A DNA stretch of 64,000 nucleotides from Gossypium raimondii (taxonomy: Eukaryota; Streptophyta; Magnoliopsida; Malvales; Malvaceae), in assembly GCF_025698545.1 (NCBI RefSeq), contig NC_068569.1, forward strand, positions 9,672,001 to 9,736,000, in the 5' to 3' direction. The notes below the pieces were generated by a model that was given only the letters and a program-made list of their open reading frames with translations, had not been told where the DNA came from and searched no databases. The number at the start of each line of letters is the position of its first letter. The stretch's first letter is position 1. The translations under genes and the position numbers were made by a program. Shown in pieces: positions 1 to 64,000 of the stretch.

Positions 1-524
1 TAGTAAAACTCCGACTTTGATATTAACGATTCAAAATCTCCACCTTAACGAGCTTCCTTCACTTAATTGTAAGAAGGTGTTGGCTCTTGAACTTCCTTCA
101 CTTCAAGTTTTGCATTTCAAGCTTTACAATTTATGCATTACACGTTATAGGAATTCTCAGAAATCTCTTGAGATATAGCATACCTTGCCCATTTCTTCTT
201 CTTCTTTAATTGTAAAATCTATTTGAGAGTTCTTAATCATTGATCCATGTTAATGATTTTGACTAACAAGTTCAACTGCGAGCCCAGCAATGAAAAAGCA
301 CACACACACACACGAGAGATTAGCATCGGAAATTGGCTGCCCATATCATGGTATGTAAACAATTGCATTTAAACTAGTCCTGGTAAGTGAGCAATTGACT
401 CTACACTAAAATCCGGGTTCACTGATATAGAACGTCAACAAACAATATTTCAGACCAATGGCACAATGCAGTGCAAATGCCTTTGCCTTTTTGTTTTTAC
501 AAGTGGTGGATGATCAGAGGCTCC
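1..524. other. Downstream flank of the ubiquitin-fold gene, no gene seen
   Basis: AT-rich non-coding sequence. It lies beyond the stop codon of the minus-strand gene that ends at 525, so the part near 525 is probably its 3' UTR. There is a short (CA)n run near 300-314. I see no convincing coding frame, tRNA or element boundary. Confidence 0.4.
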
Positions 525-2332
525 TCAAAGGTGCAGATTAAACCTCGAATAATGGTTCCGGCCTTCCAACCTCCTTCGAGAAGCACTCTGCGATCTGGTG
601 TGCGAGAGCCAACGTCTCAAGAAGTGAGCAAACTTGAACTCCGGCAGGGACATTGCATGCTCTTCATCGTGGTAATAATCTTGATCTTCATCCTCCTCTT
701 TATGATGATTCACAGGATTCTCTTGTCTCTCTTGATCGTGACTCGATCTTGGTGAAAAGCTAAAGGCAGAGCAATTGGTTTTTACTTGTTAGTAAGCACC
801 ACCATGAAACGTTTGATTAAATGAACATGGGTCACCCAAAGTATAAATTGCATTGCTCATTACTATTGAGGATTAAAGGATAGAGAAAAGTTCATTAGAT
901 TGCGTACCATTTGCAGGGAACACCGTGGTGTTTTACACGTCTTTTTATTGGTGATTGGTTCATCGACATGTGCTTGATAAATTCAAGCTGTTTGCACCAG
1001 ATTACCAACATCAGGTGGTAAAAAAGAAATTGAGGGAAAGAAAGAAAACAAACAAACTACATATTATGGTCTGATGAAGTCAAAATCAAATTCAATGAAC
1101 AAAAAATGTAAGGGCTTATAGACAAGAAAAAGAATTTTGAAAGGAAAAGAAATTTAAAGAAAACGAGAGAGAGAGAGAGAGAGAAAAAAAATAGTAAAAT
1201 TTTTATGTTAATGCATGAAAATAAAATGGCAACGAAAGAAAAAAAAAGGAGAAAGATAAATGCCCATATCTAGAAGATTATTCATGCATATTTTTTCAAA
1301 ATTTACATTAATTTATAAAAATATAATGGTAAAATAATATAATTGAGAAGTTTCACAAAAACTATCAAGTACGGAAAACAAAACCTGATCACCATCTTTG
1401 ATCCCAAAATTTTTAATGCAAGCCTTGTTGTTAACCAGCTTCTGACCTTCATAAGCCAAGCAAAAGTGCCCCCAAACATGTGCCCTAGTTTGATCCCAAA
1501 ATTATATTAAATAAAATCAAAAGCATAGCAATCACTTATAATGTAAAAGTCCATCAACCAGTTTAAACAAGTAAATACCATGAAATACAGCCTTGAGTTT
1601 CCCCTGCCATTTCTGTAAAAAGCTCCTCTATTGCTACCTTCAGCTCTGCAACTGTAGCATTCCTTCCTATGTTAACATCTGCATAATCGAAAAAACTCTT
1701 TCAAGAATAATAAACAAAAGAACTGTAATTATCTATTTCAGATATTTTTTATTTTTCTTGAACTAATCCTAATCTAGTGATTCTTTTGGTTCGTTAAAAC
1801 TTAAATTCAGTAAATCAATTCTCCAAAAAAAATGTATATATTATTTTACAACGAGATTATAGAACAAAATCACAGGATTGATTAATCCTTTTTACTTTAA
1901 AAATAGAGAAAAGTTGTATTTTCTTTCGGTTTTAAGATGCAAAAGGCTAGAAAGAAATTTCACCAACAACAGGGATTCATTATATCTTTTCATCTCACCT
2001 CAACTTTTCTTTTCACTTTTGTTTCAGTAATTAAGAAAATATAATAATTGCTAATAAAAACAAAAAGCAAAAGCACCACAAAAAGAGAGAACCGGTGGAG
2101 TTTTACCAAAAAGAGAACCGTCGAGCTTTAGAACAGAGAGGTTGAGAAGATGCTGATCAGGAAGCTTCCTATACAACAACTGCCGTTCAACGAGAGCATC
2201 GTCCTCGTCGTCGCCGCCACCGCTTCTGACTCTGTTAAATTTGAGCGAACCTGAACTCCCCCTCTCCCGCAAATTCAAAACCCGTAAGTTATAGCTACGA
2301 GTACTGAGAGCATTCTCCTCATAGATTTCCAT
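525..2332 (-). CDS. Ubiquitin-fold protein of the U11/U12 snRNP 25 kDa (SNRNP25) family
   Basis: Coding exons in transcript order are 2332-2107, 1678-1579, 1484-1385, 987-908 and 759-525. All have GT/AG junctions and give 246 residues. The centre (about residues 55-145) matches the SNRNP25 ubiquitin-like fold: a strand with VLKLDGSLF, a helix with ATVAELKVAIEELF, the family signature W-x-H-V-W-x-H-F around residue 112, then YEGQKL and the closing FGIKDGDQ-LEFIKH. In the minor spliceosome the 25K protein belongs to the U11/U12 di-snRNP. This protein adds a C-terminal tail of about 90 residues, with an acidic stretch (HKEEDEDQDYYHDEEH) and a basic RS-containing end (TRSQSASRRR), which the short canonical protein lacks. 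It may therefore be a plant paralogue rather than the snRNP subunit itself. It appears to correspond to Arabidopsis At1g80060, the neighbour of PRP8 (from memory). The gene model is strong; the function is inferred. Confidence 0.8.
1164..1183. repeat. (GA)n microsatellite in an intron
   Basis: About ten GA units inside the third intron of the ubiquitin-fold gene, read on the plus strand. Likely length-variable; no function inferred. Confidence 0.85.
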
Positions 2333-4136
2333 ACGTAATCCAGCTCTCCAGTTTTACCCTTAGGATTTTCTCTTCTTTATTCCTTAATTTTCTTTTTATA
2401 TGAACCTCGACGAGCGATGCAGAAGTGAGAAAGAAGCGGAAGCAGAAGCGGAGAGTTCGTTTCTGATATATATTTTTGGTTCGCTGCAAATTCGTTTTTT
2501 GAGAATTGACCGTTAAACGGGATGTTTTTCATTTTGTTTTATTTGTAAATTTGGAATTTTCACTCAACTCTCTGGTTGGGAGCCTGACGTTTACTCGCGT
2601 TTCTACGAGTGTTTGCACTATATTTACTGTAACTAAGATGAGCGCGTGTTCAACAAATTTGAGTTTGAAGTACAATACACCTACTCTTCGGTTATTGATT
2701 GTACCGAAAAATAAAATTTGAGTAGGATAAAACAATAAGATCTACTTTTATAATATATTTTTGAAATTGATTTAACAAGTAAAAAACGTTTGTTTTAGAT
2801 TTTAACCTTTTTAAATGCTTTATTATTTTAAATTATCTTCCAAAATCATTTTCAAGAATTCATGTTTTAAGGTGCAAAATTTAGTATAAATTTCTAACTA
2901 CAGGAGAAGACTATTTACAAGCCTAACTCTAAACCTCAACCCTCATATAGATATCGAGTTTTGTTTTAACATTTTATTATCAAGGTGTTTTCTGAATAAA
3001 AAACCTCTAAAATGTTGAAAGTTTTGGGTTATTTATAGATGAAAATACTAACATAAAAACGTAAAATGCTATGTAAAACTGTGTAAAGTGTTCAAAATTC
3101 ATCTATAAAAATATAGAGGAAAGGTGAATATTTGATTTCCTCCAAATAAAATATTTCGTATTTTGATTTTAATATTTAAGTTTTATCATTTTGTGAGTTT
3201 TATCTATATTTATATTTTATCATCTCAATTTTGGTATTAATTATTTGATTATATTGCTCATATTGTATTTTATTGAATTTGTCATTTAAGATTTATCACA
3301 TTTACATTTTACTGAATTTTTCATTTTAAATATTTTTATCATTTAAGAGATCGATCACAATTATAATTGAGAATTTTAATTTTACTAAAACACATTATTT
3401 AATAAATTTTGAAAATAAAAGGAAAAATCACGTGCAACATTCGTGACATGTGAACCAATTAATGTATCTTTTATTGTTCATATTATTATTTTATTTAACT
3501 AGTTTCTTATATGATGATGTATAAGTTTGGTTGTATGTATCAATTAAAATATATTAAATTTATTTTATAAATTTGCATAAATTTATTTTATGATTAATAT
3601 TATAAATAAATTTAAATCATTTTATGATTTATTATATATTTTGTAATTCAATATTTTATTTGATAAAAATATTGTCTTAAATTATTATTATACAATTTCC
3701 TAAATTAAACATGGATGAAAATGTGTTTATGAAATCTATTAAATTTTATTTATGAAACCTATTTATACTAAATGTTTTAAAAAATTTAAAACTCAATCCT
3801 GTAAATATTAATATAAATTCCATGAATTATAATTAGAATAAAATTATTTGAATATTCTAAATATATTACTAGCATAAATGTTAATATAAAATCCATGAAA
3901 TCGATATAATAAATCACAATTACAATAAAAAAATCCATGAATCATATTAGAATACAAAATTCATTTTGCATAAATTATAATAAAATCAAATTTTATTTAT
4001 TAGTTAAAATATATTTTTATATAAAAATTGCGAAATAAATTCAAAAATTAAAATCAATCTCAAAATCTATTAAAAACATAAATTTTACCGTATTTAACAC
4101 AATTATACACAGCTAATACAGCTATCTTCATTAAAA
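2333..4136. other. AT-rich intergenic stretch
   Basis: The first 200 bases hold the upstream region of the minus-strand ubiquitin-fold gene. The rest (about 2740-4136) is very AT-rich with A/T runs and scattered stops. I see no gene, RNA or element boundary before the duplication site at 4137. Confidence 0.5.
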
Positions 4137-5329
4137 AGAAATGTAACAGCCCATTTTCAGTGAAATCGAAATAGTGGTTTCGGGACCACAAATTCGAGTC
4201 AAAAAGAAAAATTATTTAAATATTATTGCATGGTCTGCATTATGATAGGAATAACGTAAGAAAATTTCGTTAAGAAAATTTTACCAATTTCATGATAAAT
4301 TGTTATTAAGGACCAAATTGCATGAAATGCAAAAGTTGAATTCTAGTAGCTAGAAGAATCAAATAGCTATGGAATTCAAAACTTGAGGTCCTTATATGGC
4401 CATTAGACAATTAAATGTAGTTAGTAGATAAGCATGCTTAGTCACCAATGGAAAATTAAATAAAGAAAAGGATGAAATTTAAAAGAAAAGATGATAGGAT
4501 GATAAATAATAAAATAAAATAAAATATCATTTTATCATCATCTTCCCCAAATTTTCTATGGAAACCCTAGCCAAGAGAAAGAAATTCAAGCAAGCTTAAT
4601 TGGCTAAGTAATATTGTCTCGCTTTTAGTAATTTTATATTTTCGAGATCGTAATAACCTAATTTAGCTATTTTGGGGATTAATTTGTAAAGTTATCAAAG
4701 TATTAATTTTTTCCATGGATGAGTATGCTGAAATTTTGAAATTCATGGTAGAAAATGAAAGGTTGTTAATAGATAAACAACTTTTGTAAAGGAAATTTTC
4801 ATGAAATTGTGATTTAGGGACTAAATTAAAAAGATGTAAAATTCATGGAAAATTGTTGAATTTTGTGAAATACATGGGCTGTAAATGTTATATGAAAAAT
4901 TCGGTTGGGCTTGGAATAAGGATTAAATTGTATGAATTTCATTTTCTGATTCTAGGGACGAAATTGGAATTTATCAAAAGTATGGGGGCAAAATGGTACT
5001 TTTGCCTAAGATGTAAATTGGATTGAATTGAATATGAAATCTATTAAATTGATGTTAAATTCATTTATGTAGATCCGGAAAGATCAAATAAGGAGTTAGA
5101 TCGAAGAAAGAAAAAGTGTCAGATTAGTAGATTTTCGTATAACGAGATAAGTTCGTGTAACCAATTTGTGTGTATATTTATATGATTGAGTTGAATGTTG
5201 TACATATGAATTGTGTAATTGCTATATGTATGAAATTTACTACATTTTCATCAAAGCTTGATAAATGTTAAATCCCGTTTGAATAATGAAATTTAATGGA
5301 TACAGGATTTCCCGTATTGGTTGTGGTCC

Positions 5330-5587
5330 TACATATGTTGCGGACACACCACAGCTCGAAGGAGCCTCCTGTTATAAGCCCTCTCGAGCTTCCCGTTAAA
5401 TGGTTACTGCAAGCATCCCGATTGGTATTGATCCTGCATATGTTGCGGACATACCGCAGCTCTTTGTGAGTGTATTGATATATGATCGGTATTGATCCTG
5501 CATGTATTGCGAACATACCGCAGCTCTTTATGAGCGTCCCGATATATGGCTCTTCATGAGCTTCCCGATATGACTCGTTGGAACTTC
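5330..5587 (+). repeat. Degenerate GAGCTTCCCGTTA-type tandem repeats inside the outer LTR
   Basis: A loose series of units built around 'gagcttcccgata/gttaa' and 'cctacatatgttgcggacataccgcagctc'. The series resumes after the nested insertion at about 7902-8050 (gagctttctgtt, aagcttcctgtta). The minus-strand copy of the family has the same array at about 10220-10620, so the array is a fixed part of this LTR. Confidence 0.6.
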
Positions 5588-5592
5588 CTGAT

Positions 5593-7896
5593 TATAATAC
5601 CCCGAAAATTACTACAGTAAGAAAGTAGGTATCCTTGATAGTAAAATAAGAAAATAAAGTGACAAAAAGGGAAATTTTGAGTTATGGCAACATTGGGAAT
5701 TATATTATGACATATTAATTCAAGAAAGGATTAAATCGCAAAAGTGAGAAAAGTTTTGTTGCCCAAGAGTAAATACTCAAAATTTGAGGGGTTAAAGTGT
5801 AAATATGAAAAAGTTGAAGGACCAATGTGTAAATATTTTAAGGGTGGAATAATCTAGAAACTAAGGAAAATGGATGAATTAGGACCAAATTAAAAAGGTG
5901 AAGAATTTTGAGGGACTAAATCATAATTTTACCAAATGTGATGACTCAATGATGGAATTTTAAATATTATAAAGGGAAAAATGGTCAATTAGAAGAAAGA
6001 TAAATCTAGAAGATAATGATGATGTTGGAGATATTTTATATTAATTAATTAATTAAATATTAGTTTATTAATATTTTATTTTTATTTTTAAATAATATTT
6101 TATTATTTTATTAGTATTTTATTTAGTATATATAAGAAAAGGAAGATGAAGAATCATCGATTCCACCATATTTCCATGCAACTAACGTGAGAAGGGAGGA
6201 GAAGAAAGAAAGTTTTGCTTTCTTTACAATTTGGTCCTTCCACCAAAAATTTACCATTTTGACCTAGAAATCAAAAGAATTTCCATAACTTTCAAGAGAG
6301 AAGAATAACAAGGAGACAATGGGGAGCTAGAATATCAAGTTAGATTCAAGAAATAGAAGTTGGAGGAGAGAGAAAATCAAGTTAAAGATTGAAATCAATA
6401 GCACAAGGTAAGAACATCAAGATTTCAATATATTTTTAAGTTTGATATTATTGAAAAGTATGGAAATAATGTTATAGTAGAGTTTTCTTATATAAGGTCT
6501 TATGTTCTTGATATATTAGTGAAGAGAAATAAGTGAAAGTGATGGGAAATATTATAGAGAAAGGGAATAAGGAGTTATACACCTAGTAATCAACATTTTG
6601 CACTAAAACAGCTTTTAGACAAAGCAGCAGAGGTTAACCTTGAAAAATCACCATAAATTGTGGAAATAGAATTAGAGTATGAATAAAATATGAAAATAAA
6701 TATTATTTAGTGTAGTTTCTCATAGAAGAAACGATGTAAGTAATGGAATTGTCAATCATGAGATATAATAAAATTTGTGAGACAAGGTCAGAATGAATTT
6801 GGGTTCCCCTATTCCGAATTGGAAAAATCACTAAAAATTATAAAAAATAATTATGGGTTATAATTTATATTTTAAAATCCTTAATGAGTATATTTTCAAA
6901 ATAAACAAACGGGAACATCATCCAAATTCTGTACAAAGAGATAATTAATTTTTAGTGAAGAGGGGTCGGAACTGTCAAATAGTGAAATAGGGGAAACTTT
7001 AAAGAATAAAGTGTACTTATTGGCTAAACCAAAAATTCTGAAAATTTTATGGTAAGAATATATGTGAGTCTAGTTTTATATAAAATTTTCCAATCTCAAT
7101 TCGGAGTTCTGTAGCTTAAGATATAATTAATTTAGTGACTATGACTCAAGTGAACAAATTGTTATGAGTAAACAAGTTAATAGTGGTATTATGTATATAT
7201 CAAGGAAATGGAATGGAGTGGAGGAGGAGGAAAATATATGTGAATATTCATCTAATATAATTTTATTTTAAAATAGCTAATTTACATGTTTTAGGTTCAG
7301 GGACTAAATTGAATAAAAGTAAAATTTTAAGGGTAATTTTGTAAAAATATCAAAAAGTGACCAAATTGCATGAAATGAATTGTTTTATTATTTAAATTAA
7401 TAAATTGAATGAAATATTAATTTATATCAAGATTGGGTGGAAATTGAGGAAAATAGAAAATTACCAAAATGTCCCTAAATTTTGGTATTTCGCAATTTAG
7501 CTTGGTAAGTTAGTGTAACTTGAATTATATTCTTAGATGATTGAAATATATATATTGGATTGAGAAATTGATTTGAATTGTGAACATGAGAAATTGTGAA
7601 TTGAATGAAATGAAAATGAATCTTTGAATTACATGAGTAAATATCGGGTCTCGTAGGCCCTATTTGTTATGAATATAATATTTCGAGGATATGTTGTAAA
7701 GAATTATAAAAGCATGTTAAAAATTTGAAAGTTTTAATTCGGATGAAATTTTGTAACTCGGTTTAATACGTATGCAAATGTATGTCGTCTAGTAATGCCT
7801 CGTACCCTATTCCGACGTCGAATACAGGTAAGGGGTGTTACAATGTGACATCGCCAGATTCGGTCATAACGTTTAGACCGGGTTTGGGGTGTTATA
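5593..7896 (+). mobile_element. Nested LTR-type element (2.3 kb), inserted in the outer LTR
   Basis: The sequence begins TATAATACCCCG and ends GGGGTGTTATA, with perfect 5-bp duplications CTGAT at 5588-5592 and 7897-7901. Its last 70 bases contain two successive LTR-end-like motifs (ggtaaggggtgttaca, then gggtttggggtgttata). No protein-coding domain is visible. It is related over about 1.9 kb to the sequence starting at 61602. I read it as a solo LTR or a small non-autonomous LTR element, younger than its host element. The orientation follows the matching copy at 61602. Confidence 0.75.
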
Positions 7897-8783
7897 CTGA
7901 TATATGGCTATCCGGAGCTTCTTGACATTAGCTCTTCGAAGTTACCTGTTAAGCTCACATGAGCTTTCTGTTTTAAACTCTTACAAGTTTCCTGTTATAG
8001 CCCAAATAAGCTTCCTGTTACATAGCTCACATAAGCTTCCTATTATGTGGCTCGAGAGAATACTTTCCGATTATGTGCTCTAATGAGTACCCCCGAATAT
8101 GAATTGACAAATTACAGTTTTGTACACTTCAAGTGTACTACATGTGTATCCATCGATATTTTAAATAAATTCAACGGGCAAAGTTCTAACATAGGCCAAA
8201 CTGAACTTGAAATGGTTTGTTATGGAAATGTACATGTTATATGGAAATATGAATTGGAAAGCATATGTATGTGACAATTATTATACGATGAGCTCATTCA
8301 TGTTCTTGGTATTTATGTGAATTACTTGACTAACATGATTAGGAAGTTGTGTGTTTTAGGTTTTTAGCCAAATTGTTTGAATGCCATTTATATGTTTATT
8401 TTAATGAAAATGAATGGTAAGTTAAATTTCCAGTTATACGAACTTACTAAGCATTATATGCTTACTTTGTTTATTTCATTTGTTTTATAGTACTCGGAAG
8501 CTCGTAAAGGTTGGAAGTTCGTCGGAGCATCATCACACTATTTCCTCTTCTGATTTTGGTACAATTACAAAACTAAATTGAATTATAATGACATGTATAG
8601 ATTATTTAGCCAATGATGACATGATAATGTTTTGGTTGTAACTAGTCATTGGAATGACTAGTGTTAGACATATTTTGTTGTAATTATATAAGGCCTTATT
8701 ATGCTTGATACATGTGTTGAAATGGTTGAATGCTGGAAGTCGCATAAGTATGTTAAAGGTTGCATCAATTGGTAAAATATACT

Positions 8784-11700
8784 TGTAACACCCCTAACCC
8801 GTATTCGTCGCCGAAACAGGGTTTAGAAGCATTACCAGAGTTTACTGACCAAACTCAAATATTTCATATTACTTCACATTCATAGCAGAAATTAGTCATA
8901 AATTTATCATATTATCTCTTATATGAGCCCTCGAGGCCCAAAACATACATTAGAAACAAGTCGGGACTAAATCGGAAACTCAAAGAATTTTTTGCAAAAT
9001 TTCAAAATTTTTCAAGGTGCAGGGGACACACGCTCGTGGTCAGGCCGTATGGCTCACACGGCCAAGTGACACACCCGTGTTCTAGGCCGTGTGGTATTTG
9101 AAGTAGGGCACATGGCCGTGTCCTTATCCCGTGTAACTCTCTAACTTGCAATACATTTAAATGCAGGGGTCACGTGGCCAAGCCACACATCCGTGTGCCA
9201 AGCCGTGTAATCAATTTTGAGCATTTTGTTTTAAAATTTTAAGATGCAGGGGACACACAACCAGAATGCACGCCCATGTGCTAGGCATGGCTGAGACACA
9301 CGCCCGTGTCTCTGTCCGTGTGGACAAAATAATGTCATTTCCAAGCCTTATTCTTCACCCAATTTCACCTTCCACCTATATAAACATTTAAACACATTTA
9401 AGAGCCAATTCAAGACATTTAAACCTAGCCAAATTCAAGTCTTATGCATGACATATTAATACCTATGATCAAATGTCCAACTTACCAAGATAGCCTGGTA
9501 CTTATAAACATGTTGTACCAAATACACTATCATAGACTAATATCCAATATATTTATATGTTTTTCCTCATCCAACCCTTTAAACATACTCATCAAGCATA
9601 TTAAGACTATTTGCATATCAAAACATATCATTTAATAGCCATTCCAATGGCTAATTTCAACCAACATTAAATTGCTATCAATGGTAACATTTAACCTATA
9701 CATGTCATTATTACCAAAATTAGTTTACTATTTATATATATACCGAAAAGTCCAGGGGATAGTGTGATGTAGCTCCGACCAACTTCCAAACTTTACGAGC
9801 CTCCGAGTACTATAAAACAGAGGAAATAAGACAGAGTAAGCACTTAATGCTTAGTAAGTTCGTATAACGGGAAATTAACTTACCATTCATTTACTTATAT
9901 AATAAACAAGCATAATTCATCCAAAGCAATTTGACAATTAGCCTAACACATATAACCTCAACAAACATGTTAATCATGTATTTCATGTGAATAACAAAAA
10001 CAAGGATGAGCTCATCAGGTATCGAGTTTCCAAGTATTTAATAGATATACAAATAATAGTTTCATTTTGATTTCACATGTTCTCATGTCAGCATTTCACC
10101 CGTTGAATCATTTGAAATCTAGATGGATACTTGGGTAGTACACCTGAAGCGTACAATACTATAAATCTGTCAATTCACATCCGAGAGTGTTTTTATGAGC
10201 ACTTAAACAGAAAGCTCTCTCTCAAGCACTATAACGGGAAGCTCATTGAGCCTTGTAACGGGAAGCTCATCCGGACAATATAACGGGAAGCTTATCCGGA
10301 GCCTATAACAAGTAGCTCCAAAGAGCAATTAACGAGTAGTTCCGAAGAGCAACTAACAGGAAGCACCGGATAGCCATATAACGGGAAGTTCAAGCGAGCA
10401 CTACCGGAAAGCTTACAAAGAGCCTTTAATCGGGAAGCTCATGAAGATCCATATAACGAGACGCTCATAAGAGCTGCGGTGTGCCCACAACATATGTACG
10501 GTCACAACCGATCGGGATGCTTCGAAGAGCATTTAACGGGAAGCTCGCAAGAACACTATAATGGGAAGCTTGAGAGGGCTTGTAACGGGACGCTATTTCG
10601 AGTTACGGTACGTCTGCAACATATGTAAGAACACTACCATTTCGAGAAACAAAACCCTGTATCCATCAAATCTCATTATCCAAATGAGACATATTTATTT
10701 ATTAGGGTTTTTTCAGTTACAAGATCAATTACATACACATATATGATATTTACACAATTTACATATTCAACACTTAATAGAAGCATATAAATATACACAA
10801 TTAAGTTACACGAACTTAACTCGACAATTGTTCGTGACTTGTAAATTACTAATATGATACTTTTTCTTTTCCACGATCTAACTCCGTTTTTTGATCTATC
10901 CAGATCTATACGAGTAAATTTAACATCAATTTAATACAAGTTACATTCAATTCAATCCAAGTCACATCTTAGGCAAAATTACCGTTTTACCCCTATACTT
11001 TTAATTAATGATGATACCATCCCTAGGCTCGGAAAATAAAATTCATGCAATTTAATCATTATCCCAAGCCTAGATATTTTTATATATATCAATATCAGCC
11101 CATGAAATTTCAAAACTTTTCCATGAATTCAACAACTTTTCAATTTAATCCCTAAATCATGATTTCATCCAAAATCTTTTAATAAAATACCTTTAAATAT
11201 CCATCAACATATCAATTTCATCATATAATAACTAAAATCATATAAATTTATCAACAGAATCTTCCAAGACTTTCAACAAAATCAAAAACTAATGAAATGG
11301 TTAGTTGGACCTAATTGTAAAAGTCCCAAAACATAAAATTTCAAGGAAAGAGCAAGAATTAAACTTACATGAAGAAAATATTGAAAAACCAGCTTAAACC
11401 CTCTTCAATGGTTGTTTTAGAACTAAAAAATGATGATGAAAATGTTTAGAATTTCAATTTCCTTTTTATTTCACTTAAATTTGGCAAAATTTTCAATTTT
11501 GACCTTATTTCACATAAATTTCTTGATTTTTCTATGCTTATGCCACCTCAGCCATCCCATGTGGGTCCAATTGCCCTTTTAGTCCTCCTTTATTCACTAT
11601 TTAGGCTATTTAATCACTATTTCTTTAATTAGCAAGTTTTACATTTTTTTTTCAATTTAGTCATTTTTAATTAATTAACTACCAAAACGTTAAAATTTTC

Positions 11701-11969
11701 TAACAAAACTTTAGTACTACCTTAATGACACTCCATAAATATTTATAAAAATATTTATGGATCGGTTTATAGGACCGATATCTCAATACCTATTTTCTAA
11801 ATCACTTGATGTAATAAAGCCTTATATAATACAAATTACTAATTCAAAAATCTTTTAAAAACCAAATTTGGCTCATAAATATTAAATAATAAAAACTTAC
11901 GAGCTTATTTGCCGGATTTGGTGGTCTCGAACCACTGTTTCCGACATCACTAAAAATCGGGCTGTTACA
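8784..11969 (-). mobile_element. Nested LTR-type element (3.2 kb) in opposite orientation
   Basis: On the minus strand it starts TGTAACAGCCCG at 11969 and ends GGGTGTTACA at 8784. It is flanked by the perfect 5-bp duplication ATACT at 8779-8783 and 11970-11974. It belongs to the same family as the outer element (similar first 60 bases, the same GAGCTTCCCG array and the same 'ctcggaggctcgtaaag...atcacactat' block) but is inverted and inserted into it, so it is the younger copy. It is 3186 bp with no recognisable coding region, consistent with a solo LTR. It looks whole at both termini. Confidence 0.8.
9020..9320. repeat. CACACGGCCGTGTG-like palindromic repeats
   Basis: A cluster of short GC-rich near-palindromes (cacacggccaagtgacacacccgtgt, gggcacatggccgtgt and so on) inside the minus-strand LTR. 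The plus-strand LTR carries the same motif set at 12160-12535. The local base composition contrasts sharply with the AT-rich surroundings. Confidence 0.65.
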
Positions 11970-12159
11970 ATACTATTATGTTTATATGGCCAAATAGGTA
12001 AGATTGAATGCTTGGAAATATAGGATGTTATGACATGAATTGAGCTTGAAATTGGCTTGAATTGAAGGTTTTATTGTAACTTGTAATTGTGCAAAATTGG
12101 TTGGTTAGGTTGATGGCAAGTTGGGTGAGAAATGTGGCATTGGAAATGGCTTAATTTCG

Positions 12160-12535
12160 TCCACACGGGTGGAGACACGGGCGTGTGTCTCAGTTGTGTG
12201 TGACACACAGCCATGCACACGGGCGTGTGATTTGTTCGTGTGTCCCTTACATCTTACAAATTGAGAAACAAAATGCTTCGAATTGCTCACACGGACAGAG
12301 ACACGAGTGTGTGTCTCAGCCATGTGTATCACACGGGCGTGTGACTTGGCCGTGTGAGCCCTACACCTTAATTATGCAAGTCAATATGCTCAGACGGCCT
12401 AGCACACGGGCGTGTGGCTCAGCCGTGTGACCAAGTCACAATACCCCTTTAACTGGACACAACCTGGGACACGGGTGTGTCACTTGGACGTGTGAGCCAC
12501 ACGGTCTGGCCACACGGGCGTGTGTCCCCTGCACC
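12160..12535. repeat. CACACGGGCGTGTG-type palindromic repeats
   Basis: At least eight spaced occurrences of cacacgggcgtgtg or close variants, interleaved with 'tctcagccgtgtg', near the 3' end of the outer LTR. This is the plus-orientation counterpart of the cluster at 9020-9320. I associate this motif with cotton LTR sequences from memory. Confidence 0.65.
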
Positions 12536-12771
12536 TAGAAAAAATTTTGAAATTTCGCGAAAAATTCTCTAAGTTCCCGATTTAGTCCTGACTTGTTTCT
12601 AACGCATATTTTGCATCTCGAGGGCCATTTAAGGGACAACATGATTGAATATATTTGATTTCGGATATCATTAGTAAATGATATGAGCTAACTGTATTTG
12701 AGCTGTAAACTCCAGTAATGCTCCGTAGCTCTATTCCGGCAATGGATATGGGTTAAGGGTGTTACAAGAAA

Positions 12772-14640
12772 AATGTAGAATATATATTTTTATTCTTTTT
12801 AATTTTGTACAATAACCATGTATGCTTGTTCATATTAATACTTAAAAATTTAAATTATTTTTAATTCTAATCACAATAAACATTGCCATAATTTGTCGAT
12901 AATTTACTAAGACTTTAAAGAGTGTCTATGTCCAAACAAAACTTGCATGATGATCATAATTTATCTCTCTTGTATTAAGAAAATCTGTCGAATCTAGCAA
13001 TAACCTCTGCTTTCTATTTTAATTCTTAAATCCTCTAGGTTTAACATTTAAAACCTATTTAAAACCTATAGCAAGTTTTTATTTTTCTTTCAATGAAAGC
13101 TATAAGGAAAAAAGTGATAGGTGATTAACATTTAAAGACAATTATACTTTAAATTTTAAATTATAATTTTAATATATTTGTGATTATTAAAAATAAAATA
13201 TATTAATGTTAAAATAGTTTTATCTAAAAAATGTAAAGGAGATAATTTTATAGGTAAAATAAATTATTTAAATTATATTTTATTTAATTAAATATCTAAC
13301 TAAATTTTAAAAAATATAAATAATAAATATTTAAGTTAAGAAATAAGAGACATAAATATTTAAGTTAAAAATATTATTCATTTTTAAAATTTTGTAATAA
13401 TATTTTTAACTATTTGTTTACAAATTTAATAAATTTAGTTATATTTTAATATTGTAGTAAATATTTTTTATGGTTTTTTACATTTTATATTTTTAAAATT
13501 TAAATATTTTTATATTAAAATTTACTGTGTGCATAAATAATTTAAATTTTATAAATGAGTTATAACTTATTAGATTCAAAATTTTAAGACTATTTTGTAA
13601 TAAATATTATTTAAAAATGGTAATAATTTTAAAATTAATCACCAAAATTTGTTTTTAAAACTATTTTGTAATAAAATTTATTTATATTATTTTTAGAAAA
13701 AATATGTTTTATGTTTTAAAAATAGGAAATTAAATGTAGAAAATTGAGAGGGTGCCACTTGGCACAAATATAAGGTACATACCTTGTTATATTATATATA
13801 TATATATATATATATGATATGATATGGCATGATTTGTCATTAAAATATTTTTATTATTTAAAACATTTATCACATTTATAATTGAGAATTTTAATTTTAT
13901 TAAAATATTTGGTTAAACAAATTTAATTAAACAATATAAATAAAATTTATTAAATGAATTATTATAATCATTAAATTATTTTATATTTTAACTATTATGT
14001 TTCACTTAACAAAAAAGAAAAAGTTTTATCATTTATAAATTTTAAATAAATTTTACTTTTATTATTTTATCATGTGTCAATATGAGGTTGCCAAATGTTA
14101 CCATACTATTGGTGCTCAGTACCACGTTAGAGTATTTAATAGAGTTAATCAGATACTTATAAAATGTATAAAATTGACTTACGGTTTTTAAGTTTAGGTG
14201 TCGATTAAATCGAATAAAAAAGTTTAAGTGCCAAGTAAGTACAAATTACCAAGTTCAGATACTTCATATATTTTAAAATTATTAATAAATATAAAATAGT
14301 GTGATTTATTAAATAAATAAATTTAAATTAAATTATCATAATTTCATGTTCTGAGTTAAAATAAAATTGTAATATATTGGAATAAAAATTAAATATTATG
14401 TTGGATGAAATGGTAAAATAAGAAAATGTATATTATAGTGTATTCCGTTAAGACTTCAAATCTCATTACAAGCAAGCATTTTTATGAATTTATTAAAAGT
14501 ATTTAGTAAATTTGAGACTTGATTATAGGTGACATCAGTTCAAACTTCAATTTATAGATTTAAATTGAATTATAAAAACTTAAGAGATCGGGCCTTTTAA
14601 AGGCACAAGTCACCTATCATGTTACCTTGAGAAGGGCTTT
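12772..14640. other. AT-rich intergenic stretch with a (TA)n microsatellite
   Basis: Very AT-rich spacer between the nested LTR block and the PRP8 promoter. A (TA)n run lies at about 13790-13815. I see no gene, RNA or clear element boundary. Confidence 0.5.
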
Positions 14641-14641
14641 T

Positions 14642-14879
14642 AGCCCAATAAAAGAAGAGCCTAATTGGCCCACATCGAAGTTTTTAGTCGGTTTCCCATA
14701 TAGAGGGCCATAGTGGCTCATAATCCATCACGTGCCTCACTGTCACCGCCACTTGTTTTATCACTAAAATTATAAAAGCCGAACGATCCCTCCATTTTTG
14801 CTCCAAAAAATCTCACTCTCTTCGCAGAGGGAGGAGAAAAAGTAAGATAAACCCAAACGCCAGCCCTCCAAAACCCTAA
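14642..14879 (+). promoter_or_regulatory. Probable PRP8 promoter and leader with site II and telo-box motifs
   Basis: Two site II-type motifs in reverse (AGCCCA at 14642-14647 and GGCCCA at 14667-14672) precede a telo-box AAACCCTAA at 14871-14879, about 105 bases before the PRP8 start. In plants these motifs occur together upstream of growth-related housekeeping genes, which fits PRP8. The transcription start is not determined here, and no TATA box is obvious at a usual distance. Confidence 0.4.
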
Positions 14880-14983
14880 TTTCAAAATCATTTTCATCGA
14901 ACGAAGTTCGAAATCCTCTTCGGTTTCTTCCTTCAAGCTTGCATTGGGGTCGTTAGAGTATATATTTATCGGCCAAAGTTGTC

Positions 14984-25585
<10,602 letters not shown>

Positions 25586-26383
25586 GTCTGGGTTCATGTC
25601 AACCTTGTTCGTTGTTGTTTCTGTAGCTTACGCCTGTTAACACTTTGTGCCCGAAATATTAGTAGAGGCCTGACCTTTTTGTTTGAATAGTTGCATGTAC
25701 TGTTTATACCATTTGTAACAATGCTGGGAGTTGTAAATATACGAGCAAAACCCTTCTGATTTTGCCCTCTAACAAATATTCTTTTGGTGTTTTACTTATT
25801 TTGGTGTTCATAAAGAAAGGGATTCAGAGTTTGCATTTTTGACTTATTAATCGTCAATTGAGATACGTATAGATTTAAATGTTACCATGTTTTCAGTCCA
25901 ATTTAACTCTAGCCTTTTTGCTTTGCAAAGGTGTTAGTTTTGAAGTTTGAATCCCCCATCTTTGATCATTTGGAATCATCTTTCAGAGGTGGATATAAAA
26001 AAGCATTGCCATTGCCGTCGGCATTGAGATTGATTTTCACGTCTCATATCACAAGCAGCAGATAGTGCCAGATATCTGAAACCAGAGATGATGTAAAACG
26101 CCCACTATAAAACCAAATGTCTAAAGTAAAAAAGAATTCAAGAAACATTTCGTTGACCCCCAGACATATAACATAGCACTCCTGAAACATAGTTCCATGT
26201 TACAACGTGGTGTTGCTGGCATCGGTAACCACTGCCACCTCTTACGAGAAGAAGATAAGTAAGCAAAAGAAAACAATAATATCTATATGTATATCAATTA
26301 TACAAATTTTGACATCTAATACTTAAATTCGTCCTTGGCATCAGCCAGCTTAAGGACTTCCGTGCCCAGTCTCCTTCACCGGA
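25586..26383. other. Convergent 3' flanks of PRP8 and the PTI1-like kinase
   Basis: About 800 bases between two facing stop codons, holding the 3' UTRs of both genes. AT-rich, with several AATAAA-like signals possible. No further gene is seen. Confidence 0.5.
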
Positions 26384-29106
26384 TTAGGAATCCTTCTCTT
26401 CCTTAATTGTGTCTGAGCTCTCCTCGGAAGCCAATATCTCATCATTACAAACAGCAGACTGCGGGTTCTTGAACAGATCACTATTTTCTAGTTCACTTAA
26501 TTTCTCTTTGGACTCTCCCTTGAGCAGCTTGACAACTTCAAGGATGGTAGGTCTTTTCTCGGGCTGAGCGTCAGCACATACAAGTGCGACTAGGACAACC
26601 CTTTTCAGCTCTTCTTCCACATACTTCCCATTTAACCTTGGATCCGCCAATTCACTGAACGTCCCCTCAGAAGCTACAGGGAGGGCCCATTCTGCAATCG
26701 GGCGTTTCACCGTTGGACTCAGTTTCTCAAGGGGTTTCTTGCCACTGGCAAGCTCTAGCAGAAGAATGCCAAAACTGTACACATCACAACTCTCCGAAGC
26801 TTTTCCTAACATAGCATACTCAGGGGCAAGGTAGCCAAGGGTACCCTTAACTCGAGTAGTCACATGTGTTGCACCATCAGGGATAAATTTTGCAAACCCA
26901 AAATCCGCAACCTGAGGCTGGAAATCTGAATCTAGCAACACATTACTAGCTTTGATGTCTCTGTGAATTATGTGTGGGGTTGAATGGTGGTGAAGGTAAC
27001 TGAAGGAATCAAGCGAAAGAGTTGGGGTTGGCATTTTTTGTTAGAAAAAGTTATAGAATAGAGAAGAAAATTGGGTTCAACACTTACGCAATTCCTTCAG
27101 CAGAGCCAATTGCGATATTCATCCTTCTACTCCAATCAAGATGGCATTCTGATGAATGATGCCCGTGAAGATGTGAAAGCAAACTTAGGTTGGGCATGTA
27201 GTCGTATACAATCAGACGTTCTTGCCCTTCAGCACAGTATCCTCGTAAACTCAGTAGATTCTTGTGTCTAACTCTTGCCAATATCTCAACCTCAACCGAA
27301 AACTGCACTTCTGCTTTATTGCTCCACACCTTCAGCCTCTTAACTGCGATCTGCAAGTCTATAACTTTCAAAACAAGAACACGGTTGAAAGAAAAACAAA
27401 GCAATAGAAAAACATCAAGAAGGTTCATTTTGATTGTAACAGATATAATCATGGAATTCCAAAAGTGTTATCCAAATGGAAACTATTGATGGTACTAATG
27501 TGCTGTTTAGAGAACGAGAGGTGCTATTTTGAAGATCACCAAAGTCCTAAAATTACGCAGTAAGTACTAATGGTGACCCTTCAACAATTGATGAAACTAC
27601 AATTTTTATTTGCCATAAAACTTCCCTAGCAATTAGAGAAATCGGTACTAGCTGGGTCCAGAGAAAAGATGGTACAACATCAAAGTTGGCTATCAACTTT
27701 CCATAGGAAGAAGAACAAGAATCTAATGAAGTCCGATCCTAGCCGGTCCTAAAACAGTCATTATAGTCTATATTAGTCAGGCTTGGACACTGGTATATGT
27801 GGACAGGGTATATTCAATTTTATCCCAGGATTCTATGTATTTGAAGAGTCCTTGGAGGATCATACCCATGTTCTGGTATGTGTTTCCCAATCTTTATGAT
27901 CTATTAATACGGTTAATTTTCTCAGTTGTTCCATTGCACCTATTATGAGTGAATGCCAAGCGATGTTGATTCACATCATTTTGATTTGGGATTTGTTATG
28001 ACTTTATCATGTTAACCCTTTAACCTATCGCTGAACAGTTTTAGGTCGGAAGTTTTAACACTTCTGCCCTTACTACTGATTCCATTATAAGAAACTTCTG
28101 CACCATTACTTCAACAGAGTAGCACCTTTTCTACCTTGTTACATGAGATTCATATAGATATGAACCATGAAAATAACAGAAGCCAGTCCAGGAATATGCT
28201 TGCAAAGTAGAACAATTTTCACAAATAGTAAACTGGATTCAAACTATAGTAAGATGCATGCTAGAACATTCAATATTACCGAAGTTTTTGATGGATAAAC
28301 AAGCGAAAAGTGAGCCGCAGATGGATATAACTACGTATTAACCGACAAATCTTTCAAAGCTTAGAAGTTAGGGAAACATAGGACGCCACAAAATAGCAAT
28401 TTTCACTTGGTTAAAAGGGCGCCCCCCCACAAAAAAAAAATGGAAAAAAAAAAAGTAAAATGATTCATACCTGTGATCCATCCCATAGCTGACCCCAATA
28501 TACACTGCCAAATCCTCCTTCTCCAAGCTTGTTGTCATAATTAAAATTATTGGTAGCTGAATGTAATTCTTTCAATGAAAATATCCTCCATGTCGGCTGC
28601 TGCTTTCCCTTCTCTTTCCTGTTGTATCATACAATGTTAAGACATTAAAATCCAATCACAAAAACACGAAACAACTTAAATTAAGTGCATTAAAAGAAGA
28701 CTTAATTTGACAGCCAAAAGAGCCTTTGCGTCTAAGACGGAAATCAGCATATCCTTGTGAATTTGATTCCAGAGTGCGAGATTTCAAGCTTAAATGAAAG
28801 TCAACTAGCTATATCAAGCTCGATTAAGTATTTCCTTTTTCAACGGTTCCAGAAGGAAACAAAGTTCAAATCTTGAGATGATAGTAGATAAAAATGAAAA
28901 AGATAAAATTTAATCAACACCCAGATGATAGTTTCAAAAACTAAATAAAACCATTACCATTCCTCAAATCAAAACTAAAATTCAATAAAAAAAACGCTGC
29001 AAAACTTTCCAAAAGGAGTTTTGTAAAACAAAGAAAAGCAGTATTAACAATTATAATCTTACCGATCGACGCCTTTCCCACAACAAATCATAGAGCAGAA
29101 CGCCAT
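26384..29106 (-). CDS. PTI1-like receptor-like cytoplasmic kinase
   Basis: Coding exons in transcript order are 29106-29063, 28618-28471, 27350-27088 and 26999-26384, giving 356 residues. It is a complete protein kinase: Gly loop G-E-G-G-F-G-S-V at about 47-54, catalytic Lys 68 in IAVKRL, HRDIKASN with Asp 166, DFG at 184-186 and the APE segment in YLAPEYAMLGKASES. There is no signal peptide or membrane span, so it is cytoplasmic. The N-terminus MAFCSMICCG holds three cysteines and no Gly2, so S-acylation rather than myristoylation could attach it to membrane (inferred). The closest recognised relative is the PTI1-like kinase At3g15890. Kinases of this type relay signals from surface receptors; the partner is unknown. 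It is convergent with PRP8 and tandem with TMM. The last intron is only 88 nt. Confidence 0.93.
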
Positions 29107-31138
29107 CTCAAAACCAAACTAAAAATCCCACTCTGTCTTCCTTTTTTTCTTTTGCCTTCTGTCTCAAAGGAAACCACTTCCCTGCAGTTTCAAAGACCTT
29201 TTTTTTTTTATTATAAAATTTGTATTTATACTTTGTACTTTAATTGCTCAACTTCAGTTTCCTTTTCTAAGCAGCAGATTCATATGGGATGCCAAAGGTA
29301 ACGCTAGTGGGCAGTAAATTGTTCCAAAAAAACTTACTTTCTCTCTGGGTTTTTCTTTAATTGTTAGTATCTATTTTTTGGGAAGAAATGGAGAAAAGGA
29401 AGAGTATATGGCAAGGTTTGCTGGAGTTACCTGTTCTTTTTTTCTTTCTTTTGTTTACTTTATGCCATTGGTTGCTTGCTGATTTGGCTGCTTTCTCATT
29501 GAATCTAGCTGTTTTCAATTCAAAAATTGCACCCACGTCCAGATCCCCACCCATGGTTCCATTTTATTAAACAATTTTTTTTTCATTTTTACAGTTCTTT
29601 TCATAATCTTTTAACAGTTTATGCAAAAAATGAACCCAAAAAACAGTTTATGCAATGGAATGGACCCCTCTGCCTCCCTCCTTCTATAGTCTATATCACT
29701 CTGTCTCTTTTTTTATCGAAAATGGCCGCTTTCATTTTCATTTAGATTATTGGATTGAAGTTGAATAAAGTAATACGGTAATATGATAAATTATATTTAA
29801 TGGGATAGAAGAAGCACTCATTCATCGTGATGATGCACCAAAATTTGATATTATTAAAGCCTTTTTCTGCTAAACGAAGCTTCAAAATTTGACCTGATAT
29901 TGGTATAAAGTTTGTGAGGTCCAAGGAAAAGCAAATACCAATGTTGTAATACTAAATTAACACTATGCATAAAATAAAAACGATTATTGGTGGAACACCA
30001 GAAGATAAAAGTCTTTTAAATATATTATTTATTATTCACATTTAGATGAGGCTGGCCTGTATGAGATTTAACTCAACTGATTTTATTATATGAAGCTACA
30101 CTTTTGTTTATTTATAGGTGTGAAGCTTTGGAGTTTGAACTAAAGATATACTCCTCCTGAATTACGGGCTAATCTGCTTTAGTTGGTAGGCCTACCAATG
30201 ATTGATACAAGAAATTAAAATAGCTTTATCAGCTCTACAAGACAAAGGCTGAATTTTGTCAGTGGAGATATAAATCAATTGATAATACGCAAACCAATGA
30301 AGTTATCAGCTTGCATTTCAACATTAATAACCTTTTATTTCCGGATAGGATTGAAGTCAAGTTTTTAGAAAATAAAATAGAGAGATGTGAAGGTGGTGTG
30401 TCCTCTTTAAATAATATTTAATTACGTAAATTTAAATTATTAAAAAAACTAATTGTTTGAACTTAAAATTTAATAATTTTAATAAATTTAAGTAAATCAA
30501 TTTTACCCCATCCATATACATACAACATACTTTAGATACGTATTTATTGTGCGCTGGTATTATCATTAAATGTTGATATTATATGATACCTAAGTTTTGC
30601 TCGTAAATTAAAATATTTGGTCCAGCCAGCTTTGAAGCCAAAAAGTGTCTTAAATTTGTTAGCTGATGCAATTAACAAGAAATTAACGCTTTACCTTAAG
30701 CCATAATAGAGTTTGAATAATACAAAATAATGACAGGTGGCAGTTCATTCTTGCTGGACTTGAATGCAACAATCAAATGGATGGCCTTGGAGATGCTGGA
30801 GTGCCCCCACAGAACCTACTTCTTTATGGATTCTTATTCTATTAAACTTTTAATACCTTTTTATCTTGGCAATCTGGTGCTAATTATTTATGGTTGTTGA
30901 GATTTATGTCTTCTATCATTATGACTACGTTGTTGGAGAATAAGTTTAAGGAGTTGCAAATTTTGATATCCAGACCATGAAAGGCCCTGTCTTTGGTTTG
31001 TTAAAAAGGCTCTGAAATATGAGAGTTGGGGGGGGGGGGTGTAGTTTTATGCTTTAATCAAACATCAATTGATTCATTTATGAGATAAATTAAGAATTTA
31101 AGATGCACAAAACTGTAATTTACAAGCCTTTTTTTTAT
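29107..31138. other. Spacer between the kinase promoter and the TMM 3' end
   Basis: The 5' leader and promoter of the minus-strand kinase occupy the left part. The rest is AT-rich with no supported gene. It contains a perfect 16-bp palindrome TTGGTAGGCCTACCAA at 30183-30198 and a run of 12 G at 31028-31039. No element boundary is found. Confidence 0.45.
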
Positions 31139-32608
31139 TTATTTCCCTTGTAAAGACAGCAAAATGAACAAAAATAGTGATGCCAACTGAGATAACCTAA
31201 CAGAAACTGAAGTCTTACGAACTGCTCCAGCTGATACATTTATTGTTGTTGTCATATCCCCATTTGTGTTGTTGGACAAATGCTGCACTGTCCTTGCTGA
31301 ACCGGGTTTAGGTGCATCACATAAACCGATGCCCCTATCAAAGGCATCTTCAAACCCGTTATTTGCATTAAAACATAGTCCTGAATTGTTGTTAAGCCTA
31401 AGCTTGCGCCCCATCTTCCACACCATTTCTCTTCCAAATGGAACCGGGCCGGTTAAGTGATTATCATTCAGCCTTAGTTCACTAACATTCTTCAAGTCCC
31501 TGAAGTTGCTTGGAATTGACCCATTGAAGTGATTTCCGTCAAGATAAGCCACCCGAAGGCTGTTCAACCGGCCTAATGACTCGGGGATCGGTCCATGCAA
31601 GTTCATGTTCGATAAAACTAGGATCATTAAATCCTTCATTCCATCAAAGCAATCACTAGGAATGGCAGTTGATCCCATTTGATTGCCTTTGAGGATCAAA
31701 GCTTGTAGGGAAGTTAAGCTACTGAGTGATGTTGGAAATGGGCCGGACAAGCGATTATAACTCAAATCCATTAGGATGAGCTCTTTTAGCCCACTAAAAG
31801 AATCGGGTATGGAACCGGTCAAACGATTATGACTAAAATCGATTTTGACTAAAGACTGGCATGACCCAAGGGTAAATGGGATTGAACCCATTAAAAGATT
31901 TTGGCTCATATCCAAAACATTCAAAACCGGGAAGCTAAAAGCAGGAATTGAACCGTTTAATTTGTTCCCACTCAAATCCAACGACCTTAGGCCAGTGATC
32001 ATGCCTAATGAAACAGGGACCGAACCGTTAAGGTTGTTCTTGTGAAGATCAAGAACCCGTAAACGAGTAAGATTTCCCAGTTCAGCAGGAATGGAACCAA
32101 TATGCCCATTTTCCCTAAGGACCAAAGTCTGTAACGTGGAACCCAATTGACCCAAAAACTTTGGGATTGGCTGAGGATTACAAGTGAAACAACGGTAAAA
32201 AAACAGTGTCCTAAGATGAGGAAGCTTGGTAATGGACTCTGAAAGATAAGACTTTGTCTGGTCACAAGTAGGGAAAGCAGTGTCATCGGACAATGCCCCA
32301 AAAGACAAGGAAACAACGTGGTAAACGTTATCTTTGTCCGGCATGCACTCGATGCCGTGCCACCGCCCACGGCAAACGTCGGGGATATCCGTGGCCCAAT
32401 CATTCCCCGTGGCTCGCATTATATCGTAAACCGCATCTTGCTCTTGAGGGTTGGTCCGAGCCCCATTTTTGTTAATCGAAAACCCGGTTTGAGGACCGTC
32501 GATGAGAGTAGAGGGGACGCCGGAATCCGACATGATGACTGTAAAAGGCCTAGAGAGTTGGAAAAAAGCACAAAAGATGACGAGGAAAAGAGTGAAATAT
32601 GTAGCCAT
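31139..32608 (-). CDS. TMM: TOO MANY MOUTHS receptor-like protein (stomatal patterning)
   Basis: A single-exon gene of 489 residues. I chose ATG 32608 (MATYFTLFLV) over the in-frame ATG at 32680 because it starts a typical signal peptide (about residues 1-24) and matches the family length. The mature N-terminal region is the TMM-specific block (GPQTGF, QDAVYDIMRATGNDWA, CRGRWHGIECMPD), followed by about ten extracellular leucine-rich repeats with N-glycosylation sites. A short hydrophobic C-terminus (LASLFLFILLSL) follows, and there is no kinase domain. TMM works at the plasma membrane with ERECTA-family kinases to sense EPF peptides and space stomata. Intronless structure and sequence agree with Arabidopsis TMM (At1g80080), also next to PRP8 there. 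Confidence 0.97.
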   Translation of the reverse strand: MATYFTLFLVIFCAFFQLSRPFTVIMSDSGVPSTLIDGPQTGFSINKNGARTNPQEQDAVYDIMRATGNDWATDIPDVCRGRWHGIECMPDKDNVYHVVSLSFGALSDDTAFPTCDQTKSYLSESITKLPHLRTLFFYRCFTCNPQPIPKFLGQLGSTLQTLVLRENGHIGSIPAELGNLTRLRVLDLHKNNLNGSVPVSLGMITGLRSLDLSGNKLNGSIPAFSFPVLNVLDMSQNLLMGSIPFTLGSCQSLVKIDFSHNRLTGSIPDSFSGLKELILMDLSYNRLSGPFPTSLSSLTSLQALILKGNQMGSTAIPSDCFDGMKDLMILVLSNMNLHGPIPESLGRLNSLRVAYLDGNHFNGSIPSNFRDLKNVSELRLNDNHLTGPVPFGREMVWKMGRKLRLNNNSGLCFNANNGFEDAFDRGIGLCDAPKPGSARTVQHLSNNTNGDMTTTINVSAGAVRKTSVSVRLSQLASLFLFILLSLQGK

Positions 32609-33626
32609 TTTTGGGAAAGAGTGAGTGAAAAATGGTGGAGTTAAAGTTGATTTGATATAAGGATCAAGGGGAAGCAGCAAGTGGAGTAAATGAGAGGGGT
32701 CGGGTTCTTGAATGAAGGAAAGCTAATTATGCGTTCACGGGAAATGAAGGGGTTGAAATAAATTTTCATGTAGTATTATTATTATTTTTTTGCGCATTAA
32801 TGTTTTTCACGAGAATTTCGTCCTTCCCATTCGAGATTGAGAACATCAAGTTACGTCATGTGGGGTCCATTACTAAGACTAAAACGACGGCGTAGGGCCT
32901 TAAATTAGGGTTTCAACTTTGAAACGAACCCTTTTGCAACTTATTTTCCACTTGCCCCCCTCATGAACGCGCAGCTCAACCTCAACTCTGAAGGCTGGGG
33001 AGTGATATTGCCCTAGATTTCGACATCTGAGTTCAGAATTGCGCCGCTGTAGCTCTTTAAGAGGTGCCTTGTGGATTACTTGGTTGGGATTCTTAAAGGT
33101 ACCAAATATTTGCAGAATTTCTACAGCAAAATTATATGATCATGCATCCGTAGGATTAGGTTAAAAGCTACTGTGATTTTATTCCTATACATGTTGCTGA
33201 ATTTTGAATCACGGACTTAATTAGATGAAGATTCTCATGGCCCGCATTCGATCGTGTTGTTGTATGAGCTAAAAACAATTGGATTTATTTATTTATTTTG
33301 AATTGGAATATAATTTTAATTATTGAACTAGCTGTTTAGTTGATCAGAAGTCTACTTGAACAAGTTAAAGTACCTTGGTATCTTTCTCGAGTCAATCTCA
33401 GCCTGAAAATGAAACTTGATTGAGTTCAAGCTCTTCAAGCATAAAGTTTGGAGTTGAGCCTAGAGCTTGGTATCCTTTGCTTGGTTGGGAAGCCCCTAAA
33501 CCTAGCAAGAGCACTAGGTTTTCTTATCTTTCATCCAAGTGTCTCTAATTTGCTTTGGTCTATATTTGAGGTCCGTTGAAAGGTCTACATGCTGATCCCT
33601 CTGTAGTTCTCAATGATCACTTGCAG
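32609..33626. promoter_or_regulatory. Divergent promoter region of TMM and TFIIIA, with a TFIIIA leader intron
   Basis: TMM reads leftward from 32608 and TFIIIA rightward. A reverse telo-box TTAGGGTTT lies at 32905-32913, as expected for a gene tied to ribosome production. A probable 5' UTR exon ends at a donor GT at 33099-33100 (cttaaag|gtacc), and the acceptor is probably the AG at 33625-33626 (cacttgcag), 40 bases before the TFIIIA ATG. The positions are inferred from motifs; no transcript was seen. Confidence 0.45.
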
Positions 33627-33666
33627 TGAAAACCCACTTTCTTCCGAGAAAAATAAGTGTAATCAG

Positions 33667-35957
33667 ATGGATGAAGAAAAAGGAGAAAGAGTATCAGGAC
33701 CAATCTTCAAAGACATAAGGCGTTATTTCTGTGATCATTGTGGAATTTGCAGATCTAAGAAGTCTCTCATCACCACCCACATCCTCACCCACCACCCGGT
33801 ACCTGCTTTGATTCTGCATGGTTTATTCAATTTTTCTAATGACATAGGCCAATGGATTCTTCTTACTTTTCTTTAAACGGGTTTATACTAAACATTCTTT
33901 TCAACTTCGGGTTTGGTTCAGGAGAAAATAGACAATGGAGGGAAGGAAGAAGAGGAAGTTTCCACGTCAAATGAATGCCAAGAATGTGGTGCTACTTTCA
34001 GGAAGCCTGCTCATTTGAAGCAACACTTGCAAAGCCACTCTCTCGAGGTACCTTTCTTTTATAAGTATTTAGTTCCCTTTGCATTCAAGGTTTTAATAAT
34101 GTTCAATAAGCTAATTTATCAAACCTCTCTGCCCTTTTTAGTTATATATATCTATATGTATATAATAGTTTTTGAATATTTAACAGTTATAGGTGACAAA
34201 AGCCATAGTGTAGAACATGATTTTGGTTTTTGTTAATTGCGTTTATGATAAATATATATATCTCAGTTTTCATGAAGCAAATCTTAGATAACCCAAAAGA
34301 AGTCCCTAAGGCAACAATCAAAGGAAGCTGCGCTTGCAGACAATCTGTCATTCCCCTTAATAACACCTATTGTTTTGTCTTGTACTTTAGTACGGCTTAT
34401 GATTTATGGCTAGTTTGTTTTTCTTCAGAAGTTCATGTATATTAAGGATCAATACTTTTGCAGGAATTGTTTCTTTTTATGAAAATACCAATGGATGTTA
34501 TAGTGTGAAGCATTGGATCCCACAAAGAGAACTCCAAAATGCGAGAGGCTGCCTTGTTTGACTTGAATGAATCAGTATCAGGTTGGGAGACCTCCTGAGA
34601 AGCTTCATCAAGTGAGCCTCGGTCACACTGTGTGGTACTTGAAGGTTTGAAGAGTTGTTCATATGCATGTATGGTTCATTTTGGTTGCTACTTATACAAG
34701 TAGGTTCTAATACTTATTTTTCTGTTTTTTCAGAGGCCATTTGTTTGTTTAGTTGATGATTGTCATGCTAGCTATAGGAGAAAAGACCATTTGAATCGTC
34801 ACCTTCTTCAGCACCAAGGAAAACTTTTCAGTTGTCCAATTGAGACCTGCAATAGCAAATTTGCGTTTCAAGGCAACATGAAAAGGCACGTGAAAGAATT
34901 TCATGATGAAGATTCATCTTCCACTGATGCTGCAAGCCAGAAGCAATATATCTGCCAGGAAGTAGGATGTGGAAAAGTGTTCAAGTTTTCATCAAAGCTG
35001 AGAAAGCATGAAGATTCTCATGGTAAGTTGCTTTCCTTCTTCATTTCTCAAAATTAAAGCATGTGATTTGGTGATGACGAAGAGAAGTAAGCTGATTGGG
35101 AGGTGATGTTTTCATGCCTAATGAGTGCTGTTAAAATTATTACAGTTAAGCTGGATTCAGTTGAAGCCTTCTGTTCTGAACCAAGTTGCTTGAAATATTT
35201 TAGTAATGAGCAATGCCTTAAGGCTCATGTGCAATCATGCCACCAATATATTAATTGTCAAATATGTGGGGCAAAGCAGCTGAAGAAGAACATCAAGCGG
35301 CACCTTCGATCACATGAATCAGGAGTTGCATCAGAAAGAATTAAGTGTGATTTTGGGGGTTGTCTCCATACATTTTCAACTGTAAGATACTTGTGAACCT
35401 TAAATATGCAATTTATTTACAGTTAATCATAAGAAGTTGAATGTGGTTGTTTTGGTCTGAAGTGTGGAATACTGAAATTCTTTTCTGATTATGAACCTTT
35501 TTTTTTTTCCTTTATCACCAAAATACTGAAATATTCTATTACAGAAATCAAATCTGCGTCAGCATGTCAAGGCTGTGCATGAAGAACTCAAGCCTTTTGC
35601 ATGTAGCTTCTCTGGTTGTGGGATGAGATTTTCATACAAGCATGTCAGAGATAACCATGAGAAATCAGCGCTCCACGTTTATGTTCCAGTAAGTTATTTA
35701 GTTGTCAATGATTAAATGCTATTATGAGCTTGTTTATTTCGTCGTAGGTATTTTTCGTGATAGACAAAGAGTAATGATTGTAACGACTGTTTCCTATTCA
35801 GGGCGACTTCATAGAGTCGGATGAGCAGTTTCAGTCAAGGCCAAGGGGTGGGCGGAAAAGAACATGTCCCACTGTGGAAATGCTTATTCGAAAAAGAGTT
35901 GCTCCACCACAAATGGATACGATGATGGATCCAGGGCCTATTCAGGGTTGCTCTTAA
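33667..35957 (+). CDS. TFIIIA: Transcription factor IIIA (5S rRNA gene activator and 5S rRNA-binding protein)
   Basis: Productive coding exons are 33667-33798, 33922-34047, 34734-35022, 35146-35381, 35545-35688 and 35802-35957. The ATG at 33667 gives [11 protein letters not shown], as in plant TFIIIA. An upstream in-frame ATG at 33613 lies in the probable leader intron. About nine C2H2 zinc fingers are visible (for example [24 protein letters not shown], split here by fingers as C-x2-C...H-x4-[37 protein letters not shown]). They end in a basic tail ([17 protein letters not shown]) that looks like a nuclear signal. TFIIIA binds the internal control region of 5S rRNA genes to recruit TFIIIC/IIIB and RNA polymerase III, and also binds 5S rRNA. 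A cassette exon between the second and third coding exons controls expression (separate entry). Arabidopsis homologue: At1g72050. Confidence 0.95.
34504..34634 (+). promoter_or_regulatory. 5S rRNA-mimic cassette exon (P5SM) controlling TFIIIA splicing
   Basis: Between the second and third productive exons lies a stretch plainly similar to plant 5S rRNA. It has GGATCCCA and GAACTCC in the loop A/helix III region, then AGTATCAGG, TTGGGAGACCTCCTGAGAAG against 5S TGGGTGACCTCCTGGGAAG. The acceptor is TTATAG at 34498-34503; candidate donors are CAA|GTGAGC (exon end 34611) and GTG|GTACTT (exon end 34634). Ends pair: TGAAGC at 34506-34511 with GCTTCA at 34602-34607. Because the previous exon ends on a codon boundary, inclusion reads into a TGA at 34564-34566, truncating the protein after finger two. 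In plants, ribosomal protein L5 binding to this element is known to favour skipping and productive TFIIIA mRNA; included forms go to nonsense-mediated decay. Confidence 0.92.
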
Positions 35958-36626
35958 CAGATGACGGCCAACAGGCCCAACACTGAGACTAAATGGGTAA
36001 ATACAGTTCAGCTAACTTGTATTTTTTAGGTTAATATAATTTATAGCATAAAATATCATAGGTTCTGCTTCTCTTTTCTTCTGTAATAAACTAAAGTTAG
36101 TAATTGATGGGCAGATGTATATTAATATAGTGTGTTATATATGTATTGTTGCCATTTGTGGCTATTTCATCCATAAAATTAATAGTTGTAATACAATAAG
36201 CTTAGTTAATTGTAAAACGTCATCTTCACCCACAAAAGAGCCTTTTCCCCTACTGTGATCGGTCTCAAATGCCATTATTATTATTTTGTAAAATGAACGC
36301 TTTTAAAAATTCTGTAAATATATAGCACTTTACACAACTATGATAAAAAGAAATAACACAACACGAGTAACTGATTCAATAGTTACTGATGTTACTATTT
36401 AAAATTATAGTGAACGAAAGGACTGAGATTGGCGTCTAAAAGCAAATCGTTTAAAAGGTACTCGTACAAGAAGGCATCAGTTAGGTCGGATGCCAAAATC
36501 CAAAATGGCATGGGTGAAATTAATCATGAAAGTCTATGCATGATTATCATACACTTCAATCAGTGAGTTCGAGCAGCAAGCTTAAAATAATTTACCATCA
36601 TTTTCGTTAACAAAACAGAGTTAGGG
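35958..36626. other. Convergent 3' flanks of TFIIIA and the DNA glycosylase
   Basis: An AT-rich stretch between facing stop codons. It must hold both 3' UTRs. No further gene is seen. Confidence 0.5.
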
Positions 36627-38389
36627 TTACTCTTCGGCAGATGTCTTACTCCTTTTACGAGTTGCTATCTTCTTATTCTTCATATTGCTAGCAGTCATAA
36701 GTTTATAATCAGAGACAGGCAGTTCACTTAATTTTCCAAACCTTTGCCCATAAAAGTGCCACATCTCTGCCCTGATCCCATGTTGTCAAATGAGGAAATA
36801 AAACATCAGTAGAGATTTACTAAAAGTATGCCAGAGCGATGTTGTTAGATGACTTACCAATACGCCAAGAACTGAAATGGTGCATATTTTGCATAGATAA
36901 GCTCAACATCCCTTCCAACAGTCTGTACAGTACAACTTTTTGAATGAACCTGCACTTGCTCGGACTCTAGGTCAGTGTCGAATATGAATGCGTCTCATAT
37001 GAGTATACTCAATTTATTTTATATGTTTTTGCTTATTGGGAAGATCATGCTTTCGTACCCATAGTCGAACATATGTTATATATGGTTCTTGGACATGGAT
37101 ACTTTAAAAGAAAAGAAGTTCAGGTAACATAAGATTAAACCGCTATAGAAAGCTGAAAAAGAAATTCTTCAACAAGGTACATTGGCTAGGGGAATGAATG
37201 GGTGATTTACCTGCTTTAAATGCCTGATAGTTTCAGAATCAGCTGGAATCACATGGTAAAATCCCATACACATGAGCACATTGGCACATGTGAAAGGACC
37301 GAATCCATCAATTTGACGCAGCCGCTGAGATAGCTTATCATAACTGGAGAAGCTTGTTTCCTTGCAATCTTCTTCCAGTTGCGTTAGTTGAATATTGCCT
37401 TGGACAACCCCTTGCGCAAGTTTCAATATTCGACTTGCTCGGTAGCCAAGATTGCAGCGTTTTGCAAGAAAACTTTCATCAAGGTTTGCTAGTTCTTCGG
37501 GACTGGGGAAGCTTCCCATGCCTACAAAGTCAAGGGGTTCTTGGGAAAGCTGAAGATCTGACACTGAATTATCTACTTTGGACTCTGTGAATTTGCTTTC
37601 TAAACGCATGGAAACTTTAGACACCCTCAACTTTCTCTTTGACTCCTTCCCTGCGGGCGTTTTAGGAATGAAATCATCTTCAGCAGCCTTTGAACTAGAA
37701 ATTTGGTGTTGAATTTCAAACTGAAGCTCACAAAGTGCCTTAGCCATGCTCAAAGTTCTTGAAAACCTATAGAATGTAGGGGGTGCTCTTATTTAAATTT
37801 GGCCCCAGGTGTATATAGCGGCATTATATCAAATAGGTTAAGGACGGTGCAAAAAATTCAATGATGATGAAAGGATAATATATGAAAATACATACTGGCA
37901 GTTACAGAGAAGAATGCACTTGACCATGTCTTCAAATAGAGTAGGGGATCTGAAGACTCTCCCACTGAAACTCCTCAAATACTCAGTTGCTTCTTCTTCT
38001 CCATGTAATGCTTCCACAATGCTACGAAACTCTCTCACCTTGTTTTCCTCGGACTCCGACAACCGCAGCATTCTAGACACCTGGTTTAAAAGAGAGTGGC
38101 GGTGCGGTGGAGAGAGGGAGGATGCACCGTAAACGCGGAGGTAGAGAGTGGAAGAAGAAGAAGTGGGCGGCTGAGAGATGCGGACGGTGACTGTAAGAGG
38201 AGGAGAAGTGAGACGTAAAGGGCGAGAGAAGGAGCGGGAGATTGGATCCCAGTGGTTAGGGGCCAACATGAATAACCCATGGCTGCATATTGCCTTCTCT
38301 AGCTCGAATCCTTCCGCTGCTTCGCGTAGTGGCAACTCTACCAACAAGCTGCTACTGCCATTCCCATTATTCTCCTGCTCCTTCGCCAT
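36627..38389 (-). CDS. HhH-GPD superfamily DNA glycosylase (base excision repair)
   Basis: Coding exons in transcript order are 38389-37896, 37766-37211, 36949-36858 and 36771-36627, giving 428 residues. An in-frame ATG at 38416 could add nine residues; I preferred MAKEQENNG. The N-terminal part resembles the OGG1/AlkA N-terminal fold (ERVFRSPTLFEDMVKCIL-like, then LLCNCQFSRTLSM). The helix-hairpin-helix is IDGFGPFTCANVL (about 317-329), followed by the Gly/Pro loop and the expected catalytic Asp 341 in PADSETIRHL. The C-terminus carries WAEMWHFYGQRFGKL and ends in a Lys/Arg-rich tail (KNKKIATRKRSK) that may be a nuclear signal. It should remove a damaged base in the nucleus; the substrate (alkylated or oxidised) cannot be told from sequence. 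It faces TFIIIA tail to tail. Confidence 0.88.
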
Positions 38390-39890
38390 TTCTTTTTCTG
38401 TATTTCGACTTTTCACGGACTACTTTGCTTCTATTTTTTCTACCCCTTAAAAAGAAATATATATATATATATATATATATAGTATAAATATATGGTCGTA
38501 TTTTTATATTCCACTTAAATAAATTATAATTTTTTGCAATTAATAAATTATATATGAAATTTTCAACAAATAAAAAACATTTACAACAGTTCATCCTTCT
38601 ATTTTATATTTTATTTAGTTATTTAAAAATTAGAGTGAGAAAAACAACAAATTTTTATAATTTTTTAAAAAATCAGCACCTTTTTATAATAAAAAAAACG
38701 TAAGACATTGCAATCAAACTTGCGTTTTTCACTATTGTTGGTATAAAATTATAAAAAAAATTTATCTTTCATCACAATAGTATCACTAAACTAGTAAATA
38801 TATTTATTTTCACCTTTAAAATTATCATTTAATTAAGTCTTGACTTAAATAAAAGATAATTAAATTTTTTATTAAATACCAGTTTATTGAATCGTATTAT
38901 GATATTGTATAAAAAATTGGGAATTTTAAAAATTGAATCTTTATAGGTTAAAACATCATAATAGAATTGCTAAACGACTATTCTAACCCCTTCAGCTTAA
39001 TTAATTTGTTGGGAGAAAAAAGTCAACAAGAAACATCTCAGTCAGAATGTCATCACTCAAAAGTATCTTGGTTGCATATTCCTAGTGGTCATGTGCCAAG
39101 CCCTCTTGGACTGACCCGAGTTCAGTTTCACAAAGACAAGACCGGACACATGTACTTGCTGCCGCCCATGGTCATTTATTAAGCAGCTACATACATTGTG
39201 CTCTAATGGGTTAGGCTTAGATATTTTCTTCACTTGCATCTATTTCAAGTTCCATCACATATTTACAGGAGCTTATAAAAGTCATGTTTCAACCAAATCC
39301 TTATCATCATCAAGTAATCCTAAGAAATCTCATGACAAGTCACATCAAATTTAACCTAACAAGAGAGCATATGAATAAATTATATCAACAAAGTAAAGTA
39401 ACATGAATCTAGGAACTTCAGATTACATTCTCAAACAGGTTCCAAACGCAACAATTGCATGTATGTATAGCATGTGATGGCATTAAAGTAGTTGGCTTTG
39501 ACTTTTTTTAAATGAAAACTTATTATATATTTGTTCGTATTTTGATTCTGGGGTGATGAAGTTTGGTCAATCATAAATGTTGTCTGCTGGCAATCTATGC
39601 AAAGCTTGAAAGATGGAAGTGTGTATTACCCCCAGTTTTGTTTTAGGGGAGGAGCACTGGGTTACAGGCAGCTTTTAGGATACACACGTATTGATATTGC
39701 TTTCAATACTTTAATCAGGAGGAGGGAATTAATCATTAATTAGCACGGAACTTGAAGTTTGCCTCTCTAATATTATCTTAACAAAAGCAATTAACTATAA
39801 TTTCTGGGTTTTTAATTGATCTGTTTCATTGCTGGAAGATGGATTAATAACTAAGCTAGGTAGGTAGGCTCGTTCTCAAACTGGGCCTGG
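38390..39890. other. Intergenic stretch upstream of the DNA glycosylase and PV42
   Basis: It holds the glycosylase promoter on the left. An (AT)n microsatellite is at 38458-38480, followed by AT-rich sequence. A slightly less AT-rich patch at about 38990-39250 reads open on both strands for 60-70 codons but matches no family I know. No gene is supported. Confidence 0.4.
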
Positions 39891-39897
39891 GTTCCAC

Positions 39898-40156
39898 CAC
39901 GTGTATCAATAGCCCATCTGCCACTCATCTTCTGCTAAGTGAATAATTGGGACCCAAGAAATGCCAAATGGCCACATAATCTGAAGGGCTTGCCACGTGT
40001 TACTTAAGGCCTTTGCCTCTTCTAGCACATCCCGCGTGGCTTCTCAAGCTTTAGCCATGCAAAACTAACTTTGACACGTGTATGTAATTATGGCTGCAAC
40101 GAATAATCGCGTAAAATGATTTTCTTCGGACGGATAACCTTTCCTTCTATTATAAG
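39898..40156 (+). promoter_or_regulatory. PV42 promoter with three G-boxes and a TATA box
   Basis: Three CACGTG cores lie at 39898-39903, 39994-39999 and 40075-40080, all followed by T (ACGTGT, ABRE-like). A TATAAG box is at 40151-40156, 63 bases before the PV42 ATG. bZIP and bHLH factors bind such cores, and clustered ABREs often give abscisic acid or dehydration response. That regulation is inferred, not seen. Confidence 0.5.
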
Positions 40157-40213
40157 TGGCGTAGTTTAGGCATCGGAATTAGCAAAACAGTTATACAAAG
40201 TACAAACCAAAAA

Positions 40214-41513
40214 ATGCAGCAACGAAAGGACGAGCAAGAAGCCACTGCCGCTAAAACTACTCTGCGGTTACTGGAGAAGACGGTGAAAGATATGCTGGTG
40301 GACCAGGGGAGACTAGTGGAAGTACCTTACACGGCCACGCTAGGTGACACCATGAACGCATTGGTGGCCAACAAGGTGGTGGCGCTACCGGTTGCTGCGC
40401 CTCCAGGGCAATGGATAGGGGCTGGTGGCTCAATGATTTTGGAGTCTGATAAACAGACGGGGGCTGTGCGGAAGCACTACATAGGGATGGTTACCATGCT
40501 TGATATTGTGGCATATATTGCTGATGACGATGGTAGTAATGATCAGACAACGGACGTTGCTAATCTTGAGAAGAAGATGATGGTGCCGGTATCGTCGATT
40601 ATAGGGCGCAGTTTTGAGGGACTTAGCTTATGGACTTTAAACCCAAACACAAAGTACGTATCTCTTTTATAACTTAAGAAACTTAATAGAGGATACTTTT
40701 TCCATACATTTCATGGCCAGTGAACTTATGGTAGTTTGTTGACCCGATTGGTGCAGCATTTTGGACTGTATGGAATTGTTTAGCAAGGGAATCCACAGGG
40801 CCTTGGTCCCAATGGACAGTCAAATGGAGAACATTCAAGGAGTTGAACTTGTGGAGTCTGCATCCAGCTATAAGATGCTTACACAAATGGACTTGCTGAA
40901 ATTCCTCAAGGACCATGCCTCTGAATTGGGGGAGATATTATCAAGCAGCATAAAGGAAATAGGTTGCTTAAACCAGAATGTTTACGCCATAACCGATCGT
41001 ACCAAAGTGATAGATGCCATCAAATGCTTGAGGACTGCTTTGCTCAATGCTGTCCCTATAGTTGAGTCCTCTAATGATTTTGAAGAAGATCACCGACAGC
41101 TCGTAGATGTAAGTCTCTCTCTTCTCAAGGAGTTTATTTAAATCATTTGATTAGGTCAATCCCATTTTCGTAATTCGTGTTAATACCAGGGCGAAGGAAG
41201 GAAGCCAATTGGAACATTTTCAGCAACAGATTTGAGGGGTTGCCATCTTTCGGCACTGCAGACATGGTTGCCTCTAAGGGCACTGGAATTCACCGAGCTA
41301 GTCTCAAGGAGCCCTTTATTTGCATCCAAGGAGGGGGTGTCGGCGCCAAAGGAAATGGTGAGTTGCCAGCCGCAGGCGGCCCTCGCAGAAGTAATTGAGA
41401 AGATCGTATCGAAGCATGTGCACCGAGTGTGGGTGGTTGATGAACAAGGATTACTTGCGGGGCTTGTTTCTCTCACCGATATAGTTGGAGCCCTCAGGGT
41501 TTCGTTGTTGTGA
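40214..41513 (+). CDS. PV42: PV42-type CBS-domain protein (SnRK1 gamma-like)
   Basis: Coding exons are 40214-40653, 40757-41108 and 41190-41513, giving 371 residues. It has four CBS-type repeats in two pairs: the first ends in HYIGMVTMLDIVAYIADDD, the second in SSYKMLTQMDLLKFLKDHA, the third contains KPIGTFSATDLRG and the fourth VHRVWVVDEQGLLAGLVSLTDIVGAL. The two pairs can form an adenosine-nucleotide-binding disc as in AMPK gamma subunits. PV42a/b of Arabidopsis (At1g15330, At1g80090) are SnRK1 gamma-like proteins linked to reproductive development. At1g80090 lies beside TMM, which supports orthology with PV42b. There is no targeting signal; it is likely cytosolic/nuclear. The gene is intact. 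Confidence 0.88.
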
Positions 41514-42429
41514 AAGATTGACGTCATGTGATCTTCCTAGTCTTGTTGAGAGACGTAAGATCTTAGAATCTTTGTTGTCTGCCTGTGCTTTCTGTATATT
41601 ATAAAAACTTCCTACAAACCTAATTTTATTGTTGGTTAGCTTTTTCCTGTCGTGTATATTATTTTACTTACCTCACCAAAATATTCATGTGTTTTCAGAC
41701 TTTTTTTAATCTGACTGAGCAATTAAATAATATTTTAAATCTTAAATTACGGTTTATTCAAAATAATAATTCAATTTAACATATTCAAATTAATAATAAT
41801 AAATGGAATTAGACGCATGAATAAACTCTCATTAGCCTCAAATCCTACTACTACTATTATTATATTTAAATTTATATTTTAAACTCCGACCCAAATAAAC
41901 TAAAGGGCAGATTTTCTGTTTAATGAATTATTCCCAAATAAAAATGTAAAGACATAAATCCCAATTCCATTATTCTCTTTGCAATTGCTCCTAGTTCAAA
42001 AGATGGTCTCTTTCTCCCTATAAAAGAAAGGCTGAGGTTAAATAAAAGTAAGTAAACTAACTCCGAGAGAAAACAATATTTAATTCGGGTTTTCAGGTGC
42101 GATTCGGTGGGTTCCAGCATTTCAATCGCGCTGGCGTTTTGATAGATCCGTATAAAAGGTTTTTTGGCCAAATCCCAAATTACAATCGTTTAAACAAACT
42201 GAGCAGAGGAAAAATCAAACCCACGATAAATCACCAATGAAATCAAACTTTTCTAAATTTTAACAAAAACGTTAAAAAAACTAAGTTTTCTCCCTTTTCT
42301 GGGATAATTCTCTCACCTACATTTCTTTGGAAACTTTGCCGTTGTATTTTTTCTTCCCTTTCCTTTTATATATATCCATCCCGCAGTATCTTCTTCTCAT
42401 GTTTCGTTCTATTAGCACTGTTAACAACC
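41514..42429. other. PV42 3' flank and PDCT promoter
   Basis: AT-rich spacer. A TATATATAT stretch at about 42367-42375 lies 55-63 bases before the PDCT ATG and is a plausible TATA box. No gene is seen. Confidence 0.45.
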
Positions 42430-43655
42430 ATGAAACGGGTATCTTCCGCTAATGTTTTCAGTACCATCGCCACAACGACCCTTCTTACCTCTCCTTATAG
42501 ACCTCCCGATAAGGGTAACTGCAAAAGCAACAACGTTAAAGTTATGGGTAATAAGAAAACAGGCGTTCATGGCAATGTTGCTGATTATCACGTTTTTAAT
42601 GGCGGCGTTCATTCTGGGAAACCCTCTTTTATGAAGTGGACACTCAATGACGTTGTTAACGTGGTGAGATCTCATCGGATACCCTGTGTTTTCGCGGTGG
42701 GGATGGCGTTTTTCATGTACGTGGAGTACACGATCCGGATGGTGCCTCATTCCTCGCCGCCCTTGGACTGGGGGTTCCTCCTCACCCACTCTTTCCATCG
42801 CGCGTTGGCTTCGCGGCCGCTACTTAACACGGTTTTAGCAGCTCTTAATACGGTAGTTTAAAGCTTTTAATTTTTCTTTAAAGATCCTTTTTCTTTTTTC
42901 CCCTTTTTCTTGAATTTAATCGCTTGATGTACTTTGAATTTGTTTGCAATATTAAGCCAAAAAAAAAAAAAAAAGGTTTGAACCCACTCCAACTTTGGTT
43001 CCATTTATGTTGTGTTTAGGTGTTCGTTCTGATGCAGACAGTTTATATAGTATGGGCATGGGTAATCGAGGGTCGGCCAAGGGCTACAATCTCTGCTTTG
43101 TTCATGTTTACATGTCGTGGGATTCTTGGTTGCTCAACGCAGCTCCCATTACCTCAGGTTAATACTCCATTTTTATGTTTTTCCCTTTTCCAGTTTTTGT
43201 TTTATCTTTTTTTGGGCTAAGATAGCACTGTCTTTTATCTTCTTTTTTTTTTTTTTGTGTGTGTGTGTGTGTGTAGACATGAAATCGAGACTTTATTTTA
43301 TAGATATTAATTTGATTGTAAATTGGCTGATGAATGGCAGGAATTTTTAGGGTCTGGGGTAGATTTTCCAGTAGGGAATGTGTCGTTTTTCCTTTTCTTC
43401 TCAGGGCACGTAGCCGGAGCAGTGATTGCATCGTTAGACATGAGACGAATGCAGAGACGGGGAATGGCTTGGTTATTTGACATTCTCAATGTGCTTCAAT
43501 CACTCAGGCTGTTAGCTACCAGGGGTCACTATACTATTGATTTGGCTGTTGGCCTTGGTGCTGGAATTTTATTTGATTTTCTTGCTGGTAAATATGAACA
43601 AAGCAAGACAACGAAAACGTCCACTTTCTCTCGTTCCATGAAAGAGATTTGTTAA
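42430..43655 (+). CDS. PDCT: Phosphatidylcholine:diacylglycerol cholinephosphotransferase
   Basis: Coding exons are 42430-42852, 43020-43157 and 43341-43655, giving 291 residues. PDCT (ROD1, At3g15820) swaps phosphocholine between phosphatidylcholine and diacylglycerol in the ER, so polyunsaturated fatty acids made on PC enter seed oil. It is a multi-span membrane protein of the lipid phosphatase/phosphotransferase family. Conserved blocks include ALNTVFVLMQTVYIVWAW, EGRPRATISALFMFTCRGI, FLGSGVDFPVGNVSFF, and the catalytic motifs SGHVAG (His 210) and RGHYTIDLAVG (His 250, Asp 254). The N-terminal 60 residues are variable, as in the family. It lies 0.7 kb before a plastid desaturase, another membrane-lipid gene. 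Confidence 0.96.
43242..43275 (+). repeat. Poly-T and (GT)n microsatellite in PDCT intron 2
   Basis: A run of about 15 T followed by about nine GT units, 65 bases before the acceptor of the last PDCT exon. A pyrimidine run so close to an acceptor may influence splicing; this is inference. Confidence 0.75.
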
Positions 43656-44308
43656 CCCTTCACTCTTTTAATGATTTCCGGATTTAGATGCTACTCAGCA
43701 AGCTTCATATATGTATATATTTTCTATCATACTGTAAACATTATCATCTGGCATTGGTAAATGGCAAACACAAAACTCTCGCAAATTAAAAATTCCAAAA
43801 ATTAAATATACCAATACCAAACATATATCTATTTTGATATTTCGAGTATGGTAACATAATTATTAAAGGGTCCGAAAACGATGGGATTTTGAGTGGTACC
43901 TATCACCGACCGTGTGGCCGAAAAGGGTCGAGTTGAGACGGAAAGAATGACCAAGTTGTTGCCATTCCTCGCACGCTTTTGCGGCTGTTTTTAACTTCGC
44001 TAGACAAAGAACTCAACTTGGCAAGATAGGAGGATAACTTTGCTTGGATAGGGAGAGAGAGGAGACCTACAAAAATATGTAAACCATGGCAACTAGATTA
44101 GTTAAAACAAGTAAAGGGCTAAAACAAACAAAACCTGACTACAAAAGTATATGGATGTCGTTTCACCACATCTCTTCTAATCTAAACAAGCAACAAATAC
44201 CACCTTCCTTTTTCTATTATCCACAATTTCTTCCCGCATTTTAAAAGACTATATAATTTGACAATAACCCCAAAATCTTCAAATTTCGGCTTTAGCTACA
44301 AACCGACC
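43656..44308. other. PDCT 3' flank and desaturase promoter
   Basis: Spacer between two same-strand genes. A TATATAAT-type box lies near 44250-44256, about 110 bases before the desaturase ATG. No additional gene is seen. Confidence 0.4.
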
Positions 44309-44353
44309 ATGGCTTCTATAAAACCCAGTTTTTCTTTTGAACCCACTAATTGA
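44309..44353 (+). CDS. Upstream ORF in the desaturase leader (14 residues)
   Basis: ATG in a strong context (ACCATGGC) opens a frame MASIKPSFSFEPTN that stops 12 bases before the main ATG at 44366 and is out of frame with it. If the transcript starts at the TATA-like box near 44250, ribosomes would meet this ORF first. The TATAAAA inside it (44317-44323) is an alternative promoter element that would leave it out of the mRNA. Confidence 0.35.
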   Translation: MASIKPSFSFEPTN

Positions 44354-44365
44354 GTCGACACCATA

Positions 44366-45196
44366 ATGGCTTTAATCATATCTGCATTGTTAAAGCCCAA
44401 CTCCTTACCTTTTTCACTTCTTCAAAGAGTAACACCAACAGCCAAAACTAGACGTTTCTCTTGCAAAGTCCTAAACTCTGGCCATCCAGACTCGGAATTA
44501 AATCAAATACAGAGAAAGCAGAGTCCTTTGGGCTCAAGTTTGGTAACTCAATTACGTAGGAGTTACAGCAATGGGGAAGTGTCGGCTTTGGCTAATAGGG
44601 TGTCAGTTGTAGCAAAAGAACCAGACCATGATTTGAAAACCCAGGGTAGAATTTTGTTCTCTGATGTGGTGGTGCAAAAGAGGAGGGAAGTGTTTTGGAG
44701 GGGAAATTGGAACGCTTTGGATATAGCCTCTGCAGGTATTGTCTTGGCCATGCATTTACTCAGCCTTTGCGCACCTTTTTACTTCAATTGGCCTGCTTTT
44801 TGGCTTGCTGCTGGACTCTATTTGGTATCTGGACTGGGGATTACATTGTCTTTCCATAGAAATCTTTCTCATAGAAGCTTCAAGCTTCCGAAATGGCTGG
44901 AGTACTTGTTTGCTTATTGTGGAGTACAAGCACTTCAGGTCTGTTCTTTTCAATTCCTTGAGAAATACTTCCATGCGAATGGCAATCTCATTTGATTGTT
45001 GGTTTGGGGATTTCAGGGGAATCCAATTGATTGGGTTAGCACACACAGGTACCACCACCAATTTTGTGATTCTGAGAGAGACCCCCATAGCCCCATTGAA
45101 GGGTTTTGGTTTAGCCACATGAACTGGCTCTTCGATACCAGCACTGTAATTGAAAAGGTACGTCTATTTCTCTATCTCTTCCTCAAACATGTAAGG

Positions 45197-45235
<39 letters not shown>

Positions 45236-46320
45236 TTGTTTTGTATCAATGGAACATTTACAGCGTGGAGATTCAACCAATGTTGGGGATTTAGAGAAGC
45301 AACCCTTCTACAGGTTCCTTCAAAGTACCTATATCCTTCATCCAATCGCACTTGGAGCTTTGCTATATGCTCTTGGTGGGTTCCCATTCCTAGTCTGGGG
45401 AATGGTAAGCATGTTCCTCAATTTCTCTATCATTCTATATTTTGAGGATTAGCCTATTTTGTTTGATTAGTGGGCCTTCCACTTGCCACAGAGCTAGTGG
45501 ACCTACTTTCACGTGAACAGAACATAGCCCAAAATGACAGAAAGTTGAGAAAGCAAAGCATGCTAAATTCTAGCTTGTGGACTGGATCAGAAGCTGGAAA
45601 AGTCTTATCCACTTGATTCTTTAAGCTCTGCCATGCTTATATTGATGAAGTTTCGACAGTTTAACCAAAACATAACAAAAGAATAAATAAGAGTACATTT
45701 AAGAACAGTACAAGGCTAACGCTGTAAGAATCTTGAGGTTGAGGTTGAGGTTGTCATGCCTGTTGTGTTACATTTTGATTAGTAAGAATGAAGATGAAAC
45801 AAATTTGGGTTGGAGCAGTTTCTATAAAATTTAATTTTCCACATGTGAAACGTGCATTAGTGAAGAGACATAAGCTCATCTGCATGCGTTGACATGAAAC
45901 AATTGGCAGGGTGTGAGGACAATATGGGTATACCACATCACTTGGCTTGTAAATTCAGCTTCCCATGTGTGGGGGAGGCAAGCATGGAATACTGGTGATC
46001 TGTCCAAGAACAATTGGTACTTTTACTGACTTCCCTCGCTCATATATATTTATACATATATATGGTTCTTGTCTGTTGATATCTTTTTATCAAGGTAGTG
46101 GTAAAGAATGTTTTCTTTCAGGTGGGTGGCATTGCTTGCATTCGGAGAAGGTTGGCACAATAATCACCATGCATTTGAATACTCAGCCCGACATGGTCTG
46201 GAGTGGTGGCAGCTGGATTTGACATGGTATGTAATCAAGTTTCTTCAAGTTGTTGGAGTAGCAACTGAGATTAAGCTACCTTCTCAACTTCACAAGCAAA
46301 AGATGGCTTTCAACAACTGA
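44366..46320 (+). CDS. FAD5: Chloroplast acyl-lipid delta-9-type desaturase (FAD5/ADS3-like)
   Basis: Coding exons are 44366-44938, 45017-45157, 45264-45404, 45910-46016 and 46122-46320, giving 386 residues. The first 70 or so residues are Ser/Arg-rich with few acids and resemble a plastid transit peptide. The membrane desaturase core carries the three iron-binding histidine boxes: HRNLSH (164-169), HRYHH (201-205) and HNNHH (333-337), separated by hydrophobic spans. FAD5 (At3g15850) desaturates palmitate on plastid monogalactosyldiacylglycerol; the ADS family also includes ER enzymes, so the exact acyl substrate is inferred from the transit peptide. Its location beside PDCT mirrors At3g15820/At3g15850. 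The gene is intact; intron 2 holds an (AT)n run. Confidence 0.93.
45201..45232. repeat. (AT)n microsatellite in a desaturase intron
   Basis: Sixteen AT units in the second intron of the desaturase gene. A likely polymorphic marker; no role inferred. Confidence 0.85.
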
Positions 46321-47465
46321 GGTGTCTCTATTGGAAACCCTTCTATTCTAATCTTCAGGGCCTCAGGCCTTCATTTAAAGGAGCTTGCTTAACAATGATG
46401 ACCCTTAGCTGTGAACTAGATTTTTTCACTCTTTACCTGAATTCAAGTTCCATTATCAACAGCCTACCCCCAAAGTTCTTAAGGCTTGAAACTGCAACAT
46501 TTCGCTGTGTTTGTTGAGACCTGTTGCAATAAATATAAAGGTTGAACCATAGTTAATTTATAAATTTGATTCTTTTCATTGTTAATAAGTATTTATTATT
46601 TATTATTATAAAGTTTTTATGCCTGCAATTATCATAATTAATTCCAGGCGATCGTAAATATTAAAATTATTAGGAGATTAAAAATCAAAAGACTAATCTG
46701 AATTTAACATTAAAATTAGGTATGGATGAATTGTGAATATTTATTATATTAGGAATACAGCCTCGCTATGCATGACTTGTCTTTTCAGTATTATTTATTT
46801 AATAATTAAAATTATAAAATAAATGTTCAATATATCAAATTTTATTATTTTTATTTTTAAGATTTTAACTTTTTAATTATATGGTTTTTTTATAATTTAG
46901 GAATTTAGATTTATGGGTAGAATTTTTATTTTACTAAACGCAAAATAATGTTTAATAATTTTTGATAATAATATTTAATACTTTTTTGAAAGTATTTTTA
47001 ATTTTATTAAGAAATGAAATATTTAAGTATACAATTTACCAACATGTTTTAAGTAAAATTCTTTTCAAAAGTATTATGAAAATAAAAAGCAAATTACAAA
47101 AAAAAAACTCTCACAATTAAAATATAAGGGTAAAAGTTTCAATAAATGTAATTTAGTAATTAATACTAAAAAGTAAAATGCATTATGAAAAAAAAGGTAA
47201 ATACCAATAATTCAATTTTTTATAGAGATAATTCAACTTTTAAATTGATAGATTAATTGGAAAATTAGAGAGATTAAAATGACTAATAACCTTAATTACT
47301 CTAAAAGAATTAAAGCAATTGTGAAGAGAAAGACCATTTTAACTCTAAAGACTCCAAAGGGGTAAGTGTTATTAATTGGATATAATATTCGATTTTTTTT
47401 TTGAAAGGTTTTATTTTATTTTATTTTGTGAATGAACAAACTATCTAAATGAAATTAATATAGAC
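46321..47465. other. AT-rich spacer after the desaturase
   Basis: The desaturase 3' UTR occupies the left 200 bases or so. The rest is AT-rich, non-coding sequence with no recognised element. Confidence 0.45.
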
Positions 47466-47646
47466 AAAAATTTACTATTGTATCAATTTTAAGAACAAGT
47501 AGTAATTCTTTAGGAATGTCTTTGAACACCTGCGTATCTGTACTCCTTTCTGTAGCCATATTAGCAATGTGATCTGCAACTTGGTTTCTTTCCCTTGGAA
47601 TATGCTTTATCTTCTATTGTTGCAATGCTTGTAAGCTTATATGGAT
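47466..47646 (-). pseudogene. RNase H-like domain relic, C-terminal part (LINE-type or RVT_3)
   Basis: The minus strand reads KIKHIPRERNQVADHIANMATERS, split here as KIKHIPRERN and QVADHIANMA. This is the C-terminal signature of the plant RVT_3/RNase H domain found at the end of non-LTR retroelement polyproteins. The preceding part of the same domain is at 50150-50400, on the other side of the solo LTR. It is a degenerate fragment with no reverse transcriptase visible upstream, so it could come from a LINE or from a stand-alone RNase H-like gene. Confidence 0.6.
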
Positions 47647-50149
47647 TGTAACGTCCCATTTTTGCCCGGGGCCCAATATGACCCAAACCAAAACCAAGCA
47701 GAAATTAAAACCCAATTAGAATGCCGGTCCATTTACAACAGGCCCAATATGGCCCAACAAAACCCAAAACAAAAAACAAGCCTAGAGTCCTAACCCAAAT
47801 CAAAATTAACCCTAGCCCAAAACTAAACCCTTTTTAGCCAAAAAACCCCTAGGTGCGCCGCACCTAGGTCTGCCCCTAGCCGCCAGCCTCCTTGCACGCC
47901 CTCTGCCACCATTGTCGGCCACGGGTACCTACAGAAGAAAGGATCACACGCAACAACACAATTCAAATCGCAAACGACAAAAAAATAGAAGTTTAAGGAT
48001 TTTAAAATCGGTTATATAAGCCGAATACGAGCACTGTAATGATTTCTTCCTTTTTTACGAACATTAGAAAAATAAAAACAGAAAACAAGTTTCGAAGGTA
48101 TATTTTCTTTTTTTTCTATTTTTTTTACATACAACTAGTAAGAACAAAGAAAGAGAAAGAAAAACCTCGCCTGGAATAGCCCCTCAAGTCCGGTCGTCGG
48201 AGTCCCTTTTCCCGTTGTCGGAATCGGACCTAAAAGGAGGGCTAAGGGTGCCCTCTCCTGGTCTTTTAGGCCAAAGAAGGTTGGATCTTTGAGCGCACCA
48301 AAAAACCGGGGTTGAAACGCCTCTTTTGCGCAACGCCGGCCACTGGTCACGGTGGCGCTACGGCGCCGCTCACGGCAGAAACTCTAGGTCAAACGGGGTG
48401 GGGAGCTCTCTGAAATTTTTTTTAAATGAGATGAAACTGATTTTCTTTGGTTTTTTATTTTATTTTATACTAAGTATGAAACGACGCCGTTTTGGGCTTA
48501 AGCAGCCATGGCCTAAATGACGTCGTTTTACATCATTCCCCCCCAATAACCGCGCGCGCGGCCCTACCCGCTAGGGGATCCGCACGTTTTGGCTTTGAGG
48601 GGATATTTGCGCAATCGGCCCCTCCTGCTTTGCGGCGTGTTCAATGCGATCCTTTTTTATTTTGATTTTTGATTTTGGCCACAAAGTTTGCTTCCGATTC
48701 AATTTGGTCCTTCGACCATGCGCAGATGCTGCCCCCTAAAGCGGCGCCGTTTAAAGGAAGGGGAATATTTCCGTTTTGGTCCTCGGCCTTCGCGCACCTT
48801 TGATTTTGGTCCTATTCGTTTATTTTATTACAGTTTTTACTTTAAATTCCATTTTTGTCCCGATTTAATCCCTAATATGTTTTATTTTAACGTTAACATT
48901 TTTTCTTCATATTATCATTTTTAACAGTTTTATTTTATATATATATTTTATTTATTCATTTTTTTAATTTTATAAACATTATTTATAATAAACCGTACTA
49001 TATCATTTTAGATATTAAGTGTTTTAAATTATTCCATATATTATTTATGTTGCAATGCTATATATGTTATGTTATCTTAAACGTTTCATAGATTATCTAT
49101 GTTAGATTATGTGTATTATTTCGTTTACTCGTATTTTCATGCTATGGTAATTCATTCGTATATCATGTTGTTCAAAAATTATTTCACCATATTATAAATT
49201 GTCACCCCCATCAACGCAACCCTTTTGTTCACGCATTATTTCAAACATTACATTTTTTACCCAAACATGCAAAAATGAAAATTTCATATAAGGCAATATT
49301 TTGTGTATTGGCGATTTGAGAAAATTGTACCCTAACTTACGGGATTTCGATTTTCCTCGATAAATTCAAATACATGGATCTTTTCAAACAAAAGTTTTTA
49401 AATGTTCTCGGTAATTAAAGATCGTGTTCTAACTTACGGAATATGGTCTTTTCTAAAATCGAGATAATCGAATGTCTTTCAAATAAGTAAATTTTTCAGC
49501 ATGTATTCTCGTATCGGGAATTCGATACGTTATGTCGTAACGCATTGGATATGACATGTTGTTTTCTCGATATGAGGATTTTTCTAAAAATAATAAAGGC
49601 GATATTTTGCATTTGGAAATTCGAGAAAGCGTGCCCTAACGTGCTGGGTTTCGATTTCTCATTTGACCAAATAGCCAAATATCCTCTTAAAACTTCAAAG
49701 TATGGGTTTTTAAAACCATAAGGTGATCTTAGTTTTGATGGTTTAAAGTATCGTGTCCTAATGTGCTGGATGTGATATTCCTTCAGAACAAGAGAATCTT
49801 AAATTTCAATCCATGTTATTCGAGTTTTTTTTAAGAATCGTATTTTTAAAACTCTTCAAAATTTTCAATCTTCGGCACTAAGACACTAATTAATCAACTA
49901 GGTACCAATTTTAGGCACATCGAGGGTTCTAATCCTTCCTCGTGTGTAACCGACTCCCGAACCCGTTTTTCTGGATTTTTGTAGACCGAAAAATAATGTT
50001 TTAATAAATCAAACTATTTATTAGAACGATCAAATTGCTAGGTGATCCGATCACACCTCATTAAAAAAAGGATTGGTGGCGACTCCCGTGTTCGTTTTCA
50101 TTTTCAAAATCCAAGTCGACCCCGTTTTTACAAGAAAATAGTGTCAACA
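47647..50149 (+). mobile_element. Solo LTR (2.5 kb) inserted in an RNase H-like relic
   Basis: The sequence starts TGTAACGTCCC and ends GTGTCAACA, flanked by perfect 5-bp duplications TGGAT at 47642-47646 and 50150-50154. The left 1.2 kb is GC-richer with 'gcccaatatgacccaa' blocks and a typical LTR promoter-like section; the right part carries repeated 'taacttacggaatttcgat' segments. There is no gag/pol-like coding region between the termini, so a solo LTR is the best reading. Its terminal sequence differs from the families at 4-13 kb. The strand is set by the TG...CA start motif (an assumption). The element looks whole at its ends and non-coding. Confidence 0.75.
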
Positions 50150-50404
50150 TGGATCCTTCGTATCAACGTTGTCGATGAATTTGCTAAGTGTACATCTTGA
50201 ATAACTTTGACGACCTCTAGATTATCAATGTGGATCACTTCTTTTTGATACCCTCTTCTTTAGATGAGAGTCAATCTATCTAAGATACCCCAAAGTTCAA
50301 CATAAAAAACTGAACATAATCTCAAATAACGATTGAAACCCGCTATCCATTCCCCTTCTTGCTTAAACGCTAACCCCAGCAACAACCTGCATCAGTGAAT
50401 AGAT
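50150..50404 (-). pseudogene. RNase H-like domain relic, N-terminal part
   Basis: The minus strand reads EWIAGFNRYLRLCSVFYVEL, then LWGILDRLTL and EVIHIDNLEVVKVIQDVHL, which are the central strands and helices of the RVT_3/RNase H domain, including the conserved Glu in the 'aEL(w)g' helix and the D in 'hiDN'. The rest of the domain lies at 47466-47646, beyond the inserted LTR. It is degenerate upstream of about 50360. Confidence 0.65.
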
Positions 50405-52655
50405 GACTCCAATTACCGTTAAATATAATACTCATCAACTAGAATTATTAATTCTCTTTTCGTTACAAATTTTATTTTGTAACTGATTTTTGAGTTCAAC
50501 TTTACTGTTTACATTTCTAAACATTAAATGATATTATTATGGTGTAATCATTTTGTAAATTATTAATTAATTTAGATTGAAAACGTGTGAATGAATTAAA
50601 TTTATTTAATATACACCATATTATATAAATATAGAAAATGTCCAAATCACACTTAATTTTTTTCTTTTTATAACCTATGCTTTTTGAGCATTAGAACAAA
50701 AATCAAAGCAATATTCTCATAGTTAATTAAGAAAGTATTAAAAATTTAAATTTAATAAGTTATCCAAATGACCATAAAAAAATGAAAGATAAACTTTCAT
50801 TTTGTAACCTTTATATAGAAAAATATTTAAGTTTTAGGAGATTGAAAGTTCAAATAATACACTAAAACTATATTTATAATTGGTCAAATACCTTATTACT
50901 TTATAATACATGAATTTTAACTATTTAAAAATATTTTTCAGTTATTAAAAAAACAATGAGATTTTATGATCAAAATGACAACCTCTAAGAAACTAATTAA
51001 AAGGCACAATTAAGAATAACCTTTAAAGTTCAATAAATAAATTAAATTAATAGTAGTAAAAAGCTCGTAATTTTAATAATTTTATTTAAAAACCTTAAAT
51101 TACCCTACTCACTCTTGATGGAGTTGAAAATAAATATATAAATGAATTTATTTAGCCATTAAGTAGAAATTAGCAAATCACAAATAATTAAAATAGAACA
51201 ATAAATTTTAAAATTATATTTGAACATTAAGTAGCAACAAAATCACAAACAATTTAAATGTAAAAAAATTTAGAAATTATAAAAAATTATTTCTTTTCCA
51301 AAATACCTAAATTATTATACTGCCTAAATTACCTCATTTACTTTTAATGGCTGACAAAGGAGCGTTATGTGATTACTATACTACTGCTTTAGATTTAGTC
51401 ACGTTTAGGGTATTTGAGAGGTCAACGAAACTTGGACATGCAGCCAGAATATTGGGTATATATTTGATGTATTTTTGAATAAAAACATATTCTTTATTCA
51501 AAAGATAATCATGTAATGTCATCCCATCCATAGATGTAATGCAATTGTCAAAGATGTCATAATTTGGCTTTTGTTTAACTTAACTAGTTTTTACATTTTT
51601 CGACAAGTTTTGATTTTCCTTAAACATAAATTTTGAATATCGCACAGGTGGGTGATGTATAAAGGCAATAGAGGAAAATTGTGGGAATCATAATCTATAT
51701 TATAGCATCATCAATTTGACTAACATCTTTTAAAGCAAAAGAATATATTCATTTTCTTTTTAAAGTTTGTCATTGTATTTATTATTTAAAAAATTGTAAT
51801 TAAAGCATAATCTTTGATATGTTTAAAAATATTGAGCAGTAAAACGTTCCATCGTACATTGTAACATAGTATCCTAACCAAAGAAACGTAAGGCATGAAA
51901 TGATTTGGTGGAAATTAAGTCCACCAAACTCAATTATGAGGGGAATGGGGCAGCAACACCCCACACCCTCCACTAATTATATGATTCCATCAAAAGTCTG
52001 TATCATTCCTCCATCTCATTTTCGCATTTACTACAAATTCATTCTTTTCCATCAAAATATTTTAAGGTATCATTTTTTTTTAATTTGGTTTTTCTGTTAA
52101 GTATAGTTAAATATCTAACGTTCTGCTAACTATCTATTCAATCGTAACTTCAAAAAATTTACAAATAATCTAAATTTGATCCTAAATTAAAAATATATAA
52201 AAATACATAAATATTTTGAATAATTTTAAAATATATATAAAAATAAAAATATGCATAAATATTTTTGTTATAACTGGGGTAACCAACGTAAAAACACTAA
52301 ACAGCAAAGAATCAGAAAGAAAAAAACTGTACATAGAGATTTTCAGATATTTTTAAAAAAATCAACTCCAATTTGTGAGGCGCGTTACAGTTCAAACTCT
52401 CAACCGGCTTTGCCTTCTTTTTATTTTCTCCCTGTGAAAGAGGTCACTGCTTAAAAAGTTCTAAACAGTGAAAAATGTCGGTAGTCGATTATAATTCTAA
52501 AATGGCTCTTTTCTTCTTCTTTTTCAATTATTTGTTTGAATTATAAGAAGATTTGACAGATCGTCCATGAATTTGTCTTTGTTGAAAAATATGGATCCGT
52601 ATGTCTCATGCATAGTGGCACCTTAATGTTCTTTGACAGTTTCACATGAGTTTTG
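50405..52655. other. AT-rich intergenic stretch
   Basis: Long AT-rich non-coding sequence. There is a small hairpin TTTGGTGGA/TCCACCAAA at 51904-51928. No gene, tRNA or element boundary is recognised. Confidence 0.45.
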
Positions 52656-52662
52656 GAGGGGA

Positions 52663-52987
52663 TAGAGGTGTTCATGGGCCAGGCGGCCGCGCCCATGACT
52701 TGCTTGAAATATGAGAGGGTTCGGGTAAAAATATAAGCTCGAAATATGGGTTTGGGCAAAAAAACGAGTCACGTCCTGATCCGAATATAATAAATATTTA
52801 TTTTTTATTTTAAAAATAATATTTTGGTGTTTATTAAAAAATGGGCCAGACCGGACTCGGGCCTAGAAATTTTTTTAGGCCGGGTTTGAATAAAATTTTA
52901 AGCTTATATTTCGGGTCGGGACAGGCCTGGGCCTAGGACACGTGCCAATTTTTTTCCTGGGCGTAGCCCAGCCCATGGACACCTCTA
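52663..52987. mobile_element. Small hAT-like inverted-repeat element (MITE)
   Basis: The left end TAGAGGTGTTCATGGGC and the right end GCCCATGGACACCTCTA are inverted repeats with one mismatch. The flanks GAGGGGA (52656-52662) and GAGGGGG (52988-52994) look like a target duplication with one change. It is 325 bp, rich in 'gggcc/ggccc' and non-coding. The TA..TA ends, GGTG near the tip and 7-8 bp duplication suggest the hAT superfamily. Confidence 0.6.
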
Positions 52988-52994
52988 GAGGGGG

Positions 52995-54505
52995 CTGTTA
53001 GGTTCTTGGTTTTGTTGCACATTATTATGTGTTATATAAGCTATTTGTTCATTACGTATTATTAGTTTTCGAACCATATTATATAAGTAATAAAAAAACA
53101 CATTTAGCTAAATGGTACATATAGATCCAAAACGTTAAAAGTTGGTGTTAATTACATAAAATGATTTCTATGGTTTTTTCATCATTCTTTCAACATTTTT
53201 ATTCTATATGGTATACGGAATTAAATTAGATATAGATTCTTAATTTAATCCCTTCTTTTATGAACACTCCAGTTTAAGATAAAACTAATGTTTTAACTGC
53301 ATGCAATAATAAGCATCAATGTGTTGTTTCATAATAAGTTGCTTTATTTTATATTAATGGTCTAAAATAATAATTAGTGTTGGTAGGAATACACTGATAT
53401 TTTAAAAACCAAATAAGTAATGACAACTGACAGTCTAATTCCTACTAATTAAGGTCCGACCACTTTAAAATGAAAAAAATTGTATTTAAATCTCTTTTAA
53501 TTTATAAAATTTTAAATTAATAATAATAAAATTACACTTTAACTCAAATTTAATTAATCATTTAAAAATTAATTAAAATGATGATATTATATTTTTATTA
53601 TTATAAAAATATATAATTTAATTCCAACCAACCCAAAAAGAATTTATGGCTTCCCCCTGCTATTATCTCTATTTTCTACATAACGTATAATATATGTGTG
53701 TACGAGAATGGGAATGGATAAGAAGCAGGAACTGGAGGTGCCATGGCCATGGTTCTCTTGTTGATGACATCATCGATTTGCATTATTGAGCTTAAATTAT
53801 TTTTCTTTCATTTTCCTTTGGATCTAACGCATGATGTTGTTTTGCTTTTTCCCGGCCCTTGTTCTCTGGCTTTTCTGCTTTTCTTTTACTGGTGGGTTGC
53901 TGAGGAAAACTGGGAAGACAGTGTTTGTCTATTCTATAATTATAATAATTGTTTTGAAGTTATTAGAATTATACATGTTGAGAGTACAATCTGAAAAAAA
54001 TATGGAAGCATTAATAATGATATTATTTTAATTTTGATCTATTCTTACCGGAAAACTGCTAAGTACATTGGTAGGCATAAAAAAATCTATGATTCGTAAA
54101 TGGATAAATTAATTTAATTTGTTTACACAAGTGGAAAGTAAGTTGAGTCACGGCAGGCATATATTTTATGAAATTAAGTGAATATTTGATATGGTGAAAG
54201 AAAATAAACGTTAAAACTAGATATGGAATCTATTGTTTGTTAGGCCAAAATTTGGAAGAGATTTATTCTTTACTATCAAATTGTAAGCCATCAATGGTAG
54301 AATTAAGCAGTACAAAGGAATTGATCCATGTGTTTTGACTTTTCATCAATTAGGTATAAGTGAATCAAATGAAGACCTCCCGTAATAAAATTGTTAAAAA
54401 TAAATATAATTTTTTATTATCTTTCCTTATTTGATAAAGTTGTCGAAAAATATAAAATGATAAATTTGGTTTTAGTAAAAACTATAATTTGATATATTTA
54501 TAGAC
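52995..54505. other. Intergenic stretch with unassigned short open frames near 53.7-54.0 kb
   Basis: Mostly AT-rich. At 53708-54030 there is a less AT-rich patch with a TATA-like sequence just before it and several short overlapping frames, one hydrophobic. None matches a family I recognise, and no splice model joins them convincingly. Confidence 0.35.
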
Positions 54506-54514
54506 TGATTTTCT

Positions 54515-55661
54515 GGGCAAAATATCAAAAAAAGTCTTATTTTTTAAAAATTTATCGAAATGGGCCCGGTATTTTATTATTTACCGGAATGGGCCATTTT
54601 CCCCAAAATCGCGTCCACGTCAGCGCGATGTCAGGAGATGTGTCAGCAAATCGCGTCCACGTCAGCGCGCTTTGCTTACGTGGACACAAATCGCGCCTAC
54701 GAGGACGTGATTTTCTGACACATCAGCAAAACGCGCTGACGTCCACGCGATTTGCTGACACGTCCCCTAACATCGCGCTGACGTAGACGCGATTTTGGGA
54801 AAAATGGCCCATTCCGGCAAATAATAAAATACCGGGCCCATTTCGGTAATTTTTAAAAAAATAGGGCTTTTATGTGTAATTTGCCCTTTTTTTTGGTATT
54901 TTGCCCCTAATAATACATATTAATGTATTACTGTAATATGTAGCTCAAATTATGTATTGTAGTTAATATTCATAATATTGTAGCTCAAATTGTCAATCCG
55001 TCTATACTATTGTACTAATAATATATATTAATGTAATATTGAAGAGTTAATTGATTAAAAAATAAATGCAACAAGTACAAAAAGATTCAAAATTATTACC
55101 AACAAGATTTGAACCAAGGTACTAAGGAAAAGAGCAAGCATCTTAACCAACTAAGCTAAACTAATTAATTGATATATTATAAAAATATCGTTATTATCTT
55201 AATTAAATTACTTACGTTCTAATGATTTATCGGACCTATTCCATACACGTGTCGATCGAAAAAATAATACAACAATTACGTAAAAAAATCCGTGTTTACT
55301 TCAAATAAATAAGGAAAATAATGATTTGAATGTTTCAAAATTCAATTTTAAACCGAAAAAATTAAAATTTAGAGGCAAAAAAGGATCTTTTTCGACGAAA
55401 ACTGCGGCAAACTGTCTCAATCGAAAAGTTATTCGAAATAAAAAAAATCGTCTTAATCGGACAACCGAGCCAAAAGTTATGGCCTTTCAAAGTTTTCCAA
55501 GCTAAAAAACATAAATTGTTCATGAATTATTGCTTCCACGTTAGCAAATCGAGCTTTCGAGGACGCGATTTCAGGGAAAATGGCCCATTCCAGTAAATAA
55601 TAAAATACCGAACCTATTTCGGTAAATTTTAAAAAATAGGACTTTTATGTGTAATTTACCC
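54515..55661. mobile_element. Non-autonomous Mutator-like element (MULE) with extra internal terminal-repeat copy
   Basis: It is flanked by the perfect 9-bp duplication TGATTTTCT at 54506-54514 and 55662-55670, the hallmark length for Mutator. Its ends are inverted repeats of about 100 bp: GGGCAAAATA... on the left, and on the right the reverse of GGGTAAATTACACATAAAAG. Both lead into CGGTATTTTATTATTTAC and AATGGGCCATTTTCC. A third, inverted copy of this end lies internally, finishing at 54887-54906, so 54515-54906 is itself a large palindrome built on GCGCTGACGTGGACGCGA-like units. There is no transposase; it is 1147 bp long. The interior includes a tRNA-like segment. Confidence 0.8.
55101..55164 (-). 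other. tRNA-like or SINE-like segment inside the MULE
   Basis: On the minus strand a perfect A-box match TAGCTTAGTTGG (55158-55147) is followed 31 bases later by GGTTCAAATCT (55115-55105), close to the B-box consensus. The spacing fits a tRNA gene, but the anticodon stem does not pair, so it is a decayed tRNA or a tRNA-derived SINE head. Confidence 0.45.
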
Positions 55662-55670
55662 TGATTTTCT

Positions 55671-57102
55671 TTCTCTCTTTGAAAACTCTTATTCCTACTT
55701 TCCCTAGGGTTAGGTACCTTTTTGTTATGCAAGAGTGAGTAATTCTCGTTTATTACAAATTATAAAATGACAAAATATCTCTGATTTATATTTATTGTTA
55801 ATATTACTGTTTTTATCTAATTTATAAATAAATTTTAATTTTCATTTAAATATAATTATTTTTGAAAATTGAATAATCTCAATGAATGGAAATTAAAGTC
55901 GGTCAGAAGTTTTAGAAGGTAATGAATAGCATCTACTTGGGAACTATAAACATCATACGAATAATTATAAAATGAATCAAATAGGGTTTGTATGGAGTTT
56001 GAGTTGGATAAAACTTCAACTTACTTTTGAATTTGTTGCTATTCGACTACCAATTGGTATCAACAGATGTCATGTTAGTGGTATCTGTAAAAAAAAATGA
56101 AATAAAGGCAATAAAGGAACAAATATCATTTTCTCTAGTTGTTCCTTTCCCATTTGTGAGGTCTTCCCTCACTTTCCATTAAAGCTTGAATAGGACATCA
56201 TGGTGCAACATTAAAAAGAAATTATTAATAAATAATTTTATAATTCCTTTTTTCTATCTCACATTTTCATTTTTATTATAAAAAATTCACTTTTATATAT
56301 TAGAAGTGAAATAAAAAGTGCCATATGGCCCACTCTTGTAAAATAATTATTTTTACTTTGGTTTTAGTAAGTGATTGAGTTCAACAAAAAGAGTTGGTCT
56401 TTTTTTTATATATTAGTAAAATTTTAAGGAATTATTTTTAAGCATCGGATTTCTTTCAAAACATTAATGAATATATGAGATGATTATTTTTTTTCAAAGG
56501 AAATAGTAAAAAGAACATCTAAAATCATAAATGTATTAATAGGTCGGCTGGGCACATGATGAACCAAAGTGTGGGCAGTGCAACCTTTGCTAAGCAATGG
56601 ATAAGTTATATACTAATTCAATTTAAGCAGGTGGTGGACATATTCCAATCGTTTTTAAAACTTGTCCGAGTTGTAAGGGTAATCAACCGAGTTGCACCAT
56701 GGATAAAACTGAGTCGTACGTATTCGATTCACTTTTTCATAGTTTAAGCTCTGACTTGTAATTCGAGATTCATTTTCTCTTGGGGCCCCCTACCCAGATA
56801 TTTTTTAAGGGAAATGGAATAGTGGCTTTAACTTCGATATAATTAGTAATAATTAATGTAATTCACATGTCCGAATTTCAGCATCGACTTCTGATAACCC
56901 ACTCATCTTCTTCCCAGAAAACACTATAAATTCTCCCTTAAACGCTTTACCTTTCCTCAACGTCTACTTTTTTATATTTTCCATTCCTCACATTTCTCCA
57001 CAAAAAGTCTTCCAATTTTTTTCCCAGTTTCTCTTTGCTGCAAAAATCAAAGGCAGTGGGATCTAAAGAATCGAAGGGTTGTTTGTATTTTAGGGAAACG
57101 AA
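55671..57102. other. Intergenic stretch and LOR promoter
   Basis: AT-rich, no gene seen. A TATAAA box at 56925-56930 stands 173 bases before the ATG of the LURP-one-related gene, with a CT-rich leader after it. Confidence 0.5.
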
Positions 57103-58301
57103 ATGAAAACAGGTTTGGTGGTGGATGGCGATTATGTATATGAAGAAGAGAAGCATCTAACTGTGCTTAAAACTTCGCTTTTCTTCGCCAACGATGGCTT
57201 CACTGTTTACGATTGTAAAGGTCAGTTGGTTTTCCGAGTGGACTCGTACGGTCCTGACCCTCGTGATAAAGCCGAAGTTGTTCTTATGGATGCTCATGGA
57301 AGATGCCTGCTCACTGTCAGAAAAAAGGTATTTTTTTTTCTTTCTTTTCTATTTAAACGATATGTCTGGGTTCTGTTCAGTGAAATGGGACAATAATTGG
57401 ATTTTCTTTTATGGGTTCTTTTATGATCTGATCTGGATTAATGGGTATAGATTTGATTTCCAAATGGTTTAAGAAACTTTTGACAACTCGTTCATGGTGG
57501 CATTTGAACGATTTGATTCGGTTTGTCTGAATCTGTTTAATGAAATGGGACAATATGATCTGATTTGGATTTGGATATGTAAGTAAATATTTGATTTCCA
57601 TACGCTTTAAGAACTTTGGTAACTCGTTCATGGAAGGTTCTGACTTGCGAGTCAACTCGCTTAGATACGTTTTTCCCCTTATAATTCTCTTTTCCCTTTT
57701 TTTGGCAAGTTCAGTTAAAGGGATAGTTTCGGTTTTTATCTCAATTGGATTCCCCATTTACGGAAAGCAATATACAAAATCTGATTTAGATTTTTACTAA
57801 ATGGCGCATTAATGATAATCTATTTCTGTTTTATTCGCAAAGGAGAAAGAAGTATTTTCAATTTAAGTGAGTTAACTCGTCTTCTCCCTTATTTTACCTG
57901 AACAGAGGCCGAGTTTGCATCACCGGTGGGAAGGGTTTTTAGGGGAAAGAACAGAGGGTCAGAAACCGATCTTCAGTGTGAAAAGATCGTCCATAATCGG
58001 ACGGTGCGGGATGACAGTGGAAGTGTTCAACAATCCAGGGCTGGAGTACCAGATAGAAGGGAATTTCGGACAACGGAGCTGCACGATCTTCAACGCGGCC
58101 AAGGAATCAGTGGCTGAGATTAAACGCAAAGTTGATGCTTCCACTAACGTGGTGCTTGGTAAAGACGTTTTCTTGCTTTCTTTAAAACCCGGTTTTGATG
58201 GGGCCTTTGCTATGGGTTTGGTGCTCGTTCTTGATCAGATTAACGGTGGTGATTACGTTGAAAATGATGAGGCGGAGATGATCCCTACCACGGAGGATTA
58301 A
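57103..58301 (+). CDS. LOR5: LURP-one-related protein (LOR)
   Basis: Coding exons are 57103-57327 and 57906-58301, giving 206 residues. It is a single LURP-one/Tubby C-terminal-like domain covering nearly the whole protein. The motifs are: LTVLKTSLFFANDGFTVYD, GQLVFRVDSYG, KAEVVLMDAHGRCLLTVRKK, LHHRWEGFLGE, YQIEGNFGQRSCTIF and GKDVFLLSLKPGFDGAFAMG. The fold is a beta barrel around a hydrophobic helix. One member, LURP1, is needed for basal defence against an oomycete, but most members have no known role. Position after PV42 agrees with At1g80120 (LOR5), so orthology is likely. The gene is intact, with one intron at the usual site. Confidence 0.92.
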
Positions 58302-61300
58302 TGTGCTGTGCATTTTATAATTTTCTTAAACGAAGAGATGTGGAAAAAGAAAGCTGCTTGTATATTATTACAAAAGTAATAAGAGTTTCCTTTGAAAGAA
58401 GACTAAAATTCGTTTGGTATAGAATAATTAAATGAAGAATTGGAAAACCAGAGCTTAATTTTCATTTATTTATTTATTTTCACCTCTTTTATAAATATTT
58501 AAAACATAAATTGTTTTGGTGGACAAATCAAATGTTTATCCACATTTTACTTTTGTTTTAATAGTTCATAAAATTAGAATATAATGTGTTTATTGGAGCC
58601 AACCAAATCACTAATCCAATTGACTTTCTCTTTTACATCTTTTAGGTAGTCGCAACTCTTTTAATACAAAATTTGGTAAATATTAGATGATTATTGACCA
58701 ACCAAATCCAAATTTATGAACTTTTGTTAGCTCAAAATGTCTCAACTTACAGATTTTAGGTGGCCTTGCTTTTGAGAGCCTATCAATTTATTTTCTTCCC
58801 ATCTAATTATCCTTGGAGGATGCCGAGACGCATCAATAGAATGTCAATAATTCAAAATCAAATTCTAATTTGTGCAATTTATTTTTGGAAAATTTGTAAT
58901 TCCTTCGGGAAAACATAAAATTCCCCGAGATTCTTAGATTTAGACTATTACATTGAAATTAGATCCCCAAACATATAATTAAAAACGTAGAGATGGAAGC
59001 CTTTTTTTTGTTTTTGTACTAATTATAGAAGACCAACAAATTCACGGTCGGCCACAAAAGAATAAGTGGACGTAAAAGTGAGGAGAGGAAAGAACATTTC
59101 ATACATGTGGTGCAGCATTTAAATGCAATTTAGGCAACATTTAATAGATTCCAATAGGTTTCATGGTCACCACCCGGTTTGATTAATAACCAGCGCTTCT
59201 CTCTAAATAAACAAACCAAAGACTACACTCTTCTTTATAATTTATTAGTTTTCGGTATTATATGCATTTATGCATTTGTATTTTATTTCTTATAATTAAT
59301 AATATTTATTATGAGTTTGAATAAAAGCAAAACAATAAATCTATCTTGAAAATTTGTGCAGATATTTTAAAAGTTAAATTCCATAAATAAAACTTAGTTT
59401 GAGAATTGATATTAGAGTATGAGTTAATTTTCATGTTTAACATAATAATATATAAATTAATTTTGAATTTATATGTATTTAAATTATCAAATTAATTATT
59501 AATTTTAAATTTAATGTTAAAACATAATTTCAATTTTTTTAGTTGTAATGTTAAAAACCATTTTTTAACATTTTATGTTTTAAATATTTTTCTGTTAAAA
59601 ATAAAATAATAATGTTATTAATTAAAAAGTAAATTCAAATTGAACATATATTAATAACCATATTCTCGTATGTACCAATTGAACAACATCAGCCCAATCA
59701 CTTTCTAGTTTAACTTTTTGAAAGCCTTCGTTTCAAGCCATCTCTAATTTGTCTCAAATAACCCATAGTTCTGAATGAAAATAGCAAATAATAATTGGAT
59801 TCGACTAATCACAATGCACACCAAGTTCATGGTGCAAAGTATAGAATCAAAACTGCAAACAAATGTTGTCATTATAACATTACATTCATATGGATATAAA
59901 AACAGAGTTGAGAAAAAAAAACGTATGATCCATCCTAAAAATGATTTTGATCTTGGCACTAAAATTTTTCATTTTCAACTTTTAAACTTCATCTTATACT
60001 TGTGGAGTTGCATAAATAATGCGGATTTTTTTAAATGCTATTATTTGAAAAAGATTAAATGTTGAATGTTATTTATAATGGTGAATCTTAATTTTAATTG
60101 ATATATAACTATAACGTTAACTAAATGATAATTATTTTTTAACTCTAATAATTAATTAATTAATATACTCAATCGTGCAGTTCAAATGAAGAAAACTTTA
60201 TTATACAAATAAAAAAATATTGATATGATATTATTGAATGTGATTTATAATGGTAAATTTTAATTTTAATTGATATACACTTATAACACTAATTAAATGA
60301 TGACTAATTTAAACAAATAAAAGCAAATATTTTTAATGTCAATTTAGTAATATAATGAGCAATAAAATGTATTATTATCGATTCAAAAGTTTTAAAAATT
60401 CGTGGTTTTATATATATTATTATAGATTATAGATAAAGAATACATTATTAAAAATAATTATAACTATAATTATTTTTATATGTATTGTATTATATTATCG
60501 ATTTTATAGATTAAAAAATGGAAAACACAGATAATACAAAATAATAATTATTAATTGATTATTTTATTATTTATGTAATTAAAAAACTTGAATTTTTATC
60601 ATTTTAAATTTATCCAATTATATTGAGTGATTTTGTAGATTTATAATTTTATTAATTGATAATATATTAGGTTATTTTTGAGGTAGAACTTTTAAGAGAT
60701 AAAATTAATTAATTTCACATTAATATATTATCATGTTAATTAATATTATTTTATTATTATCACATAATAATATTAATAAATTATTATTCTAATGTCAATT
60801 TAATTTTTTTCAAACTCGTATTTTTATATATGTTATAGATTGTTTTTAAAATATTTCATACCTTTTTGCTTTTTGGTCAGTAAGTTCATTTTTTGGGGTT
60901 GGATAAGCTCCATTATGGTAAGAATATACTCATTTGAGCAAAAGGGTAAAAAAATGTATAAATCAAGATTGAAATCCATGTCATTAGAAAAAGGCTCGAA
61001 TATCATATTGAAGAAAAGGGAAGCTTATGAAATGACTTTAATTAATTTATTAATAGAAATTTCAAATATAAAATATTACATATAAAATAAAAATAAGATA
61101 AATTAATAATTTAAAATTAAGGTAAAAGATAATGACAAATTTATGTGAATCTTTCAAATCTTACAATTATATTATTGATAAATTATGCAATTATCATAAT
61201 TCATTATAAAATTACAAGTCATGTTCTTTTTAAAGGTAAATTCATTAATTCTTTTAATGAATGAAATCATACAATTCAGAAGAAAAAAATGAAACCATAC

Positions 61301-61600
61301 AATTCAGAGAAAGAAAAAATAGTAATCACTCGTCATAGATGGTGAAAGACAAGCTCCAGCAATACAACAAAGGCTTTAGCCTCAGCATCAATAGAACATT
61401 ATGACACGTTGATAATTAGCATTATTACAACTCAAGCACGACGTATCTGGAGTGATTGCAAGCACTTAATATGATAAGGAAATCAGTCCCGGATGGTCCA
61501 AAGAGGTGAGCAAAAATCGAAAAAAGAATCAATCATTCATCAAACTAGAGAAGACGACAATAAAATCATCCCCAAAATCATTGTAAAACTAAGATTACAT
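58302..61600. other. AT-rich intergenic stretch
   Basis: The LOR 3' UTR is at the left. The remainder is strongly AT-rich, with short fortuitous frames and small local repeats (for example two copies of 'ttgaatgttatttataatggtgaat' type sequence near 60061 and 60233). No gene, RNA or clear element is recognised. Confidence 0.45.
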
Positions 61601-61601
61601 G

Positions 61602-64000
61602 TGTAATACCTTGAAAATTTTTACAGTAAGATATTATTTTTGATATAGTAAGGAAATAAAGTGACAAAAAGGAGAATTTTGAGTTATGACAACATTGGGA
61701 AGTATATTATGACATATTATTTCAAGAAAGGATTAAATTGTAAAAGTGAGAAAAGTTTTGTTACCCAATAGTAAATACTCAAAATTTGAGAGGTTAAAAT
61801 GTAAATATGAAAAAGTTGAAAGATCAATAGTGTAAATATTTTAAGGGTGGAATAATCTAGAACCTAAGAAAATGGATGAATTGGGACCAAATTGAATAGA
61901 TGAAGAATTATGAGGGACCAAATTGTAATTTTACCAAATTAAGTGATGACTCAAGGATGGAATTTTAGAAGATCTAAAGGAAAAATGGTCAATTAGAAGA
62001 GAGAGAAATCTAGAAAATAATGATGATGTTGGAGATATTTTAGATTAAATAAATAAATATTAGTTTATTATATTTTGATTTGATTTTTTTTCTTAATGAT
62101 ATTTTATTATTTTATTTAGTGTATATATATATGTGTGGAAAGAAAGATGGAAGCCATCATCCCACCATTTTTCCATGCATCAACATGAGAAGAAGAGAGA
62201 AAGAAAGAAAGTTTTGCTTTCTTTACAATTTGGTCCTCACACAAAAAATTCACCATTTTCACTTAGAATTCAAAGAAATTTCCATAGCCACCGAGAGAGA
62301 AAATTGATAAGGAGACTATGGGGAGCTAGAATATCAAGTTAGATTCAAGAAATAGAGACTGGAGGAGAGAGAAAATCAAGTTAAAGATTGAAATCAATAG
62401 AGCAAGGTAAGAACATCAAGATTTCAATATATTTTTGAGTTTGATATTATTGAAAAAGTATGAAATTGATGTTAATGTAGGGTTTTATTATATAAGGTTC
62501 TATGTTCTTGATATGCTAGTGAAGAAAAATAAGAGAAAGTGATGGGAAATACTATAGAGAAAGGGAATAAGAGTGTTATAAATTTAGTAATCAACATTTT
62601 GCACTAAAATAGTTTTGGACAGAAATAGTAGGTTAATTTTGAAAAATCACCATAAATCATGGAAATTTAATTAGAGGATGAAAAAATATGAAATTAAAGC
62701 TTATTGAGTATAGTTTCTCATAGAAGAAACGGTGTAATCAATGGAATTGTAAATTATGAGATATAATAAATTTTGTGAGACAAGGTCGAAATGAATTCGG
62801 GTTCCCTGTTCTAAATTTGGAAAATCATTAAAATTGTAAAAAATTATTATGAGTTATAATTTATATGATTATAATCCTTAATAAGTCTATTTTAAAAAGG
62901 AACAATGAGAACATCATCCAAATCCTGTACAGGGAGATAATTAATTTTTAGTGAAGTCAAAACTGTCAGACAATAGAACAGAGATGACTTTAAAGAATAA
63001 ACTGTACTTATTGGATAAGCCAAAAATTATGAAAATTTTATGGTAAGAAGATACGTGAGTCTAGTTTTAGAGAAAATTTACAGATCTAATTCGGAGTTCT
63101 GTAGCTTAAGATATAATTAATTTAGTGACTATAACTCAAGTGAATAACTTGTTATGAGTAAACAAGTAAATAGTGGTAATATATATATCAAGGATGTGGA
63201 ATGGAGTGGAGGAGGAGGAAAAATAATATATGTGAATATTCAGCTAATATGAGTTTATTTTAAAATAGCTAATTTACATGTTTTAGGTTCAGGGGCTAAA
63301 TTGAATAAAAGTAAAATTTTAAGGGTAATTTTATAAAATGTAAAAATGACCAAATTGCATGAAATGAATTGTTTTATCATTTAAATTAATAAATTGAATG
63401 GAATATTAATTTAGATCAAGATTTGGGTGGAAATTCGAGAAAAATGAAAAAATACCAAAATGTCCCTGAATTTTGATATTTCTACAATTTAGCCCGGTAA
63501 GTTCGTGTAACTTGAATTATATTATTAGATGCTTGAAATGTATGTTATTGATGAAACATTGATATATTTGATAAAAAAAACCCCAGTTGAATGGAAGGAA
63601 AATTCGATGGATCTCTGAAAAGGAATTGACGGTAAAAAGGATCTAGCCCGGACGAGTGATCCTATCTTGATATAGCCCTCCCGAAGAGTATGTGTGAAAA
63701 AGATCTAGCCCGGACGGGTGATCTTGATATAGCCCTCCCAAAGAATATGTGGAAAATAGATTTAGCCCGGACGATAATCGGAATTAGGGTCTGAATTTAG
63801 CCTGGACTGGTAATTCAGATCCAAGCTCATTAGAGTAATTATCGTTGCAGTGGATTTAGCTTGGACTGGTAATCCCAACAATACTCTATGAGTTTATATT
63901 ACAAGGGATTTAGCCTAGACTGGTAATCCCGCTGTAAGAAATGAGGTTCGTGGGAGTGTGCTCTCTTGCAGGGGATTTAGCCTGGACTGGTAATCCCGTT
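61602..64000 (+). mobile_element. LTR-type element related to the nested copy at 5593, cut by the window end
   Basis: It starts TGTAATACC and runs parallel to the element at 5593-7896 for about 1.9 kb (shared blocks such as 'aaagtgacaaaaag', 'ttgggaccaaattg', 'caaggtaagaacatcaag', 'ttcggagttctgtagctt'). After about 63540 the two differ: this copy carries tandem repeats instead. Only the left end is in the window, so its duplication and length cannot be checked. No coding domain is seen. Confidence 0.65.
63637..64000 (+). repeat. Tandem repeats with core GGATTTAGCCTGGACTGGTA
   Basis: About seven spaced copies of 'gatttagcc(t/c)ggactggtaatc' or earlier variants 'gatctagcccggacgggtgatc', with 'atagccctcccgaagag' between the first ones. 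The array sits in the distal part of the LTR and continues to the window edge. Confidence 0.75.

Follow-up and report, generated by a model that had tools for sequence, protein, structure and literature searches.

The window analysed here is a 64,000-nucleotide stretch of the Gossypium raimondii genome (C5:9672001-9736000 of a 751-Mb assembly), and holds a gene for transcription factor IIIA (TFIIIA), the activator of 5S rRNA synthesis, with a segment resembling 5S rRNA lodged in one of its introns (Table 1). The segment lies between the exons for fingers 1-2 and the exon for finger 3. The exons ending at 34047 and starting at 34734 join in frame without it, and the resulting hand-built gene model (33667-35957) yields a protein of 360 aa with nine C2H2 patterns, in which Pfam recognises zf-C2H2. 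Three of the 22 PDB sequences matched by this protein (E 1e-10) are TFIIIA chains (1tf6, 1tf3 and 8ffz). Generic zinc-finger proteins outscore these chains, but the longest aligned stretch (18-275), covered by no other match, belongs to 8ffz, an entry listed as Transcription factor IIIA, which we take to be the yeast protein. We identify the host gene as TFIIIA because of the nine fingers, the exon plan and the PDB matches together.

Table 1. Features of the TFIIIA locus and its 5S-like segment (positions in the window)
Feature	Position	Strand	Remarks
TFIIIA gene, coding span	33667-35957	+	Hand-built model based on splice motifs and frame
TFIIIA coding exons	33667-33798, 33922-34047, 34734-35022, 35146-35381, 35545-35688, 35802-35957	+	Six exons, GT-AG introns
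P5SM exon (148 nt), probable limits	34464-34611	+	Acceptor TTTTGCAG/GA, donor CAA/GTGAGC; from splice motifs and paralog identity
Stem I, 5' strand (AGTGTGA)	34502-34508	+	Holds the first in-frame stop, TGA 34506-34508
5S helix III/loop C-like hairpin	34515-34535	+	GGATCCCA ... GAACTCC, flanked by GCATT/AATGC
Extended stem, 5' strand (GAGGCT)	34545-34550	+	Pairs with 34615-34620 (AGCCTC), donor bases included
Candidate TFIIIA-7ZF start, ATG plus 15 codons	34567-34611	+	In frame with fingers 3-9; TGA 34564-34566 directly before
5S loop E/helix IV-like arm	34573-34602	+	34581-34602 matches 19/22 bases of the genome's own 5S rRNA
Stem I, 3' strand (TCACACT)	34623-34629	+	Past the preferred donor

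The gene adjoins a frame for a leucine-rich-repeat (LRR) protein of 527 codons on the minus strand (31139-32722). Also on the minus strand, at 37169-38419, are frames that may encode an HhH-GPD base-excision glycosylase (20.1 bits in Pfam, under the cut-off of 26.2). Further away, at 54658-54744 (+), a precursor of MIR7486, a microRNA known from Gossypium, reaches 69.7 bits (gathering score 67) and is the sole gathering-level Rfam match in the window.

The same genome carries a second TFIIIA gene, on the minus strand of C5:24943500-24950500, which shares the exon plan, likewise has nine fingers and carries a P5SM exon of its own. The two proteins are identical at 291 of 357 aligned residues. 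When the protein sequence of exon 3 was compared with the genome, only these two genes matched (six candidates scored). Divergence between the copies amounts to dN 0.10 and dS 0.43 by NG86, and to dN 0.11 and dS 0.30 by YN00. The paralog's intron after the exon for fingers 3-5 starts with GC rather than GT. TFIIIA is described as a single-copy gene in a passage of one review (PMC6164485). Among the matches listed, the flanking LRR and glycosylase genes show no shared setting for the two copies: the LRR neighbour has no close second copy there (the next is 41%, on C10), the nearest LRR match to the paralog is a generic one of 41-45% about 0.35 Mb off, and the second copy of the glycosylase, on C3, is 83% identical with two stops in the matched stretch.

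Where the exon begins and ends determines what its inclusion does to the message. The first-pass annotation had drawn the limits at 34504-34634, with the TGA at 34564 as the in-frame stop; donor matches and paralog identity make these limits less likely, and the exon is probably 34464-34611 instead. The donor at 34611 agrees with the consensus at 7/9 positions, compared with 5/9 at 34634 (4/9 in the paralog) and 5/9 at 34644, and its sequence, CATCAA/GTGAGC, is identical in the paralog. Predicted U1 duplex energies (-4.6, -4.1 and -4.9 for 34611, 34634 and 34644, respectively) are so similar that they leave the choice of donor undecided. On the acceptor side, the TTTTGCAG/GA site at 34464 is kept in the paralog, as is the AG before 34504. 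Pyrimidine counts upstream of the two are close (8/17 for 34464 vs 7/17 for 34504), so our preference for 34464 depends on the motif and on conservation, namely the identity of TTTTGCAGGA in the paralog, and is a matter of judgement. From this acceptor, translation stops at TGA 34506 after 100 aa, 103 nt upstream of the 34611 junction. The TGA at 34564 is thus correctly described as in frame from acceptor 34504, and from that acceptor only, but it is not the first stop from 34464. In the paralog, inclusion ends the frame after 90 aa. In both copies, inclusion therefore gives a premature stop after two fingers, and skipping gives the full frame.

With donor 34611, an ATG at 34567 opens a frame over fingers 3-9 that is 289 aa long in the window and 290 aa long in the paralog; it is lost if donor 34634 is used. 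In both copies the candidate N-terminus begins with M followed by N or D. The frame is a candidate for TFIIIA-7ZF, a published isoform with fingers 3-9 whose biogenesis section 4 of PMC6164485 calls debated. The inclusion mRNA could accordingly be mainly coding, so that the switch would pick between two proteins. We consider this reading possible, though doubtful. The same section mentions that immunoblots detected the 7ZF protein and leans towards direct translation, but also relays the conclusion of others that 7ZF arises by proteolysis. The open frame itself is not surprising: 15 open codons occur by chance with a probability of about 0.49 (by arithmetic), and since the copies are 93% identical at the 7ZF start, the open frames in the two are not independent. 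The ATG also sits in a poor context (T at -3). In the window copy, an overlapping 19-codon frame opens at another ATG, 34539, located after the first stop and before ATG 34567.

The segment very probably corresponds to the P5SM exon known from TFIIIA of land plants (Hammond et al. 2009; Fu et al. 2009, both as reported by citing papers), and the two copies offer a comparison of what has been kept. In a single MAFFT alignment of the intron of the two genes, the upstream part (34060-34440) is identical at 183/353 positions (52%), while the core (34496-34611) is identical at 108/116 (93%), more than any coding exon (81-92%). The flanks are intermediate (34464-34495, 21/32; 34612-34640, 24/29; 34641-34715, 57/72). 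A gap-tolerant pairwise aligner puts the introns at 77-84% because gaps absorb differences, and the contrast between core and intron thus depends on the aligner.

The predicted fold was compared between these two sequences only, and the joint fold, the single-copy folds and the stability give a mixed picture. RNAalifold predicts 42 pairs common to both copies, of which two are changed on both sides and none is broken. From window to paralog, T34504-A34627 becomes C-G in stem I, and A34570-T34605 becomes G-C in the extended stem. Applying the window-only fold to the paralog gives two compensatory and three broken pairs; applying the paralog-only fold to the window gives two compensatory and four broken pairs, with three more kept by a one-sided change. 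When the 14 substitutions are placed at random, at least two compensatory pairs appear with probabilities of 0.012 and 0.015. For the window's fold, fewer pairs are broken than random placement would give (0.050); for the paralog's fold they are no fewer (0.957; mean 2.74). Stability is modest (z -1.58, 17/200 shuffles as stable; and z -2.77, 2/200). In a 261-nt context, the window's fold retains stem I and the 5S-like hairpin, whereas the paralog's best fold loses both, and only the extended stem and the arm remain. The donor nine-mer CAAGTGAGC has a mean predicted pairing probability of 0.85-0.93 (both copies, three lengths each), compared with 0.57-0.65 for the stretch as a whole, although the window's best fold leaves two donor bases, 34613-34614, without a partner. 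The 3' strand of stem I lies beyond the preferred donor, and hence in the downstream intron; as stem I thus pairs exon with intron bases, the complete fold is possible only in pre-mRNA.

The change at A34570-T34605 touches codon 2 and a silent third position of the 7ZF frame, so it suits both the fold and the coding sequence. Tentatively, the mimic may be bifunctional, with its loop E arm serving in the pre-mRNA fold read by ribosomal protein L5 and also being translated as the 7ZF N-terminus; we would not call this likely. If true, one 5S-derived stretch would be both the off-switch of the nine-finger protein and the start of the seven-finger one, and 7ZF would arise by direct translation at ATG 34567.

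That the element has decayed here, persisting as an intron remnant that neither folds nor switches, is very unlikely. The modest stability and an Rfam 5S score under the cut-off (given below) would suit a relic, but in the MAFFT alignment the core is more conserved than the coding exons, next to an upstream intron at 52%, and the changes between copies preserve pairs.

The likeness to 5S rRNA was measured against the genome's own 5S rRNA by local alignment under two scoring schemes. The first-pass annotation had pointed to a 5S-like segment between two productive exons, and this holds: GGATCCCA (34515-34522), GAACTCC (34529-34535) and GACCTCCTGAGAAG (34589-34602) are all present, and they are ordered and oriented as in 5S rRNA. 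The stretch 34464-34650 scores 33 and 27, and none of 2000 shuffles per scheme reaches the real score (maxima 26 and 19.5). The paralog's element scores 34 and 24, again with 0/2000 shuffles as high. Among 2128 tiles from both strands of the window, the segment ranks first, ahead of unrelated tiles that reach at most 23 and 20.5. Across the 751-Mb assembly, the arm 22-mer (34581-34602) has 17 matches with at most two mismatches, and its reversed-pattern control has none. The two exact matches are the two TFIIIA genes. The other 15, each with two mismatches, fall on contigs with 5S genes (12 on C9, two on C180 and one on C202). In each of the eight of these 15 loci that were inspected (~3 kb each), the best copy of the motif agrees with 5S rRNA at 105-115 of 112-121 columns, although this copy may be a neighbouring 5S repeat. 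Some 5S rDNA copies on these three contigs have CTCCTGAGAAG in place of the common CTCCTGGGAAG, a change that the P5SM arm shares. Genome-wide, the three blocks spaced as in P5SM, an arrangement that excludes true 5S genes, are confined to the two TFIIIA genes (control 0). Although the Rfam 5S score is under the cut-off, the shuffles, the tile ranking, the genome-wide specificity of the 22-mer and of the three-block pattern, and the order and strand of the blocks leave a chance resemblance in an ordinary intron with next to no credibility.

The first-pass annotation had named a covariance search without a 5S-like fold as evidence against its reading, and the outcome is in part of that kind. 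Over the arm, at 34566-34609, the Rfam 5S model (RF00001) reaches 15.1 bits with E 1.7, short of its gathering cut-off of 38, a shortfall that we attribute to divergence of the mimic. In the P5SM stretch, two snoRNA models reach 19.0 and 13.9, far under their own cut-offs. There is no gathering-level 5S match anywhere in the window in Rfam, and we rejected a 5S gene proper at this position. As the gathering score is missed, we regard the segment as a mimic rather than a 5S gene. The literature derives it from a 5S gene; the sequence likeness is consistent with this origin but is no proof of it.

Taken together, the nine-finger frame, the 5S likeness, the conserved core, the pair changes, the donor pairing and the published system lead us to conclude that the feature is very probably the P5SM 'suicide' exon of plant TFIIIA, included by default and skipped via L5. 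This agrees with the first-pass annotation, which had also named the TFIIIA P5SM exon: the host has nine fingers, the 5S likeness is above chance, inclusion brings a stop, and the paralog differs by two pair-preserving changes. The system was correctly recognised there, and its edges were probably misplaced.

In the published scheme, L5 binding and TFIIIA exon skipping in plants are covered in parts of PMC5568362, PMC5972288, PMC4538838 and PMC6164485, and the P5SM splicing event is reported, in the parts of the literature consulted, in nine angiosperms and in two legumes. By analogy, the exon (most likely 34464-34611) would be spliced in by default, giving a stop after two fingers and no full TFIIIA. 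Free L5 would bind the 5S-like fold in the pre-mRNA and cause the exon to be skipped; the full nine-finger TFIIIA would follow, and with it more 5S rRNA synthesis. Because the preferred donor lies inside a P5SM stem, we infer that L5-stabilised folding may conceal it, with stem I closing across the donor from the downstream intron. L5 binding, skipping and mRNA decay are taken here from papers, and donor hiding and the exon limits are inferred; the gene structure, 5S likeness, conservation, pair changes, premature stop and L5-domain segments were computed. The last give 28 matches in the genome, with five places holding all three domain stretches; the stretches in the middle are interrupted by a stop, which may mark an intron edge.

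This type of switch is already known from land plants. As there, the host is TFIIIA, the element follows the exons for the first two fingers and has a 5S-like hairpin and a loop E arm, inclusion means a premature stop, and skipping gives the full nine-finger protein. Unlike there, one genome has two copies. With 5S rRNA (RF00001) it shares the GGATCCCA ... GAACTCC hairpin and 19/22 bases of the arm, but its hairpin loop is longer, its arm is preceded by an extended stem, and stem I shows little sequence likeness. The closest engineered counterpart is the HyP5SM suicide-exon cassette, which, as described in part of PMC4538838, is retained by default with a premature stop and skipped when L5 is supplied, as the native exon would be. 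However, HyP5SM is engineered and answers to rice L5, whereas the gene in the window is native and its response to L5 is putative. Among 20 of the 40 titles listed on TFIIIA and Gossypium, none concerns the P5SM exon, which does not prove its absence from the literature.

To the known switch we make small additions: a second copy in one genome, two pair-preserving changes and a candidate 7ZF start inside the mimic. Both TFIIIA genes keep the mimic at a dS of about 0.30-0.43, which suggests that neither can do without control of its own. Two mimic-bearing TFIIIA genes in one genome make a natural test case, and the ATG inside the mimic offers a direct route to the question of how 7ZF arises, by translation of the inclusion mRNA or by proteolysis.
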